Positions 1 to 64,000 of a stretch of DNA of 64,000 nt are shown piece after piece (the first letter of the stretch is position 1; each line of letters begins with the position of its first letter). Position numbers and translations under genes: made by a program. The notes beneath the pieces are model-generated. The model worked only from the letters and a program-made list of their open reading frames with translations. It did no database searches and was not told the origin of the DNA. Source of the DNA: Buttiauxella massiliensis (GTDB lineage Bacteria; Pseudomonadota; Gammaproteobacteria; Enterobacterales; Enterobacteriaceae); NCBI RefSeq assembly GCF_902500225.1, contig NZ_LR722654.1:124001-188000 (forward strand). The letters run 5' to 3'.

Positions 1-1073
1 CACGTTATCGCTGCACCGTTGGCGTCAAAGAAAACGGCGTTTATGTACATAGAGAAAGCAAAACCTTTTCCAAACAGACCTTAGCAAAGTCCTGGGGTGC
101 TAAACGAGTCGCATATCTTGAGGAGCATGGAATTCCAACTGAAGATTGTGAATTCGCGAAAAAAGACAAAATAATCACTCTTGGGGATGCAATATCGAAA
201 TATCTCGAGCACCCTGAAGTTATTATGCAGCGTTCAAAACGAGAAACACTTAACCAGTTAATGAGAAGCGAAGTATCCAGCACCCCTCTTGACAGCATAA
301 CGGCCAAAGCTCTAATCGAACACTGCCAGTACCGTAAAAGCCTGGGAAGATCTCCAAAAACAATCTCTAATGACATTTCGTTCATTTCGAGTGTGTTGAG
401 CGCAGCCAGGCCACTATTCGGTATATCACTAAATTTGCAGCCTCTTGATGAAGCTAAAGTATGGCTTAATCAACTACGGATCATTGGACCTTCGCAACGA
501 CGAACCCGTAGACCAACCAGAGAAGAATTTGAGCTGATCCTGAACGGATTAAGAGAGAAAGCTAAAAATGCATACAGCGGCGCACCTTTTCATGAGATTT
601 TTTTATTATCAGTCTTATGTTGTGCGCGAATTGGGGAAATTTGTCGCCTGCGCTGGGATGACATTGACGAGAAGCAGAAGGCAGTTTTAGTCCGTGACAG
701 AAAAGACCCAAGGAAAAAAGAAGGAAACCACATGCTAATCCCTTTGCTGGGCGAGGCATGGGATCTGGTTCAACGACAACCCAGAAAAGAAAAAGAAGAC
801 CGAATATTTCCTTTTAGGGAGCGAAGCATCACTCAATCTTATCGGGAGGTCCGCGATAGTTTGGGTATTGAAGATTTGAGGTATCACGACTTACGCCGCG
901 AAGGGGCCAGTCGGTTATTTGAAGCTGGTTTTAGTATTGAGGAGGTCGCCCAGGTAACCGGACATAGGTCACTTGATACCCTTTGGCAGGTATACACTCA
1001 ACTGTTTCCCAAAACTCTTCATGATAAATTTGAACACCTACAACAAGTTAAAAACCAGAAGAACACCATATGA
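1..1073 (+). CDS. int: Prophage tyrosine-recombinase integrase, 5' end outside window
   Basis: The reading frame is open from base 3, so the start lies before the window; by analogy with related integrases probably only a few tens of residues are missing. It would catalyse strand exchange between attP and attB. The catalytic domain shows the first Arg in CARIGEICRLRWDD, a Lys-rich beta-hairpin, the HxLRR box as YHDLRREG, the second His region as TGHRSLDTLW, and the Tyr in VYTQL. The N-terminal part has an arm-binding-like segment and a SAM-like core-binding domain. It reads away from the presumed attL and is followed by SOS genes, while the excisionase candidate is at the other prophage end (41.4 kb). 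Family assignment is firm; the site used is inferred. Confidence 0.95.
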   Translation, partial: RYRCTVGVKENGVYVHRESKTFSKQTLAKSWGAKRVAYLEEHGIPTEDCEFAKKDKIITLGDAISKYLEHPEVIMQRSKRETLNQLMRSEVSSTPLDSITAKALIEHCQYRKSLGRSPKTISNDISFISSVLSAARPLFGISLNLQPLDEAKVWLNQLRIIGPSQRRTRRPTREEFELILNGLREKAKNAYSGAPFHEIFLLSVLCCARIGEICRLRWDDIDEKQKAVLVRDRKDPRKKEGNHMLIPLLGEAWDLVQRQPRKEKEDRIFPFRERSITQSYREVRDSLGIEDLRYHDLRREGASRLFEAGFSIEEVAQVTGHRSLDTLWQVYTQLFPKTLHDKFEHLQQVKNQKNTI

Positions 1074-1230
1074 CGCAACAGTAGATATAAGGCATTAAAA
1101 CATCTCATTGATATATAAACATTATTTTGCTTTTATCACGTCAGCATGAGCGTTTTGATACTATTCCTAAGTACCTGATTTTTAGCCAATCATTTTGAGT
1201 TTTGATAACCACTTTTTTTGCTTCCCGCAC

Positions 1231-1258
1231 TTGACACTGTTTATACATACAGTATAAA
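1231..1258 (+). promoter_or_regulatory. Sigma-70 promoter with LexA box for the dinI-like operon
   Basis: A perfect -35 TTGACA (1231-1236) and a -10 TATAAA (1253-1258) are separated by 16 bp. The spacer is exactly a LexA box, CTGT-N8-ACAG (1237-1252). LexA bound here would cover the whole promoter, so the downstream genes should be switched on by DNA damage. The dinI-like start codon lies about 36 bp downstream. Confidence 0.9.
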
Positions 1259-1294
1259 TATCACTGTATATCCAAACAGCAAGGAGAGACTGTA

Positions 1295-1534
1295 ATGTAT
1301 GTTGAATTAGTATTTGATAAGCGCAATGTGGAAGGTTTACCGGGTGCCAAAGACCTCATACTTGCCGAACTGACAAAGCGTGTGCATGGGATATTCCCTG
1401 CTGCTGATGTTCGCGTTAAACCGATGCAAGCTAACGCCGTTAACAGTGACTGCACGAAGACAGAGAAAGAAAAGATAAATCGTTTGGTCGAGGAAATGTT
1501 TGAAGAAGCCGAGTTCTGGCTCGTCAGCGAGTAG
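1295..1534 (+). CDS. DinI-family SOS protein (79 aa)
   Basis: This matches the DinI family in length and layout: an N-terminal strand (MYVELVFDKR), a central segment ending HGIFPAADVRVKPM, and an acidic C-terminal helix (EKINRLVEEMFEEAEFW). Known DinI binds RecA filaments and modulates LexA/UmuD/repressor cleavage. The start has a strong ribosome site, AAGGAGAGA, and the gene sits under a LexA-box promoter. Phage copies are common near prophage ends; here it could tune RecA-driven cleavage of the CI at 36.5 kb, which is an inference. Confidence 0.9.
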   Translation: MYVELVFDKRNVEGLPGAKDLILAELTKRVHGIFPAADVRVKPMQANAVNSDCTKTEKEKINRLVEEMFEEAEFWLVSE

Positions 1535-1539
1535 CGTCT

Positions 1540-1773
1540 ATGGACAACATGATCATTGGCGGAGTGAGGATTTACTTCCCTCGTCCTGGGGAAAAGCTCC
1601 CGGTTCCGTCAACTGACATAAGAACCTTCGCCATTAAGGGAACTACCGGCGAACGCTGCTGCTTACTTGGATATTGGGGCGGGAAATGGGTTGTTCTTTC
1701 GCTACCTGAATACGAAAGCTCGGGTAAAGCTATCATGGCAGCAGTGAGACAAGGGAAGCGTAACTGGCGGTGA
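1540..1773 (+). CDS. Small protein of unknown function in the SOS operon (77 aa)
   Basis: It begins five bases after the dinI-like stop, so it is likely co-transcribed from the LexA promoter. The sequence is rich in Gly, Pro and aromatic residues (GGVRIYFPRPGEKLPVP, LGYWGGKWVVLSLPEYE), with no membrane segment or recognised motif. The ribosome site before the first ATG is weak; an in-frame ATG at 1549 is an alternative. I do not recognise the family. Confidence 0.6.
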   Translation: MDNMIIGGVRIYFPRPGEKLPVPSTDIRTFAIKGTTGERCCLLGYWGGKWVVLSLPEYESSGKAIMAAVRQGKRNWR

Positions 1774-1782
1774 GATACCGCC
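1766..1782 (+). terminator. Stem-loop at the end of the dinI operon
   Basis: Arms GGCGGT and ACCGCC flank a 5-nt loop and overlap the stop codon of the 77-aa gene. The following sequence is only moderately T-rich, so termination is plausible rather than certain. It lies between convergent operons. Confidence 0.4.
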
Positions 1783-1826
1783 ATTCATTGCTTTACTGAT
1801 GAAGGGATTACGCGTTGTGTAAATTT

Positions 1827-3206
1827 TCAGGATTGTGACTGCTCTCCCTCGTCCTGCACTTTTTCAGCTGCAATACGTTTAGCTTCCGCTACTCTTTGAG
1901 CCTCAATCCGATCTGCTTCCTCCGCTGCTTTTTGATCCGCCAGCATTTTCAGATTCCAGATGCTGTTTTGTGGCATTTCAACACGGACAGAGACGAACTG
2001 GTCTGCAGGGATATCAATCGGGTCACCACCTGCAAATCCCTCTCGTTCATTGCGCGCAAATTCAGGGGCATCCGGATATGTGCGATGATAGGTTTTCACC
2101 AACACAGAACCATCCGGATTCACTTTATAGTCCAGCCAGATAAGTGGCTGCTTATTTCTGTCTGTGGGGATATCAAAACCGCCGTCAATGCCACCCCATG
2201 CAGCATCTGCATTCAGGCCCATACAGCCATTAATCAGATATTCGCCGACACCCTGACGCGTGACAGAACAACCTTCTGACTCGGCATTCGTTTCCGCTTT
2301 GCCATCTGCAAAAAGTTTCACTACAGGTGACGCGGCTTTTAGCGTGCCGTCTGCTGCCTTTGTTGTATTTGCTGTACTGTACTGAATCGCCCATGGGGTT
2401 GGGAATCCAGTTGTTGAGCTTCCATATCTTGCAGCAAGAATTCCCCTATCCAAAACCTGAAGCTGTGCCACTGCGGTAATTCGCTGCATAATCAACATTG
2501 GCCCATATCCATTGGCCCAATTCGTGCCGCCCGCGCCAGCACCGGACACAAAACCGCAGTATCCAATCGCCGCATCCGCGTTACTGTCTGGAATTGATGG
2601 GGATGAGGCTCCAAGTCCAAATGCGCCAGTTTTCATCAACATGTTCGGGCCAGTATCAGTAGCCGTAGTCTGAGCCGTTTGTGTAGCTGCACTTCCCAGA
2701 CCAATACCCGCACGTGCTTCTGCCTGGGTCTTTCCTCCGGTTCCTCCCTGTCCAACACTGAGTGCCGTCGTCAACCCGCTCAGGCTTGTGATGTCACTGT
2801 TCGCGCCTTTTTTCGCTAATGACTTTTGCCCGGGTACCGTGACGTTCACACCATTAATAGTGATCGTCACATCACCAGCACCGTTCATGACATCCGCGAA
2901 TCCGCTCATATACTTCTGATACATGCCGAACGTCTCAGCAATGTCCTGCGCCAGGCCGTCAACACTCAGGCTGTCGCTAAGCAGGATTGCGTATTTCGTA
3001 CCGGCAGCAATGGCAGGGCTGATGGCCGGGGTGACAGATAGAGCAGTAGCACTGGCAACCGCAGTGAGCTGCAAAACCTGAACCGGGTTGGTGAAGGCAA
3101 TGAACGTGCAGCCAACGCGGATAAGACTACCGGCTGCGGTGAAGTTTGTGCCAGTACCGGTAATGGTGCTGCCGTTTCCTGCGATAGTGCCTGTGGTGTA
3201 AATCAT
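1827..3206 (-). CDS. Prophage tail fibre protein (459 aa)
   Basis: This is the last late gene of the prophage. The N-terminal part is a beta-rich, low-complexity repeat of Gly/Thr/Ala of the type that trimerises and attaches to the tail. The middle has a hinge-like segment (LSGLTTALSVGQGGTGGKT) often seen in lambdoid side-tail fibres. The C-terminus ends in a charged helix rich in Ala/Glu/Arg (about residues 420-459). It probably helps receptor contact at the cell surface. A terminator lies just upstream, so it is separated from the preceding tail genes. Confidence 0.8.
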   Translation of the reverse strand: MIYTTGTIAGNGSTITGTGTNFTAAGSLIRVGCTFIAFTNPVQVLQLTAVASATALSVTPAISPAIAAGTKYAILLSDSLSVDGLAQDIAETFGMYQKYMSGFADVMNGAGDVTITINGVNVTVPGQKSLAKKGANSDITSLSGLTTALSVGQGGTGGKTQAEARAGIGLGSAATQTAQTTATDTGPNMLMKTGAFGLGASSPSIPDSNADAAIGYCGFVSGAGAGGTNWANGYGPMLIMQRITAVAQLQVLDRGILAARYGSSTTGFPTPWAIQYSTANTTKAADGTLKAASPVVKLFADGKAETNAESEGCSVTRQGVGEYLINGCMGLNADAAWGGIDGGFDIPTDRNKQPLIWLDYKVNPDGSVLVKTYHRTYPDAPEFARNEREGFAGGDPIDIPADQFVSVRVEMPQNSIWNLKMLADQKAAEEADRIEAQRVAEAKRIAAEKVQDEGEQSQS

Positions 3207-3218
3207 GTTTTCTCCGGA

Positions 3219-3243
3219 CGAAAAAAAACCGCCGAAGCGGTTT
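3219..3243 (-). terminator. Intrinsic terminator upstream of the tail fibre gene
   Basis: On the minus strand the stem AAACCGC / GCGGTTT with a TTCG tetraloop is followed by a run of eight or more T. It lies between the 222-aa tail protein gene and the tail fibre gene, inside the late transcription unit. Confidence 0.85.
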
Positions 3244-3304
3244 CTTAAATTGATGATTATTATTTATAAATCGATGTTGTGAAGCAGCTACTCAGAGCGA
3301 TCGA

Positions 3305-3973
3305 TTAATCATATGCAGCGGTATTAATTGCCGTGATTGCCATTCCTGTATTCGTCCCGCCAACTGCGCTTCCCTGGCCGGTCTGACTACCCTGAGCGTT
3401 AATTCTGGTGGTAGTGCCGTTGAATAGCGCACCAGCATATGCGGTCACGTTAACAATGACCGGTTGCCCCTGAACCATCACCTGGAACAATGAAGATCCA
3501 AGAAGTGCCGGGACGATTGCATACGACCCTGATAATGTCTGGTCAATATTAATGCCCCCGCCGTTCCCTGGCGTTCCGACAGTGACCAGATCGCTTAAAA
3601 CACGGCTTTCATTCGTGAGCACAAGCTTTCCGTTTTCATCCCATATCGCCATACCCCATGCAGGCAGAGTCTGAGGGAATATAGCGAAAACGTAGGCTGT
3701 CAGGGTATGGCTGTCACCTCTGGGACTGCTCGACCCGACACTGATCATATTCCCCACGCGTGTGGCCCCCACCGTTGCTGCGTTCGACGTTTTGCAAAAT
3801 ACTATGGCCGGATAGCTCGCATCGATGGGAATATCCATGCTGGTGCCTTGATAGCTACCGCCCACATTGGCCGAGTTTACTGTTACCTTCCGGTACAGGC
3901 AGAACGGTGTAGACTGAGGGGTTATGAAGGGATTACCGTTATCAAGCGTAATAAGCGCGCCATAGTCCGCCAT
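3305..3973 (-). CDS. Prophage tail-tip-associated protein (222 aa)
   Basis: The start is the ATG at 3973, which overlaps the stop of the upstream gene (TAATG) and has GGAG upstream; a longer reading to 4006 exists but has no better signal. The protein begins MADYGALITLDNGNPFITP. It is beta-rich with no catalytic motif I recognise. Its place after J and a 100-aa partner suggests a structural or tail-fibre-attachment role. Known homologues are annotated only as phage tail proteins. Confidence 0.75.
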   Translation of the reverse strand: MADYGALITLDNGNPFITPQSTPFCLYRKVTVNSANVGGSYQGTSMDIPIDASYPAIVFCKTSNAATVGATRVGNMISVGSSSPRGDSHTLTAYVFAIFPQTLPAWGMAIWDENGKLVLTNESRVLSDLVTVGTPGNGGGINIDQTLSGSYAIVPALLGSSLFQVMVQGQPVIVNVTAYAGALFNGTTTRINAQGSQTGQGSAVGGTNTGMAITAINTAAYD

Positions 3974-4275
3974 TATGCCTTCTCCAGGAAGACTATCAGC
4001 TCGCATTCGGATGCTGGATAGTTCCCCACTCCGGTACTGCTTGCGGCACTGAGGGTTATGGTATTACCGCTCGCAACGATGCGGCGACCGACAGAGACAG
4101 CCCCCTTATCCAGAGAAATGGCAAATCCAACCTTCATACCTGCCGGGATGCTGAACGACCAGCTCCCGGAATTCTGCCCTGCTGAGAGCTGAATGCGGCC
4201 CACTACTGAGACGGGCTTTATTCCATAGTTGTTCGGCGCGCCATTGGCGTCCCAGGTCTGAATGCCAAATGCCAT
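3973..4275 (-). CDS. Small prophage tail protein (100 aa)
   Basis: It is translationally coupled on both sides: its ATG overlaps the J stop (TGATG) and its stop overlaps the next ATG (TAATG). It starts MAFGIQTWDANGAPNNYG, with alternating strands and no membrane segment. Such small beta proteins downstream of J accompany the tail tip in many lambdoid prophages. The exact role is not known to me. Confidence 0.75.
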   Translation of the reverse strand: MAFGIQTWDANGAPNNYGIKPVSVVGRIQLSAGQNSGSWSFSIPAGMKVGFAISLDKGAVSVGRRIVASGNTITLSAASSTGVGNYPASECELIVFLEKA

Positions 4276-7200
4276 CAGAACACCCCTGTAAGTTTTCCGA
4301 GTTGAACACGCAGTGTATTGTTATCTTTAATGCTGATTGTTGTACTTGTCTGCTTCATTGCGCCACTACTGTCACTACCGTAGTTTTCGAGTGTTCCTGT
4401 TTTAAAGTTGATTGAGAGCCCCGCCTTCCCTGGAGAGTAATTCACAGAACTGATTGTTTCCGCCAGCTTCGCTCGAGTGATTGTGGCATCGCCGATGACG
4501 GTATCGCTGATGATGGTCTGCCCATTTACGATGACAAAAGGCATTGTTACGGTGCCGCCAGCCTGGGCCATGACAGCAAACCTGTCAGCGAGGAACAGTA
4601 TCTGTGACTGCATTCCTTCAGGGGTGTTTTCAACACCAATGCCCATGCCCGCCGCGTATTTTCGACCATTTTTGTCAACGCCCACTTTAATCGAATACAT
4701 CGAGCTCAGTGCGCCATCGATGCTGGCCAGCGCAGACGCATTTATTGAAACATCCGCGCTCACACCTTCAATAGATGCGTTAATCGCAGTAACCTGGCTG
4801 GCTGTTGATTGCTGGTAGTTCGCGACGGTCTTGCCCAGTGTTGTAATACTGGACTCGTTGCCGGAGACCTTACTGTCGAGTTTCTCAAGCGATTGTGTTG
4901 TAGCTTCACGGTCGTTCGCAGCGACTTCATCAATGCGCTGAATTTGAGCAATGCTACTGCCGTACTGCGCTGTAATTGTCTGCTTCAGATTTACCTGGGC
5001 CAGCGTGTTCTGAATCAGTGCAATCGCTGTGTTCTGGATACCCCCTTTAATCGTTCCGACCTGACCCGTTTTGTCAACGAGTTCAGCCGTTACTTCTTCA
5101 AATCGCGACGCTGTGGCGCTATCAAGCGTGGTGACAGCTTTGTCTAAAGTCGTAATATCAGCAGTATTCTGAGCTGCAACTTTGCCCGCGGCATCCGCTT
5201 TATTGCCCGCTGTTGTTGCTTTGCCATCAGCTGTATCGGCTTTATCAGATGCCACTTTTGTAGCCGCTGAAACCTTATTAACGGCCTCCGCGCGAGCCTC
5301 CCTTTCGGTCACAATGACCTGACGCACCTCAACAATATCAGCGGTATTTTTCGCGGTACCGTCAGCATTCTCACCAATTTTCGCTTCAAGATGCCTCACA
5401 TCCGTAACGCGGGCCTCAGTTTCCGTGGCAATCACTTCACGCAGTTGCTCAAATTTCGCTGAATTCGCACCGTTCTGAGCGGACTGGCTGACCACCACAT
5501 TCGCAATCGCCAGCGCATTGTGAATGATTGATTCAGCAGTCTGTTTATTTGCGCCCACTGCTGCAGCAAGCTTGTCTGCGTTATCTATAATGGCGCTGGC
5601 CATGTCAGCAATTTTCAGATTACTGTCGACAGCGTTCTCAACCAGGTCTTTGAACAGGTCAGTGTCTTTAATCTGATTCAGCACTGCTTCAGTGATGTCC
5701 GTGACATCGATACTCGCCTGACCGACTACCCAGTCAGTCCATTCCCCCTGGTTGCCGATACGGTCGATAAGTCGCGCGCGGTACCAGAAGTTTTGACCTG
5801 CTTTCAGGCCCATCTGTTGGTAAAGCTTCTGGGGATATGGCACATCAGCAAGCAACATTGGGCTGGAGCCATCAGCCGCAGCGCTGTACTGGATTTCAGT
5901 ATTCAGCGTATCGCCCGCATCTGCCGGGAACCCCCAGGAAATGTTGATGCCAAAGACCACATCATCGGTTGCTGATAATCCCAGAGGTTTTGGTGGAGAA
6001 CCGATTTTCCCCGTCAGGTTGGCTTCCTGGCTGACGGTCCAGACAGAGCTAATGTCGCTCGAGTTAATTGCACGTACGCGCGCGGTGTACCGACCGGAAT
6101 AGATGCCCGTGACCTCAAACCCTAACGAGCTGGTACGCGGTGCACTCACCCAGTCGCCATTATCTTTTCGCCACTCGCATTCGTACGCAATCGCGTTCGG
6201 TACCGCATCCCAGTTCACGCGCAGCGTTTCAACGCTGATGTTCTGTACCACCCGGCTGTAGCTGGTAATAGTTACCGCTGCCGGGGGAGCCTGCACGCTA
6301 GGTGGAATGGCCGAAATTGGGCGATCGTCTAAACGTGCCCCGGTATCGATGGCCGCATATTTATCCGGATTGTGGTTAATGGCCGCAATGGTAAATGTGC
6401 CATCGTCATTATCAGTGACGCCAGTAACCCGGTACTGCTGGATAAACAGATCATCAGCATCCACAACCCACACCGACTGCACTTCCGGCGTCTCACTGTA
6501 AGCTGTGGTGACCGTGACCTGCTTATCAGTGACTGACTGAATCGTACGAGCCTGAGAGACGCCAGATGGTAAGTTGATTATCAGGCGGTTACCTGCTTTT
6601 GCATCGCCAACTCGGTCCAGGGTAATAACCCGACCGTTAACCGCGCTGATACGTCCACCCATCACCTTGCCGGACAGGTTCTGGTCAGCCACGCCGATAA
6701 TATACCCGGGCAGTGGGATCATCCCTTCCATCCCGGTGGAAAATGTCACAAGGCGGTCTTTGGCGTTCGTCAGTAGTGTCCAGCGACCACGACGATTTGC
6801 TTCGGTTCTACGGGTGCAGCCAATCGCGGTAATTTCAGTCTGACGCACCTTGTAACGACGAATCAGGTCCTGTTCAAACACGCCTTCCACTTCATCGGCA
6901 TAATGATTGTCGGGATTTGACCAGGACACCATCGCAGTGGAGTAGCGATTACGCTCACTGCCACCGGCATAAACAAACTTGCCGCCGATGACATTTGCCC
7001 GGGTGAAAACATAAGTCATGTCGCGTGGCTGGTCAGCCAGGGCAAAAAGCTGATTATTGGCCCAGTAGGTCATACCGCGAAAGATACTCGCCAAGTCGCG
7101 TAGCACGTTGAATGCTTCGTTCTGGCTCTGAATGTACACATCACAGAGGAAACGCGGCTCGGTACCACTCCCACCCAGGCCATCCGGTACCAGCTGATCG

Positions 7201-8141
7201 CAATACTGCGCAATGCGGTAAAGCTCCCACTTATCGACCTGACTTGCATCCAGACGATCACCCAAACCAAAGCGGGGGTTGAGGACCATGTCGTAAAACA
7301 CCCAGGCCGGGTTATTGGAATATGCCCATTTGAACGAGCCATCCCATGTACCACTATAGGTGCGTGAATCAGCATCATATGCTGTCGGCACGCGAATCAG
7401 CCGCCCCGGAGCTTTAACACTGATTTGCGGAATATTGCTGAACTGCTTTGCGTCAAAGGTGACAAACAGCAGTTCGGTATTTGGGTACCGAAGCTTGGCA
7501 TCGATGACTTCAGCGTACGCTTCTATATTGGTGGCATTAGCCACACGGTTAGAAACGGAATCCGCGGTAAGACGGGTAACGCGTACCTGCCAGCCCGTCG
7601 TGGCTTTTGGCAAATCAATGCGATGCGAACGCTCATACAACGATGTGGTTTTACCATCAAACGCGCCATCCACCACCGTCTGATAAGCACCGCCATCAGT
7701 GGCAAGTTCAATTTTGTACTCAACCCGCGAACCGACTACATCACCATTGTCTTTCTGGAGTTGCAGAGCTGGAAGCCCCAGACGAACACGCAGCGCGGAG
7801 AGTTGCGTGTTGCTGATGGCGCGGGTCCACGGTTGCGTTTGCTTCAGTGGTGTGTTGATCGAGATTTCATTTTCGACTGAGGGAATACCCTGGATGTATT
7901 CCTGTGCCTGCGTGCCGGGGCGGTACTCCCACGTCACACCGGGAAAGTTCAGTGTCCCGTCCTGCGCCCGAACTGGTGTACCATCGAGATAGATATCTTT
8001 ATCGGTCAGCCCACCAGCACACTCCCCCTCGCTGAGCGCCAGAAGGATTTTGGCGGTGGCGACCGAATGCAGCGAATCGGGTGATTCTTTTGGGGAACTG
8101 GGTTTGCTGCTGCCGCTCTTGCGTCCCTGGATATGTGCCAT
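4275..8141 (-). CDS. Tail tip / host-specificity protein J (1288 aa)
   Basis: This is the gpJ homologue that forms the tail tip and, in lambda, binds the outer-membrane receptor. Length is close to lambda J (1132 aa) with an extended C-terminus. The N-terminal region starts MAHIQGRKSGSSKPSSPKES and carries the conserved tail-hub part; a fibronectin-III-like region lies near the middle (around residues 630-800). It is followed by a long Ala-rich coiled region and a C-terminal segment with IKVGVDKNGRKYAAGM, the part I associate with DUF1983. That last motif recurs in the gene at 23.7-24.5 kb. A terminator sits 12 bp upstream of the start. Confidence 0.95.
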   Translation of the reverse strand: MAHIQGRKSGSSKPSSPKESPDSLHSVATAKILLALSEGECAGGLTDKDIYLDGTPVRAQDGTLNFPGVTWEYRPGTQAQEYIQGIPSVENEISINTPLKQTQPWTRAISNTQLSALRVRLGLPALQLQKDNGDVVGSRVEYKIELATDGGAYQTVVDGAFDGKTTSLYERSHRIDLPKATTGWQVRVTRLTADSVSNRVANATNIEAYAEVIDAKLRYPNTELLFVTFDAKQFSNIPQISVKAPGRLIRVPTAYDADSRTYSGTWDGSFKWAYSNNPAWVFYDMVLNPRFGLGDRLDASQVDKWELYRIAQYCDQLVPDGLGGSGTEPRFLCDVYIQSQNEAFNVLRDLASIFRGMTYWANNQLFALADQPRDMTYVFTRANVIGGKFVYAGGSERNRYSTAMVSWSNPDNHYADEVEGVFEQDLIRRYKVRQTEITAIGCTRRTEANRRGRWTLLTNAKDRLVTFSTGMEGMIPLPGYIIGVADQNLSGKVMGGRISAVNGRVITLDRVGDAKAGNRLIINLPSGVSQARTIQSVTDKQVTVTTAYSETPEVQSVWVVDADDLFIQQYRVTGVTDNDDGTFTIAAINHNPDKYAAIDTGARLDDRPISAIPPSVQAPPAAVTITSYSRVVQNISVETLRVNWDAVPNAIAYECEWRKDNGDWVSAPRTSSLGFEVTGIYSGRYTARVRAINSSDISSVWTVSQEANLTGKIGSPPKPLGLSATDDVVFGINISWGFPADAGDTLNTEIQYSAAADGSSPMLLADVPYPQKLYQQMGLKAGQNFWYRARLIDRIGNQGEWTDWVVGQASIDVTDITEAVLNQIKDTDLFKDLVENAVDSNLKIADMASAIIDNADKLAAAVGANKQTAESIIHNALAIANVVVSQSAQNGANSAKFEQLREVIATETEARVTDVRHLEAKIGENADGTAKNTADIVEVRQVIVTEREARAEAVNKVSAATKVASDKADTADGKATTAGNKADAAGKVAAQNTADITTLDKAVTTLDSATASRFEEVTAELVDKTGQVGTIKGGIQNTAIALIQNTLAQVNLKQTITAQYGSSIAQIQRIDEVAANDREATTQSLEKLDSKVSGNESSITTLGKTVANYQQSTASQVTAINASIEGVSADVSINASALASIDGALSSMYSIKVGVDKNGRKYAAGMGIGVENTPEGMQSQILFLADRFAVMAQAGGTVTMPFVIVNGQTIISDTVIGDATITRAKLAETISSVNYSPGKAGLSINFKTGTLENYGSDSSGAMKQTSTTISIKDNNTLRVQLGKLTGVF

Positions 8142-8152
8142 ATTGCGCCCAC

Positions 8153-8177
8153 AAAAAAGGGTCGCCTGAGCGACCCT
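8153..8177 (-). terminator. Intrinsic terminator between I and J
   Basis: The minus strand reads AGGGTCGC-TCAG-GCGACCCT followed by T6. The stem is a perfect 8 bp. It lies inside the late operon, just before the J start, so J expression must depend on antitermination or leaky readthrough. Confidence 0.9.
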
Positions 8178-8194
8178 GTAGTGAATGAAAGTGG

Positions 8195-8797
8195 TTATTG
8201 ATAATCGTCGGTATAAATACCCGCAGAGATAATGGCCCCGCCACGCTCACGTAAACCGTAAGCCACACCAACCGGGTTACCCATAGCGACCGTGTTTACC
8301 GGGCCACCAAAAGCATATGACGGCATATTGTCTGGGTCCTGGCGAGATGCGAGGCCTTTGGCCTGCGGTGATAGCATCTGAACCACGCCGCCAATCATCA
8401 TTGCCGCGCCAAATTTAATCATCCCTGAAGCAACCGCCCCGCCAACTCCCGTCCATCCTGCTACAACCCCAACAACAATGCCTGCCACAACCATCACTGC
8501 CCCGAGAATCGTTTGGAGCGCACCTGCCCGCTTGCTCCCGGTAATCACTGGCACAATACGGATCACTTCGTCACCGCTGTTATGTTTCAGCTCTTCTTTA
8601 GTGATGTTGTGCTTACCTTTGAAAACGGCAAAGCGAAGCCCTTTGAGGTGAGCGTTTTGCATAAACGCTTCAAATCCTGGAATAGTGACTGATAAGGCGC
8701 GGCACGCCTCTGCCGGTGTATTGATAACAAGCCGATGCGTGCGACCGAACAGCGCCGCCAGGCTTCCGCTCAACAGAACAGTTTTATACTGATTCAT
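8195..8797 (-). CDS. Tail assembly protein I (200 aa)
   Basis: This is a gpI homologue needed to build the tail tip in lambda. It has an N-terminal globular part and a hydrophobic, Gly/Ala-rich central stretch (about residues 95-145: AGALQTILGAVMVVAGIVVG), typical of this family. The start overlaps the K stop by four bases (ATGA). The order K-I-J is as in lambda. Confidence 0.92.
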   Translation of the reverse strand: MNQYKTVLLSGSLAALFGRTHRLVINTPAEACRALSVTIPGFEAFMQNAHLKGLRFAVFKGKHNITKEELKHNSGDEVIRIVPVITGSKRAGALQTILGAVMVVAGIVVGVVAGWTGVGGAVASGMIKFGAAMMIGGVVQMLSPQAKGLASRQDPDNMPSYAFGGPVNTVAMGNPVGVAYGLRERGGAIISAGIYTDDYQ

Positions 8798-9501
8798 GGT
8801 AAATCCTTATGTCGGACAATCAGGGCGGTACGCTCTCGCCAGTAACCACCGTAGGGTGTTTTGCAGGAGAGTTGCCCGTAGAGATGATGAAGAAGTTGGT
8901 TATCGTCAAGGAGGATCCCTGCATGATTTACCACAGGCGCGGATACCTGCATCAGTACCATATCGCCTAGCCGGGGTGTATCTACTTTGCGAAAGCCCTC
9001 GGCATACCAGTTATCAAGATACAGATTTTCATCCCCAGACTCCCACCAGGGTCGCTCCACGCTGTAGTTTTTAAGCTCAATACCCTGTCGTTTATGCCAA
9101 TCCATAATCAGTGACCAGCAGTCAGCATGGCCCAGCACAAAACCACGCCCTTCCAGTTCGCGTTCACCGCGCGGGTAAATGGTACGGATATCCCCTTCCG
9201 GCCATGAAGCAATAATCCACGGCACACCATGCGCATCGCACTGAAGCATATCCAGCTCACTCGGCTGCGTGGTAGCGCCATCACCAGGGTGACTATGCAC
9301 AATAGCTGTGATGGTTCCGCGGTCTTCCGCTGCTGCGTAATCCTCCGGGCAGAGCTCAAATTGCTCCATTGGTACCGGAGTTATATTCTTGCAGGGAATA
9401 TAGTGTTCCACCCGACCCTTCTGGATAACCAGACCACAGCATTCGGCAGGATATGCGGCCGCAGCATGCGCCATAATGGTCTGTAGTGTTGTTTCACGCA
9501 T
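8794..9501 (-). CDS. Tail assembly protein K, JAMM plus NlpC/P60 (235 aa)
   Basis: The N-terminal half is a JAMM/Mov34-type domain: AECCGLV, then HSHPGDGATTQPSELD, the metal-binding HxHPG...S...D pattern. The C-terminal half is an NlpC/P60 peptidase with the Cys in GHADCWSLI and the His in VNHAGI. In lambda, K acts in tail-tip assembly and probably in cell-wall penetration during DNA entry. Confidence 0.95.
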   Translation of the reverse strand: MRETTLQTIMAHAAAAYPAECCGLVIQKGRVEHYIPCKNITPVPMEQFELCPEDYAAAEDRGTITAIVHSHPGDGATTQPSELDMLQCDAHGVPWIIASWPEGDIRTIYPRGERELEGRGFVLGHADCWSLIMDWHKRQGIELKNYSVERPWWESGDENLYLDNWYAEGFRKVDTPRLGDMVLMQVSAPVVNHAGILLDDNQLLHHLYGQLSCKTPYGGYWRERTALIVRHKDLP

Positions 9502-9503
9502 AG

Positions 9504-10253
9504 CTATCTCCTCAGGAGGTTTGCGCCGGGAAAACCACCAAAATCGAGGGGCATGTCAGGGCCAAATCTCGCTTTGCAGTCAGCCATCAAGCCCGAGCAT
9601 TTATCCTTTGAGGGGTCAGTTACAGGATTGCCTTTTAGGTCAAACATGGCGGGTCCGTTGTAAGAACAACCATCGCCAGAGCGGTACTGGTTGCGACACG
9701 CCCAGGTGCAGATTGCCGTGATTTGCCGCGTGGGAATAAGTAGCCCCTGCAAATCCATAGGGCTTGATAGTTTAAATTCAACAACTTCATCGTCTTCGCT
9801 GGTCTTACTGTCGATATACCAGACGTGCTTTTTAACCTGCTGCGGATCTGCTGTTGGATTACCTGCCGGGAAGTTTTTGGCGTCGAGATAATGAGTGAAG
9901 GTATCGAGGACAATAACTTTAGCCTGTGCCAAATCATCAAAGCGTAGGCAAAGTGCTGTTGCTACACCGTCAATGTTGGCAACCCTTAACTCTGGCTCTG
10001 CCGTCTGGCCGTCACTGGAGGACTCCATGCCCGTAATTTCAAACGGCCAGGCGCTGTATTCCTGCCCACCAAACCAGACCGATTTAGCGGGCAATTTGTT
10101 TTCATCGCCACCAGCAGCATCTATTTCTTCGGAAGTATGTGCAATAGTATTAGCGTGAAAATAAAGATGGCCCGCACCAAAGGCCGAGCCATCAATTTCA
10201 ACCAGGCGTATTTTATTCCCCGGTTCTAGTTTCTGAATATCGTTATTAATCAT
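9504..10253 (-). CDS. Minor tail protein L (249 aa)
   Basis: This is a gpL homologue: it opens INNDIQKLEPGNKIRLVEID and carries four conserved cysteines in the C-terminal half (TAICTWACRNQYRSGDGCSY and later DKCSGLMADC), the region that binds an iron-sulfur cluster in known L proteins. It forms part of the tail tip with M, K and I. It overlaps the M stop by four bases. Confidence 0.93.
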   Translation of the reverse strand: MINNDIQKLEPGNKIRLVEIDGSAFGAGHLYFHANTIAHTSEEIDAAGGDENKLPAKSVWFGGQEYSAWPFEITGMESSSDGQTAEPELRVANIDGVATALCLRFDDLAQAKVIVLDTFTHYLDAKNFPAGNPTADPQQVKKHVWYIDSKTSEDDEVVEFKLSSPMDLQGLLIPTRQITAICTWACRNQYRSGDGCSYNGPAMFDLKGNPVTDPSKDKCSGLMADCKARFGPDMPLDFGGFPGANLLRR

Positions 10254-10597
10254 GGTGCGAATGCCTGTTCAAATGTTGCCGTAACAATGAGCAATGTTTT
10301 GCCTTTCACCGATCTCTTTAAAGAATCAGCCGCGACTCGATATAGCCCTTTTTCTGCATATGGAGGAGTGAAGACAAACGACTTTGTTTTATGGCGCGAA
10401 AGGAAGTTATAAATTTCCATCGCCCGGGCAGCGGGACCAGTGAAAGAGTAAGGAAACGAGAATTGTGAAGGATTGATGCCATCGCCAGTTACCTGCTCAT
10501 AGCCGTCCCCAAACTGAGCTTTACGAATTCTGTCTTTTACATCGAGACTAGGTTGCGTGGCTGTCTGAACAGGCCAGTTAAAAATTTCAATTGCCAT
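10250..10597 (-). CDS. Minor tail protein M (115 aa)
   Basis: This is a gpM homologue by length, position between the tape measure and L, and motifs (KAQFGDGYEQVTGDG; SFPYSFTG; FTPPYAEKGLYRV). It acts in tail-tip assembly. A moron with its own promoter and terminator separates it from the tape measure gene, which is not the case in lambda. Confidence 0.92.
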   Translation of the reverse strand: MAIEIFNWPVQTATQPSLDVKDRIRKAQFGDGYEQVTGDGINPSQFSFPYSFTGPAARAMEIYNFLSRHKTKSFVFTPPYAEKGLYRVAADSLKRSVKGKTLLIVTATFEQAFAP

Positions 10598-10645
10598 AAA
10601 CCACCCTCCAATATTTGTTTATAAATAAGCAGAGAGCAGTATTAA

Positions 10646-10670
10646 ATAAAAAGCCCCAATTAGGGGCTTT
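10646..10670 (-). terminator. Intrinsic terminator after the lipoprotein gene
   Basis: The minus strand reads AAAGCCCC-TAATT-GGGGCTTT followed by a T-rich tract (TTTATTTA). It begins six bases after the lipoprotein stop codon and would stop transcription from the moron promoter. Confidence 0.9.
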
Positions 10671-10675
10671 AGTAA

Positions 10676-11074
10676 TTATTTTATTTGAAGCAACCTATAT
10701 TGACCTACTGCTCCCAACTCTGCTTGGTATTCTTTGTACTTACCATCAGCAATTACGGCTAATGATTTTTTCCATGCCGTTAATGCGCATGAAAGTCTTA
10801 TCGATAATATATGCTCACCTTTAGATAAGAAAAAATCTATATATTGGTTTTGCTGAAGGCCAGCCACTTCAATATCATCTACCTTTATTACTAACGGGCA
10901 ATCCTCGCCTAAACCCGCTCCTGTTAATTGCTTAATTCTATGTACGCGGACGTGTGTGGCGTTGCTAGATTGTTTATTAAATGAACTATTATAGATAGTG
11001 GCTGTTGGAACATAAGGCCTATCAGCGCACCCGGTTAATAAAATTACTAGTCCGGTAATCAACAAGCGCTTCAT
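10676..11074 (-). CDS. Lipoprotein moron inside the tail operon (132 aa)
   Basis: The chosen ATG (11074) has AAGGGG six bases upstream; two earlier in-frame ATGs have poor spacing. The protein begins MKRLLITGLVILLTGCADRP, a classic type-II signal with lipobox LLTGC; the residue after Cys is Ala, which predicts outer-membrane sorting. The mature part has a beta-rich domain with several Cys and hydrophobic strands. It sits between the tape measure and M genes with its own promoter and terminator, the usual architecture of a lysogenic-conversion gene. Known prophage lipoproteins in such places often block superinfection (Cor, for example), but I see no direct similarity to Cor. Confidence 0.85.
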   Translation of the reverse strand: MKRLLITGLVILLTGCADRPYVPTATIYNSSFNKQSSNATHVRVHRIKQLTGAGLGEDCPLVIKVDDIEVAGLQQNQYIDFFLSKGEHILSIRLSCALTAWKKSLAVIADGKYKEYQAELGAVGQYRLLQIK

Positions 11075-11105
11075 GATCATCCCCTTGATCGATATGAATT
11101 TGCAC

Positions 11106-11133
11106 ATACTAACCAGGGGGTGAATGAAAGCAA
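11106..11133 (-). promoter_or_regulatory. Candidate promoter of the lipoprotein moron
   Basis: On the minus strand, TTGCTT (11133-11128) and TAGTAT (11111-11106) are spaced by 16 bp. They lie between the tape measure stop and the lipoprotein start, with a predicted transcription start near 11099. The match to sigma-70 consensus is moderate. Confidence 0.6.
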
Positions 11134-13635
11134 CTACCGCTTCTGTTGCGCACTCCAGATTATCCCGCCCGGCCGCAATGCTTTCCGGATACCATCCTGA
11201 ATACTCGAATCAATGGTCTGCTGGTAGGCTCGACCTACAGCATCATCACTCCCGGTTGTTTGAGAAGTTGATTTATCCCCCTGAACGTAAACATTACTTT
11301 GAATATTTATACCGCCTCCAGCAGAACCAGCCACAACCCCAAGCTTGCCATTTGCACCACGGCGAAGAGGTAAAATAGCCTCCGGACCTGCCTCGCCCAT
11401 TACACCCGCACCTTTAGCGAAAGCGAAAAGAGTTGGTCTACTTACTACTGAACCGCTGTAAGCACTGAGGCTGGCAGAATTATAAACTCCACCATTCGCA
11501 TTGGCTTCTACCCCAAAGAGAGAACTCACGCCATTGACCAGTGATTGTTTGATAAGAATCTGCGTCAACATACCCAGAATAGATTTCGTGAAGTCGGCAA
11601 AATTCGACTTCCCGGTCATAATCATGTCCGATAGCCCTTTACCCAGACCGTCAAACGTTGCAGAAGCAACTGACCTCATCTGTCCGTAAGCATCATCAGC
11701 AGAGTCCGCATAATCAGCCCACGCGGTTTTGGCGCCAGCCTCCCAGTTGTTACGCAGCGTATCCTGTTCGCCGTAATAGTTTCTCAGCGCTACAAGCTCT
11801 TTCTGGTAACCCTGATCATTCTCGGAACCACCTGCATTTTTCCAGCCCTGCAATAACTGAGCTTCCTCAAGGCGGCGCTGGGTGGCTCGGCTACTCTGCC
11901 CCGCGCTATCGGTTAATGCTTTGGTCTTCTCCCCCATCTGCGTGACATATTTCTGTGACGCGTCCTGGAGGCGATTAAGCCTTTCCTGAATAACAATCTG
12001 ATCACCAAGACCGGCGTTTATCTCGGCCTGTGCCAGCACTTTATCTTTGTTCGCCAGTAGAGACTTTTCATCATCACTCAGTGCGCGGGAACGGGATGCC
12101 TGTTCCAGAATGGTGAATTTCGCCTGCTGCTTCCAGAGCTCCTGGCGCTGCTGGCTGATTTTGTCGTTGATACCGGAATGCTTACCGAGAACCTCAAGCT
12201 GAGTCTGAAGTTCAAGTGTTTGCGCATTGGTGGTATCGGTCAGTTTAGTGCCGCCAGGTGTGCGGGTTTTCGCGGGTTTCTTTAACGAATCCTCGTACTC
12301 TTTTTTGGCGGCAGCCATGTTGACGTTGTAGTCAGCCTGAACGATTCGCCCTTCTTTAAGCGCTTTATTCAATTCGTTCTGGCGTGCGGTGTACTTCTCA
12401 ATCGCAGACTGTGATTTGGTGTAATTCGCCTGAGCCTGCTGAGCATATTTCAGCTTATCGGCTTCTGCGTTCGCTTCACGCTTCGAATTTTCCAGGCCCA
12501 ACTGGGAATTACGGGCTTGCTGTTGCGCCATATCGAGCGCCACGCGAGCCTGTTCTCTGTCGGTCCAGTAACTTGCGCGGGCATCATCTTTAACGAACGG
12601 ATCGTTCTTACGCAGGCTCCAGATTTTGTCGGCTTTATCGAAAGCATCCTGCGCTTTCTTCAGCATCTGCTCGGAGGTATCCGGACGCCCGACATCCAGC
12701 GCCGCATCCCACATCGATTTAAACGCGTTGGACAGTGAGTCAGCTGCTGATTCAATTGTTCCCATATTGTCGCGGATAGATTTGCTCTGCTCATTAAAAC
12801 CAGCAGTAGCAACCTCATTTGCCGCCTGTAACGCCCCTGCGGCATCGCCAGCACGCTGGAGCGCGGCAACATGAGCAACCTGTTCGGCGGTGACATTATG
12901 AAACTGTTGCGCCATGGCCAACAGGCCGGACGCGGGATCATTCGTTAACTTGCCAAAAGCTTCAGCCACCTTTTCAACCGGCAATCCGGAAGCGTCAGTA
13001 AATTTCGCGACGGAGACCGCAAGGTCTTCAAAGTTAGCTCCTGCACGCACACCCGAATTGACCAGTGCGATCAGTGCCTCGCTGGTCTGATTGAAGGTTA
13101 AGCCAGACTTTTCACCCGCTTCGGCAATGCTCTGCATGCGCAGCGCTGTTAACCCGGCAGCATTGCCCGACAGGACCAGCGTTTTATTGAAATTAGAAAG
13201 AGTGGCGGAACCCTGATAGAACGAATAAGCCAACGTTCCGGTTGCCGCAGCAAGAGCACCAATTCCCAAAGCTGCAGGGGGAACGGTACTCAGTAACGCC
13301 GAAAACATCGGTCTGATACCGCCAAACATATCTTTAACCTGACCACCCTGTTGAAGCAGGATTAGCCAGGGACTTTGCCCACCAGCCAGCTGCGTGGCCA
13401 CGTCAGTAAACTGCGCTGGCAACATACGCATGGCGTTGCTGTACTGACCAACAGACAAGCCTGCTTTCTTCGCCGCAATTTCCTGCTTAGAGAATGATTG
13501 CTGCACCTGAAGAGCGGCATCATTCGCTGCCTTTCCCGTAACACCAAACGACTTTTTGACTCGCTCAACCTGTTCCTGAAATTTTGCAGCGTCCAGGTCA
13601 AGATCGACAATCAGATCACCCACTGCCTGGGCCAT
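11134..13635 (-). CDS. Tail tape measure protein H (833 aa)
   Basis: This sets tail length and is ejected during DNA entry. It opens with AQAVGDLIVDLDLDAAKF, contains the conserved domain around GQYSNAMRMLPAQFTDVATQLAGG (about residues 62-85), hydrophobic helices near 110-135, and a long Ala/Gln/Lys-rich helical region. The C-terminal end has the lambda-tail C domain with EAILPLRRGANGKLGV and ends ALRPGGIIWSAQQKR. A very similar ending occurs in the unusual gene at 23.7 kb. It overlaps the T frame by 20 bp. Confidence 0.95.
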   Translation of the reverse strand: MAQAVGDLIVDLDLDAAKFQEQVERVKKSFGVTGKAANDAALQVQQSFSKQEIAAKKAGLSVGQYSNAMRMLPAQFTDVATQLAGGQSPWLILLQQGGQVKDMFGGIRPMFSALLSTVPPAALGIGALAAATGTLAYSFYQGSATLSNFNKTLVLSGNAAGLTALRMQSIAEAGEKSGLTFNQTSEALIALVNSGVRAGANFEDLAVSVAKFTDASGLPVEKVAEAFGKLTNDPASGLLAMAQQFHNVTAEQVAHVAALQRAGDAAGALQAANEVATAGFNEQSKSIRDNMGTIESAADSLSNAFKSMWDAALDVGRPDTSEQMLKKAQDAFDKADKIWSLRKNDPFVKDDARASYWTDREQARVALDMAQQQARNSQLGLENSKREANAEADKLKYAQQAQANYTKSQSAIEKYTARQNELNKALKEGRIVQADYNVNMAAAKKEYEDSLKKPAKTRTPGGTKLTDTTNAQTLELQTQLEVLGKHSGINDKISQQRQELWKQQAKFTILEQASRSRALSDDEKSLLANKDKVLAQAEINAGLGDQIVIQERLNRLQDASQKYVTQMGEKTKALTDSAGQSSRATQRRLEEAQLLQGWKNAGGSENDQGYQKELVALRNYYGEQDTLRNNWEAGAKTAWADYADSADDAYGQMRSVASATFDGLGKGLSDMIMTGKSNFADFTKSILGMLTQILIKQSLVNGVSSLFGVEANANGGVYNSASLSAYSGSVVSRPTLFAFAKGAGVMGEAGPEAILPLRRGANGKLGVVAGSAGGGINIQSNVYVQGDKSTSQTTGSDDAVGRAYQQTIDSSIQDGIRKALRPGGIIWSAQQKR

Positions 13636-13957
13636 AGCGCATACCTCCTAAACTTTCAGCAACTGACATGATGGTGTCGTCATCCATCTCACCAGGTGCT
13701 GGTATTTCAACAGGCGGATTAAGAAGACTAAAATCACGAGGGGTGGCGTCGGTATCCTTGCAGAGCATTGACACGACAAGATGGCTCAAGCGGGAAAAGT
13801 GGGTATCGAGTTGATCAGTTTGAAAATACTGATGGCTGTAAAATCGGCCCCACTCAGCAAACTCAGAGGATGACATGCCGGCGAGCATGTTGCGCCAGTC
13901 CGGACGGTTGAATTCCCTCGCCAGCTTCATGACAAAGTTCAGCTCACCGGCCCAGGC
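13616..13957 (-). CDS. Tail assembly chaperone T, made as G-T fusion by -1 frameshift
   Basis: The frame is open from the slippery site through the G stop codon and continues as AWAGELNFVMKLAREFNRPDW. A G-T fusion is therefore produced if ribosomes slip back one base at 13957-13963. An internal ATG at 13930 exists but lacks a good ribosome site. In lambda, gpGT recruits major tail protein to the tape measure and is absent from the finished tail. The arrangement G, GT, H is the standard one. Confidence 0.88.
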   Translation of the reverse strand, partial: AWAGELNFVMKLAREFNRPDWRNMLAGMSSSEFAEWGRFYSHQYFQTDQLDTHFSRLSHLVVSMLCKDTDATPRDFSLLNPPVEIPAPGEMDDDTIMSVAESLGGMRYGPGSG

Positions 13958-14349
13958 TTTTCCGCTGTGATCTCTTCTTGTTCAAGCTGATTTTCATCCT
14001 CTGACGTTTTTTCAAGCTCTGGCGGGAGCATGTCGGATAGCTTTTTAACCATAAATTCAGCCGCGCCAATCATTTCAGGCGACCAACCACTCATAACCTG
14101 CTGATGCAAGGTTTCTACATCAGGCCCGGTAATGTCAGCCTGCCAGAGGGACATCGCTACAAGCCGAGCTGCTGCTTGAATATTCCGCGCCACCAGCAAA
14201 TGATAATTATCTTTTTCATCAGCATTATCAGGCAGGTCTTTATTCAGGTCGGCGTAATATTTCAGATGTTCAATTCGCTGTAACGCTGACAATTCATAGA
14301 GCGTTACGGTATGCCCGTTAAATTTAAACGGTTCTGATTTCAGAAACAT
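13939..14349 (-). CDS. Tail assembly chaperone G (136 aa)
   Basis: This is a gpG homologue by position and size. It starts MFLKSEPFKFNGHTVTLYEL, with a helical core and an acidic C-terminal tail (EKTSEDENQLEQEEITAEK). Most ribosomes stop at the TGA at 13939; a minority should shift into T. It acts with GT as a chaperone coating the tape measure. Confidence 0.9.
   Translation of the reverse strand: MFLKSEPFKFNGHTVTLYELSALQRIEHLKYYADLNKDLPDNADEKDNYHLLVARNIQAAARLVAMSLWQADITGPDVETLHQQVMSGWSPEMIGAAEFMVKKLSDMLPPELEKTSEDENQLEQEEITAEKPGPVS
13957..13963 (-). promoter_or_regulatory. Slippery heptamer for G-T frameshift
   Basis: On the minus strand, G GAA AAG lies eight codons before the G stop. It differs from lambda G GGA AAG at one base. 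After a -1 slip the downstream T frame stays open. The exact slip codon is inferred. Confidence 0.75.
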
Positions 14350-14386
14350 GGGGGACTCCAGGGAACTGGGGCCAAGGCCCCTTTAA

Positions 14387-15124
14387 TCAGGAAATGGTGA
14401 CTTTATCGATGCCGACGAACAAACCATCATTGGTCATCACGATGATTTCAGCTGAGCCAGTCGCTTTACCGGTGATCGTTAACACATCACCATTGACTGC
14501 GACCGTCGCTTTGGTTGGGTCAGAACTGGAAACACGGAAGGTTTTATCCGTAGCACCGGCAGGATTAACCGTAACGTTAACAGTGTCAGTTGCACCGACA
14601 GCAATAGCCGAGGTGGTTTTATCGAGCGTCACGCCTGTTACTGCCACAACAGGTGCGCGGGTTTCTTCAGCCAGCGATGGTTTACCGTTGTTACTGATTT
14701 TCACCGAACGAGTGATCACTTCTTTCGCCGGGATAGTTTTACCCAGGCTACTCACCCAGCCTTTGAACACATCAACGGTGCCGTTCGGGTACTTGATCTT
14801 GTAGGCGCGAACATCACCGGCGTAGAACCAGTCCACCAGACCTTGCTGCCCACTTTCACCAGGTTTCCATGCAAGGGTAAAACTGGCTTCACCCGCCGAC
14901 TTCTCACCCTGAGCCGTGTTTGCCCAGTCGGCATCCTCGTCATCAATGTAGGTGTCATCGTACGATTCAGCCGTCAGCTCGCCAGGCGTAATATCTTTAA
15001 TCTTTGCTGTTCTGGTCCAGTCGGTATCACTGGTCGGGTTCGCATATGCGTCGCCTACGCCGGTATAAATCCAGAGTGTGGTACCTGCACCCTTGACGGG
15101 TAAAAGAGGGTTAGGGGTTGGCAT
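14387..15124 (-). CDS. Major tail tube protein V with Ig-like C-terminal domain (245 aa)
   Basis: The first 155 residues form the tail-tube domain (MPTPNPLLPVKGAGTTLWIY; WKPGESGQQGLVDWFYAGDVRAYKI cut here into two conserved pieces). Residues about 160-245 form a Big_2 immunoglobulin-like domain (VTGVTLDKTTSAIAVGATDT...ATVAVNGDVLTITGKATG). In lambda V such a C-terminal domain is displayed on the outside of the tube and is dispensable for assembly. Confidence 0.94.
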   Translation of the reverse strand: MPTPNPLLPVKGAGTTLWIYTGVGDAYANPTSDTDWTRTAKIKDITPGELTAESYDDTYIDDEDADWANTAQGEKSAGEASFTLAWKPGESGQQGLVDWFYAGDVRAYKIKYPNGTVDVFKGWVSSLGKTIPAKEVITRSVKISNNGKPSLAEETRAPVVAVTGVTLDKTTSAIAVGATDTVNVTVNPAGATDKTFRVSSSDPTKATVAVNGDVLTITGKATGSAEIIVMTNDGLFVGIDKVTIS

Positions 15125-15131
15125 AAAAGCC

Positions 15132-15530
15132 TCACATTGTATAAGAGAGAGAATATTTCATGTCAGCTGAGCCCCAGGTCGCCATTTCATCATCGCGCTG
15201 GTAGTCGTAGCCCTGTGCTGCCATGGTTTCGATAAGAGTATTCAGATCGGGAATATTGCTTAAGCTGGGATAAACGCGACTTTCCATCCACTCATCCAGA
15301 GCAGAGTCAGTTTCGGAAGCTTTCAGGAAAACCTCGATATGCAGGGTTGCGTTCCACATATCTTCATCAATGGAATCTTCCGTTGCCTGCGCATCGGTTA
15401 AGTAGACCGCCAGAGCGGGAAGGTCTTCGAGGTCGAGCACTGCAGGACGCCCATCAAACCAGGTAACCGGCTCCGTGATCCCTTTTTTGAGCGCAGTAAG
15501 GATCGCCGCGCGTATTTGCGGATGTTTCAT
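15132..15530 (-). CDS. Tail terminator / minor tail protein U (132 aa)
   Basis: This is a gpU homologue by length, place between Z and V, and motifs (MKHPQIRAAILTALK; GRPAVLDLEDLPALAVYL; DMKYSLSYTM). It caps the growing tail and forms the head-proximal ring. The start overlaps the Z stop by four bases. Confidence 0.92.
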   Translation of the reverse strand: MKHPQIRAAILTALKKGITEPVTWFDGRPAVLDLEDLPALAVYLTDAQATEDSIDEDMWNATLHIEVFLKASETDSALDEWMESRVYPSLSNIPDLNTLIETMAAQGYDYQRDDEMATWGSADMKYSLSYTM

Positions 15531-16081
15531 TTAATAAGCACCAGTCGGAGTTGTTTACGGAGTGCTGCGGCCATTTCTTTGGGCAGTTCAGTTTCAGTAA
15601 GCTTTGTACTCTGTTCTTTAAACGCTGTGGTCAGCGGCTCGGCCAGGGGAATACTGACAACCTTCAGCGGGTAGCGTGCCGCTGTTGTTCGTTGCAGAAC
15701 ATGCCAGCGACCGTTACTGAGCTGCTGGATGAATGCCCCCGGGAAACGAAAGCGCCCCACCCGCAACTCGCTACGCACACCGCGCGTATCCCGCTTTCGC
15801 CGTGACAAACGAACACTTGCTGTACCTAGTTTGATAGCGGGCAAATTACCGCGATTCACCCTGATGGTTGCCTGCGGTTTCCGTGCCGTGGCTTTTTTAA
15901 GCCTGGCGCGTTGGTTTACCAGCTTGCGCTGGACCTTTGTTTCATTTGCGACTTCGCGGGTACTACGGCTGATTGCCCGAGTAGCGATACGGTTGATCGC
16001 CTGCGAGGATGCGCGGGGAACGGCGGTTTTACTGATACTGTCGAGATTAGCGATTGCCTGCTCAAGCCCCTTGATAGACAT
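15527..16081 (-). CDS. Minor tail protein Z (184 aa)
   Basis: A very basic protein matching the prophage minor tail protein Z family: N-terminal GLEQAIANLDSISKTAVPRA, then many Arg/Lys (SRSTREVANETKVQRKLVNQ). In lambda, Z is needed to complete the tail so that DNA can be injected correctly. Confidence 0.92.
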   Translation of the reverse strand: MSIKGLEQAIANLDSISKTAVPRASSQAINRIATRAISRSTREVANETKVQRKLVNQRARLKKATARKPQATIRVNRGNLPAIKLGTASVRLSRRKRDTRGVRSELRVGRFRFPGAFIQQLSNGRWHVLQRTTAARYPLKVVSIPLAEPLTTAFKEQSTKLTETELPKEMAAALRKQLRLVLIK

Positions 16082-16089
16082 ACAGCCTC

Positions 16090-16365
16090 CTACTCGAGCC
16101 AGATTTGGGGTTTACCGTTAAAAGTTTTCTGGCGGGTCACCTTGTATGTTTTCTCCTGCCAGACAACTTCATCCCCTTTCCGGGGTTTCAGTGTGGAAGA
16201 GAACACCACCAGCGATAGCCCTTCACCCATTAACGGTCCCATTTCGGCATCAAACTGGCTTTCGATTGCCCTGGCGGACTCGCCATTAATCAGCACCGGC
16301 TCTCCCATTACAGTCACCGTGGCCGCATCCATGCGCGCGGCAAACTGGGCAAATGGGCTAGCCAT
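16090..16365 (-). CDS. Head-tail joining protein FII-like (91 aa)
   Basis: It is small and beta-rich, between the decoration gene and Z, exactly where lambda FII lies. It opens MASPFAQFAARMDAATVTVM and ends KTFNGKPQIWLE. It would sit at the neck and give the tail a docking site. The first eight codons overlap the previous gene. Confidence 0.82.
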   Translation of the reverse strand: MASPFAQFAARMDAATVTVMGEPVLINGESARAIESQFDAEMGPLMGEGLSLVVFSSTLKPRKGDEVVWQEKTYKVTRQKTFNGKPQIWLE

Positions 16366-16681
16366 TCAGACGAACGGCAACAGTCGTGGTGTTCGCTGCT
16401 GCTGCCTCCCACGCTTTTCCGGCTGGCGTCGCACCGGTTTCATCAATCTGGACTTTACCGTCCTTAATGTTGAGGGCTTTGCCCTGGGGAATGTTGTCAG
16501 CGGCAAGCTTAGGCAACACGACGACGCCGCTGGTCACCCCTTCGCCAGACTCACCCACTGGAATATCTGCAATGGCTACTGCCAGCAAATCGCCCACAGG
16601 AACAGGCGCACCGCTGAGAATGGCGACGTTCCCGGTGTTCTTAATCGTGATGGTGCGACCATCCTGAAGATAGTTTTTCAT
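16358..16681 (-). CDS. DUF2190-type capsid decoration protein (107 aa)
   Basis: It lies directly after the capsid gene and begins MKNYLQDGRTITIKNTG, with PVPVGDLLAVAIADIPVGE in the middle, the DUF2190 pattern. Proteins of this family are head-stabilising decoration proteins in some phages. A paralogue of similar length lies on the other side of cos (23317-23658). Confidence 0.85.
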   Translation of the reverse strand: MKNYLQDGRTITIKNTGNVAILSGAPVPVGDLLAVAIADIPVGESGEGVTSGVVVLPKLAADNIPQGKALNIKDGKVQIDETGATPAGKAWEAAAANTTTVAVRLNG

Positions 16682-16762
16682 GAAGATTCTCCACGGCTCC
16701 GCTCGGGAGCCGTTTTTCAGATATAAAAAAAGCCCTTTCGGGCCACTGGAGGTTGGTATCGA

Positions 16763-18784
16763 TTACTTACCGGAGGATTTCACCAGGCCACGATAATCCA
16801 GTGGCGCCACACCTGCATCGATGCGCACTTTGGTGGCGATACCATCAGTGGTGAAACCGTCCTGCTGGTCGATGTACGGTGCATCAACACCGTTCAGATA
16901 CGCCACTTCAATCGTATCTGTACCCTGTGCTGCAGCCAGATACCAGGCGGCCGGATCAGCATCATCCAGACGCGCTTCGGCAATGACTTCAGCAAAGTTC
17001 TGGATTGGGTTAATCACCCCGGCATTCACATCAGCCCCTTTCACGCTGGCAGACTTGATGGTCTGGTTGGCGGTAGTTTCCAGCGCCACCGGTACCAGAA
17101 TGTAAGCCGGGCGAATGTTGAGAGCTCGTTCCCCTTCTTTCTGGGTGCGCATCAACTGACGACCTTTGTCGAGGTTACTGATATCGATAGCGCCGGTGGC
17201 CATGTTTTTATGATCGGCATGGAACAGCGCCTTACCATCAGACAATTTGCCATTCGCGGTAAGAGTCGCGTAAACCAGATCGCCGATGGTGGCCTTCGCT
17301 GCGCGGCCCATTTTCATCGGCACATCGGTCAGCTGATTGAGATCATCGTTGATGATCGCCTGACGGGTAACAGAGAAAATCTCACCGTAGGTGGCCAGCG
17401 CGATGGTTTCGCCTTTATCACCGGTAGTGATGTATTTGTACTCGGCACCTTCACGGACCTGTCGCAGCGACGGGAAGCCGCCCATGCCCACACGATGTGC
17501 TGTTTTGAAATCAGACAGCTGGCCTTTTTTGGTCCACTGCTCGAAGGTTTCAGCTGATTCATCCCAGCCCTGCAACAGTGCCTTGTTAGCCACATCCAGC
17601 AGGATATTGCCGAAGTCAGACGTGCTGTGAGTCAGTGCAAAGCCGACCATCTGCATCGGATTATAGGAAGCCACACCGAAACCGCGCTCAGTCAGTGACA
17701 TGCGAGCCAGCTCACGCAAGGTTGTGCCGTTGTAGACGTTATCACGCTGCATGTCTTCATAACCTGCACGCGCCATCAGTGCCTGACGAATACCATCACC
17801 GACAAAATTACCGTTGCCGGCATACACATGTGCCTGGGTCTGAGTCTGCGTCGATTTGTTGGAAGGCGTCGCGCTTTTACCCAGCTCTGCCAGCAGCTTA
17901 TCTTTCGCCTGCTCAACAGAACATTCAACATCAGCCACACACTGAGCCTGAAGTTCCTGGTGTTTACCGCCGAACATAGCAAACAAATCCTGAATATTGT
18001 TTACGCGGGCCTTCTGCTCGGCAATCACCTGCTGGCGAATGTCAGTTGCGTTGGCGTTCTCTGGCGCGGTGGTCACCGGCTGGGTGATAGTTGGCTGCGG
18101 GTCACGCGGCGCTGTATTACGTGGTGGGGTGATCATGTTGCGGATTGTGCGTGGCATCTTCTCGAATTCCTCGATACGTTTTGACTGAATACAGGCCATT
18201 GCCTGAAGGGATGGAGTAACTTCGTCGGCAAAACCCAGCGCCAGACATTCAGCACCGGATAACCAGGTTTCGTCCTCCAGCATGGCGGCAATCTCTTCCT
18301 GAGACTTTCCGGTTTTTGCCATGTAAGCCGGGATAAGTACGCCCTCGAGCTTATCCAGCAAGTCGGCGTAATCACGCATGTCGTTCGCGTCACCACCCGT
18401 GAATCCCCACGGCTTGTGGATCATCATCATGGTGTTTTCCGGCATGATGACCGGATTACCCACCATCGCGATGACTGATGCCATCGATGCAGCCAGGCCA
18501 TCGATATAAGCGGTAATCGACGCGCCATGGTGTTTCAGGGCATTAAAAATGGCGATGCCATCAAAGACATCGCCACCAGGGGAGTTAATGTGAAGGTTGA
18601 TATGAGTGATATCACCCAGCGCTTTGAGGTTGGCCACAAACTGTTTTGCCGTCACACCCCAGTAGCCGATTTCATCGTAGATATAGATATCGGCTTCGCT
18701 TTCATTGCTTGCCTGCATCCGGAACCAGCTATTTTTTACGCTGGCTTTCGGGCGGTTCATTACCCGGTTTTTCTTCCTGGCCAC
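16763..18784 (-). CDS. Fused ClpP-type prohead protease and major capsid protein (673 aa)
   Basis: I choose the GTG at 18784 because AAGGAG lies seven bases upstream and the protein then begins ARKKNRVMNRPKASVKN; a longer frame reaches 18847. Residues about 30-200 are a ClpP-fold protease: NSPGGDVFDG, the catalytic Ser in GLAASMASVIAM, the His in MMMIHKPWG. A Gln/Ala-rich scaffold-like linker follows (about 215-320). The C-terminal half resembles Mu gpT-type major head subunits (NPMQMVGFALTHSTSDF; DGKALFHADHKN; LDYRGLVKSSGK). One polypeptide therefore supplies maturation protease, scaffold and capsid. Its start overlaps the portal gene by 56 bp. Confidence 0.9.
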   Translation of the reverse strand: MARKKNRVMNRPKASVKNSWFRMQASNESEADIYIYDEIGYWGVTAKQFVANLKALGDITHINLHINSPGGDVFDGIAIFNALKHHGASITAYIDGLAASMASVIAMVGNPVIMPENTMMMIHKPWGFTGGDANDMRDYADLLDKLEGVLIPAYMAKTGKSQEEIAAMLEDETWLSGAECLALGFADEVTPSLQAMACIQSKRIEEFEKMPRTIRNMITPPRNTAPRDPQPTITQPVTTAPENANATDIRQQVIAEQKARVNNIQDLFAMFGGKHQELQAQCVADVECSVEQAKDKLLAELGKSATPSNKSTQTQTQAHVYAGNGNFVGDGIRQALMARAGYEDMQRDNVYNGTTLRELARMSLTERGFGVASYNPMQMVGFALTHSTSDFGNILLDVANKALLQGWDESAETFEQWTKKGQLSDFKTAHRVGMGGFPSLRQVREGAEYKYITTGDKGETIALATYGEIFSVTRQAIINDDLNQLTDVPMKMGRAAKATIGDLVYATLTANGKLSDGKALFHADHKNMATGAIDISNLDKGRQLMRTQKEGERALNIRPAYILVPVALETTANQTIKSASVKGADVNAGVINPIQNFAEVIAEARLDDADPAAWYLAAAQGTDTIEVAYLNGVDAPYIDQQDGFTTDGIATKVRIDAGVAPLDYRGLVKSSGK

Positions 18785-20285
18785 TGGTGGCTCCTTTGTC
18801 ATTAGCCGGGTCGGTATCGAACACCAGCCCCTGCTTGCGGTTATCATCTATTTCCGCCTTGCGGCGTCGCTTCACATCATCCGGATTAGCACCGCGAGCT
18901 CGCACCCATTCGCTTTCAGTCGCAGCACCACCGCGCAACAGGATTTTCCAGGCGTTTGCCTCTTTAACGGGATCAATCCACGGCATTACCGGGCCAGAGA
19001 AAACAGCGCTGTAGAGCGACTCTTTATCCACCCCTGCAGGAACGATGATTTGACCGGAGGTAATTGCCATACTCAGCCAGGCGCGGTACATCGGGCGGGT
19101 CACAGCGGCAATGAAGGCATCCTGCAGAATGAAATAGCCTTCCGTTGACTCCACTAACTCCTGTCGCTGGGCGCTGTAGGTCCCATCATAATTACGGGCA
19201 ATACTGGAAAAACTGCCGCGTGAGCCTGCGGCTACTGCACGCAACTGGCCGTTACGGAAGGTTTCAAGGTTGGGGTTCGGTCGGTCAGATTTGATCATCC
19301 CGATATCTTCACCGGGACGAAGGTCATCAAACAGCATGCCAGGTTCAATATTCAGTTCCCTGTCACCACCAGGACCATCTTCCGGATAAGACTGACCATC
19401 GCCTTTTTTGATGAACATACCCAGCGCGGCGGCAATGCGGGCAGCAGTTAACTCTGCATCTTCATATTCTTTGAGGGCGGACAGACGCATCAGAACACCA
19501 GCGAGCAAAGAATTTCCCCGGATTTGATGCAGTCGACGCATAAATTTGAGATGCAACATTTTGTCAGCACCAATATCTTTGGTGTCACCCTGCCTCAATC
19601 CCTCCGCTGGCAGGTTTTTGTACACCATGTATCGGGTTGGCCGACCCCAGTCGTTGAGATAAATACCTTGGCTTAATCTATTGGCCGGTTCGCTCCGCTC
19701 CATCGGCACAAAATCAGGCTCCAGCGCCTCCAACCAGAATGGAATGCCTGCGACCGGGTCTAGCCCATTTCCGGTACCACTAACTAACTGAGCAAATACT
19801 TCGCCGTCACGCAGCCAGGTTCGCGCCATCAGTCTCTCAAGCACGGGCCGCGTAAACTGTCCTGTTACGTCCGGAGAGACTGACCATTCAGCCCATTTGG
19901 CACGAATATCAGTAGCCAGTTTGGTGGCAAGACCCCCGCTTTTCAGTAGTGGTTGAGGCTCAACGATGATCCCTTTAGCCCCCACAATGCGCTCTTCGAG
20001 TTTATCAAGTAGGCCTATTACCAAATCGTGGTTACAGTCGAGCCAGCGAGCCTGCTCACGCAGAGAGCGACCACCAGACTGCGTAAGCTGGTTCGCAGAG
20101 CGATTCTCGCGTTTAGCTTTATGTGTCCTGGATGGATGAGTGGCCTCATAAGCTGCAATTTCATCTACAGAGATACTTTTCCTGCCTTGATACTCATCAT
20201 AAATATTAAGGATGTGCTGTGACTTAACCCTGGATAGTGCCCACTGCGGTGAAATATTTCTAAGTGCACTTTCAAGCCATCTCAT
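18729..20285 (-). CDS. Portal protein, lambda B type (518 aa)
   Basis: This forms the dodecameric channel at the head vertex. It matches the lambda-type portal family in size and motifs: VDEIAAYEATHPSRTHKAKR near the N-terminus, NHDLVIGLLDKLEERIVG, and ARNYDGTYSAQRQELVESTE in the C-terminal third. The tail after residue 470 is charged and low-complexity. It overlaps gpW upstream and the capsid gene downstream. Confidence 0.95.
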   Translation of the reverse strand: MRWLESALRNISPQWALSRVKSQHILNIYDEYQGRKSISVDEIAAYEATHPSRTHKAKRENRSANQLTQSGGRSLREQARWLDCNHDLVIGLLDKLEERIVGAKGIIVEPQPLLKSGGLATKLATDIRAKWAEWSVSPDVTGQFTRPVLERLMARTWLRDGEVFAQLVSGTGNGLDPVAGIPFWLEALEPDFVPMERSEPANRLSQGIYLNDWGRPTRYMVYKNLPAEGLRQGDTKDIGADKMLHLKFMRRLHQIRGNSLLAGVLMRLSALKEYEDAELTAARIAAALGMFIKKGDGQSYPEDGPGGDRELNIEPGMLFDDLRPGEDIGMIKSDRPNPNLETFRNGQLRAVAAGSRGSFSSIARNYDGTYSAQRQELVESTEGYFILQDAFIAAVTRPMYRAWLSMAITSGQIIVPAGVDKESLYSAVFSGPVMPWIDPVKEANAWKILLRGGAATESEWVRARGANPDDVKRRRKAEIDDNRKQGLVFDTDPANDKGATSGQEEKPGNEPPESQRKK

Positions 20286-20506
20286 CGCGTAAACCTCGCC
20301 AGTTTGAATCCACTACGGCCGCCACTGGTTGCGTTAGCCGTAGCAAGTTTGCGCTCCCACTCCTGACGCCCCTCGCGGATTTTGCTCAAGTCTTCCCGGG
20401 TCATCTGCTGACCATTAAAGACAATTGATTTACCCTGCAAAACCTCCATCTCGGCCTGGATATAGAGACGGATCATTTCCTGAATACTTGTTGTGTTAGG
20501 TGTCAT
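20282..20506 (-). CDS. Head-tail joining protein gpW (74 aa)
   Basis: This matches gpW in size (lambda 68 aa), place between terminase and portal, and content (SIQEMIRLYIQAEMEVLQGK; a basic C-terminus). In lambda it binds under the portal and is needed before tails can join. Confidence 0.9.
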   Translation of the reverse strand: MTPNTTSIQEMIRLYIQAEMEVLQGKSIVFNGQQMTREDLSKIREGRQEWERKLATANATSGGRSGFKLARFTR

Positions 20507-22608
20507 ACCCAGCCTCCTGAATTAGATGGTGCCCATGCCGATTCACTGGCAGGTTTCTTTGTCTTTGTTGCAGATACTGGCGGTAGCGGTTTAGCAGCTG
20601 CTGCCACAACCAGCACATCTGTTGTGGGTTCATCCACAAGATAGGTTTCACGACGCGCCCATTCCGGCGCATCAGGCCATTTAATCTTTTCGTAGCCGTG
20701 GAGAATGACCAGAGCATGCGCATACACCATGAGGTCAAACGCTTCGTTGGCGCCCTTACCGGGCTTCGTCCATTTGCCATCTACAGAACGCTCCTCATAG
20801 GTCAGTTCGTCGTAAAACCAGTCCCCAAGCCAGTCAGGAAAATGGACATAATTCGGACCCGGAACATCACGCCACAGCGCATTGTTGATCTGGTCTTTCA
20901 GTGGATTTGTCTGAAGAAGATAAAGGGGGACATCCCCTGCAGCCTTTGCCCTACGGGCCGAACGTCCGGTGTTATCGGGATAAGTCTGCGTAATGAGTTT
21001 CCCAGCAGCCTGACTTGCCCCTTTGAATAACCAGACTTTTCGCTGCAGACCATCACGCCTGCAACGGCGCCAGAAGCGATAAGCATTATCCGTTACGCCA
21101 TCTTCGCCACCGGAATCCACCGCCATAGCCATCAGGCTCATGCGTTTATCGGGGTCGCCATCCAGTGCCCAGCTCTTGTCGAGTACATCGGTCCGCAATA
21201 AATCCCAGTCTTCGGGAAAACTGCCGGGCTCAATCCGGAGGCTTTCGCCATCGGCGTTGGTGCGCATGGATTGAGTGATGTTGTAACGGTCAACGATCCA
21301 GCGCTCACCCTGGGCACCATAGCCCGTCACCTGAACAACGAAGCGACGATTTTTACCACCCTGAACGTCGACCGTCGCGACCAGAAACTGAACACCTGCG
21401 GAAACACTTCGCTTTGAGACCCGTTCAGCCCGCGCACTAAGCTGCTCGCCCTTCCGTTGCTCAATGCTGGAGCGCGGAAGATACGGCAGTCCCCAGTCGG
21501 TATTAATCACCGCCTTGAGTGTCTCTTCACTTCCCGTGAGTTCATATTCCTGTTCGGCGGTCAGCAACTTGTAAACCAACTGCGACCAGGTCTGATAAGC
21601 CGCTGCCGGACCTTCCATCCAGAAAGATGCAATGCGGGAACGCCGACCCTCGCCGCTCAAATTCCCATCCCGGTCGATACTTTGCCCTTCGCGCAACCAG
21701 ACGCCTTTCAGGTTCAGTGACCGCTTCATGTCTGCGGTGATTGTTCCTGCGCATGACGGGCATTTAATATGGGCGGATTCACTGGCAGCGACTGGATCAT
21801 CGATGTCGCGATAGCCTGTCATCGCCTGCATTTCCGGCTGAAAATGCTCACCGCAATGCGGACAAGGCCAGAACCAACGGCGGCGATCGCCGCGGTTATA
21901 GAGAGATAAAATGCCTGTTGTTGGCGGAGCTTCATGCGGAGAACGGCGGCGCCATTTGGTGTCGCGAATATCACGGCCAGGGGAGCTTTCCACCAGCGTC
22001 ATACCGGAAGACATAAACGTCGTGGTTCGCTTTGATGCGAGAGAATAACCATCGCCCTCCCCGTCAATATCTTCGGGGAAGCGGTCATAATCGGTCAGCG
22101 CCACGCATTTGAAGTCAGAGGAGGACATCACATTAATGGAGGGCCAGCCAATTTTAAGGAAACCACCCGAAAGGAAAAACTTGTCGTGCACATTATTATC
22201 GTTCTTCCGGGGGCTTAGTCGCTTCTTCACTTCGGGACTACACCGGAACGTACGCGCCAGTCGTTTTTTGGAGTGCTCCTGAGCTTTGTCCTGTGTCATC
22301 TGAACAATCAGCATATCCGAGGGATCGCAGACGATGTTATAGACAACCCACCCGTCGATCAGCCCTATCGTTTTACCCGTTCGGGCAGGCCCAACAAAAA
22401 TGACCGCATCGTAGTCACGGGACGACAGGCAGTTCATCGGCTCCATAACATAAGGCGCGACCATTGGGTCCCACGGCACTGAGTTCCCCCCGGACATGGG
22501 CACCCGCATGTATTTTGCAACCGCCTCCGCGACCGGCACTCTTCGCGGAGCTTCAATCAACATTGCTGTATCAGTCGTGATCGTTCTCGCTGTTGCCTGC
22601 GCCGACAT
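20503..22608 (-). CDS. Terminase large subunit, lambda gpA type (701 aa)
   Basis: This ATPase/endonuclease packages DNA from cos. The start is the ATG at 22608, coupled to the TerS stop (TGATG). The P-loop is GPARTGKT (about residues 76-83), Walker B is around VALTDYDRFPED, and a zinc-finger-like CPHCGEHF...CPSCAG follows. The C-terminal nuclease half includes VATVDVQGGKN and AVDSGGEDG, with Asp residues that could bind metal. Type A terminase predicts a cos-type phage. Confidence 0.95.
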   Translation of the reverse strand: MSAQATARTITTDTAMLIEAPRRVPVAEAVAKYMRVPMSGGNSVPWDPMVAPYVMEPMNCLSSRDYDAVIFVGPARTGKTIGLIDGWVVYNIVCDPSDMLIVQMTQDKAQEHSKKRLARTFRCSPEVKKRLSPRKNDNNVHDKFFLSGGFLKIGWPSINVMSSSDFKCVALTDYDRFPEDIDGEGDGYSLASKRTTTFMSSGMTLVESSPGRDIRDTKWRRRSPHEAPPTTGILSLYNRGDRRRWFWPCPHCGEHFQPEMQAMTGYRDIDDPVAASESAHIKCPSCAGTITADMKRSLNLKGVWLREGQSIDRDGNLSGEGRRSRIASFWMEGPAAAYQTWSQLVYKLLTAEQEYELTGSEETLKAVINTDWGLPYLPRSSIEQRKGEQLSARAERVSKRSVSAGVQFLVATVDVQGGKNRRFVVQVTGYGAQGERWIVDRYNITQSMRTNADGESLRIEPGSFPEDWDLLRTDVLDKSWALDGDPDKRMSLMAMAVDSGGEDGVTDNAYRFWRRCRRDGLQRKVWLFKGASQAAGKLITQTYPDNTGRSARRAKAAGDVPLYLLQTNPLKDQINNALWRDVPGPNYVHFPDWLGDWFYDELTYEERSVDGKWTKPGKGANEAFDLMVYAHALVILHGYEKIKWPDAPEWARRETYLVDEPTTDVLVVAAAAKPLPPVSATKTKKPASESAWAPSNSGGWV

Positions 22609-23102
22609 CAATCCTCCTCCGGAGATACCTCCTCTTGTACTGCGTCTCCGGACGCCACCCGGCGGGCAATATCGTCACGCAAATCGTCAATAATCGCCTG
22701 CACCCGCGTCACCGCCTGAGGAGGAAGAGCGCAATCACGCTCAAGAATATCCGGCAGCGTCTCCAGCACCTGGACCATTGCCTTTGCCATCCCCGCGAAC
22801 TCGCGTGCGACATCAGATGCCGGTATCAATTCACCAATTTCCTGCTCGAATTTCAGGCGCTCCCTTTCTGACTGATACCAGGCCTTACGATCCTGAGGCT
22901 CCATTTCACCTTCCGCGACAGGCGGTGGTGTTTTCATCAGCTCAGAAAGAATGGATGTCAGGGAATACAACTTAAGGTTGCTTTCATGCCCACCGACAGG
23001 TGAGACGTTCTTAATGCGGGAGCTTACGGTCTGTCGATGCACGCCGGAGATTGCAGCAAGCTGGCTGACATTGAGTTGAAGGTTCTTTATTTCGTTATCC
23101 AT
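22608..23102 (-). CDS. Terminase small subunit, Nu1 type (164 aa)
   Basis: It starts at the ATG at 23102 (GGTGGGG upstream); a longer frame upstream adds non-conserved residues. The N-terminus has a winged-helix DNA-binding motif (LNVSQLAAISGVHRQTVSSR), followed by a helical region with EREREK-like charge and an acidic end. It would bind cosB and recruit TerL. It sits immediately downstream of the cos-like site. Confidence 0.92.
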   Translation of the reverse strand: MDNEIKNLQLNVSQLAAISGVHRQTVSSRIKNVSPVGGHESNLKLYSLTSILSELMKTPPPVAEGEMEPQDRKAWYQSERERLKFEQEIGELIPASDVAREFAGMAKAMVQVLETLPDILERDCALPPQAVTRVQAIIDDLRDDIARRVASGDAVQEEVSPEED

Positions 23103-23216
23103 ACCCCACCCAGTGATGAATGAAAAACAAACAGAATCGTCACTAAAATAAAAATAATTGCTAAAAATCAATTAATTGAACTGGTGGTGACGACCGATAA
23201 AAATGCGAAAATTTGT

Positions 23217-23240
23217 CGCTTTCCGCGTGCCCGCCGCCTC
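23217..23240 (-). other. Candidate cosN site
   Basis: The minus strand reads GAGGCGGCGGGCACGCGG and then AAAGCG, resembling lambda cosN (GGGCGGCGACCTCGCGGG) in sequence and position about 115 bp before the TerS start. Nicking positions cannot be set by eye. Confidence 0.5.
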
Positions 23241-23270
23241 GTGGCAGGCCGGATCCCCGGGAGTACCTTT

Positions 23271-23295
23271 TCAAATGATAGTGATTATCATTTGA
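23271..23295. promoter_or_regulatory. Fur-box-like palindrome
   Basis: A perfect 10-bp inverted repeat, TCAAATGATA and TATCATTTGA around GTGAT. Its core TGATAGTGATTATCA fits the 7-1-7 Fur consensus at all but one position. It lies between a DUF2190 gene end and the cos-like site. It could also be a terminase-related site; no T-run follows on either side. Confidence 0.5.
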
Positions 23296-23316
23296 TGTGA
23301 TTTTGGTCTATGCGGG

Positions 23317-23658
23317 TCAGAAGCCAAGACGCACGCGCCCTTCGGGGTCGCCTGCATTGGAGGTGATCCACGCGGTGCCAGCGAAGGCGTTAGCATCTGA
23401 ACCGTCCTTCTCATCGGACGTAAGCTTGCCATCTTTAGTCAACCACAGCTGTACGCCACGCTGCCACGTTCCTGCTGTAACCTTGGGTAAGACAAACACG
23501 CCGGTCATCATCAGCTCACCGTCTGCATCAACTGGGATATCGTGCTGGGCGATACCAATAAGATCACCAACAATTACCGGCTGACCTGATACCACGTCTT
23601 TACCGGTACCGTTCTTCCAGTCCATGGTATTGCCGTCCTGATAGTAGTTCTTAGCCAT
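23317..23658 (-). CDS. Second DUF2190-type protein, next to cos (113 aa)
   Basis: It opens MAKNYYQDGNTMDWKNGTGK and contains PVIVGDLIGIAQHDIPVDADGE split around GDLIG, paralleling KNYLQDGRTITIKN and PVGDLLAVAIADIPVGE of the protein at 16358-16681. The two are clear paralogues but strongly diverged. It lies between lysis and packaging genes rather than with the head genes. It may be an alternative decoration protein. Confidence 0.85.
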   Translation of the reverse strand: MAKNYYQDGNTMDWKNGTGKDVVSGQPVIVGDLIGIAQHDIPVDADGELMMTGVFVLPKVTAGTWQRGVQLWLTKDGKLTSDEKDGSDANAFAGTAWITSNAGDPEGRVRLGF

Positions 23659-23692
23659 TGGATTACCTGCCTGATTGAAGAATTGATATGAA

Positions 23693-24511
23693 CTAACGTT
23701 TTTGAATAGAGTTACAAATGAGACCGCCAGGACGCAGGCTAGCCTGAATAGATTTCGTAATAACGGCGCTTAGCTCTTCATCATTATTGTGCGGGATATT
23801 GATGTTGACAGTAATGACATTGCCGCTTTGTGGCTGGTTCATATCACCAGCAGTGGTGAGTGCATTTCCTATAATGGCGCCAGCAATCTTCACTTCACCA
23901 CTGGTAACGGTGAAACGATCAGCCTGAAACGAGACCTCTTTTTGAGGTATTAGCTCAGCGAACAATCTGCTCTCACGCACTGCATCAATAACAGCATCGC
24001 GCATATCGTCAGATAGTCGGGTTTTCGTGGCGGCTGCACCTACACCGACAGACATACCTGCAGCGTACTGTTTTCCGACCTTATCAGTGCCCACTTTAAT
24101 GGTGTGGCCGCTGCTTAGCTTGCTACTGGCTGAGTCTTCCCCGAGAAATGATGTATCGAAACCAACGGCATCAGGCTCAGGCAAGTAGCCACCTACAAAC
24201 TCAACCGGTAGGCTTTCCCATGATACTGGCTGGTTGTTATCGCCTATACGCAAAGCAATAATCATGTGGCCATCTGGCACAATCACATCGCGGGTGATGT
24301 TGTATTCACTTGAGCTACTACCCGAACCAACCACGCAACCAACCATGAAGCCATCAAATGTTCCGCGCTGTTCCCATCCTGACTTGACGGCATACAGGTG
24401 AACCCGATATTCCTCGCCAAGCCTGATCGCATTGCCCTGGTCATCATGGGTGACTATACCCATCGGTGGTAATGCCACCTTCACCCGGCTTATCTGGTGA
24501 GTATTCTTCAT
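23693..24511 (-). CDS. Mosaic protein with J-like and tape-measure-like segments (272 aa)
   Basis: The start at 24511 is chosen because AAGGAA has proper spacing to it; an ATG two codons earlier has none. Residues 1-110 form a beta-rich domain with no match I recognise (SRVKVALPPMGIVTHDDQGN). Residues about 135-158 read IKVGTDKVGKQYAAGMSVGV, near-identical to the end of J (IKVGVDKNGRKYAAGMGIGV), and FQADRF also matches. Residues 242-272 end SIQASLRPGGLICNSIQKR, like the tape measure C-terminus. A tail-tip role is likely but it lies between lysis genes and cos. Confidence 0.8.
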   Translation of the reverse strand: MKNTHQISRVKVALPPMGIVTHDDQGNAIRLGEEYRVHLYAVKSGWEQRGTFDGFMVGCVVGSGSSSSEYNITRDVIVPDGHMIIALRIGDNNQPVSWESLPVEFVGGYLPEPDAVGFDTSFLGEDSASSKLSSGHTIKVGTDKVGKQYAAGMSVGVGAAATKTRLSDDMRDAVIDAVRESRLFAELIPQKEVSFQADRFTVTSGEVKIAGAIIGNALTTAGDMNQPQSGNVITVNINIPHNNDEELSAVITKSIQASLRPGGLICNSIQKR

Positions 24512-24621
24512 ATTCATTTCCTTTTAGATGTGAGCCTGTCGCACGACAATACCGCCCGAGAGGTAACGGTATTACCCAGGCTCACTGCTGAAAGACTCTC
24601 TTTGGTGCGCGTGCGATGCGC

Positions 24622-24654
24622 ATAAAAAAGCCACCAGCGGATGCGAGTGGCTTT
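24622..24654 (-). terminator. Intrinsic terminator before the mosaic gene
   Basis: The minus strand has arms AAAGCCAC and GTGGCTTT with a 12-nt loop, followed by T-rich sequence. It separates the 93-aa gene and the lysis genes from the block at 23.3-24.5 kb. Confidence 0.8.
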
Positions 24655-24694
24655 GCGGAAACTAATCTAGGTCATCTAGTGAGATTAGAGTGCA

Positions 24695-24976
24695 TCAGGT
24701 TTCATTGTGTTGATACTGATTGCAGTACTCTTTGATGTTATCAACGCTATTTCCCTTATGCCCCGATAACAGTGCAGATGGCTCATTTGAATTCTTAATA
24801 AAGCTGTCGATGTTTATATCACACTCGTAAACCCAGTGAGCTCGACCTGGTATATGGTCTGGATTTCTTAAGCGGTAAAACATAACCCGCTTAATGTTAG
24901 AAGAATTGGGGCCGTCGCTATATAGTTCGAATTTATCGCAAGGCCTTGTCAGAATTGTTGAGTACAGTTCGAGCAT
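24695..24976 (-). CDS. Protein of unknown function (93 aa)
   Basis: A good ribosome site (AGGGAGAT) precedes the ATG, and a 6-bp hairpin (CCACAG-ATTGG-CTGTGG, 24992-25008) lies just upstream. The protein is soluble-looking, with motifs YSDGPNSSNIKRVMFYRLRN and WVYECDINIDSF. I do not recognise it. With a terminator right after its stop it may be an independently expressed moron. Confidence 0.6.
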   Translation of the reverse strand: MLELYSTILTRPCDKFELYSDGPNSSNIKRVMFYRLRNPDHIPGRAHWVYECDINIDSFIKNSNEPSALLSGHKGNSVDNIKEYCNQYQHNET

Positions 24977-25228
24977 TTCTATCTCCCTTACCCACAGCCA
25001 ATCTGTGGAAATAAGGATGTTGGGGCTAATACCAAGAATTCAAATTACTTTTTCCATCAGCAAGCCCACCCGCAGATGAGCTTTGTAATGGTGCAATACC
25101 TAAAAATGGGGCAAATCCTCTCGTTTCCGATGCATTTGAGTGCATGTGCTCAAATGGTTGTGGAGTTAATCACTACAATAGATGACCTCACACCGAGGCT
25201 ATCTCCGTTAACTCGATCAGGAGGTACC

Positions 25229-25348
25229 ATGATGAACCAAAAAGCTTTGCCTTTAACACTTGCCTTCATTTCACTTATAAACCCCATTGTAATATTCAGT
25301 TTAAGTCTGATTCATTACTGGATAACCGGGCATCCTCTACCCTTTTAA
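25229..25348 (+). CDS. Small hydrophobic peptide opposite the Rz1 gene (39 aa)
   Basis: It begins ATGATG with AGGAGGT five bases upstream, one of the strongest ribosome sites in the prophage. The peptide starts MMNQKALPLTLAF and has one hydrophobic segment of about 22 residues (ISLINPIVIFSLSLIHYWI). Its last 53 bp overlap the Rz1 3' end on the other strand. The frame extends upstream to 25076 without a better start. Size and shape suit a membrane-acting peptide (type I toxin or small phage membrane protein), but no family is recognised. Confidence 0.55.
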   Translation: MMNQKALPLTLAFISLINPIVIFSLSLIHYWITGHPLPF

Positions 25349-25568
25349 TATCCGCTTTATCTCGATTGCACTGCCCCAGCGCCGCCAAAAGACTGACGTT
25401 TAAATCCAGACTGGCCCCATAAGTCAGCGGATCAGGAATAAACGGTTGTGGCGTTTCAGCGGTCAGGCTGGCTGGGGTTTGTTGATGTGGTACTGGCACG
25501 TAGACTGTCCGCGTATTGACGCAGCCGATTAGCTGCAATAGCAGGAACAGGCCGAGAAGCGCAATCAT
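25296..25568 (-). CDS. Rz1-like outer-membrane spanin lipoprotein (90 aa)
   Basis: It is embedded in the Rz gene in another frame and runs beyond it. From the ATG at 25568 the protein begins MIALLGLFLLLQLIGCVNTR, a lipoprotein signal with lipobox LIGC, then a Pro-rich stretch (VPVPHQQTPASLTAETPQPF). With Rz it fuses inner and outer membranes in the last lysis step. Confidence 0.88.
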   Translation of the reverse strand: MIALLGLFLLLQLIGCVNTRTVYVPVPHQQTPASLTAETPQPFIPDPLTYGASLDLNVSLLAALGQCNRDKADIKRVEDARLSSNESDLN

Positions 25569-25857
25569 CGCCCGCAACCGCAGTTTTGATATCACTCGAA
25601 GCTTTCTGTGACTCCAGTGCAATCTGATTTTTGGCATGCTGATTGACTCCCAGAACAATGTTAGTGATAGCGACAGTGCGAAGCATGTTATCCATGACGG
25701 CGCGGTTACTGTTGTTCTCACCCTGTAGCGTGGTCAGGCTCGCTTCGATGCGGGTGTTTTCTTTCCAGAGCCACGCAATGACCACCAGCGCTAAGATTGA
25801 GAGCCACCAGCGCCAGTGCGCCTTGAACAATTCAACCGCTGTGATGAGCGCCGTCAT
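25456..25857 (-). CDS. Rz-like inner-membrane spanin (133 aa)
   Basis: One N-terminal membrane segment (WWLSILALVVIAWLW) is followed by a periplasmic coiled coil (RIEASLTTLQGENNSNRAVM) and a C-terminal part ending NPSQPDR. The overlapping Rz1 frame confirms the assignment. It starts on the stop of the upstream small gene (ATGA). Confidence 0.92.
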   Translation of the reverse strand: MTALITAVELFKAHWRWWLSILALVVIAWLWKENTRIEASLTTLQGENNSNRAVMDNMLRTVAITNIVLGVNQHAKNQIALESQKASSDIKTAVAGDDCASRPVPAIAANRLRQYADSLRASTTSTNPSQPDR

Positions 25858-26063
25858 GCTTTACGCCTGTCGACATATACCCCAACAAAACCAGCACCCC
25901 AGCGCGTATAGAACCAAAGTCTCCGCCCGATTGATGGCCGGCTAATACCCAGGCGAACAACGCTCACTGAAAATAAGCGCCACCACGGCCATGTTTGTGG
26001 GCCATGAGATGGATGCATATCCTTGGCAAAGTGAGCTGTAGAGCTCTCAAATTTTAATTTCAT
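25854..26063 (-). CDS. Small lysis-cassette protein of unknown function (69 aa)
   Basis: It fills the space between endolysin and Rz and overlaps the Rz start by four bases, which supports translation. It is basic and Trp-rich (GPQTWPWWRLFSVSVV; WFYTRWGAGFVGVYV), with a weak amphipathic or hydrophobic middle. No family is recognised. Without the coupling evidence it would be doubtful. Confidence 0.5.
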   Translation of the reverse strand: MKLKFESSTAHFAKDMHPSHGPQTWPWWRLFSVSVVRLGISRPSIGRRLWFYTRWGAGFVGVYVDRRKA

Positions 26064-26067
26064 ACCT

Positions 26068-26547
26068 TCATGCCTCGCTCTCCGAACGACTCCCGTTCAT
26101 CACCGGAAGTTGTCGAGTATCTTTCGGCTCATTCACCGGCCAGCGATAACCAGATACACGCGAACGCTGGAAGGCGCGGATATTAATAGCATCAGACTGA
26201 TTACCGCCCAGCACCATCAGGTCACTGTTTTCACGTTGCCCGACAACGAATCCCACATGCCCGCCGCCGTCACGACTGAATACCACAACACAACCGAAGG
26301 CTGGTTCGCGTAGCTCGGCACCCCAGTTGAGGTAGGACTTCGCAGATTCAAAGCGGGTTGATTTGATTCCGACTCGCTCGAGCATGGAACCAACGAAGGC
26401 TGCACACCATGGCGTTTCATCATCTTTGACTCCACCGCGTTTGATGTCTTTCCAGAACTGGATAATGAGGGGGTTATGACGAGGACCTTTGATTTCTAAC
26501 TGACCTAAATACTTGCGAGCTTCCACCAGCCAGCGTGGTTCTTCCAT
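26068..26547 (-). CDS. Endolysin, TIGR02594/CHAP-like peptidase (159 aa)
   Basis: This is a Cys-His peptidase of the type used as phage lysin: the Cys is in ETPWCAAFVGSML (about residue 48) and the His in GGGHVGFVVG (about residue 96). It lies between holins and Rz. It lacks a signal peptide, so it needs a holin to reach the cell wall. The C-terminal 20 residues are charged and probably disordered. Confidence 0.88.
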   Translation of the reverse strand: MEEPRWLVEARKYLGQLEIKGPRHNPLIIQFWKDIKRGGVKDDETPWCAAFVGSMLERVGIKSTRFESAKSYLNWGAELREPAFGCVVVFSRDGGGHVGFVVGQRENSDLMVLGGNQSDAINIRAFQRSRVSGYRWPVNEPKDTRQLPVMNGSRSESEA

Positions 26548-26549
26548 TT

Positions 26550-26825
26550 CTAACTCCTTTTTCCAGTAATGTTCCCCCGCGAGTTCAACATCACCAGCAG
26601 GAGTATGAAATTCACAATGACTTCAGAGCGGTCCACGATTGTGTAGTTTCCTACCCATACGCGGATTGGTATTGAGATGAGTGCGACCATCGCCAGCCAG
26701 GCAATGATTGAGTAATGCAGCTTGTGACGAGAGTCAGTGCGCTGGTATGTCGCAATAATGATTGCCGTCGCCAGACTGATAACCGCATTTGCCTGAAGCC
26801 AGATGAAAGATGCATCGACTATCAT
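26550..26825 (-). CDS. Holin-family membrane protein (91 aa)
   Basis: Three predicted membrane segments: FIWLQANAVISLATAIIIAT, YSIIAWLAMVALISIPIRV and EVIVNFILLLVMLN, with a basic C-terminus. It resembles the phage holin 3 superfamily. It is directly before the endolysin and overlaps the other holin gene by four bases. Which of the two is holin and which antiholin is not clear. Confidence 0.85.
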   Translation of the reverse strand: MIVDASFIWLQANAVISLATAIIIATYQRTDSRHKLHYSIIAWLAMVALISIPIRVWVGNYTIVDRSEVIVNFILLLVMLNSRGNITGKRS

Positions 26826-27217
26826 TTCCCCTCCCCGGCTATCGTTTGCTTCTCCAGCCGTGATTTGTACATGAGGACAAAAGTGATAATGACCGCAGCA
26901 GCAACCATCGCGCCGATGGACTCAGGAACAGGGATAACCTCGGTTCCTGGGGCAATCTTTCCCAGTGTGGTATTCAGTGTGGCGTTGAGTATGGCGGTCA
27001 TGTACTTCGCACCAATCAGGCCAGCCAGGAATGAAGCCAGCCCGTAAAGCAGCTTTTCCCACCAGCGCAGGTTGCGGGAAGTAAGTACATAAAGCGTGGC
27101 GCCAGCGAAAGCACCAAGTATCACCCCGGCATCAGTGTTAGCCCACAAGCCGGCAAACGTGACAGTAGTCACCACAGCATGAGCTGTAGCAGTGCCGGAG
27201 ATAGGTTCTGCGGACAT
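26822..27217 (-). CDS. Putative holin (131 aa)
   Basis: Three to four membrane segments (VVTTVTFAGLWANTDAGVIL; LLYGLASFLAGLIGAKYM; SIGAMVAAAVIITFVLMY) and a charged C-terminus match a putative phage holin family found first in enterobacterial lysis cassettes. It is the first gene of the lysis operon. Confidence 0.85.
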   Translation of the reverse strand: MSAEPISGTATAHAVVTTVTFAGLWANTDAGVILGAFAGATLYVLTSRNLRWWEKLLYGLASFLAGLIGAKYMTAILNATLNTTLGKIAPGTEVIPVPESIGAMVAAAVIITFVLMYKSRLEKQTIAGEGK

Positions 27218-27277
27218 TACCCCCTCCCTCTCTTTTTGAACTAACTTTGTTTCCTGGGCATCTATAAAAAATGGGAA

Positions 27278-27306
27278 AAAAAAGGCCCACCGAAGTGGAC
27301 CTTATT
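27278..27306 (-). terminator. Intrinsic terminator of the protease cassette
   Basis: The minus strand reads AAGGTCCAC-TTCG-GTGGGCCTT followed by eight T. The stem includes one G-U type pair. It begins about ten bases after the protease stop. Confidence 0.85.
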
Positions 27307-27316
27307 ATATTTCTGT

Positions 27317-28228
27317 CTAGGCTTGACCAGGTGGAACGTGCCAAACTCGGCGACCGTCTTCATGGTTTTCAATTATTTTTGCAGCTGTGCTGCCACCAAA
27401 AGTGTGCATATAACTATGGTGGATAGTTAACACAATATCTTGCAAAGCCTGATCATTTTCCATAGGGGTAATTTTTAGCCCGATTTGGCTAGCTTTATCA
27501 CTATGAATATGGCGAGCATGAGCGAATGTAGAACTATGGTTGTTAAGATGTGCACAGATTTCATCTGCTTTCTGCTTTGCATCAGCTTCACCAGCAAACA
27601 TTCCAGTAACTAACCATTCGGTAACAATAGTTGAAGCCCATTGAATGGCTTTTTCACATTCACCAATGAATGTCGGGTTTAATTTGGACATGGTGAACTG
27701 CCAAAAATTCGCAGATGCAGGATTTTTTAGGATGTCCTGCATAGCCTTCTGTGATTCCTCTATGACACCGTGCGCAGGAACACCGCCAACTTGCGGATCA
27801 AATGGGCCTATGTTTGACTGCTTACCCATCACAATTTCTTTTGCTGTACATGCGAGCATAGTTCCAGCAGACATTGAAATCATTGGAACGAAAACCCGGA
27901 TATCACTGCCAAATTTTGCACGTAAATAATATCCAATAGATTCAAGGGCAGCTATGTCACCACCAGGGGTGTGCAAAAGCAGATCGAGACCTTTAGTAGT
28001 ATCAAGCCCATGAATTGCCGTCATGAATCCGTTTTTATCATCATCAGTCATGCTGATTAAATGGCTAACTGATGGAGAGCTTTTTTGAAGAAAACCAGAA
28101 TAGTATGCAATTACATTTCGCCCAGTCATTTCTGACATTTCTTTAATGTACTTGCTTCTAACAGTGTCCAGAGGGCTTTTTTGGGCGAGTACTGCCATCT
28201 CGCCCATGACCTTATTCCAATTAGGCAT
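27317..28228 (-). CDS. Clp-fold serine protease of the SDH/SppA-like family (303 aa)
   Basis: The protein has LLLHTPGGDIAALESIGYYL (about residues 83-102), the nucleophile Ser in MSAGTM (Ser120), and NIGPFDPQ (139-146), the signature of the serine dehydrogenase proteinase (SDH) family, a relative of ClpP and SppA. No signal peptide or clear membrane helix is seen, so it is probably cytoplasmic. The last 80 residues contain several His and may bind a partner. It follows a 69-aa gene after two bases and has its own promoter and terminator. It is accessory cargo, not a lambda core gene; the substrate is unknown. Confidence 0.85.
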   Translation of the reverse strand: MPNWNKVMGEMAVLAQKSPLDTVRSKYIKEMSEMTGRNVIAYYSGFLQKSSPSVSHLISMTDDDKNGFMTAIHGLDTTKGLDLLLHTPGGDIAALESIGYYLRAKFGSDIRVFVPMISMSAGTMLACTAKEIVMGKQSNIGPFDPQVGGVPAHGVIEESQKAMQDILKNPASANFWQFTMSKLNPTFIGECEKAIQWASTIVTEWLVTGMFAGEADAKQKADEICAHLNNHSSTFAHARHIHSDKASQIGLKITPMENDQALQDIVLTIHHSYMHTFGGSTAAKIIENHEDGRRVWHVPPGQA

Positions 28229-28230
28229 AA

Positions 28231-28440
28231 TTAATATGAATAAAGCTGATATTCCTGGTTAACTACATGATTAACATTGAGTTTATCAACAGAGGATCCT
28301 GTAGAATATAAAACTCCTGTTTGCTCCAATTGCATGGAGTTAGAGCTCATAACCCTGCGACCAAAGTCATTAACAGTCTCATGTGGTTTGAACTCAGATT
28401 GCGCAATTCCAAAGTTTTCGTACAGCTCGGTTATAGTCAT
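28231..28440 (-). CDS. Small partner protein of the Clp-fold protease (69 aa)
   Basis: The ATG at 28440 is preferred, since the promoter -10 lies at 28460-28465 and upstream codons would be untranscribed. The protein starts MTITELYENFGIAQSEF and ends with a Tyr-rich tail (NQEYQLYSY). No domain is recognised. The two-base spacing to the protease suggests coupled translation and a shared job, perhaps substrate, adaptor or inhibitor. Confidence 0.7.
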   Translation of the reverse strand: MTITELYENFGIAQSEFKPHETVNDFGRRVMSSNSMQLEQTGVLYSTGSSVDKLNVNHVVNQEYQLYSY

Positions 28441-28459
28441 AGCTTCGACCCCACTAAAT

Positions 28460-28488
28460 ACTATATATAGCGACAAAAAACCCGCCAA
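28460..28488 (-). promoter_or_regulatory. Sigma-70 promoter of the protease cassette
   Basis: On the minus strand TTGGCG (28488-28483) and TATAGT (28465-28460) are spaced by exactly 17 bp. The transcription start should be near 28453, just before the ATG at 28440, so the leader would be very short. Confidence 0.75.
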
Positions 28489-28521
28489 CCCACTACATAT
28501 AGAAACACCTGTTATACAGAT

Positions 28522-28546
28522 GCGAAAAGAGCCCCTTCCGGAGCTC
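28522..28546 (-). terminator. Intrinsic terminator upstream of the protease promoter
   Basis: The minus strand has arms GAGCTCC and GGGGCTC around GGAA, followed by TTTTCG. It would insulate the protease cassette from upstream transcription. Confidence 0.65.
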
Positions 28547-28832
28547 GCTGAGAATTCGTTTAAACAGATTTACGACTTAAATATAGTTGTTTAACCACAG
28601 ACTTATCAACAATAACTTGAGGAAAATTTGCGCTTACGCAACTAATCTGTCACTGCATTATGGAATGCCATTCCAGAAAATGTACGAAAGTAAGGGGCAA
28701 CATCTACATAGTCACTCCTATGAGGGTGCCACAAAGCTTTCTTGGGACTTACCAATTGAGAAATTAGCTGCAGTAAGTTCATCCATCTACCTGTAGTTCC
28801 GTTTTGCTAACAGTTGGGTAAGCATCAGCAAT

Positions 28833-28856
28833 GCAAAAACCCGCTCTAGGCGGGTT
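28833..28856 (-). terminator. Intrinsic terminator, tR'-like position
   Basis: The minus strand reads AACCCGC-CTAGA-GCGGGTT followed by TTT. It lies just downstream of the DUF1133 gene, where the early terminator of a late transcript would be. Confidence 0.75.
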
Positions 28857-28942
28857 CATTTATCACACTTGTCGCTCGGCTTATAGCGCCTTCGCTGAAA
28901 AGGTGTGCTCAGTTCGTTTTTACGTCCCGAGCTTAGCACAAT

Positions 28943-29521
28943 TTAAGCAGTTTCCGCGCAACGTTGCAAGGTGAATCTGTCGCTATTTGTATCGAACACA
29001 TCACACATTGGCACATATAGCATCGATTCTGCCAAATTTAACCAGGTATCAATACGGGTTTCACAAGTTCTAAGGCACCACTCAGGATTCCGGTGGTGAA
29101 GTTCTCGCGCCATGGCCTTTTTACTCATCCGGCGTTGATAACGGTCATATAGCAAAGCGACAAGCGCACCGTGCCCTTTTGACTTGAGTACAGCGCAAAC
29201 CACTCCATCAATCTTCAAAGCTTCCTCATCACTACAAAACGCCAGATTGCTTTTGTGCTTCCCGTTCAGTATCTCCTTTAAGAAAGCTTCCAACTCCGGT
29301 TTTGTTATGCCGGACTTCTTCATGCGGCGTAGTGCTTCATTGATAGCTGTTTTGGTTAGCGTTTTAGTGGCCAGAAGTTGGTTAAACATGTTGCCACCGC
29401 AACCACCACCAATAAATGACCAGCGTCCCCACATACGCAGCTTTCCCTGAATCCAGATGCTCTCGAGCGTACGTAAACGAACCATCTCACTGCTTTTGCC
29501 TGTTGCTGTTGAATTAATCAT
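28943..29521 (-). CDS. DUF1133-family protein, probable late antiterminator (192 aa)
   Basis: It contains the block VRLRTLESIWIQGKLRMWGR then GGCGGNMFNQLLA and ELHHRNPEWCLRTCETRIDT, which I associate with DUF1133. These proteins occupy the position of antiterminator Q in many enterobacterial prophages. It is the last gene of the early right operon and is followed by terminators typical of a Q target. The Q-like function is inferred from place. Confidence 0.8.
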   Translation of the reverse strand: MINSTATGKSSEMVRLRTLESIWIQGKLRMWGRWSFIGGGCGGNMFNQLLATKTLTKTAINEALRRMKKSGITKPELEAFLKEILNGKHKSNLAFCSDEEALKIDGVVCAVLKSKGHGALVALLYDRYQRRMSKKAMARELHHRNPEWCLRTCETRIDTWLNLAESMLYVPMCDVFDTNSDRFTLQRCAETA

Positions 29522-29533
29522 TTACTGTCTCCC

Positions 29534-30523
29534 TTACGCCAGCACGCCGAGCGAGCAAGCCCGGTCAATAACTCGAATGATCATTACCGGTTGTGAGCCA
29601 TGCTTTTGCTCAAATTTCACCGGGTCGTTATGTAGTTCTGTATGGCATGTACGGCAAAGAGGAATAGACAAAACGTCATGAGCCTTAGTACCCATCCCAC
29701 CCTGCCCCCAACCTATTAAATGATGTGGGTCGTCAGCTGGTGAGCCGCATCCCTCACATGGCTGTGTTTTTACCCATTGAAGGTATGTTGGTTTTTCCAG
29801 GCGAATGCGTTTTGGGCGCTTCATAAGAGTGCCTGGACTTTCCGGATCAACCTTCAGCTTGAAAACCGGCTTCACTTTTTCCTGGATAATGCTGGTGGCC
29901 GGTACATCAGGAACAATGTCACATTCACGGCTTACAGATGGGATGACATCCTGAGGCATACGCAGTGCGCGGCGGGCCATCCCTTCAGGCAGGCAATCAA
30001 CCAGGTCATATCGTATCGCCCACCAACAGAGCTCCGGCAACGTCAGCTGATGTGTATCATCAAACCCAAGGTTGCGCAGTGCTGAAGCAATGACGAATTC
30101 CACCACGTTCCGGTGCGCCAGATCCGCAAGTAGCTCTGTCGCCTGCTCTCGCAACTTGTTATCGCAATGCCAGCAAATACGAATTGAGCCTGGTGGATAA
30201 GGCATGATGACCATTTCGGGGTGGTGGTAATCACCGTGCGGATACTGACAACCATTCTCCCTGAGGAGGGATGCTTTTAGGGTCGAAAGGCCACCAGCAG
30301 CCTGAATCACCCGCGCATTGGTGAAAAAGGCCAGCAGCGCCTTATCATCACAAAGCGGTTGTGTTGCCGCCGGTACAATACCGGACGGCAGATGCTTTAA
30401 ATGCTCAGGAACACATTCAATCAGCACACGACCCTGATGGAATAGAGCCATCACATCTGAGCCTGGACGGAATAGCGCCAGGCCGAGACGCGGGGCAATT
30501 TCAGGGGTAAGGATCACCCTCAT
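29534..30523 (-). CDS. DUF968-family HNH-like protein (329 aa)
   Basis: The ATG at 30523 overlaps the methyltransferase stop (ATGA); the frame opens earlier without support. The C-terminal third has a zinc-binding HNH-like cluster: CEGCG, DDPHHLIGWGQGGMGTKAHD, then CRTCHTELH. A second CWHCDNK lies in the middle. The family is common next to Q in lambdoid phages (YbcN/YbcO region) and may act in recombination, but the activity is not established here. Confidence 0.82.
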   Translation of the reverse strand: MRVILTPEIAPRLGLALFRPGSDVMALFHQGRVLIECVPEHLKHLPSGIVPAATQPLCDDKALLAFFTNARVIQAAGGLSTLKASLLRENGCQYPHGDYHHPEMVIMPYPPGSIRICWHCDNKLREQATELLADLAHRNVVEFVIASALRNLGFDDTHQLTLPELCWWAIRYDLVDCLPEGMARRALRMPQDVIPSVSRECDIVPDVPATSIIQEKVKPVFKLKVDPESPGTLMKRPKRIRLEKPTYLQWVKTQPCEGCGSPADDPHHLIGWGQGGMGTKAHDVLSIPLCRTCHTELHNDPVKFEQKHGSQPVMIIRVIDRACSLGVLA

Positions 30524-32394
30524 GCCACCTCCCGTTGCTGGAGGCCACAAAGCTCAGGGAGATTTGCGCGTACTAAAGCTTCCGCAAAAGGTGGTGGTAC
30601 CGCATTGCCGCAGCGGGCAACCTGCTTATCTTTCGCGTATCGATTACCGCGGTAATCCTGGTCGATGATGTACCATTCCGGAAAGCCCTGGGCGCGATAA
30701 AGCTCATGCGGCTGAAGCATGCGCATGCCAATATCAACGATACGGTAAGTCACGCCATCCACTGTGACGAACTCTCGATAATCATCACCGCAGTACTCAC
30801 GCAAGAAGGCCGATACTTCTTCGGCGCGCTGCTCGTCATACTCATCGACCGCCAGATAAGTCTCGACGTTGCCAACGTGCAGGCCACCAGCCGTTAAGCC
30901 TGGTGCCGGTGCGTCAACCACTCGACCGTCTTTGCATGTTCCCCGCAGCATAACGAGATGGGATGTAACCAGAGCGTGGTGGTCCACTGTCGTTACTGAA
31001 TGCACCGGCTCATCCATCGAGACACCCGGCCCCGTGTAGTTGCCTCCAAAATGCTTAACGAGATTTGCGGTAACAAGTTGGGATTTACCGCCCCCACCAG
31101 CGGTGATAGTGGCGCTAGGTTCATCAATTTGATGACCGATGCTGTTGCCGAACTGTCGAGCGATAACAGGCGCGACAACACACGCATGGGACTCTTTTAA
31201 GACGGTGTGAGCTGGCTTGTCTAGCGGGCGAGGTTTTGCCTGATACTCTCCGCCGCCATTTCCAGCCAGGAATGGTGAAAGAATAGTTTCCACCATGCCC
31301 AGCGCATGACCATTCCCACCAGGCCGCTTTGAAGTACCAGCGGTTATTGTCGGTACCGGCTCGCGGCAATCCTGTCCGGTCGCGCCAGTTCTGAACTTGG
31401 TGATGTGCGGTACCGCAATCGCGTAGCCATGCGTTTTGGTGATGGTCTGCAATGGCTCATCCAGCGACTGCCCACGGAAACAGTCGTACTTCGTCCGCGT
31501 GCTGGTGTGGTTGCACTTCACGATAAACGGCGTGGCACTATCAACAACAAAACGCTGAACGCCCCTGGCAATACGTTTAAGCGTGTTGGCGGCCAGCGGT
31601 CGCTTACGCTCAAAGATGCTCGGGCAATCAAGCGACCAGTCGATACATTCAGCTGCTGTGCGCCATGGTTTGAGCGTGCCGTTTAGCACTCCCAGCGACT
31701 TGGGGTCGCCGTGTGAAGGCTCAGGCCATGTAACCGGCTGCCCGTCGCAACGCATCACCATGAAGAAGCGTTTGCGGATTGTTGGCGCGCCGTAGTCGCA
31801 TGCTCGCAGCTCGCGAGAATCAACGTCATATCCAAGCCCGTTAACCAGGCGAAGAGCGTCGCTGCTGTGTGGCTCAATACCTAGGAAATCACATGCTTCA
31901 GTCAGTGCTGGATGCCCAGCATCAATACCAGCACCCAGCATGCCAACGAACGCAGCAAAGGTTTCACCGGCACGTTTCGGATCTGGTCGCTGATCGCCAT
32001 TTTCATCCACCAGCAACGGTCCCCACGTTTTGAACTCTTCCACATTCTCCAGCATCATCACTCGAGGACGAACCGCCAACGCCCAGCGAAGCACAATCCA
32101 GGCAAGCCCGCGAATCTCCCGCGCTACCGGCTTTGAGCCTTTCGCTTTACTGAAGTGACGGCAATCAGGGGAAAACCAGGCTAGGCCAACCGGATTGCCG
32201 GCAGTTGCCTGTTTCGGATCGATATCAAATACGGACTCGCAATAGTGCAGCGTGTCCGGATGATTCGTTTTGTGCATCGCTACTGCGTTCTCGTCGTGAT
32301 TGATAGCAATATCTACGCTTCGACCAATAGCAAGTTCAATACCCGTTGACGCGCCACCGCCACCAGCAAAGTTATCGACAATAATCTCACGCAC
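30520..32394 (-). CDS. DNA cytosine-5 methyltransferase with repeat array (624 aa)
   Basis: Motif I is NFAGGGGASTGIE (8-20). The catalytic Cys is Cys78 in SPDCRHFSKAKG, with Asp in place of the usual second Pro. Motif VI is ENVEEF (116-121), motif VIII is in YGAPTIRKRFF (201-211), and the last motif is QVARCGNAVPPPFAEAL. Between VIII and the end, residues 311-505 hold about six degenerate repeats beginning (L/I/M/V)DEPxxTxT. This is where a target-recognition domain should be. It probably protects phage DNA from host restriction. No cognate nuclease is next to it. Confidence 0.92.
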   Translation of the reverse strand: MREIIVDNFAGGGGASTGIELAIGRSVDIAINHDENAVAMHKTNHPDTLHYCESVFDIDPKQATAGNPVGLAWFSPDCRHFSKAKGSKPVAREIRGLAWIVLRWALAVRPRVMMLENVEEFKTWGPLLVDENGDQRPDPKRAGETFAAFVGMLGAGIDAGHPALTEACDFLGIEPHSSDALRLVNGLGYDVDSRELRACDYGAPTIRKRFFMVMRCDGQPVTWPEPSHGDPKSLGVLNGTLKPWRTAAECIDWSLDCPSIFERKRPLAANTLKRIARGVQRFVVDSATPFIVKCNHTSTRTKYDCFRGQSLDEPLQTITKTHGYAIAVPHITKFRTGATGQDCREPVPTITAGTSKRPGGNGHALGMVETILSPFLAGNGGGEYQAKPRPLDKPAHTVLKESHACVVAPVIARQFGNSIGHQIDEPSATITAGGGGKSQLVTANLVKHFGGNYTGPGVSMDEPVHSVTTVDHHALVTSHLVMLRGTCKDGRVVDAPAPGLTAGGLHVGNVETYLAVDEYDEQRAEEVSAFLREYCGDDYREFVTVDGVTYRIVDIGMRMLQPHELYRAQGFPEWYIIDQDYRGNRYAKDKQVARCGNAVPPPFAEALVRANLPELCGLQQREVA

Positions 32395-33268
32395 AGGTCA
32401 CCCCCTGCATACTGGCAACCAGTCCACCAGCTACGGCAATAATTTCATTGTTTGGCATACGCTCCAGCCAGAGCTGGTTAATGTGCGCTTTTATCTTGTT
32501 CTGCTGGGCTGGTGCTATCGCATCAGCATCAACCAGTTGAGAGAAGATAAGTCCCACTTCGAGTGGCCAGATACGCGATTCAACCTCTGGTAATGCTATT
32601 GGTTGTGAAGTCGGTATCTCTTCCGCTGGTGGGCTAACTCGTGCAGCAGCAAACTGAGCAAGCGCCATGAATGCCCGCCCCTTTGCCTCCAGATCGGTAC
32701 GCTGGATGTAGCTGAAACGCTCACCGCGCCAGGACTTATCAAACACCGCTATAGCGCCAGCAAAGAAAGCACCGCTTGGCTGCTGTTTCTCGTCAGCAGG
32801 AATGAACCAGGACGGCAGGTCAAATCCAATGCGCCCGCGAATAAAGGCAATATGATCAGCACCATCAGGCCACCAGGTTTCGCTGGTTGCTGCTTTAATC
32901 AGAAATACATAGCGCCCGCCCTTTTCTCTCATCGCCAGGGCATGGTTGATGATGTGAGTCATTCCGGTTACCGCCTGTTTTTCGTGGTACTGCGAGCGGC
33001 TGTATGGCGGGTTTGCATATGCACCACCGCCAAGCTCGGCGAGGCGTTCTGACCAATCCTGAGTCAGTGCGTTGTCTTCTGCTGTATACCAGGTCGGACA
33101 CTTTGCGTTGCTATCGTCTGCAAACAGATCCAGAACCAACGGGCCAAACATGGCGTTAATACCCCAGAAAAGGTGATCAGGTGTACGCCACTGATCGCCC
33201 ACTTCTTTAAGCTCATGGGCCGCCTTTGAACGAAGAGCCTCAAGGTTTTTGCAATAATTACTCGTCAT
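32387..33268 (-). CDS. Phage DNA N6-adenine methyltransferase (293 aa)
   Basis: It belongs to the phage Dam-like family: QWRTPDHLFWGINAMFG near residue 27, LDLFADDSNAKCP, and the catalytic motif ANPPYSRSQ (about 84-92). A Gln/Ala-rich C-terminal extension follows residue 200. It overlaps the cytosine methyltransferase by 8 bp and the upstream gene by four, so the two methyltransferases are co-expressed early. Confidence 0.92.
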   Translation of the reverse strand: MTSNYCKNLEALRSKAAHELKEVGDQWRTPDHLFWGINAMFGPLVLDLFADDSNAKCPTWYTAEDNALTQDWSERLAELGGGAYANPPYSRSQYHEKQAVTGMTHIINHALAMREKGGRYVFLIKAATSETWWPDGADHIAFIRGRIGFDLPSWFIPADEKQQPSGAFFAGAIAVFDKSWRGERFSYIQRTDLEAKGRAFMALAQFAAARVSPPAEEIPTSQPIALPEVESRIWPLEVGLIFSQLVDADAIAPAQQNKIKAHINQLWLERMPNNEIIAVAGGLVASMQGVTCA

Positions 33269-33753
33269 ATCAACCCCACTCCCACAAAGTGACCTGCCAC
33301 AGTTGAGCTATCGCCAGAAGGTCGGCTTCCACAGCGGCTCCGGCAGCTAACAATTTTCTCGCGTAACGTTGTTTCCGATGTCACGTCGAGTAATTCCAGA
33401 AAAGCCTGGTTTGCGCGGCGTGATAATCCTTTGACCAGTAGCTCTTCTGCTTTGCTAAAGCGGCGCTCCCACTCTTCAGGGCTGATGATTTGCTGCTTCG
33501 GTACCGCAGTTGGAACATGGACAGGTGCAGGGATGGCAACTACTGGAACAGGTTCACCTGCAGCGATGGTGTAGCAGAATCGGTTATTAACGCCCGTCCT
33601 GCGGTTTATTTTTCCCTGCATTGTCAGGCGGGTAAGCGCAGAAGACACCGAGGAACGATCAACATCAGGCATGCTTTTAACGACCGCAGAGATCTGGGTG
33701 CCTGGGTTTTCACTGATGAAATTAAGGATCAAGTTTTGAATTTGCACTTTCAT
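33265..33753 (-). CDS. Winged-helix protein with PerC-like C-terminus (162 aa)
   Basis: Residues 1-65 form a winged helix (ILNFISENPGTQISAVVKSM; SSVSSALTRLTMQGKI). A Pro/Val-rich linker follows. Residues about 90-140 match PerC-type regulators (WERRFSKAEELLVKGLSRRA then a conserved REKIVSCRSRC). It is probably a transcription regulator in the early right operon. Both flanking genes overlap it by four bases. Confidence 0.75.
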   Translation of the reverse strand: MKVQIQNLILNFISENPGTQISAVVKSMPDVDRSSVSSALTRLTMQGKINRRTGVNNRFCYTIAAGEPVPVVAIPAPVHVPTAVPKQQIISPEEWERRFSKAEELLVKGLSRRANQAFLELLDVTSETTLREKIVSCRSRCGSRPSGDSSTVAGHFVGVGLI

Positions 33754-34775
33754 GCTGCTTCCCCCTGGTTTCCGCGCTGTGCCTGTTCTTTCCAGATAGC
33801 GTTCCAGCGGCTCATGGCAAACTCAGGGCGTTGATTGCGAAGATTCACCGCACCTGCGGCCTTGCAAACTCTCAAAGCGAGTTCACTTGGTTCGTTTGGC
33901 AGCAATAATCCGCGCATATATCGCCCATATTCTTCATCACGTTCTCTGGTATCGCCAACCGGAGTTTCACCAGCTTTGACCCATTTCCCATTCACATTTT
34001 CAGGGCGCCCAGCGGCATGCCACTTGGTTGCAGACTGAAGGTAGCCAGGGAATTTGGAGATCTGGAACAGCGTTACAGGGCGCAAGTATTCAGCCATCTT
34101 GATATCGTGCCCCCACTTCGCCTGGCTGTAGTCGACAACCAGATTCAAGTCTTCGAGGGAAAATTCTTCCCCCAGTCGGGCACGGATATTTTCCATCGAG
34201 GATTTGCTGACCTGGTAACGGGAGCCTGTCACGAGATTCAGGTGAGAAAGAACTTGTTTAGCTTGATCAGTAATTTCTACTTCACGGTCGGTCTGCGCAG
34301 CAGGCTGACGAGAGTCTTTTACTTCTGATGGATCTTGTTTTGATTTTACTGACGGATCCCCGCCAGATTCTGCCGGGTCAAAACCACTTTCCTCGTTCAA
34401 TTTTGACCCATCAAATTTTGATGCGACAGATTTTGACCCGTCAGTTTTTGATGTGTCAGATTCTGACAGGTGAGCAAATGCCGCCGCTTGCAATTTCGCC
34501 ACGTTAAGACGGTATACATTGGATGCATTGCGATTGCCCTTGCGACGAGCTGTGCGGGATAACCAGCCTTCAGCTTCAAGCTTTGCGACAGCAGTTCTTA
34601 CCGTACTTGCACCGGCACCAATCTGACGTGCAATGGTTTCAATGGAAGGCCAGCAAACACCCTCATCGTTACTGAAATCAGCCAGGCGAGCCATAATGGC
34701 AACACTGGACAACTTCATGCCAGACGACGCACAACCATCCCAGACATAGGAAGATAATTTAACACTCACTATCAA
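33750..34775 (-). CDS. Replication initiator, O-like (341 aa)
   Basis: The N-terminal HTH_36-type winged helix is EGVCWPSIETIARQIGAGAS then TVRTAVAKLEAEGWL. The middle (about residues 100-120) is a pentapeptide repeat encoded by 15-bp iterons. The C-terminal part (VLSHLNLVTGSRYQVSKSSM; GYLQSATKWHA) matches a conserved phage replication C-terminal domain. It would bind the origin inside its own gene and recruit host DnaB/DnaC; no separate P-like helicase loader is present, so the loader is unclear. Confidence 0.85.
   Translation of the reverse strand: MIVSVKLSSYVWDGCASSGMKLSSVAIMARLADFSNDEGVCWPSIETIARQIGAGASTVRTAVAKLEAEGWLSRTARRKGNRNASNVYRLNVAKLQAAAFAHLSESDTSKTDGSKSVASKFDGSKLNEESGFDPAESGGDPSVKSKQDPSEVKDSRQPAAQTDREVEITDQAKQVLSHLNLVTGSRYQVSKSSMENIRARLGEEFSLEDLNLVVDYSQAKWGHDIKMAEYLRPVTLFQISKFPGYLQSATKWHAAGRPENVNGKWVKAGETPVGDTRERDEEYGRYMRGLLLPNEPSELALRVCKAAGAVNLRNQRPEFAMSRWNAIWKEQAQRGNQGEAA
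34366..34473. repeat. 15-bp iterons, probable replication origin
   Basis: Five abutting units lie at 34398-34413, 34414-34428, 34429-34443, 34444-34458 and 34459-34473, consensus close to GATTTTGACCCGTCA. A diverged sixth (GATTCTGCCGGGTCA) lies at 34366-34380. They fall inside the replication gene, like lambda ori inside O. Confidence 0.8.
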
Positions 34776-35479
34776 CCCCCCATCAGTTCAGATGCGTAGC
34801 GTTCTGCTATCCACTGAACCCCTTTCGGCGTCACTCGAGTCTGCGTGAATGCATGACCAAAATCGGAAGTACCAGTTTTCACCGTAAACAGACCATCGCG
34901 TTGACGCAGGGCATGGGGCAGCAGGTTTCCCGACTGACGGAACAGCACCTTGTCACGGACCAGAGTGTCAATCATCGCCTTCTCTGGCATGTTCAGAATT
35001 TTCGCCGTTTCACGCAGGCTTTTATTGCCACCGGCTTCGACGTACTGGTTAACGAACGCAACCTTTGGCGCGTCCTGCTGAACCTTGTTTGCCAACTGTG
35101 CATTCTGCTCTGCCATATCAGCTGCCAGGCGAAGAGCTTCGGGTAAAGATTGTGGGACTGCTGTTTTGTTTTCTAACTCCTGCCATCTATCCACAAGACG
35201 AGCGGTAAATTGTGGAGATAATTGTGCAACGACTACGTAGCTGTCGCGTTTGCCAATCAGATACTCTTTGTAGGTTCGCCCGTTCTGAAGGTGGGTATAC
35301 GGCGTTGGCGTATACCCCTGAATGGCCCCAGCTGCCGCTAATCTCTCAATGGTTCGGCAAACATCAGCATGACGCGATTCAACCAGGTCGGAGATTTCTC
35401 GACTGCTCATAGTTACCAGGCCGGAAGAAAATACAGACGCCACTGTAGACGCCGCAGCGTTACTCATTTGCTGAACCAT
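34772..35479 (-). CDS. Phage antirepressor with Rha-like and KilAC domains (235 aa)
   Basis: The first ATG has GGAGGG seven bases upstream. Residues 23-95 are Rha/antirepressor-like (MSSREISDLVESRHADVCRT). Residues 115-232 are a KilAC/ANT domain (QVYVEAGG-type core: VNQYVEAGGNKSLRETAKIL; VRDKVLFRQSGNLLPHALR). Such proteins antagonise repressors or regulate the lytic switch. It lies in the pR operon between the CII-like and O-like genes. Confidence 0.88.
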   Translation of the reverse strand: MVQQMSNAAASTVASVFSSGLVTMSSREISDLVESRHADVCRTIERLAAAGAIQGYTPTPYTHLQNGRTYKEYLIGKRDSYVVVAQLSPQFTARLVDRWQELENKTAVPQSLPEALRLAADMAEQNAQLANKVQQDAPKVAFVNQYVEAGGNKSLRETAKILNMPEKAMIDTLVRDKVLFRQSGNLLPHALRQRDGLFTVKTGTSDFGHAFTQTRVTPKGVQWIAERYASELMGG

Positions 35480-35643
35480 TGCGCAGCCCTCCGGTTGAAT
35501 ACCCCCACAATCATGTAAACGCTACTGTGGTTACATGAAACCCACTGGCCACGTACCATGCATACATACCGAAACGACGGAGCGCCCGGTACCGGATGCA
35601 TCCTTAGTTGCGGTAAATGACAATTTTCGGTTAAATTGCTCAT
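35464..35643 (-). CDS. Small protein between CII-like and antirepressor genes (59 aa)
   Basis: It starts five bases after the CII-like stop (GGAG upstream) and overlaps the antirepressor start by 16 bp, so it fits an operon gene. It begins MSNLTENCHLPQLRMHPVPG and is rich in Arg, Val and aromatic residues. I know no family. Coding is supported mainly by context. Confidence 0.5.
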   Translation of the reverse strand: MSNLTENCHLPQLRMHPVPGAPSFRYVCMVRGQWVSCNHSSVYMIVGVFNRRAAQWFSK

Positions 35644-35648
35644 GCGGA

Positions 35649-36203
35649 TTATTTCTCCATACACAACGTAGAGTTTTTCGCCAAGGCGCCCGGAGCTGCA
35701 TACTCGCGGGCGTCACTCTTTTCTGGCGCACAAAAAACTCGAAATAAAAGCGTTAAATGTTCCTGCCACTTAGCCATTACCTGATAGCTGTGCTCTTCAA
35801 TCTGAGCGCGTTCCTCAGCATCAATCACACCATCCGCTGTTGCTTTACGGATGTATTGAGAGTGCTTGCCAATCCATTCGACGGATTCCATCAAACGCTG
35901 ATTTATGTCCCCATTGTCCACATCATCAACATCTGCCAATGGAACAAATACACCATTTGAGTTGCGGGCCACTGCATCCGCAATTTGGTGTGAACCACCA
36001 GCACGCTGTAGCACCATCGCCCAACCCAGTGGGAAGATCTGATCGCCTTCAGTGCGGAGACGGTTGAATAGCGAGTTTTCAGTTACACCAATCCACTCAG
36101 CAGCTTCAGCGTACCCACCAGGTAGATCGGTAATCGTCTTTTTGATTGCGGCCACCAGCCAGGTTGGCTGTTTATCTACTTTCCATTCAGGTTCATTACC
36201 CAC
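35649..36203 (-). CDS. CII/YmfL-like regulator (184 aa)
   Basis: It resembles the phage regulatory CII family that includes YmfL of e14: AAIKKTITDLPGGYAEAAEW followed by IGVTENSLFNRLRTEGDQIF. The C-terminal helical part (SVEWIGKHSQYIRKATADGV) probably oligomerises. It is the second gene of the pR operon, after Cro, where lambda has cII. Confidence 0.85.
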   Translation of the reverse strand: MGNEPEWKVDKQPTWLVAAIKKTITDLPGGYAEAAEWIGVTENSLFNRLRTEGDQIFPLGWAMVLQRAGGSHQIADAVARNSNGVFVPLADVDDVDNGDINQRLMESVEWIGKHSQYIRKATADGVIDAEERAQIEEHSYQVMAKWQEHLTLLFRVFCAPEKSDAREYAAPGALAKNSTLCMEK

Positions 36204-36231
36204 TGTTCACTCCTTATTTCTGTGGTTACTG

Positions 36232-36429
36232 TCAAGCAGCTGATTCGTTAGTCTTCAGGTAAAGAGAAGCGTCGTACTTCAACTTTCCTTTGGTAATCCG
36301 TTCAATAACGAAGGCTTGCTTTTCTGGTATCACCTCACCCCATCGACAGACTGCAGGGTGGGAAATATTCAAAGCATTCGCGGTCTTGGAAATACCACCG
36401 AAGTGCTTTACAACGACTTTCTTGAGCAT
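36232..36429 (-). CDS. Cro-like repressor, YdaS type (65 aa)
   Basis: The ATG at 36429 has AAGGAG at the right distance; the frame runs upstream into the operator region but would not be transcribed there. The HTH is VVKHFGGISKTANALNISHP then AVCRWGEVIPEKQAF, as in YdaS/Cro-type proteins. It is divergent from the CI gene and would shut off repressor synthesis in lytic growth. Confidence 0.9.
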   Translation of the reverse strand: MLKKVVVKHFGGISKTANALNISHPAVCRWGEVIPEKQAFVIERITKGKLKYDASLYLKTNESAA

Positions 36430-36457
36430 TTGATTCTCCTTAGTTCGACCGTTTAAA

Positions 36458-36521
36458 GGTAACAAAAGGTACATTAAATAGCAAACAACAGTTACTCCAA
36501 AAGGATGTAACATTAGTTACA
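36458..36521. promoter_or_regulatory. OR-type operators between cro and cI
   Basis: GGTAAC-AAAA-GGTACA (36458-36473) and the perfect palindrome TGTAAC-ATTA-GTTACA (36506-36521) share the consensus of the OL sites at 37.25-37.30 kb. The second overlaps the cI start codon. A weak leftward pR (TTGGAG, 16 bp, TTTAAT) can be placed between them. A third operator was not resolved. Confidence 0.75.
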
Positions 36522-37180
36522 TGAAAACAGAAATGAAAGACCGAATTAGATCCCGGCGCGTCCAGCTGGAAATAACTCAACTAGCACTGGCAAAGAAGCT
36601 AGGTGTTAGCCGTGTTTCTGTGACTAAGTGGGAAGCAGGAACAACCAAACCAGACGGTGAGAATCTCCATCAACTAGCCATAGCGTTATCCACTACGCCA
36701 GAGTGGCTCCTCTATGGAGAGGGAGATCAGGGACAAGATGACATTCGAGTCACACCCTATTTCAAAGCACCTGTTTCTGTTCCTATTATTTCTGCTGTCC
36801 AGGCGGGCCATTGGACAGAAAGCTATGCTTGCTCAAGGTTAACTGATGTGATTTCGTGGACTCAAACGACGGCTGATGTAAGTGATGAGGTATTTGGGCT
36901 GGTTGTTCGTGGAGAGTCGATGACGAATCCCAATGGCTTACCGTCCATTCCAGAAGGTTCAATAGTTATTGTTGAACCAAACTATGGGCAGCTAGATAAT
37001 TTATACGGAAAGATAGTGGTTGCAGTGCTAGATGGCTCATCAGAAGCAACTGTGAAAAAATTAGTATGGGATGGCCCCTATTCTTATTTAATGCCCCTAA
37101 ACCCTGCCTTCAAGCCAATTCCAATTGATGGCAACTGCCGAATAATAGGGAAAGTTGTTCAAATAACACAAAATATCTAA
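36521..37180 (+). CDS. CI-type prophage repressor with S24 autocleavage domain (219 aa)
   Basis: The N-terminal HTH is TQLALAKKLGVSRVSVTKWE (about residues 19-38). The C-terminal LexA-like half has the Ala-Gly cleavage site in SAVQAGHW, the Ser in VVRGESMTNP and the Lys in EATVKKLV, so RecA-stimulated self-cleavage and SOS induction are expected. The start codon overlaps an operator, so the message may be leaderless, as from lambda pRM, or subject to direct self-repression. Confidence 0.95.
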   Translation: MKTEMKDRIRSRRVQLEITQLALAKKLGVSRVSVTKWEAGTTKPDGENLHQLAIALSTTPEWLLYGEGDQGQDDIRVTPYFKAPVSVPIISAVQAGHWTESYACSRLTDVISWTQTTADVSDEVFGLVVRGESMTNPNGLPSIPEGSIVIVEPNYGQLDNLYGKIVVAVLDGSSEATVKKLVWDGPYSYLMPLNPAFKPIPIDGNCRIIGKVVQITQNI

Positions 37181-37203
37181 CTCCCTGTAACTTTAAGCCA
37201 AAA

Positions 37204-37233
37204 GAAAGCCAGCAAACAATTGTTGGCTTTTTT
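37204..37233 (+). terminator. Intrinsic terminator of cI
   Basis: Arms AAAGCCAGCAA and TTGTTGGCTTT (one G-U pair) around ACAA, followed by TTTT. It ends the repressor message just before OL. Confidence 0.85.
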
Positions 37234-37245
37234 TACGCCCATCAA

Positions 37246-37298
37246 GGTAACAATAGGTACATTTCGCTCTTGACCAAAAAGGTAACTAAAGGTACATT
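37246..37298 (+). promoter_or_regulatory. pL promoter with two operators
   Basis: TTGACC (37270-37275) and TACATT (37293-37298) are 17 bp apart. Operator GGTAAC-AATA-GGTACA (37246-37261) lies just upstream and GGTAAC-TAAA-GGTACA (37281-37296) covers the spacer and -10. Both match the operator by cro, so CI should silence the rightward early operon. Confidence 0.85.
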
Positions 37299-37914
37299 CA
37301 TCTCAACCATAGCGAACAGGCAGGACGCCCAAGAAGTAGCGCCGGTGGCATATGGAAAACCGGATGATTCGTACAAAACATGGCGAAAGCCGAAAGACTT
37401 GAAGGCGTTTTTCTCAGGTTACGCGCTAAAGCATAGCGGGGAGAACCTGGGGCGGAGAGCAACCCCCGCGATTCAGGACATGATTGCCTGAGCATACCAA
37501 CAAGCCGTCTTGCAGCGTAACTGCACTTTACATCTACCCCGGCGAGGTGGCGCCGCTAAACCGGGGTGGATGAATCGTAAAAACAGGTCGCCTGATCCCC
37601 GTTAACGGATTTCACAACGATGAGAGCATTGACGAGCAAGGTTTAATGTCCGGTTCGATTCCAGACACCACGATTCAGTGGCAATGGGCAGAGAAAAAGT
37701 CCGTTCAATTCGGACACCGGCAGTGCTCTCTTCGTTGTGGTGAATGCGGCTCAGCGCTCGCGATGAAAGGCAAAACATCAAGTCATTATCGGTATAGGTC
37801 ATCGCTGGATGGTTTGCCGCCAGACAGCACCGGGAGGCACCCGGCACCACAACCTAATCGTGTGTATGGAGATTTCTAACTGGCAGTTGCAGCTGCCATT
37901 ACGAGGGTAAAACG
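37299..37914 (+). other. Long structured leader of the pL operon
   Basis: About 600 bp between pL and the first clear gene. A strong stem is CATCTACCCCGG (37531-37542) with CCGGGGTGGATG (37561-37572), 18-nt loop. Small frames at 37345-37491 and 37646-37879 lack convincing starts or families. No N-like antiterminator is recognised. An antitermination or attenuation role is possible. Confidence 0.5.
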
Positions 37915-38286
37915 ATGAGCAATGACCGCATGACTGTAGTGCCCGACTTCCTGGGAGAACTGGATGCTGGCGTATTCATGAATAAGATCGCCGCCTCACT
38001 CAATACCACTGCACTCGGCACGCTGAATAACGGCGGAAAAGGCAAAGTGGTTCTGACTTTTGATATTGAACGCATGGGTAACTCTGTCGAAGAGAAGCGC
38101 GTCAAAATCAAGCACAAATTGCAGTACACCACCCCTACTCCACGCGGCAAGGCGACGGAAGAAGACACCACCGAAACCCCTATGTGGGTTAACCGTGGAG
38201 GCAAGCTCACCATCTTGCAGGAAGACCAGGGGCAACTCTTCGGGATCAACGGCGCTACTGACGGAAAGCTTAAAGCGACTCAGTGA
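37915..38286 (+). CDS. YfdP-like early phage protein (123 aa)
   Basis: It lies directly before the YfdQ and YfdR homologues, as yfdP does in the KplE1 prophage. It has a beta-rich core (GKGKVVLTFDIERMGNSVEE; KIKHKLQYTTPTPRGK). The start has GAGGGT upstream. Its activity is not known. Confidence 0.75.
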   Translation: MSNDRMTVVPDFLGELDAGVFMNKIAASLNTTALGTLNNGGKGKVVLTFDIERMGNSVEEKRVKIKHKLQYTTPTPRGKATEEDTTETPMWVNRGGKLTILQEDQGQLFGINGATDGKLKATQ

Positions 38287-38345
38287 ACCGCGACTGACTA
38301 ATTCACTGCCATTACTTCTACCAATTAATTTATAAGGAATTTTGT

Positions 38346-39173
38346 ATGTCTCAATTAGACGGCGGCGCTATCCAGCAAGTAAAAGACCTGGTCCTTTCTG
38401 GTTATCACCTTGGTGATATTGGTGGCCTTGCCTGCCCTACCGCCATGCTGCCAAAAGACGTAAGCGTAGAAAGCCTGGAGCGCTTTGGCTTTACACGCTT
38501 CCGCTTCCGTGGCGCTATGGATACGACCAGCATCGATGACTTTGTTCGTTACTCTGTTGGTTATGCCAGTGCTGAAGAACCGGCACGCTGCTTTATTGAT
38601 GCGCAAAACATGAGTGCCCGCTCTGTCTTCAATATCGGCACACTCGACAATCCAGGCCACGCCGATAACGTTTCAACCATCAAGCTGAAACAAACAGCTC
38701 CGTTCCGCGCACTGCTGGCTATTGATGGCGACCGCCTGAGCCAGAAGCAAATCGCTGAATGGCTGGAAGACTGGAGTGACTACCTGACTGCGTTCGATGC
38801 TGACGGTAAGACAATGTCGATCGCCCAGGCCGCGCAGGCTGTTCGCCGTATCACAATTCAGCAGGCAACTCAGGCTGACCATGAAGACGGTGATTTCACC
38901 GGTAAAAAGTCCCTGATGCAAAGCATTGAAGCCAGCAGCAAAGATGTTATGCCTGTGGCCTTTGAGTTCAAATGTGTCCCGTATGAAGGCCTGGGTGAAC
39001 GTGCCTTCAGCATGCGTAATAGCCTACTGAAAAGCAGCGAGCCATGTTTCGTGCTGCGTATCGTCCAACTGGAAGCCCAGGAAGAAGCTATCGCTAATGA
39101 ATTCCGTGACCTGCTGATCGGCAAGTTCAACGAGAAACCAGTCGATACCTTTATCGGTAACTTCAAAGCGTAA
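38346..39173 (+). CDS. YfdQ-like DUF2303 protein (275 aa)
   Basis: It matches DUF2303 in length and motifs: VSVESLERFGFTRFRFRGAM, RCFIDAQNMSARSVFNIGTL, NEFRDLLIGKFNEKPVDTFI. AAGGAA precedes the ATG. The family is widespread in early phage operons; the role is unknown, perhaps in DNA metabolism. Confidence 0.88.
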   Translation: MSQLDGGAIQQVKDLVLSGYHLGDIGGLACPTAMLPKDVSVESLERFGFTRFRFRGAMDTTSIDDFVRYSVGYASAEEPARCFIDAQNMSARSVFNIGTLDNPGHADNVSTIKLKQTAPFRALLAIDGDRLSQKQIAEWLEDWSDYLTAFDADGKTMSIAQAAQAVRRITIQQATQADHEDGDFTGKKSLMQSIEASSKDVMPVAFEFKCVPYEGLGERAFSMRNSLLKSSEPCFVLRIVQLEAQEEAIANEFRDLLIGKFNEKPVDTFIGNFKA

Positions 39174-39309
39174 TTGCTCTGCCTTAATTGCCCTGCACCA
39201 TGGGGCAATTAGTGAAGCGTAATTCCTTTTTTAATCGCCACCTGGCGAGGGATTCGTGCAACCAAAATCAACCGCAGATGCAGCTGCGAATATATGGAGA
39301 AATATACCG

Positions 39310-39852
39310 ATGAGTTTTATACAGACGTTATCCGGCAAGCATTTTCATTATACCAATGCCACCGTTGACGATATCGAGATTGAAGATATCGCCACCGCGT
39401 TATCGCATATTTGCCGCTTCACTGGCCATTTACCTGAGTTCTATTCCGTGGCTCAACACTCCGTATTGTGCAGCCAGTTGGTACCGCCTGAATTCGCATT
39501 TGAAGCGTTGATGCATGATGCGGCTGAGGCATATTGCCAGGACATTCCCGCACCACTTAAAGCCCTGCTGCCAGACTACCAACGGATCGAAACTTTCGTA
39601 GACGGCCTTATTCGCTTTAAGTACGAATTGCCGCTAATGCAATCTGCTGTTGTGAAATATGCCGACCTGACAATGCTGGCTACCGAACGCCGGGATCTGG
39701 ACATTGATGACGGTACCAAATGGCCTGTACTTGAGGGTATCCCTACCAGCGACATGATCCAGATTGTGCCACTGCGTCCTGGACAGGCTTTTGGATTGTT
39801 CATGACCCGCTTCAACGAACTGATGGAGCTTCGCACATGCACCAGCATCTGA
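39310..39852 (+). CDS. YfdR-like HD-domain phosphohydrolase (180 aa)
   Basis: The ATG at 39310 has GGAG upstream; an in-frame ATG-like start at 39256 adds 18 non-conserved residues. HD-type metal ligands are seen as YSVAQHSVLC (His), ALMHDAAEAY (His-Asp) and a later Asp in VKYADLTML. Such YfdR/YfbR-type proteins hydrolyse nucleotides. It may shift nucleotide pools during infection. Confidence 0.87.
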   Translation: MSFIQTLSGKHFHYTNATVDDIEIEDIATALSHICRFTGHLPEFYSVAQHSVLCSQLVPPEFAFEALMHDAAEAYCQDIPAPLKALLPDYQRIETFVDGLIRFKYELPLMQSAVVKYADLTMLATERRDLDIDDGTKWPVLEGIPTSDMIQIVPLRPGQAFGLFMTRFNELMELRTCTSI

Positions 39853-40034
39853 AAGTAAAAGACCTGGTCGCCGCTGCGTATGCTGCCGCCCCAACCCTGC
39901 CACCAGCAGAAGCCAAATTAATGCGTGAAGTTGCAACCAGACTTGATGTGACCTTTATTGCCCTAAGTGAATCTTTGGATCAACGAGTCACCCTTATGGC
40001 AGAGAACGAAATACTTCGCGGGGTAAATCAATGA
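39837..40034 (+). CDS. Small early phage protein (65 aa)
   Basis: It overlaps both neighbours (16 bp and 4 bp), which supports translation. It is helical, Ala-rich at the start (LVAAAYAAAPTLPPAEAKLM) with a likely coiled coil at the end (SLDQRVTLMAENEIL). Family unknown. Confidence 0.65.
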   Translation: MHQHLKVKDLVAAAYAAAPTLPPAEAKLMREVATRLDVTFIALSESLDQRVTLMAENEILRGVNQ

Positions 40035-40669
40035 CAACTCACTACCTGAAACAATGCCGTCCTGACGCAGAAGAAACCGCATATTTCTGGAAGTTATATC
40101 ACGCTGCACAACGTGTAGAAGATCGCTGGTGTCGTAATACCGTGCCTGAAATTGCCGAAGCGCTTGCTTACTGTTCAGAGCTGTCACGCGAACAGAAGCT
40201 GTTCCTGCTGCGTGCATGGCAAGTATTAGTAGACGGCAAAGGCAGATTTGATCGGTTCATGGGGGCGTTTGATACTTACGTTCACAACGTGCAGGACCCT
40301 AACGATAATTGTGTTGCCTACAAGCCGGAGCTTAAACGGCATATCGAAAAAGGATATTTATTCAATACCGTGGAGGAAGCCTATAACGAAGCCAGACAGC
40401 GCATAGCGGAGCTGGAGCAACAACTCATTAAGCCCCTTCCAATCGGTGAATTGCTACAGCGTCTGGAAGACCAGACAGGTGATCCATGGAGTGAGAAATA
40501 TCTTGAACCCCGCCAGCTTTGCGTGAAGCTGCCAGATACGAACAGCAAAGCATTCTGGAGTGGAATCGGTAAGACAGAACAATTCCACCCAGAAACCTAT
40601 AAGCGCTGGGTGAAAGAAGCTATAGAGCGTGCTGGTACTATCGCCGGATTAAAAATAGAAGTGAAATAG
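40031..40669 (+). CDS. Early phage protein of unknown function (212 aa)
   Basis: Translationally coupled to the previous gene (ATGA). It is soluble, with a central coiled segment (EEAYNEARQRIAELEQQLI) and a C-terminal basic part. No enzymatic motif is recognised. It is in the pL operon between the HD-domain gene and the exonuclease. Confidence 0.7.
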   Translation: MTTHYLKQCRPDAEETAYFWKLYHAAQRVEDRWCRNTVPEIAEALAYCSELSREQKLFLLRAWQVLVDGKGRFDRFMGAFDTYVHNVQDPNDNCVAYKPELKRHIEKGYLFNTVEEAYNEARQRIAELEQQLIKPLPIGELLQRLEDQTGDPWSEKYLEPRQLCVKLPDTNSKAFWSGIGKTEQFHPETYKRWVKEAIERAGTIAGLKIEVK

Positions 40670-40708
40670 CTCTTTTATGAGCTAAATATTAAAAATGAAA
40701 GATTAAAA

Positions 40709-40755
40709 GGCCATTAATGACCCATAAAAATAGAAATAGGTTATTAATGGTCTAT
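40709..40755 (+). repeat. Inverted repeat before the exonuclease gene
   Basis: GGCCATTAATGACC and GGTTATTAATGGTC can pair at 12 of 14 positions around an A-rich 19-nt loop. It lies in an AT-rich intergenic region 31 bp before the exonuclease start, so it may be a binding site or an mRNA hairpin. Confidence 0.45.
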
Positions 40756-40786
40756 TTTATTAATAATTAGGAAAATAAGGTCATAT

Positions 40787-41359
40787 ATGAACCATTTGAT
40801 GATTGATTTAGAAACCATGGGTAATAAGCCCACCGCACCTATCGTCTCCATCGGGGCTGTATTCTTTGATCCGCAGAGCGGGAAGTTTGGCGAGGAATTT
40901 TACACAGCGGTACAACTCGAAAGCGCAATGGCTCAGGGGGCGCAACCAGATGGAGGTACCATCATCTGGTGGATGAAGCAAAGTACAGAAGCAAGAGCAG
41001 CCATTTGCGCAGATGATGCAATGCCTATCTCGGCAGCACTCTCAGAACTAAGCCATTTCATTAATCGTCATGCCGATAACCCTAAATACCTGAAAGTCTG
41101 GGGTAATGGCGCCAGCTTTGACAATGTCATTCTGCGTAGTGCTTACGAACGCGCTGGACATGTGACCCCATGGAAATTCTGGAATGATCAGGATGTCCGG
41201 ACAATTGTCGATCTCGGTCGCGCTGTTGGATTTGACCCTAAACGCGATATGCCATTTGACGGCGATATGCATAACGCGCTGGCCGATGCTAAACATCAGG
41301 CTAAATATGTGTCTGCTATCTGGCAGAAATTAGTACCAACCACCAGCACCGAATTGTAA
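40787..41359 (+). CDS. DEDDh-type 3'-5' exonuclease (190 aa)
   Basis: The acidic motifs are MIDLETMGN (Asp7, Glu9), the Asp in WGNGASFDNVIL and HNALADAKHQ (His and Asp near residue 167). Length and layout match the phage exonuclease family often called exodeoxyribonuclease VIII-like or 3'-5' exoribonuclease. It probably acts in DNA or RNA processing early in infection. Confidence 0.88.
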   Translation: MNHLMIDLETMGNKPTAPIVSIGAVFFDPQSGKFGEEFYTAVQLESAMAQGAQPDGGTIIWWMKQSTEARAAICADDAMPISAALSELSHFINRHADNPKYLKVWGNGASFDNVILRSAYERAGHVTPWKFWNDQDVRTIVDLGRAVGFDPKRDMPFDGDMHNALADAKHQAKYVSAIWQKLVPTTSTEL

Positions 41360-41397
41360 ACCTTCCCGGTTGCAGCCGGGATGTATGGAGAAAATTT

Positions 41398-41670
41398 ATG
41401 AATACAGTATTTCTTTTACTTGCTGAGTTCGGAACACCAACGATTCCATTGGCTGACGTTTGTGAAAAATATTTTGGCCTTAAACCCGCCACAGCAGAAA
41501 AAAAAGCATCTATGGGGGAGTTCGCTGTTCCCACTTTCAGAGCTTCTGACAGCCAGAAAGCACCACGGATGATCCACATTCAGGATTTGGCTGATCACTT
41601 AGAGTCGCAACGTCAAAAGGGCATCGATTTCTTCAAATTGATGCAGGTAGAGAACGGAAAAAAACATTAA
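41398..41670 (+). CDS. PrtN-family DNA-binding protein, excisionase candidate (90 aa)
   Basis: It matches the PrtN (pyocin activator) family with an Xis/MerR-like winged helix: TIPLADVCEKYFGLKPATAE and MIHIQDLADHLESQRQKG. GGAG precedes the start. It is the last phage gene, next to arm-like sites and attR. In KplE1 the excisionase TorI has the same place. It may be the recombination directionality factor, an activator, or both. Confidence 0.8.
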   Translation: MNTVFLLLAEFGTPTIPLADVCEKYFGLKPATAEKKASMGEFAVPTFRASDSQKAPRMIHIQDLADHLESQRQKGIDFFKLMQVENGKKH

Positions 41671-41688
41671 TTTAGTGGTGCTAAATCT

Positions 41689-41726
41689 CCTGATTAAGGT
41701 TTATCACCTCTTAATCAGGGGTTTTA
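41689..41726 (+). terminator. Intrinsic terminator of the pL operon
   Basis: Perfect 10-bp arms CCTGATTAAG and CTTAATCAGG with an 11-nt loop, followed by GGTTTTATTT. It closes the prophage early operon 19 bp after the last gene. Confidence 0.9.
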
Positions 41727-41784
41727 TTTGCATATAGCAGCACCCCAATAGCACCCCAAACATCACTAACCAACTGATATAGAT
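41727..41784. other. attR region with integrase arm-like direct repeats
   Basis: AGCACCCCAAT (41739-41749) and AGCACCCCAAA (41750-41760) are tandem; an inverted copy of the core, GGTGCTA, lies at 41677-41683. Phage genes end at 41670 and host cutC signals begin at about 41785, so attR lies here. The core cannot be fixed because attL is outside the window. Confidence 0.6.
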
Positions 41785-41812
41785 AAAAAAAGCCCCAGCA
41801 AAACGCCGGGGC
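41785..41812 (-). terminator. Intrinsic terminator of cutC
   Basis: The minus strand reads GCCCCGGC-GTTTT-GCTGGGGC with one G-U pair and then seven T. It lies 55 bp after the cutC stop and marks host DNA next to the prophage end. Confidence 0.85.
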
Positions 41813-41867
41813 CTGGTACGAGCAACATCACATGGGCGACATGATGCGCGGTTAAAATCTTTAAGTG

Positions 41868-42617
41868 TCAGGCTGCAGTCTTCCCTGCAACCAACACGGC
41901 TTTCATTGCTGCCACTACATCACCATCAACGCAGTAACGATTAAACTCATCGGCTTCCGCATCGGCACTCATCGACACACCCGCTTTACGGTAACGCATC
42001 GGTGATGGCACGGTCTGCCCGGCTGAACTGTGCATTTCGTCAATGCCTTGATCGACAAACTTTTTCAAGTTGCTCAATCGCACGCCAGCACCAGCCATAA
42101 TGATTGGAGCACGGGAATGCTGTTTTAGTTCCCTAAGTAATGTAAGTCCTAATTCCGCATTCTGCTGTTGGCCTGAAGTCAGGATGCGCGCCACGCCTAA
42201 ATCAGTGAGTTGTTCCAACGCCTGGTGGGGGTTATGGCACATATCAAACGCCCGGTGGAAAGTCACCGCCATACCTTTAGCCTGCTCCATAACTCGCTTC
42301 ATGCGAGGTACATCAACATGCCCTTCCCCGTCTAACATACCGATTACCAGTCCCGAATAACCGAGCTCGCGGACGAAAGCGATATCTTCAAGCATGGTCT
42401 CGAACTCTGCATCGGTGTAACAAAAATCACCGCCGCGCGGGCGAATAATTGGATGCACAGGTATCGAAACTCGTTCTTTCACTTTACGCAGCACCCCAGC
42501 AGAAGGGGTCAAACCACCCTCTTTGGGGGCTGAACATAATTCAAGCCTGTCCGCTCCGGCAAGTTGCGCTGTGACTGCACAGTCAATTCCGTAACAACAT
42601 ATCTCAAGCAAAGGCAT
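41868..42617 (-). CDS. cutC: CutC-family protein (249 aa)
   Basis: A TIM-barrel protein: [20 protein letters not shown], then [24 protein letters not shown] and [11 protein letters not shown]. It was named for copper tolerance in E. coli, though later work questions a direct copper role. Full length. In E. coli cutC neighbours yecM and argS as here, with torYZ on the other side; the prophage has entered on that side. Confidence 0.95.
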
Positions 42618-42711
42618 TGATTACTCCTTAAAAATCTTTAGCCTGGCGGTTGTGTCATGGGTTCAGAATGATAATCTGAAAATCACGATCCCATAAAGGT
42701 AATAGCTAATC

Positions 42712-43857
42712 ATGATGGCATTCAATTTTGATGAAGGCATCGACCGCCGTCACAGCGACAGTTCGAAGTGGAATAAATATGGTGATGAGGTGTTACCTAT
42801 GTGGGTGGCAGATATGGATTTTCGCTCTCCACCCTGTATTCTCGAAGCCCTTCATAAACGCGTAGAGCACGGAGTTTTTGGTTACGGTAACCGGCCGCAA
42901 GAATTAGTTGATGTTGTCGTTGAAAGAATGTCCAGCCGCTACCAGTGGCAGATTAAACCAGAGTGGATCGTCTTTTTACCGGGCATTGTCGCGGGCCTTA
43001 ATTTGAGTGTTCGTGCCTTTACGGCCCCCGATGAAATTACCATTGCGCCAACACCGATTTATCCTCCATTCCGAAAGTCATCTGCATTTGCCAATCGTTC
43101 ACAACTCAACGCGCCACTGCGCCTTGAAAATGGCCGTTGGGTTATGGATTTGCAGGCACTGGAATCTCAGCTCAACGGTAAAGAAAAATTGCTGATGTTG
43201 TGCAACCCGCAAAATCCAGGCGGCACCATCTATACGCGTGAGGAATTACAGCAGCACCTGGCATTCGCCCAACGCCACAACATGATTGTCTGTTCTGATG
43301 AAATTCATTGTGATTTGCTGCTTGATCCCGGTGCGAAACACATTCCTTTTGCCACACTGAGCCACGACGCAGAACAGCGTTCTATCACGCTGCTTTCACC
43401 GTCCAAAACTTTCAACATTGCCGGGCTTGGCGCATCACTGGCGATAATCCCTGATCCACAATTGCGTAAGCAATTTAATACGGTTCGCGATGGGATTGTA
43501 CCGAGTGTGGATGTGCTGGCGCTGACGGCTGCCACCGCAGCGTGGCGCGATGGTGAACCGTGGTTGCAAGAGTTACTGCCCTATCTGCGTCGAAATCGCG
43601 ACACTTTGGTGAGTGCCGTGAATAAAATGCCAGGCCTTACGATGGCATCGCCACCCGCCACTTATCTCGGATGGGTGGATGCAAGCGCTCTGCCGGTAGA
43701 AAATCCGACGCTATTCTTCCAGAAAGCGGGGCTGGGTTTCTCGCCAGGGGCAGATTTTGGCGAAGCGAAATTCGTACGAATTAACTTTGGCTGCACCTCA
43801 GCAACGCTTAATGAAGCCATTAAACGCATAGAAGCAGCCGTGAGATCAGTCTGCTAA
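42712..43857 (+). CDS. PatB/MalY-type PLP-dependent C-S lyase (381 aa)
   Basis: A fold-type I PLP enzyme of the cystathionine beta-lyase PatB/MalY group: MWVADMDFRSPPCILEAL, HGVFGYGNRP, LCNPQNPGG, CSDEIHCDLL and the PLP lysine in SPSKTFNIAG (about residue 226). It probably splits cysteine-S-conjugates or cystathionine. It is divergent from cutC and its end overlaps yecM by 12 bp. It is not present between cutC and yecM in E. coli K-12 as I recall it. Confidence 0.9.
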   Translation: MMAFNFDEGIDRRHSDSSKWNKYGDEVLPMWVADMDFRSPPCILEALHKRVEHGVFGYGNRPQELVDVVVERMSSRYQWQIKPEWIVFLPGIVAGLNLSVRAFTAPDEITIAPTPIYPPFRKSSAFANRSQLNAPLRLENGRWVMDLQALESQLNGKEKLLMLCNPQNPGGTIYTREELQQHLAFAQRHNMIVCSDEIHCDLLLDPGAKHIPFATLSHDAEQRSITLLSPSKTFNIAGLGASLAIIPDPQLRKQFNTVRDGIVPSVDVLALTAATAAWRDGEPWLQELLPYLRRNRDTLVSAVNKMPGLTMASPPATYLGWVDASALPVENPTLFFQKAGLGFSPGADFGEAKFVRINFGCTSATLNEAIKRIEAAVRSVC

Positions 43858-44412
43858 TTCGCTGGCAACGATCTCTTCAATACTCCATGGATGGAATTTG
43901 ATGGTGACTTTGCCGTCGGTCACTGCAAGCGTTGGGTTTGGCAAGCGCTCGCGTTCGCCTTTTGGCGAACTGGTTTTCACTGAAATTCCGGTCTGGCGTA
44001 AACCCGCGTCAGACATTAAATCCAGCGCTCGGGCATTTAGCGTTTCAGGCTCCCCAGGCAGCACAATTTCTACATGCTCCCAACCTTCGTGCGGATAGCG
44101 TTTTTCACCCGGCCACGGCAGCTCCACCACGCTAAATTCCCAGTGCGCCACGCAAACTGGCTCATCTAATTTGAACAAGCAAATTGGCCGATCATTAATG
44201 ATATTTTCCGACAGCAATGTGCCGCACTTTTCCAGGCCTGCACGCCAGCGTTCCGCCGTCGTATTCTGATGGCAACGCAGAGAAATGTGATCGGCGTCAA
44301 GCAACGCAATCTCCAAATCAAGCCGAGCGGCAAGTTCTGTTAACGCTTGTGTAAATCGCGGGAGATCCGCTGAAATATCATTCAGTTCTGCAATTGTCTG
44401 CCAGTTGGCCAT
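43846..44412 (-). CDS. yecM: YecM, VOC-like fold protein (188 aa)
   Basis: It starts ANWQTIAELNDI after the ATG at 44412 and follows E. coli YecM closely as I recall it (ADHISLRCHQNTTAERWR; HWEFSVVELPWPGEKRYPHE). It has the vicinal-oxygen-chelate fold with possible metal ligands; the activity is unknown. It is divergent from argS, as in E. coli. Confidence 0.95.
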   Translation of the reverse strand: MANWQTIAELNDISADLPRFTQALTELAARLDLEIALLDADHISLRCHQNTTAERWRAGLEKCGTLLSENIINDRPICLFKLDEPVCVAHWEFSVVELPWPGEKRYPHEGWEHVEIVLPGEPETLNARALDLMSDAGLRQTGISVKTSSPKGERERLPNPTLAVTDGKVTIKFHPWSIEEIVASELAD

Positions 44413-44662
44413 CACCCTATCCTCTCAAGTCACGAATGCGGGCTAATCTACCAATTTAGGCAGATATCACCAACACCCGAAACGTGGCTATATTTCTGAA
44501 TGGTTATTCACTATACCGTTGATATTAGTCCAGGGCGCACCGGGCAAGGCTTTTGCTGACTAAGGGGGATAAATACAGTTATACTTACGCCCTAATTTTA
44601 TCCCCAATGATACGGCTGCTGTAAAAGTCACGGCAGCCCTTAGCAAAAAGTAAGGTATCCCG

Positions 44663-46396
44663 GTGAATATTCAGGCTCTTCTCTCAGATAAAGTCAGTCA
44701 GGCACTGATTGCCGCAGGTGCACCTGCGGATTGCGAACCACAGGTTCGTCAGTCAGCAAAAGTTCAGTTCGGCGACTATCAGGCCAATGGCGTGATGTCA
44801 GTTGCAAAATCACTGGGCAAGCCACCACGACAAGTCGCAGAGTTGGTGATTGCCAATCTGGATTTGACCGGAATTGCCAGCAAAGTTGAAATCGCCGGCC
44901 CAGGCTTTATCAATATTTTCCTCGACCCAGCATTCCTTGCTAAACATGTCGACGAAGCTGTTGCTTCTGACCGCGTTGGCGTGAATACCGTTGCGCCGCA
45001 AACCATCGTGGTCGACTATTCCGCACCAAACGTCGCGAAAGAGATGCACGTGGGTCATATCCGCTCCACTATCATTGGTGATGCTGCGGTGCGCACGCTG
45101 GAATTCCTTGGTCATAAAGTTATCCGCGCCAACCACGTTGGTGACTGGGGCACACAGTTCGGGATGCTGATCGCCTATCTTGAAAAGCAGCAGCAAGAAA
45201 ACGCAGGTGAAATGGCGCTGGCCGACCTGGAAGAGTTCTATCGTGCAGCCAAGAAACACTACGACGAAGACGCAGAATTTGCTGAACGTGCTCGTGCGTA
45301 CGTTGTGAAGCTGCAAGGCGGCGACGAATACTGCCGTGAAATGTGGCGTAAGCTGGTCGATATCACCATGACGCAGAACCAGCAAACCTACGATCGCCTT
45401 AACGTGACGCTGACCCGTGACGACGTAATGGGTGAAAGTCTTTATAACCCAATGCTTCCGGGCATCGTGGCCGATCTTAAGGCGAAAGGTCTTGCGGTCG
45501 AGAGCGAAGGCGCAACCGTGGTTTACCTGGATGAGTTCAAGAACAAAGACGGCGACCCAATGGGCGTTATCATCCAGAAAAAAGATGGCGGCTATCTCTA
45601 CACCACCACCGATATTGCCTGTGCGAAATATCGCTATGAAACCCTGCATGCAGACCGCGTGCTTTACTTTATCGACTCCCGCCAGCATCAACACCTGATG
45701 CAAGCATGGACCATCGTGCGTAAAGCCGGTTACGTTCCAGAATCTGTCACCCTGGAGCACCAGATGTTCGGCATGATGCTGGGCAAAGACGGCAAGCCGT
45801 TCAAAACCCGTTCTGGCGGCACGGTAAAACTGACCGACCTGCTCGACGAAGCCATGGAACGTGCGCGTAATCTGGTTGCAGAGAAAAACCCGAACATGCC
45901 TGCGGATGAACTGGAAGCGTTAGCGAAATCCGTCGGTATTGGCGCAGTGAAATACGCCGACCTGTCGAAAAGCCGCACCACCGATTACATCTTTGACTGG
46001 GACAACATGTTGGCCTTCGAGGGCAACACCGCACCGTATATGCAATATGCATACACTCGCGTGCTGTCTGTGTTCCGCAAAGCTGAGATTGATGAAGCTG
46101 AGCTGCTGAAAGCACCAGTAGTGATTCGTGAAGACCGCGAAGCACAGTTGGCTGCGCGCCTGCTGCAATTTGAAGAAACGCTGAACGTGGTTGCGCGTGA
46201 TGGTACACCGCATGTGATGTGTACTTATCTTTACGATGTGGCGGGTCTGTTCTCTGGTTTCTACGAGCACTGCCCAATTCTGGCCGCCGACTCCGAAGAA
46301 GCGCGTAACAGCCGCCTGAAACTGGCTCTGTTAACCGCGAAAACGCTGAAACTTGGTCTGGATACCCTGGGTATCGAAACTGTAGAACGTATGTAA
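44663..46396 (+). CDS. argS: Arginyl-tRNA synthetase (577 aa)
   Basis: A class I synthetase charging tRNA-Arg. It starts at GTG with AAGGTA upstream. The HIGH motif is HVGHIRST; as usual for ArgRS, a canonical KMSKS is replaced by a sequence near [11 protein letters not shown]. The N-terminal Add1 domain ([16 protein letters not shown]) and C-terminal anticodon-binding domain are intact. It is an essential single-copy gene. Confidence 0.98.
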
Positions 46397-46410
46397 GTTC
46401 CTAATTTCAG

Positions 46411-46606
46411 TACCCTAAATAATTCGAGTTGCAGGAAGGCGGCAATTGAGAGAATCCCGACGAGCTTACACTAGTAAGTGATTACTCGGCCCATCCGTGG
46501 GCTTCGCCCTTCGGGATGCTGCTCGCAGCATTCAAATCTGCTCCCGGCAGATTTGTCGGGTGAACGAAAGCAGCCAACACACCTGCAACTTGAAGTATGA
46601 CGGGTA
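46411..46606. repeat. ERIC element with internal insertion
   Basis: The ends are TACCCTAAATAATTCGAGTT and GACGGGTA. The ERIC core GAATCCC...GAGCTTAC...AGTAAGTGA and the end CAGCCAACACACCTGCAACT are present. About 70 bp of GC-rich hairpin-forming sequence (roughly 46490-46560) interrupts the element, giving 196 instead of 127 bp. It lies after argS. Confidence 0.85.
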
Positions 46607-46610
46607 CTTG

Positions 46611-47402
46611 TTAGCGAACAATTCCCCGCGCTGACCGCGCAAAAAACCGGTCATAAAGGCCAATCACCGGGAAATCACTTTCCAGTATTTTCAAAGACCT
46701 CTTCACTTCTTCTATCGCCAGCGCCTGGTTGTAAAACCGCTCATACAATGTATGAATCAAATCCTGCTGTTCTGGCTCTAACGCCTGGAACGCATTCGAG
46801 CTTGTGTTGATACCCAGCGGCACAGCGCGGTTACCACCAGCCGTCACAAACGGCGGAACATCCTGAACCACTGCTGATTGGTCGAGGATCTTAACCCCAC
46901 TCGCCAATATGCAAAATTGATGGATAGCACACATAAAGCCTATCTGCGCATCATCATCAAGCTCAACGTGCCCGGCAAGCCCACTGTTATCCGCAATCAA
47001 TGTGCCATTACCGACCACACAATCATGACCAATATGGACACAATTCAAAAAGCGATTGTCATTACCGATAATAGTGGTGCTAAGCCCCTGAACTGTTCCA
47101 CGATGAATAGTGGCATTTTTGGCAATCTGATTCCGGTCACCAATAACGACCGTCGTGGGTTCACCGGCATATTTAAGGTCCTGATTCGCATCACCTATGG
47201 ATGAAAACTGGCCGAAAGTATTGTTACAGCCGATTGTTGTCAGGCCATTAATCACCGAATAAGCACCGACAACAGTTCCTTCGCCTATCACTACACCTGC
47301 GGAAATAACACAAAACGGGCCAATACTTACATGCGCACCGAGCACCACACCCGGCTCCACAATACTATTACTGGCAACCCGGGCTAACGGGGAAATAGAC
47401 AT
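46611..47402 (-). CDS. LpxA-like acyltransferase paralogue (263 aa)
   Basis: A left-handed beta-helix protein with hexapeptide repeats from residue 5 on. It follows LpxA along its length: the catalytic-type His in CVHIGHDC, LAGHVELDDDAQIGFMCAIH and QDVPPFVTAGGNRAVPLGI, and the end FFARSARGIVR. Known LpxA is normally in the lpxD-fabZ-lpxA-lpxB cluster, so this lone copy is an extra paralogue. It may acylate UDP-GlcNAc or another sugar nucleotide. The ATG at 47402 is preferred over an adjacent TTG. Confidence 0.88.
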   Translation of the reverse strand: MSISPLARVASNSIVEPGVVLGAHVSIGPFCVISAGVVIGEGTVVGAYSVINGLTTIGCNNTFGQFSSIGDANQDLKYAGEPTTVVIGDRNQIAKNATIHRGTVQGLSTTIIGNDNRFLNCVHIGHDCVVGNGTLIADNSGLAGHVELDDDAQIGFMCAIHQFCILASGVKILDQSAVVQDVPPFVTAGGNRAVPLGINTSSNAFQALEPEQQDLIHTLYERFYNQALAIEEVKRSLKILESDFPVIGLYDRFFARSARGIVR

Positions 47403-47527
47403 CAATTTATCCTGATGACGGCACGAAACGGAGAACGCCTGTCATCGTTTAGTTATTAATCCAGACCAGGGATCAACAAGAAAGGAGGGACGAAAGAGAA
47501 GCTCCGCTTCGCCATTCGCATTATCGT

Positions 47528-47574
47528 TAAGGAGGTGAAAACCAGTGAAGGGCTTATCGACAGCGGCAGCATAA
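47528..47574 (+). other. Micro-ORF with perfect Shine-Dalgarno sequence
   Basis: TAAGGAGGTGA (47528-47538) is an 11-base match to the anti-Shine-Dalgarno. GTG at 47545 opens a 9-codon frame ending TAATG at 47572-47576, which could couple to a second frame. No known leader peptide is recognised. Confidence 0.4.
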
Positions 47575-47665
47575 TGAATTGCGTCACACATTACGCCATT
47601 TATTTATTTTTAAATTGGAGGAACTTTATGGGGTTTGCCCGCAGGTTTGATTTAGCAGTAATTTG

Positions 47666-47687
47666 CAGGCCTGGTTCCCCAGGCCTG
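47666..47687. terminator. Strong stem-loop at the 3' end of the hydrolase gene
   Basis: Perfect 9-bp arms CAGGCCTGG and CCAGGCCTG around TTCC. It lies 10 bp after the hydrolase stop (leftward). T-runs are poor on both strands, so it may stabilise RNA ends rather than terminate. Confidence 0.55.
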
Positions 47688-47697
47688 TTGTATGCGC

Positions 47698-48837
47698 TTA
47701 CAAATAAATTCTCAAATACTCACCCATACAGAGGATCGCCATCGCCTGTCCGTACGGCATTGAGGTCAGCGGGATTTGGCGATAAAACTCCAGGTTACTG
47801 CCCATTCCCGTGCCAAACGAAACCTGCAACAACTCACCTTCCGGGGAGATATTTTTGACGATACCTTTCATCGCCTTTTCTGCCACCTCTGCATACTCTT
47901 TGCCGATATAGCGCTTACGAATGCCTTTCAAAATGCCGTAGGCAAAACCGGCAGTCGCGGATGCCTCCAGATACGAATGTGGGTCGTCAAGCAAGGTGTG
48001 CCATAAACCACTGTCGTCCTGGCATTTTGCCAACGCGGCAACCTGATTTTCCAGCACCTGTACCAGATAGCGACGCACCGCGTTGTTCTCAGGTAAGTCC
48101 ACCAGTTCAAGGAAATCAGGGATCACGATAGTCAACCAACTGTTGCCACGCGCCCAACGCGCATTGGCAAAGTTATGATTGCCTTCGTAACTCCAGCCGT
48201 GGAACCACAGGCCGGTTTCGCGATCCATCAAATTCTGCACATGCAGCAGGAACTGATACGTCGCCTCTTCCACATACTCCGGGCGATTCAGCAATTTGCC
48301 AATTTTTGCCAGTGGCAATACGGTCATCATCAGCGTGTCGTCCCACATCTGCTGATGGTTCTCTTCCGCAAGCGTAATGTGCTGCATTCCGCCGTGTTCG
48401 GTACGCGGCATTTCATACATTGCCCACTCAGCCCAGCTTTCGAGCCACGGCAAATACGACGGGTCGCGCGTTTCTTCGTAGCGATAGGCAAGCGTCAGGA
48501 ACGGTGCCATGGTATTGACGTTTTTGGTGGTAGCACCTTCTGCGAAGCGGTCTGCAAACCAGCTATCAATAATTTCGCACATCTTCTTTTCACCGGTCTG
48601 ACGATAATACTGATACATGCCGTACAAACCGACGCCGTGCGTCCACTCCCAACCTGCCCAACCTTTGGTATCAATGACTCGTCCGTCATCTAGTCGCAGC
48701 AAGTATTGGCCCGTTTCATCCTTAATACTAACCAGATTATCCGTCACCTTGTGGATCAGGGTTTTCAGCTCATCCCGGGCAATAAAATGCTCCGGCTGGC
48801 ACAGTAAAGGGCTGTGTTTGACGGGATAAATAATCAT
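47698..48837 (-). CDS. GH105-type unsaturated rhamnogalacturonyl hydrolase, RhiN-like (379 aa)
   Basis: The protein has the alpha/alpha-barrel features of the GH88/GH105 families: GWAGWEWTHGVGLYGMYQYY, the Asp in QMWDDTLMMTVLPLAK (probable catalytic region) and NARWARGNSWLTIVIPDFLE. It would remove unsaturated galacturonyl residues from pectin fragments. It is translationally coupled (TAATG) to the transporter upstream. No signal peptide, so it acts in the cytoplasm on imported oligosaccharides. Confidence 0.87.
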   Translation of the reverse strand: MIIYPVKHSPLLCQPEHFIARDELKTLIHKVTDNLVSIKDETGQYLLRLDDGRVIDTKGWAGWEWTHGVGLYGMYQYYRQTGEKKMCEIIDSWFADRFAEGATTKNVNTMAPFLTLAYRYEETRDPSYLPWLESWAEWAMYEMPRTEHGGMQHITLAEENHQQMWDDTLMMTVLPLAKIGKLLNRPEYVEEATYQFLLHVQNLMDRETGLWFHGWSYEGNHNFANARWARGNSWLTIVIPDFLELVDLPENNAVRRYLVQVLENQVAALAKCQDDSGLWHTLLDDPHSYLEASATAGFAYGILKGIRKRYIGKEYAEVAEKAMKGIVKNISPEGELLQVSFGTGMGSNLEFYRQIPLTSMPYGQAMAILCMGEYLRIYL

Positions 48838-50429
48838 TAACTTAACCTCTGTGATGATGTATTCGAACGCATTGCAGCAGCCTCTTTCAATGACGGAGCC
48901 GCAGGTTTATTACGGTTGAGATAGCCAATATTGTTGTTGCCCCAAAGCGTGTCGTAAGGCATACCAGCCAACATTTCGACTGTGGCGCGAGCTTGTGGCG
49001 TGGTTGCTTCCGGAACCGGACGACCCGCCGCACGCATCTTCGCGGTTTCTTCACGTAACACGCTGTGAGTTTGCAAATTGAGTTTAAAGCGCAGGGAGAC
49101 TAAGAAACCGCACGCCAAAACAGCGACTGTGCCAAAGCTCAGGATCATCAGAATGGTGTGGCTTACCGCTGGCGGCTGTACGGTCTGGCCGGAAACAAAG
49201 CCGGAAAGCTGCATCACGATACCCACTAACATTACCGCACCGGCCTGCGAGGCTTTACGCGTCAGCGTCATAATGCCTGCGAAGATCCCTTCACGGCGCT
49301 GCCCGGTAATCACTTCATCCACGTCAGCAATGTAGGTGTAAGTATTCCACGGCACATAGTTGATACCGCCGCGGCCCAGGCCAGCTATGGCTGAAACCAG
49401 CATCAGCAGCGAGAAGACATCGCTTAATCCCGCGTAATACAACAATGCGTAAGAGATGGAACTCAGGCCAAAGAGCACTACAACCATACGGTAGGACGGA
49501 GCCGGGCCATATTTGATACACAGAGGAATCATGCCGATAACCGCGATAAATTGCAGAATCGCCATAGTGCCGAGCAAGCTGGAAGCCATGCTTGCACTTT
49601 GCATCAGCACAAACACCACATAGTAGGTAAACACGGCGTTGAACACATCCTGAGCAATATAACCGCCCAAATACATGCCCAAGTGTTGGCGGAAGATCTT
49701 AACGCGCAGCGTAGAAGTCAGTTCAACGTTCAGGCGCTTCATACTCTGCGCAAACGTCAGGGTTTTCTTCTCTTCTTCTGCACGCAGTGCCGCTTCTGTC
49801 CAGTCTGAACGAGGGCGCTCCCAGGTGAAGAACCAGACCAACGTCAGCACGATGGCGCATATCGTGGCGAAGACCAGGCTTGCGTAAAAGAAGGAAACCG
49901 CGTTGTCTTTACCGAAGTGGTTTAACAGAATGCCCGGCAGGAATGCGGCAAGGATCGCAGAAAGTTGCGCCATAGAAATACGCGCGCCAGAGAACTTGGT
50001 TTTCTGTTTGAAGTCATCGGTCATTTCCGGCACCAGTGTTTCGTACGGCACCAGAATCATGGTGTAGACCACATCAAAAATCAGATAGGTCACCAGGTAA
50101 TACCAATAACTCATCTCCCCAACCCACATAAAGCTGTAGCTGAAGACTAATGGGATACCCAGCAATATAAAGAATTTACGGCGTCCAAAACGCTTACCAA
50201 GCCAGGTAGAACCAAAGTTATCGGTCAGGAAGCCCATCAGCGGACTGACAACGGCATCCAACACCCTGGCCATCGCAAAGATAAACGTCGCTTCAATCGG
50301 TGAAAGGCCACAGAAGGTAGTATAAAAGTAGAGCAACCAGGCGGCGGTGAGAGCCGTCGTCCCCGCCCCGAGAAAATCCCCGGAGCCATAGGCAAGATAA
50401 TTTGCCAATCCAATTTTGCGTGTTTTCAT
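48837..50429 (-). CDS. GPH-family sugar:cation symporter, RhiT-like (530 aa)
   Basis: Twelve membrane segments of the MelB type: KIGLANYLAYGSGDFLGAGT, VLDAVVSPLMGFLTDNFGST, LGKRFGRRKFFILLGIPLVF. A cytoplasmic loop (ERPRSDWTEAALRAEEEKK) splits the halves. The start at 50429 (MKTRK) is favoured over an ATG three codons earlier. Coupling to the GH105 enzyme suggests uptake of rhamnogalacturonides, as with RhiT/RhiN of pectin-degrading enterobacteria. Confidence 0.87.
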   Translation of the reverse strand: MKTRKIGLANYLAYGSGDFLGAGTTALTAAWLLYFYTTFCGLSPIEATFIFAMARVLDAVVSPLMGFLTDNFGSTWLGKRFGRRKFFILLGIPLVFSYSFMWVGEMSYWYYLVTYLIFDVVYTMILVPYETLVPEMTDDFKQKTKFSGARISMAQLSAILAAFLPGILLNHFGKDNAVSFFYASLVFATICAIVLTLVWFFTWERPRSDWTEAALRAEEEKKTLTFAQSMKRLNVELTSTLRVKIFRQHLGMYLGGYIAQDVFNAVFTYYVVFVLMQSASMASSLLGTMAILQFIAVIGMIPLCIKYGPAPSYRMVVVLFGLSSISYALLYYAGLSDVFSLLMLVSAIAGLGRGGINYVPWNTYTYIADVDEVITGQRREGIFAGIMTLTRKASQAGAVMLVGIVMQLSGFVSGQTVQPPAVSHTILMILSFGTVAVLACGFLVSLRFKLNLQTHSVLREETAKMRAAGRPVPEATTPQARATVEMLAGMPYDTLWGNNNIGYLNRNKPAAPSLKEAAAMRSNTSSQRLS

Positions 50430-50663
50430 TGCCGTCAAACCCCGTTAATTTTTTTATGGAGATTGCACGTCCCGGTACTTGTCGGGCTTGCGAGAACCTT
50501 ACCTTGCTAAGGTAGAAGGACGGGGTAATTGAAACCTTTCCATTTTTGCCATCGTTTGATGAATGGTGGCAAAAATACAAAGTGTCTCAGCACTCGCATC
50601 ACCGATTTATAAAACAGGGGTTTGTTTTTATCAAAAGCGCAGACTAAAAATGAGAGGTAAACA

Positions 50664-50692
50664 AGTAAAAGCCGCATGGGGATTGCGGCTTT
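50664..50692 (-). terminator. Intrinsic terminator of flhBAE
   Basis: Minus-strand arms AAAGCCGCA and TGCGGCTTT around a 7-nt loop, then TTAC. It follows the flhE stop by six bases. Confidence 0.75.
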
Positions 50693-50697
50693 GAGGA

Positions 50698-51090
50698 TTA
50701 CTGATAATTAACTATTACCTGATTACTGCGGACTTTTAATGCTGGGAAAAGCACTCCACCACCGGGAACTTCCCAGACAAAACGCAGCGGCTCATTTGCC
50801 GCCACATTGGTCAATCCACGCGTCGTACCGCTCTGCCCTTCTATCTCAACACAGCGCGTTATCGAACATAATCTGACGTTAAGTCCGGCTGGGGTTGGAC
50901 CAATCAGCTCATAGCGCCAAGAAACTAATGTCATCACGCCACTGACAGGTTGCGCAGGTGCTAAAGCGCGGGACGATGCTGCAACACCACGGTGGCTAAG
51001 CGTGGCACCCACGCCACTGGCCTGCCATGCTCCCTCACCTGCGGCATGGGTCATTAAAGGGAAGAGAATCAGCAATAACAGGCGGCTCAT
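50698..51090 (-). CDS. flhE: Flagellar protein FlhE (130 aa)
   Basis: An N-terminal signal peptide (MSRLLLLILFPLMTHAAG) leads to a periplasmic domain with a Cys pair (VRLCSITRCVEIEG). FlhE is found only in enterobacterial flagellar clusters, where it prevents proton leak through the export apparatus. It directly follows flhA, sharing one base. Confidence 0.95.
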   Translation of the reverse strand: MSRLLLLILFPLMTHAAGEGAWQASGVGATLSHRGVAASSRALAPAQPVSGVMTLVSWRYELIGPTPAGLNVRLCSITRCVEIEGQSGTTRGLTNVAANEPLRFVWEVPGGGVLFPALKVRSNQVIVNYQ

Positions 51091-53171
51091 TATTTCGCTC
51101 CAATGGTCGCAGTCATACGGATGTTACGGTTTTCAGAAAGCTCGAGGCTAGAAAGCACCATGAGTTGCGGCAGGCTGCGGCGTAAGAAACGCGCCAGCAG
51201 TGGTCGCAGCGCATGGTTAACCAACAACACCGGCGGTGCACCGAGCATTTCCTGGCGTTTCAGCGCCTCCTGAGCCTGCTCCAGCAAGCGATCGGCAAGG
51301 CCGGGCTCGAGCCCACCGCCACCTTGCAATGCCTGCAATAACAAACGCTCAAGTGCCGCATCGAGACCAATCACCTGCACTTCACCATTGCCAGGGAACC
51401 ATTGCTGAGTAATCGCCCTGCCCAGCGCCACACGCACTACCGCTGTTAATTCATGCGGGTCATTTTGTATCGGTGCATGTTCTGCCAGAGTTTCAAGAAT
51501 CGTGCGCATATCACGAATCGTCACTTTCTCAGCCAGCAGGTTTTGCAGAACTTTATGCAGTGTGGTTAACGTCACCACACCCGGCACCAGGTCCTCCGTG
51601 AGTTTCGGCATCTCCTGGGTTACACGGTCGAGTAACTGTTGTGCTTCCTGGCGGCCAAACAGTTCTGGCGCAAACTGGCCAATCAGATGGTTAAGATGCG
51701 TGGCGACCACGGTACTGGCTTCGACCACGGTAAAGCCCTGAATTTGCGCCTGCTCTTTAAGTGCGCTTTCAATCCAGGTGGCGGCAAGGCCAAACGCTGG
51801 GTCAATTGTCGCTTCGCCTGGTAAGCTGCCTGCCGCAGTCCCAGGGTTAATAGCAAGCCAGCGCCCCGGATAAGCATCGCCACTGCCAATCTCGACGCCC
51901 TTCATCAGGATACGATAACGTGCCGGCGGCAAGTCCATGTTGTCGCGAATATGGACTACCGGCGGTAGGAAACCCATATCCTGCGCGAATTTCTTACGGA
52001 TACTGCGGATTCGCCCTAACAGCTCGCCGTCTTGCTGGAAATCCACCATCGGAATCAGGCGGTAACCTACTTCCATTCCCAGCGAATCTTCCAGTTGCAC
52101 ATCATTCCAGGTGGCCTCAACCGCCTGCGGGTTTTCCTGGGGTTTGACCGGGGCTGATGGGGCCGCGGGCTGCTCCATCTGGCGGCCACGCATCCACCAT
52201 GCCAGCCCAAGCAATGCGGCAGTAAACAGCAGGAAGACAAAGTTTGGCATCCCCGGCACCATGCCAAGTAAACCAAGAACACCGGCACTCAGCAGCATAA
52301 CGCGCGGGTTGTTGAACAGCTGGGTGACCATCTGCTCGCCAACATCCTGGTCGGTTGCAACACGGGTAACGATAACACCCGCAGCGGTCGAGATGACCAG
52401 CGCCGGGATCTGCGCGACCAGGCCATCACCGATGGTCAATAACGTATAAGTTTCTGCTGCTGCGCCAAAGGGCATGTCGTGCTGAAGCATACCGACCAAC
52501 AGGCCGCCCACCACGTTAATCACCATGATCATCAGACCGGCGACCGCATCGCCACGCACGAATTTACTGGCCCCGTCCATCGAGCCGTAAAAATCAGCTT
52601 CTTGTGTGACTTCTGAACGGCGTTTTTTCGCTTCGTCTTCACCAATCAAGCCGGCGTTAAGATCGGCATCAATCGCCATCTGTTTACCCGGCATACCGTC
52701 CAGCACAAAGCGCGCACCGACTTCAGCAATACGCCCCGCACCTTTGGTGATAACCATAAAGTTGATGATAACGAGGATGATAAACACCACGATACCGATG
52801 GCAAAGTTACCGCCAACAAGAAAGTGACCGAAGGCTTCAACCACTTTACCCGCAGCCGCACCACCGGTATGACCATCCATCAAAATGATACGTGTCGAGG
52901 CCACGTTCAGCGCCAGGCGCAGCAACGTGGTAAACAGCAGAATGGTTGGGAAAGCCGCGAACTCGAGGGTTTTCTGGGTGAACATCGCCACCAGCAGGAC
53001 CATGATCGACAGCGCGATGTTAAAGGTGAACAACAAATCCAGTATAAACGCCGGGAGCGGCAGTACCATCATCGACAAGATCATCAAGATCAGTATCGGT
53101 CCGGCAAGAATTTGCCATTGCCCGGATTTCATACTGGCAGGCAGACGCAGTGTTGCGAGCAAATTAGCCAT
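51090..53171 (-). CDS. flhA: Flagellar export gate protein FlhA (693 aa)
   Basis: Start at 53171 (MANLLATLRLPASMKSGQWQ), as in E. coli; a longer frame adds seven residues. Eight membrane segments fill residues 20-325 with the FHIPEP-type loop (GRIAEVGARFVLDGMPGKQM). The C-terminal cytoplasmic domain binds export chaperones. It overlaps flhB by eight bases. Confidence 0.97.
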   Translation of the reverse strand: MANLLATLRLPASMKSGQWQILAGPILILMILSMMVLPLPAFILDLLFTFNIALSIMVLLVAMFTQKTLEFAAFPTILLFTTLLRLALNVASTRIILMDGHTGGAAAGKVVEAFGHFLVGGNFAIGIVVFIILVIINFMVITKGAGRIAEVGARFVLDGMPGKQMAIDADLNAGLIGEDEAKKRRSEVTQEADFYGSMDGASKFVRGDAVAGLMIMVINVVGGLLVGMLQHDMPFGAAAETYTLLTIGDGLVAQIPALVISTAAGVIVTRVATDQDVGEQMVTQLFNNPRVMLLSAGVLGLLGMVPGMPNFVFLLFTAALLGLAWWMRGRQMEQPAAPSAPVKPQENPQAVEATWNDVQLEDSLGMEVGYRLIPMVDFQQDGELLGRIRSIRKKFAQDMGFLPPVVHIRDNMDLPPARYRILMKGVEIGSGDAYPGRWLAINPGTAAGSLPGEATIDPAFGLAATWIESALKEQAQIQGFTVVEASTVVATHLNHLIGQFAPELFGRQEAQQLLDRVTQEMPKLTEDLVPGVVTLTTLHKVLQNLLAEKVTIRDMRTILETLAEHAPIQNDPHELTAVVRVALGRAITQQWFPGNGEVQVIGLDAALERLLLQALQGGGGLEPGLADRLLEQAQEALKRQEMLGAPPVLLVNHALRPLLARFLRRSLPQLMVLSSLELSENRNIRMTATIGAK

Positions 53172-54315
53172 CGGAGTCCTTCTCGTTTGCAAAGTCCAGC
53201 GCTTCAGGCACTGGAAGGTTTTCAGGTTTTTTCGGGATTAAACCGCCAGCGACACGCCAGCGCCGCAGTTGCCATACCCATGCCAGCACTTCTGCTACGG
53301 CGGAATACAACTGCCCAGGAATTTGTTGTCCTATTTCAGCATGACGGTATAACGCACGCGCAAGCGGTGGAGCTTCGAGCATTGGAATACGGTGCTCATT
53401 GCCGATTTCACGGATACGCAGCGCAACCAGGCCGGCCCCTTTCGCCAGCACTTTTGGCGCACTCATTTTGTTTTCGTCGTACTGTAAGGCCACCGAATAG
53501 TGCGTCGGGTTGGTCACAATCACATCGGCCTTCGGCACATCTGACATCATGCGGCGACGCGCGGCGGCACGCTGTTGCTGGCGAATACGGCCTTTAACAT
53601 GTGGGTCGCCTTCTTGTTGCTTGAATTCGTCGCGAATATCCTGGCGGCTCATGCGTAGCTTTTTAATGTTGCTGAAAATCTGGAAGAACACGTCGAAGCC
53701 GACCATTGGTGTCAGCCCCAGCACAATCAACAAACCACACACCGCCACCATATTTAATGCGTGCCCCAAAGCAGCCAATGGCGGTTCACTCATCAGGCGC
53801 ATCATCTCTGGCCATTTGTGCAGCAGATACCAGGCCGTTACGCAGCCGACCAAAATGGCTTTGAGGAAGGCTTTTAGCAGTTCAGCGCCTGCCTGGGCTG
53901 AGAACATCCGCCCGAGTCCGGAAATTGGATTCATTTTGCTAAATTTAAACTGTATCGACTTCCCGCTGAACAGGATGCCACCCAACAGCATGGGGGCTGC
54001 AATTGCTACAATCACCAGCCCGAAAATCAGCGGCAACAGTGCCCAGACGGCCTGTTTTATCAGTTGGCTGATTTGTTTAACGATAAGATTGGGGTCGTTA
54101 ATAATGCTGTGATCAAAATGGAGCCCTGTAGACAACATTGCCGCTAGCTGTCGCGCCAACGGCTCCCCTCCCATCCAGATAATGCTGATTCCCACCAATA
54201 ACATAAGCAGTGAGGTCAACTCACGGGATCGGGGAATCTGCCCATCTTCGCGCGCTTTTTCAAGTCGGTGGGGTGTGGGGGCTTCTGTTTTGTCGTCGTC
54301 GCTTTCTTCTGACAC
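53164..54315 (-). CDS. flhB: Flagellar export switch protein FlhB (383 aa)
   Basis: Four membrane segments and a cytoplasmic domain with the self-cleavage motif NPTH in VIVTNPTHYSVAL (about residue 270). This cleavage switches export from rod/hook to filament substrates. It is the first gene of the operon. I did not identify a sure FlhDC box or promoter in the 260 bp upstream. Confidence 0.97.
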   Translation of the reverse strand: MSEESDDDKTEAPTPHRLEKAREDGQIPRSRELTSLLMLLVGISIIWMGGEPLARQLAAMLSTGLHFDHSIINDPNLIVKQISQLIKQAVWALLPLIFGLVIVAIAAPMLLGGILFSGKSIQFKFSKMNPISGLGRMFSAQAGAELLKAFLKAILVGCVTAWYLLHKWPEMMRLMSEPPLAALGHALNMVAVCGLLIVLGLTPMVGFDVFFQIFSNIKKLRMSRQDIRDEFKQQEGDPHVKGRIRQQQRAAARRRMMSDVPKADVIVTNPTHYSVALQYDENKMSAPKVLAKGAGLVALRIREIGNEHRIPMLEAPPLARALYRHAEIGQQIPGQLYSAVAEVLAWVWQLRRWRVAGGLIPKKPENLPVPEALDFANEKDSDG

Positions 54316-54576
54316 TGCAACAATCTCGTGGCCACAATTACCAGCACAGCATGTCAGAAAGGGGGAACGCTAATGGGAGGAAAACGGGGGAATTTGTAGG
54401 TTTGTTTGTGGGTTAAGTAGTTTGTGTGCGCAACGATAGGATTTCATTTTCTTGCATCTGGATTTGCGAGCATGGCCTAAAGATTAAAAAATCAACGCCC
54501 TGCCATCTTCTCATCCAAAGATCCGTTTGCTACTTTTCCACCGTTTTATCAATCATGATTAAATAAGGAGCAAACG

Positions 54577-55778
54577 ATGCAATGGACTGAATTACTTAAC
54601 GCTAATCGGCGTAAACCTAAAAAAACCAATTCTGTAGGAACCGCCAAGGGTCGGCTTCAGATAGAACGAGATTTCGACCGAATTTTATTTGCGGCCCCCA
54701 CCCGCCGCCTGGCAGATAAGACCCAGGTTTTTCCCCTGGATAAAAATGATAGTGTGAGAACGCGTCTGACCCACTCACATGAAGTAGCCAATCTGGCACG
54801 AGGAATTGGGGTTCGGTTGGCGTTCGAAATGAAAGAGGATATTTTCGGCACAAAGCTATCTGACGTTTGTGTTGAACGTGATGTCCCGGCACTGCTCGCT
54901 GCTATAGGTTTAGTACATGATCTTGGCACCCCCCCTTTCGGCCATCAAGGGGAACGGGCGATGGGTGAATGGTTCAGGAAAGAAATTCCCGTTTGTACCA
55001 GTTGCCCCATGGATAAAATTTACAATGATTTCCGCCAGTTTGATGGGAATTCACAAACCTTCAGGCTGGTAACCAAACTTCAAATTCTCAATGATGAGTT
55101 TGGCCTTAATCTTACCTACGCCACACTGGCCTCAATGCTCAAGTACCCACGAACCTCATTTTCAAGTTCAAAGCAGTGGAAAAAGCATGGTTTCTTCTAC
55201 TCCGAAGAACCCGTCGTCAAAGACATCTGGGAGAAAACCGGTCTCAGAGAAGGTATCCGTCATCCTTTCACTTATCTTATGGAAGCGTGTGATGATATTG
55301 CTTATTCAGTACTTGATGCAGAAGATACGGTTAAAAAGGGTTTAGCTTCATTCCATGATTTAATGGACTTCCTCTCTTGTCAGAATAAGGCCTCATCCGA
55401 TGAAATAATGCGTAATGTCATTACTAAAAGCAAAGAAGACAATAAAGAGTATGCCAAAGCAGAGTTATCCCCAGCAGAGCTGAATGACATGAGCATGCAA
55501 ATGTTCAGGGTTTATGCCATAGCTGAATTAGTTGATGCTGTTGTCATTTCATTCAAAGAAAACAAAGACAACTTTCTTGACATTAATTGTCAGGAAAAAG
55601 ATCTCATTTCAATAAGCAAAGGACATGCTTTATGTGAAGCCCTGAAAACGACCTGCCCGTGCTTTACAAAGAAGCGCAGCTTCTCGCCGATGCTATTTCT
55701 GGCATGACAGATAGTTATTTGATTGCCCTACACGATGAGCTAAAATCCTTATATGAGTATGAAAATCGTTCAAAGTAA
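54577..55778 (+). pseudogene. dGTPase-like HD hydrolase, single-base frameshift
   Basis: The first frame (54577-55707) is a deoxyguanosinetriphosphate triphosphohydrolase-like protein: RTRLTHSHEVANLARGIG (His66 region), IGLVHDLGTPPFGHQGE (His114, Asp115) and EACDDIAYSVLDAED. At AAAA (55645-55648) the frame breaks; adding one A gives a continuous end, KNDLPVLYKEAQLLADAISG, to the stop at 55776-55778, about 401 aa. It is therefore a full-length gene with a one-base deletion (or sequencing error). Ribosome site AAGGAG is good. It is AT-richer than its neighbours and lies between flhB and cheZ. Confidence 0.8.
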
Positions 55779-55785
55779 GCGAAAT

Positions 55786-55819
55786 CTGAAGCGAAGAGTT
55801 AAAGGATTTTTCGCTTCAG
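55786..55819. repeat. Inverted repeat at the junction of the two islet genes
   Basis: Perfect 10-bp arms CTGAAGCGAA (55786-55795) and TTCGCTTCAG (55810-55819). It could be the dGTPase terminator. The right arm runs into the truncated nucleotidyltransferase frame, so it may also mark a deletion joint. Confidence 0.6.
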
Positions 55820-56450
55820 TTCAGACATCGATCTGGTCTTCCACGGAAGCCGTCATAAGTTGTATGAGGCGTTAGAATCATTAAACATCCCAAACTTTAC
55901 CGAGAATAAATTTGGTGGTGTCCGGCTGACTCACTCACGCATGGATTATGATATCTGGAGTCTGGAAGATACCTGGGCGTTCAGAGAGGATGTTATTTCA
56001 CTACATAATATCGATAGTTTACTACATACCACGTTAATGACCTGGGATGCTGTAATTTATGATATTAAAGCAAAGAAAATAATCACTCAGCCAAATTATT
56101 TACAGGACTTAATTAACAGACGTTTAGATCTGGTATTAGAAAAAACCCCTAACGAAAAAGGTTCCGTAGTAAAAATCATCCGGACTATTTACGGGAAAAA
56201 TGCTGCTACATTAGGAGGAAAACTTTGCGCCTTCCTTCAAAGTCATTTGTCCTGCTATAGCAGCACCGAGTTAATACAATACGAACGCGCCAATTTTGAC
56301 AAAAATTTAATCACCGCAGTTCGAATTGACAAGTTACTTATTTTACTTGAACAATGGCAGAAAGGTGAGGACATTATTATCAATGTTCAACAAAAACCAA
56401 AAACCATTCACTATAAATGCATTGCCGAAAAAGGTAATGTATTTCCCTGA
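55803..56450 (+). pseudogene. Nucleotidyltransferase-like protein lacking its N-terminus
   Basis: The frame opens without a start codon and soon reads SSDIDLVFHGSRHKLYEAL, the DxD catalytic pattern of poly(A)-polymerase-like nucleotidyltransferases, normally preceded by a GG-AVRD block that is missing. Further on it has DYDIWSLEDTWAFRED. The first possible start (TTG at 55860) lies after the DxD. It is probably a truncated remnant. AT-rich like its neighbour. Confidence 0.65.
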
Positions 56451-56491
56451 TGTATTTTCACTCTCAAATTATACCCGTAATCTTTTGGGTA

Positions 56492-56618
56492 TATACCCAT
56501 TAGCATTCGAGTTACAGATAGGCGGCCAGGGAGCTTATCCCAATGAGCTTACTAAGGTAAGTAGTTTGGGTAAGTGAGCGCAGCCAACACCCCTGCAGCT
56601 CGAAGGATGATGGATATA
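56492..56618. repeat. ERIC element after the islet
   Basis: About 127 bp with the ERIC core GAGCTTACTAAGGTAAGTAG and the end GAGCGCAGCCAACACCCCTG. It is degenerate but full length. It lies between the truncated nucleotidyltransferase and the cheZ terminator, at the islet edge. Confidence 0.8.
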
Positions 56619-56627
56619 TAACGTCAT

Positions 56628-56662
56628 TAAGAAAAAATGACGCTGTGCCACTTAGACACAGC
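56628..56662 (-). terminator. Intrinsic terminator of the che operon
   Basis: Minus-strand arms GCTGTG and CACAGC with a 9-nt loop, then GTCATTTTTTC. It lies after the cheZ stop. Confidence 0.75.
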
Positions 56663-56670
56663 ACCCAATA

Positions 56671-57315
56671 TTAAAACCCTAAACTATCCAGTAAATCATC
56701 AACCTGATCCTGGCTTGCAACCACACCCGCTGCGGTCGTGTTCATTTGCGGGCCGTTGAGGAGACTGTCGGCTGGGCGTTTCGTACGCGCATCCAGTTCT
56801 GGCATGTTCTCCATTAACACCATCAACAACTGGCGTTCAATTTCCTGGATAACATCCATCATGCGCTTGATGACCTGACCGGTTAAATCCTGGAAGTCTT
56901 GCGCCATCATGATTTCCAGAAGCTGAGCATTGGTAAAGCTGGTGTGACTCGGGACGCCAGACAAGTAGCTGCGCGTATCGGTAACCAGTTCACGGGCATC
57001 ACCCAGCTCGATTGGGTTTTCAAACCAGGCATCCCAACGGCCATTAAGTGCTTTGGCGTCGGATTCCAGTTTGTTCTGATGAGGCTGAGCCAGCTCCACA
57101 CAGTTCAGCGCGCGCTCTGCGGCCTGCGCGGTCATCTGCACCACGTAGTCCAGGCGGTCACGAGCATCGGGAATCGCTTCCGCCGCTTCGGCAATCGCCT
57201 GGTCAAGGCCCAGCTCGCGTAGGCTGTCGCGCAGCATTCGGGTCAGGCTGCCTATCCGAACGATAATATCGCCGGTTGAATGTAACTCTGACGCGGGATT
57301 GGTAGATGAGTGCAT
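56671..57315 (-). CDS. cheZ: CheY-P phosphatase CheZ (214 aa)
   Basis: A long four-helix-bundle protein: [20 protein letters not shown], the catalytic region with Asp/Gln in [19 protein letters not shown] (about residue 143-147) and the C-terminal CheY-binding helix [10 protein letters not shown]. It removes phosphate from CheY-P. It is the last gene of the operon. Confidence 0.97.
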
Positions 57316-57325
57316 GAGCCTCTCC

Positions 57326-57715
<390 letters not shown>

Positions 57716-57884
57716 TTATTGGTTTCCTTCGGTTTTTGCCTATTCAAGAAGGCGTAATTGTTGCAGCCAGTTTGGACACGGCCAGCGCGGAAGAACCGGA
57801 GCGTACATGAAGTACGTGAGCCAATTCTTTTCCAAAAAAAGGAGCACTGCCCGGGTTCAAAATGGCAAATAAAATAGCCTTATC
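57716..57884. repeat. Repeat-like insertion between cheB and cheY
   Basis: A 169-bp gap, where E. coli has only a few bases. It contains the palindrome CGTAC-ATGAA-GTACG (57802-57816) in a tract GGCCAGCGCGGAAGAACCGG followed by GAGCACTGCCCGGGTTC, which looks like a dispersed enterobacterial repeat. No coding potential. Confidence 0.55.
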
Positions 57885-58934
57885 TCAGATACGTATTGCC
57901 TGTCCGGCACTAATTTTTGCCAACATCTGTTGACTGATTACGCTTAAATCGACCACTTCGCTGACACCACCACTGTTGATGGCCTCACGCGGCATGCCGA
58001 ACACCACACAACTTGCTTCGTTTTGGGCGATAGTCCATGCCCCGGCTTTATGCATTGCCAACATCCCTGCGGCGCCGTCATTCCCCATTCCCGTCAAAAT
58101 GACGCCCACGGCGTTACGCCCGGCGAATTTCGCGACAGAGTGGAACAGCACATCCACGGCCGGACGATGCCGGTTCACGGGTGGGCCATCATGAATTTTG
58201 ATTTGGTAGTTCGCCCCGCTACGAGCAAGCTCCATATGTTTATCGCCCGGTGCGATGTAGGCGTGCCCCGGTAACACACGCTCGCCATCCTCTGCCTCTT
58301 TCACCGCTATCTGGCATAACTTGTTAAGCCGGTCAGCAAACGAGCGAGTAAAACCTGGCGGCATATGCTGCGTAATTAGTACCGCCGGGCTTGATAGCGG
58401 CAGCGGTTGCAGGACATGGCGAATCGCCTCGGTACCACCGGTTGATGCACCAATAGCTATCAATTTTTCTGAACTGAGTAATGGCCCCGCTTTCAACGCA
58501 GCAGGCGCTGCAACGGGCGCTCGCGCCGCCAGTTTTGCCTTCGCAGCAGTACGCACTTTCTCAGCAATAGTTTCGCTATAGGCCAGCATCCCTTCACGAA
58601 TGCCTAACTGCGGCTTGGTGACAAAATCAATCGCGCCCAACTCCAGCGCTCGTAATGTCACTTCCGAACCTTTCCCGGTGAGCGATGAAACCATCACCAC
58701 CGGCATCGGGCGCAGGCGCATTAATTTCTCAAGGAAATCCAGACCGTCCATGCGCGGCATTTCTACATCCAGCGTCAGCACGTCAGGGTTGAATTTCTTA
58801 ATCAAATCGCGAGCTACAAGCGGGTCTGGTGCGGTTGCCACCATTTCCATGTCATCGTGGCTATTGACAATTTCTGTCATGATCTGGCGCATCAGGGCGG
58901 AGTCATCGACGCACAGCACGGTTATTTTTGTCAT
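57885..58934 (-). CDS. cheB: Receptor methylesterase/deamidase CheB (349 aa)
   Basis: Receiver domain with Asp in [12 protein letters not shown] (about residue 56), linker, and catalytic domain with Ser in [10 protein letters not shown], His in [11 protein letters not shown] and Asp in [10 protein letters not shown]. It removes methyl groups from receptors in adaptation. Its start overlaps the cheR stop by four bases. Confidence 0.98.
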
Positions 58935-59797
58935 GATCTTTCCTTACTCAGTCCGTACACGGTCTGCCCACGCAGTAAAAACTCGCGGCTGAGGTTACTG
59001 AAATTTTCCGAATGCCCGGCAAACAGCAATCCGCCCGGTTTTAGCAGCGGTACAAAACGCTGCAAAATTTGCTGCTGTGTCGCTTTATCAAAATAAATCA
59101 TCACATTGCGACAAAAAATGGCGTCAAACGGTCCAGGAATTGGTGCTTGCTTGTCCAAAAGATTGATTGGCGCAAACTCCATGTGGCTGGCCAGATCGCT
59201 ACGCACCCGTACCAGCCCATCATGTGGCCCGGTGCCACGCATGAAGTAGCGCTGCATCTGGAGCGGAGCCAGTGTTTTCAGTTCATCCTGGCGATAAATG
59301 GCACTCTGGGCTTTCTCCAGCACCTGGGTGTCGATATCACTGGCGAAGACTTTCCAGCGCCCAGGTGCCATACCCAGCACATCTGCAAGCGTTATAGCGA
59401 TGGAATACGGCTCTTCACCGGTTGAGGCTGCCGCACTCCAGACTTTGTACTCCCCACTACGTTTACGCGCATGTTCTGCGAGAATCGGAAAGTGGTGACC
59501 TTCGCGAAAAAAAGCCGTCAGGTTAGTGGTCAGGGAGTTAATGAACGCCTGCCACTCGGCATTACTGCCGTTGGCCTCCAGCATGCTCAGATAGTGCCCA
59601 AAATCCTCCAGTCCCAGGGTACGTAAACGTCGCACCAGGCGGTTGTAAACCATGTCTCGCTTGTGATCGGCCAGCACAATTCCTGCACGCTGGTAAATCA
59701 ACTGGCATATCCGGCGAAAGTGCGTGTCGGACAGCGGTAGACGCTGTGTCATCTGTAACATTAATGACGATTGTCCAGTGGACAGTGGTGATGTCAT
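58931..59797 (-). CDS. cheR: Receptor methyltransferase CheR (288 aa)
   Basis: SAM-dependent: [20 protein letters not shown] is the SAM-binding motif, and [14 protein letters not shown] the family signature. The N-terminal helical domain recognises receptor methylation helices, and the beta-subdomain binds the receptor pentapeptide NWETF, which is present on Tar here. Confidence 0.98.
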
Positions 59798-59816
59798 AGC
59801 GTCTTCTCAATTACTT

Positions 59817-61421
59817 TCAGGAGGTGGCGAGCACCCCGTTGGTGACTAAATCTCTGGTGACGTCTTCATTGCCGACAGTTTCCAGATTAAACACCGATAC
59901 CACACCGCTAAGGTGTTCGGCCTGGTTTGCCAGAGCATCGGTTGCTGCTGCCGCTTCTTCTACCAGCGCGGCGTTTTGCTGTGTCACTTGATCCATCTGG
60001 CTTACCGCGAGTGCTACCTGCTCGATACCACGGCGCTGTTCGTCGGATGCCGAAGCAATTTCGCCCATGATGTCGTTAACCTGCGTAACCGAACGCACGA
60101 TTTCCGCCATCGTCGTGGCTGCCGTATCAACCAGTTGTGAACCGTGCTGCACGCGGTCGACCGATTCTTCAATAAGCACTTTGATCTCTTTGGCAGCCTG
60201 CGCACTGCGTTGTGCCAGGTTGCGTACTTCACCGGCCACCACGGCAAACCCACGCCCTTGCTCACCGGCACGCGCAGCTTCAACGGCGGCGTTCAGCGCC
60301 AGAATGTTGGTCTGGAAGGCGATACCATCAATCACGCTGGTGATGTCGCCAATTTTCTTCGAACTGCCCGCAATGTCGTGCATGGTGCGCGCAACGTTTG
60401 CAGCCTGTTTGCCGCCCTGTTGTGCGGTGTCTGCCGCAGTACGGGAAAGCTGTGCAGCCTGACGTGCGTTATCGGCGTTCTGGCCCACCGTTGCGGTCAG
60501 TTGCTCCATGCTGGCGGCAGTTTCAGCAAGTGATGCGGCCTGTTGTTCGGTTCGGGAAGAGAGATCGTTGTTGCCCGCGGCAATTTCAGCGATCCCGGTG
60601 TGCATCGCTCCACTGCCCTGACGCACTTGTTGCACGGTCTCTTTCAGCGCTTGCTGCATGTTTTTCAGGCTACGGAAAATCTCGGAGATTTCGTTACGCC
60701 CATACACGCTTATAGGGCGTGCTAAATCGCCTGCGGCAATGTGTTCAAAGTGGCTACGCACAATATCCAGCGGTTGCACCAGCATTCTGCGCGACCAGAT
60801 AATTGAACCAATCAGCATCACGATGGCGATCACCGTCACGCTGGCGAAAATAATCGCCGAGATCTGGTAGTTCATTTTGCTGTCAGCACTCGACGCTGCC
60901 ACGGTGTCATTGATGCTCTGCTGCCAGGCGTTAAAGTAAGCGTCAAAAATATCCTGTGATTTCTGAATCGGCGCACTCAGGAAGTCAGAAAGCTGATTGC
61001 TTTCAAGCCAGGTCGCCTGATGCTGTAAATCATCGCGATAAGCGGCGTAACTCTGCTTTGTCGATACCACCATATCCTCACCTTCTTTATTTAAAGGCGG
61101 GATTTCGAGGAACTGGTTAAACAGCATATCGGCCTGTTTCAGGCTGCCGCGTGCGTTCGCCATCAGGCGTTTGATATCTTCCGGCGGGTAGCTCAACGCC
61201 GTTAACGTTCCGGCACGGCTCAAGGCAGTGCTGGCCTGTAACAAAGCCGCGCGGCTTTGCGTTAAGGTGTCACGTTGCTGGTTTCCGACTTCAACCATTT
61301 TAAGATTCTGAAAATCATCCCTGAATGCCCAAAAAGACAATCCATTACTGCCAATCTGCAGCACGCCGCAGACGATCAAGATTAACAACAGAGTGGTCGA
61401 AATTCGGATACGGTTGAACAT
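59817..61421 (-). CDS. tap: Methyl-accepting chemotaxis protein Tap (534 aa)
   Basis: The start is the ATG at 61421 ([20 protein letters not shown]), matching Tap as I recall it. It has two membrane helices around a periplasmic sensor, HAMP, and a signalling domain with the hairpin tip ...[21 protein letters not shown] (cut). The end is NGVLATS and lacks the NWETF pentapeptide, as in E. coli Tap, a low-abundance receptor for dipeptides via DppA, and pyrimidines. The N-terminal sensor differs enough that ligand specificity is inferred. Confidence 0.95.
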
Positions 61422-61463
61422 CACAGCCCCTCAGCCGGCACGTCTGCCGGCCATTAATGTTTC

Positions 61464-63125
61464 TTAGAAAGTTTCCCAGTTATCGTCGTGCCCGCTTGTT
61501 GTCGGCTTACTCGTTTTGATAACCGGAGCTGACGATACTGTGGCGCTAACGGACGGCGTAACAGTCGTTTCAGTCGTTAAACGGAAGGCCGCAACCAGTT
61601 GACTTAGCATGCTGGCTTGCTCTTCAAGTGCGGCAGCCGCAGAGGCTGATTCCTCAACCAAAGAGGCGTTCTGCTGAGTGACGCGGTCCATTTCTGAAAC
61701 CGCCAGCGCAACCTGGTCGATACCACGGCTTTGCTCATCAGAGGCGGAGGCAATTTCGCCCATGATGTCGGTGACACGCGTAACGGCATTCACGATGTCA
61801 CTCATGGTTTCTCCGGCGCTTTCAACCAGCACAGAGCCGGTATCCACGCGGGAAACAGAATCTTCGATCAGCCCTTTAATCTCTTTCGCCGCCTGGGCGC
61901 TACGCTGTGCAAGGTTGCGCACTTCGCCCGCAACGACGGCAAAACCACGCCCCTGTTCACCGGCACGCGCCGCTTCTACTGCGGCGTTCAGCGCCAGAAT
62001 GTTGGTCTGGAAAGCGATGCCGTCAATCACGCCGGTAATATCAGCAATTTTCTTCGATGAACCGGCGATGTCGTGCATGGTCTTCACTACACCATCCACA
62101 ACTTTGCCGCCGCGCTGAGCGGTTTCGGAGGCGCTTAACGCTAATTGAGATGCCTGACGGGCGTTTTCCGCGTTTTGTTTCACGGTCGCTGTGAGCTGTT
62201 CCATGCTAGCGGCAGTTTCTTCAAGCGATGCCGCCTGCTGTTCGGTACGGGAAGAGAGGTCGTTATTTCCGGCGGCAATTTCCGTCGCACCGCTGTAGAT
62301 GGCATCAGAACCATCACGCACGCTGCCGACGGTTATGATCAGTTCTTGCTGCATATGGCGCACACTGGAAGTCAGTTCGCTAATCTCATTGCGGCCATTT
62401 GAGACGATATTTTCAGTCAGGTTGCCGTTGGCAATTTCACGAATATGCCCAATCACCACTGCCAGCGGTTGCAGCAGGATGCGGCGCATACCGAACCACA
62501 CCAGCACAATCACCGCGAACAGCGCGAGTGCAAGCCCCGCAATCTGCCACTTGGCAAAGTTATAGTCGTGAGTGCTGGCAATCCAGGATTGCTCGTACAT
62601 GCGATCGTTGAGCGCAATGTAGTCGCCGTATTCTTTTTCGAGGGCGTTTTGCAGGCTTTGGGTGGACTGCGCAAAATAGGCGTCCATGTTGCCGGTTTCC
62701 AGATACCCAACCAGCTCGCTCAGCGCCTGGTTGTAGTTGCGGTAATCGTCATCAATGCCCTGCACCAGCGCTTCAAGTTCTGGCGTAATCGCGGGGATTT
62801 GTTTGAAAGCTGCGTAATGTTTTTGCGCTTCAACGAGAGATTTTTTGGCGTTATTCAGCAGGTCCGTTTTTGCTGCACTTTGCCCATTGCTGGCATCCAT
62901 CATCATCCGCGCCGCAGAACGGCTCAGGTTGATGCGTGTTTGCAGCATCAATTCCCAGGTATTGGCCAGTTCTGACTGCTGAACGCGTAACTCCCTGGAA
63001 ACTTTAAAGCTGTCGTTATTATGTTTGAGTGAGTTAAAAAACATTCCGCCAGAGATGAGCTGGAGCAGCGCGAACACCACCAGCACCATCATTAGCATGG
63101 TGACAACGCGAATACGGTTCAACAT
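61464..63125 (-). CDS. tar: Methyl-accepting chemotaxis protein Tar (553 aa)
   Basis: N-terminal [20 protein letters not shown] and the aspartate-pocket region [20 protein letters not shown], which keeps the Arg residues used by E. coli Tar, and [13 protein letters not shown] near the Thr site. The C-terminus is NWETF, the CheR/CheB docking pentapeptide. It is the first gene of the operon tar-tap-cheRBYZ and is driven by a consensus sigma-28 promoter. Confidence 0.95.
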
Positions 63126-63156
63126 ATAACACCCTTTTAATGATTTCTTATGGGTG

Positions 63157-63183
63157 TTATCGGCATGTGGTATTGAAACTTTA
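63157..63183 (-). promoter_or_regulatory. Sigma-28 (FliA) promoter of tar-tap-cheRBYZ
   Basis: On the minus strand TAAAGTTT (63183-63176) and GCCGATAA (63164-63157) are separated by 11 bp: a perfect match to the enterobacterial FliA consensus. It lies 31 bp before the tar start, so the operon is a class 3 flagellar operon. Confidence 0.95.
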
Positions 63184-63474
63184 CGTGAAACTTTGGGGTG
63201 GATTTGTCGGGGGCGCTGCGCTTACACGACCTACAAGAGCTTTGGTTGAGATGTCACAGAAGATGGCGGAATAATTAATATTACTTTCGCGATTGCTATC
63301 AGATCGTTACATAAAAGACGCCACATTAACAATTGCGACAAAAAGTAAAAAATAGTTGAATCCTGCCGCGCTTTGCTTCAATTTATGGGCCGAATATATA
63401 TTGGCCAATCATAAAAATTACATATGGCTCAATAAGTTAATTAATTGTTACTAATCGACGGGGTTATTACGTAA

Positions 63475-64000
63475 TTGTCTAGTTCAAACAAACTTACGCT
63501 ATTCATTCTTCTGTTCATGTTTGCCGGGATCCTCTCCGGTGCTGCAATCCATGAGTACGCAGCCGCAGAAAACATCAAAAGCTATGCCGAAAACATCACG
63601 CTGTTTACCGACATCTTTTTACGCCTGATCAAAATGGTTATTGCTCCATTGGTCTTCAGCACCCTGACCGTGGGCATTATGAAGATGGGCGAGACGTCCA
63701 CCATTGGCCGCGTGGGTGGTAAAGCAATGGTGTGGTTTGTTTCATCTTCTGTGCTTTCTATTTTGGTTGGTTTGTTCATTGTCACCCTCCAGCAGCCGGG
63801 TGCTGGCATGAACCTTCAAGTGCCTGCGGGAGATGTGCAAACCGGTCTTGCTGTAAGCGGCATGAACCTGAAAGCGTTTATCTCGCACACCATTCCCACC
63901 AGCATTGCAGGCGCAATGTCGAACAACGAAATCCTGCAAATCGTCGTGTTCTCTCTGTTCTTCGGTATTGCTGGTGCGTCGCTGGGCGAGAAATTTAACA
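63475..64000 (+). CDS. Dicarboxylate/amino acid:cation symporter (DAACS), partial
   Basis: The gene starts at TTG 63475, directly after an in-frame stop, because no ATG precedes the first membrane segment (KLTLFILLFMFAGILSGAAI). It continues past the window. Sequence IFLRLIKMVIAPLVFSTLTV and SIAGAMSNNEILQIVVFSLF match the DctA/GltP family. It is divergent from tar; the 290 bp between it and the FliA promoter are AT-rich, contain an imperfect palindrome (GGCCGAATATATATTGGCC, 63389-63407) and no gene. Confidence 0.9.
   Translation, partial: MSSSNKLTLFILLFMFAGILSGAAIHEYAAAENIKSYAENITLFTDIFLRLIKMVIAPLVFSTLTVGIMKMGETSTIGRVGGKAMVWFVSSSVLSILVGLFIVTLQQPGAGMNLQVPAGDVQTGLAVSGMNLKAFISHTIPTSIAGAMSNNEILQIVVFSLFFGIAGASLGEKFN

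Follow-up and report, generated by a model that had tools for sequence, protein, structure and literature searches.

The locus described here raises the question of why a temperate phage should carry a Clp-fold serine protease together with a protein of 69 residues between its late regulator and its lysis genes, and by what means the pair is controlled.

Architecture of the locus

In the window, i.e. the whole stretch of 64,000 nucleotides that was analysed from Buttiauxella massiliensis, a two-gene prophage unit on the minus strand was confirmed, consisting of a 69-aa ORF, a 303-aa protease ORF and a terminator. The unit and its context comprise the following features (window coordinates):

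26550..27217, minus strand: two holin genes (context), at 26822-27217 and 26550-26825, phrog_198 and phrog_217
27282..27303, minus strand: intrinsic terminator at the end of the unit, with a nine-pair stem, a 4-base loop and a T-run
27317..28228, minus strand: 303-aa SDH-type Clp-fold serine protease, ATG at 28228; phrog_11747; PF01972; nucleophile Ser120 by homology
28231..28440, minus strand: 69-aa partner protein, ATG at 28440, stop ending at 28231; phrog_25714, unknown function, E 5.2e-12
28460..28465, minus strand: candidate -10, TATAGT
28461..28470, minus strand: proximal NrdR-like box, CTATATATAG, overlapping the candidate -10
28483..28488, minus strand: candidate -35, weak, TTGGCG
28493..28502, minus strand: distal NrdR-like box, CTATATGTAG on the minus strand, fitting CWAYATRTWG, 32 bp from the proximal box
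28531..28544, minus strand: terminator-like hairpin directly upstream of the unit, GCTCC-GGAA-GGGGC, then TCTTTTCG
28943..29521, minus strand: Q-like late antiterminator (context), phrog_753, E 1.7e-67

A preliminary description of this DNA had proposed a self-contained cargo unit of a protease and a small partner, with two bases between the genes, a terminator behind the protease and a placement between a late regulator and the holins, and all of this is borne out by the features above. The GC content of the two cassette genes amounts to 41.3%, compared with 50.5% for the window. Upstream of Q, the same prophage carries genes for a DNA methyltransferase (30520-32394) and an HNH endonuclease (29534-30550).

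The promoter, earlier called consensus-like, stands on a different footing. As given (TTGGCG, 17 bp, TATAGT) it matches the consensus at 9 of 12 positions overall, which is not above chance by itself, and a simple scan of a 4-kb region returned 4 promoter-like sites, compared with a mean of 6.5 in shuffled sequences. What supports a promoter at 28460-28488 is the conserved pair of palindromes that covers it. Neither these palindromes nor the upstream hairpin (28544-28531) had been mentioned in the preliminary description.

Insulation of the unit was surveyed in 21 loci, made up of the window together with 20 of the 21 relatives that bear boxes at ≥60% protease identity (all but L141). Behind the protease there is a terminator in all 21 loci, compared with 0.30 expected in shuffles, and a terminator-like hairpin precedes the boxes in 16 of them (0.27 in shuffles), 87-94 bp before the partner start. 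Three loci (L001, L199 and L200) have NrdR-like boxes before the partner and an intrinsic terminator between partner and protease, so that the partner should be made in excess there. An own promoter and terminator, low GC content and variable insertion places are features that the cassette has in common with phage morons; it differs from them in being a protease pair that would be tied to a host nucleotide sensor, and we know of no moron that is tied to such a sensor in this way.

The SDH-type protease

The protease matches the Pfam family PF01972 (SDH_protease) with an E value of 4.7e-20 and 72.2 bits, above the cut-off of 31.3, and the SDH-family motifs reported earlier were recovered as HTPGGD (residues 86-91), SAGT (120-123) and GPFDPQ (141-146). 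The NCBIfam equivalog NF047768 (Clp_like_SDH) gives 90.8 bits, below its curated cut-off of 250, and the ClpP profile PF00574 gives 12.5 bits, below 20.2. The window protease has the fold family and the motifs in common with the SDH-type Clp-fold serine proteinases (PF01972; NF047768), from which its subfamily differs by a conserved small partner and by the NF047768 score below cut-off. It also matches phrog_11747 (E 2.3e-108), a family annotated as 'unknown function'; both proteins are thus already catalogued among the PHROG families (11747 and 25714), each under that same label. RefSeq names the E. coli relatives 'SDH family Clp fold serine proteinase', and the gene preceding the E. coli protease is unannotated in one locus (L227) and a 'hypothetical protein' in another (L228).

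Ser120 is invariant in 25 of 25 aligned rows and occupies the same place in all 74 rows of a second alignment. Other residues invariant in the 25-row and 74-row alignments are Asp82, His86, Gly141-Pro142, Asp144-Pro145, His237, Glu257, His270 and His271. The serine of the SAGT motif in NfeD 1510-N aligns with Ser120 in a weak sequence match (E 8e-4), and by homology Ser120 is the probable nucleophile. In ClpP the catalytic histidine lies about 25 residues after the serine, a place which we take to be residue 145 of the window protease; no ClpP-type histidine was found there in the 25-row alignment, in which the position is an invariant proline. The dyad lysine of NfeD lies about 41 residues after the serine, presumably at position 161, and no NfeD/SppA-type lysine is conserved at that position in the 25 rows (K, R, Q, H and others); a lysine elsewhere may serve. 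The best PDB folds found by Foldseek for the protease model were ClpP (E 1e-3, TM by target 0.64) and SppA (1.7e-3), and no PDB match lay below E 1e-3. The relation to ClpP, SppA and NfeD (1510-N) consists in the alignment of Ser120 and a likeness of fold, but with weak matches only, and the conserved histidine of ClpP and lysine of NfeD are without a conserved counterpart at the corresponding places.

The small partner and its linkage to the protease

Searches of Pfam, NCBIfam and PADLOC gave no match to the 69-aa partner at E values up to 1. The protein belongs to the family phrog_25714, which matches 19 of the 41 partners scanned. The aligned partners follow a common pattern, with a first helix (xELYxxFGI), a second helix (dFaxR) and then V-x-Y-S-S/T; at least 90% of 41 rows have Tyr45. 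In the window's clade, the partners, including that at 28231-28440, end in YSY or YTY, a tail absent from the other aligned partners.

Whether the two genes travel together was judged on 199 loci with a readable protease start, of which 150 with unique proteases were kept; seven begin at a contig edge, leaving 143 unique loci with upstream DNA. With iterated profiles, a profile-linked small partner adjoins the protease in 126 of these 143 loci (122 at E ≤ 1e-4) and is absent in 17; one of the 126, L009, is matched only by the profile seeded with L009 itself. The partner lies upstream in 118 loci, with a median gap of 3 bp, and downstream in eight. The settings in which linked pairs were encountered range from phages and plasmids to many bacterial phyla and two archaeal MAGs. 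Joint conservation of the pair, on which the preliminary description had made its proposal depend, is accordingly found far beyond this prophage.

The profile seeded by the window matches 51 loci among upstream ORFs and 58 when downstream ORFs are added. As a decoy control, the version of this profile built from upstream ORFs only was set against 8,202 other ORFs of 40-130 aa from the same loci. Six matches appeared at E ≤ 0.01 (L054, L079, L081, L090, L108 and L076), all immediately downstream of the protease, and a seventh (L057, E 0.021) is likewise placed directly downstream; the remaining matches begin at E 0.042. It is because these decoy matches all adjoin the protease that a swapped gene order was recognised. 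The loci with swapped order (the seven just named and L040, the latter assigned by eye only) are mostly Bacillota MAGs, plus one Planctomycetota and one Treponema MAG. Against the same decoys, ten of the twelve final profiles gave 0 or 1 matches away from the protease, and the two seeded by L009 and L109 gave 2-3. The partner profile and the decoy control together rule out a chance pairing of ORFs. The sequences thus show that the two genes form an insulated unit whose members have been conserved together over very large distances.

A possible mode of contact between the two proteins was seen in a folded model. The joined construct was taken from L010, whose protease is 89% identical to that of the window and in which both genes lie in one frame; the intervening stop was read as serine, giving a three-residue linker, and the alignment combined 28 joined-frame rows with 46 protease rows. 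The model has a mean pLDDT of 84.8 and a pTM of 0.82. Within it the partner forms helices at 3-9 and 23-31 and a strand at 44-46, in the VxYS stretch; folded alone (41 rows) it forms both helices and no strand. The mean pLDDT of block 41-50 is 71 in the joined model and 60 alone, and the adjacent blocks show the reverse (31-40: 49 joined, 59 alone; 51-60: 41 joined, 49 alone). Since all other strands of at least three residues sit in the protease, strand 44-46 should pair with it. The evidence for this pairing of the VxYS strand is modest and derives from secondary structure.

An NrdR-type operator pair

The palindromes over the promoter were first noticed in the DNA preceding the two genes, both in the window and in eleven relatives. 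In the window, the pair of boxes at 28461-28502 shows 0 mismatches to a CWAYATRTWG pair at 32 bp, the expectation for such a pair with up to 2 mismatches being 0.02 matches in the whole window; at spacing 31 the window contains none. This arrangement recalls the operators of NrdR, for which boxes spaced about 31-32 bp have been reported and mutated boxes have been reporter-tested in S. Typhimurium, according to the part of that study consulted (PMC2892513). Binding of NrdR at spacers of 14-17 and 24-27 bp is also reported, in excerpts of another paper (PMC12051234).

When 143 regions (142 loci and the window) were scored against CWAYATRTWG with spacings of 28-36 allowed, 26 reached 17/20, and the best spacing was 31 or 32 in 25 of those 26. 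Box pairs of at least 17/20 at 31-32 bp number 26 (in 25 loci) in the stretch 500-90 bp before the protease, as against 2 elsewhere (1,497,478 bases, 150 loci); other spacings from 20 to 45 gave 0 to 7 pairs in the same upstream stretch, the 7 at spacing 30. Among loci with at least 320 bp upstream, grouped by protease identity to that of the window, the box pair is present in 21 of 22 at ≥60% identity, the exception (L044) being a short match. Below this value it was found in 1 of 9 loci at 56-60%, 1 of 83 at 50-56% and 2 of 26 below 50%. No pair at 31-32 bp with a score of at least 17 occurs in loci L204-L210 from the host's class or in L234 from its order. On a quick 96-row tree the boxes need 4 changes, and 22 of the 26 rows with boxes group together in a set of 24, the two remaining members of which (L134 and L157) start at a contig edge. 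As the boxes are nearly confined to the window's clade, control by NrdR would be a local addition that the general module does not include.

The host encodes nrdR (TIGR00244, E 3.2e-76) and has box pairs before its own ribonucleotide reductase operons: 19/20 at 32 bp for nrdAB, 20/20 at 31 bp for nrdDG and 17/20 at 31 bp for nrdHIEF, the latter two placed by distance from the matched domain. The cassette thus has the operator pair, the consensus and the 31-32 bp spacing in common with the NrdR regulon (nrdAB, nrdHIEF, nrdDG), from which it differs in that the operator would control a phage-borne protease and its partner instead of ribonucleotide reductases. Queries with host NrdA, NrdE and NrdD detected no ribonucleotide reductase gene near the pair in 202 loci at E ≤ 1e-8. 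A scan of viral contigs for box pairs gave, among the matches listed, at least 203 sites in 199 loci, including 1 protease locus and 6 loci with an nrd match. In one such contig (L414), an NrdR-like box pair at 9318 lies 74 bp before a match to host NrdA (59% identity). Judged by motif, the cassette promoter of this phage clade carries an operator pair of the NrdR kind.

Distribution and gene neighbourhood

Relatives of the protease occur in 7 of 50,697 records of annotated phages, namely in one Mu-like Shewanella phage, five Porphyromonas phages and one Gordonia phage. In Porphyromonas phage L002 (3855-4517), the pair sits among the structural genes, next to a HicA/HicB-like module. Plasmids contributed 33 records with relatives, the nearest being a 43-kb Enterobacter asburiae element at 65%; in the Enterobacter asburiae locus L006 (6001-6854), the protease is in four pieces with a broken frame (or sequencing errors), and NrdR-like boxes are still found upstream. 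A single-protein query recovered 35 loci from viral contigs, and with an alignment query the best 80 of 198 were obtained. From genomes, the best 80 of at least 468 relatives were taken; they come from many phyla, and MAGs named Methanosarcinaceae and Methanimicrococcus are among them. Such counts of breadth are lower bounds and are biased towards close relatives, of which many are MAGs. The protease has relatives in 86 of 5,426 E. coli genomes. In 60 genomes of relatives, the window's own protease and one weak partial match were found; in the host's order, where the protease is thus rare, 2 of 394 genomes at E ≤ 1e-60, its own included; and in the host's class, 8 of 369 genomes better than 1e-78, its own again included, with 15 further distant ones.

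Other prophages carry the pair in a corresponding position, as the preliminary description had asked, only in part. Four relatives (L010, L012, L016 and L020) have Q upstream, and in the Enterobacter asburiae element Q is upstream and a holin downstream of the protease; two examined E. coli prophages have the protease between lysis genes and terminase, the Mu-like phage has it between late regulator C and a lysozyme gene, and elsewhere it is found near integrases. The 1,231 ORFs that neighbour the pair in 124 non-redundant loci include no gene family present in more than 11 loci, which rules out a conserved third gene in the module. The largest neighbour clusters that could be identified by Pfam from representatives are integrases, cytosine methylase, Q and lysis genes, tyrosine integrases making up clusters of 11, 7 and 4 loci (one representative each).

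No PADLOC model matches partner or protease up to E 1, so that neither resembles a defence protein catalogued there. A defence scan covered 112 of 127 neighbours from genome loci (15 were left out, including protease pieces and low-complexity-looking ORFs), and among the matches listed, and in a comparison made without a control set, Pfam defence families were GmrSD with 2 members, BrxL with 1 and YhcG with 1. Under the same terms, no PADLOC model had more than 2 members among these 112 neighbours.

Proposed function and alternatives

The reading we prefer, at roughly even odds (about 0.5), is that the cassette is mobile two-gene protease-partner cargo of a temperate phage, derepressed through NrdR and serving most likely superinfection immunity or host takeover. 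In a quiet lysogen, host NrdR loaded with dATP would repress the cassette; when dATP falls, for example because a phage is replicating in the cell, NrdR would let go and the pair would be produced alongside the host ribonucleotide reductases. The partner may lay its VxYS strand against a strand of the protease and thereby keep the enzyme inactive or set its target. Least certain are the last steps, in which the freed or directed protease might cut phage or host proteins, such that either a competing phage would be blocked (superinfection immunity, perhaps abortive) or the resident phage would be aided in takeover during its own induction. Published RNA-seq of pneumococcus lytically infected by phage SpSL1 records that the NrdR regulon is strongly induced, as far as the sections consulted of that paper go (PMC6755750), and phage cargo under NrdR would accordingly rise when phage replication drains dATP. 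The defence or immunity role suggested in the preliminary description is plausible, a guess as yet unproven, and cleavage of a regulator, likewise suggested there, is neither supported nor excluded by anything found here.

The unit lies within possible reach of Q-driven late transcription, which makes a lytic role possible. Release of NrdR and read-through from Q would then together raise the pair, and the protease would trim host or virion proteins for lysis, assembly or takeover. Its position between Q and the holins in the window and in the Enterobacter asburiae element, the relatives with Q upstream and the place behind late regulator C in the Mu-like phage all agree with such a function, and replication of the resident phage should also release NrdR. 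Against a lytic gene speak the unit's own NrdR-type promoter and the terminators on both sides; the position of the cassette differs from phage to phage, and related pairs reside in bacterial and archaeal contigs with no neighbour family in more than 11 of 124 loci. This explanation is regarded as unlikely, if the least so of the three considered here. Ranked next, and unlikely as well, is an addiction module resembling toxin-antitoxin systems, in which a toxic protease would be held by an inhibitor partner made first and in excess, to the benefit of retention of the element. The small gene does come first, with a near-zero gap, and is conserved beside an effector gene in the 126 loci; by eye, no clear Shine-Dalgarno sequence precedes the protease ATG; the terminators between the genes in L001, L199 and L200, the wide spread and neighbours such as HicAB and MbcA/RES point the same way. 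Yet searches of Pfam, NCBIfam and PADLOC linked neither of the two proteins to a known toxin or antitoxin family, and the gene order is swapped in eight loci.

The identity of the regulator itself may also be questioned, since the NrdR match rests on sequence, and the bases outside the 10-mer fit the longer NrdR consensus only partly. Another regulator with a similar palindrome could then own the operator pair, with NrdR not acting at the cassette. Against this stand the match in sequence and in 31-32 bp spacing to NrdR sites, including those before the host's own nrd operons, and the finding that the sole regulator-like cluster (by eye) among the 32 largest neighbour clusters occurs in 3 of 124 loci, so this appears improbable. 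Returning to NrdR-derepressed cargo, one should note that the module is without boxes in most lineages seen, and NrdR would accordingly be one possible wiring of the module and would not define it. A bolder version, which we advance tentatively and hold to be possible more than probable, takes the pair as an unnamed mobile system of a Clp-fold protease and a dedicated strand-docking partner that temperate phages have wired to NrdR, with the fall in dATP as the alarm for phage-encoded immunity.

Implications

Searches of the open-access literature on this protease family, on such a pair and on NrdR with phages gave, among the matches listed, no description of the cassette, in keeping with the earlier view that the pair is undescribed; the excerpts available of PMC10367356, PMC12419801 and PMC5894146 have no bearing on the protease-partner question. 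If the preferred reading is true, a protease-partner module exists across bacteria, archaeal MAGs and mobile elements that is unnamed so far in the open-access literature searched, one half being annotated by its fold and the other unannotated or hypothetical. Phages would then be able to place cargo under NrdR, which is known as the repressor of ribonucleotide reductase genes, and the fall of DNA precursors during infection would become a trigger.
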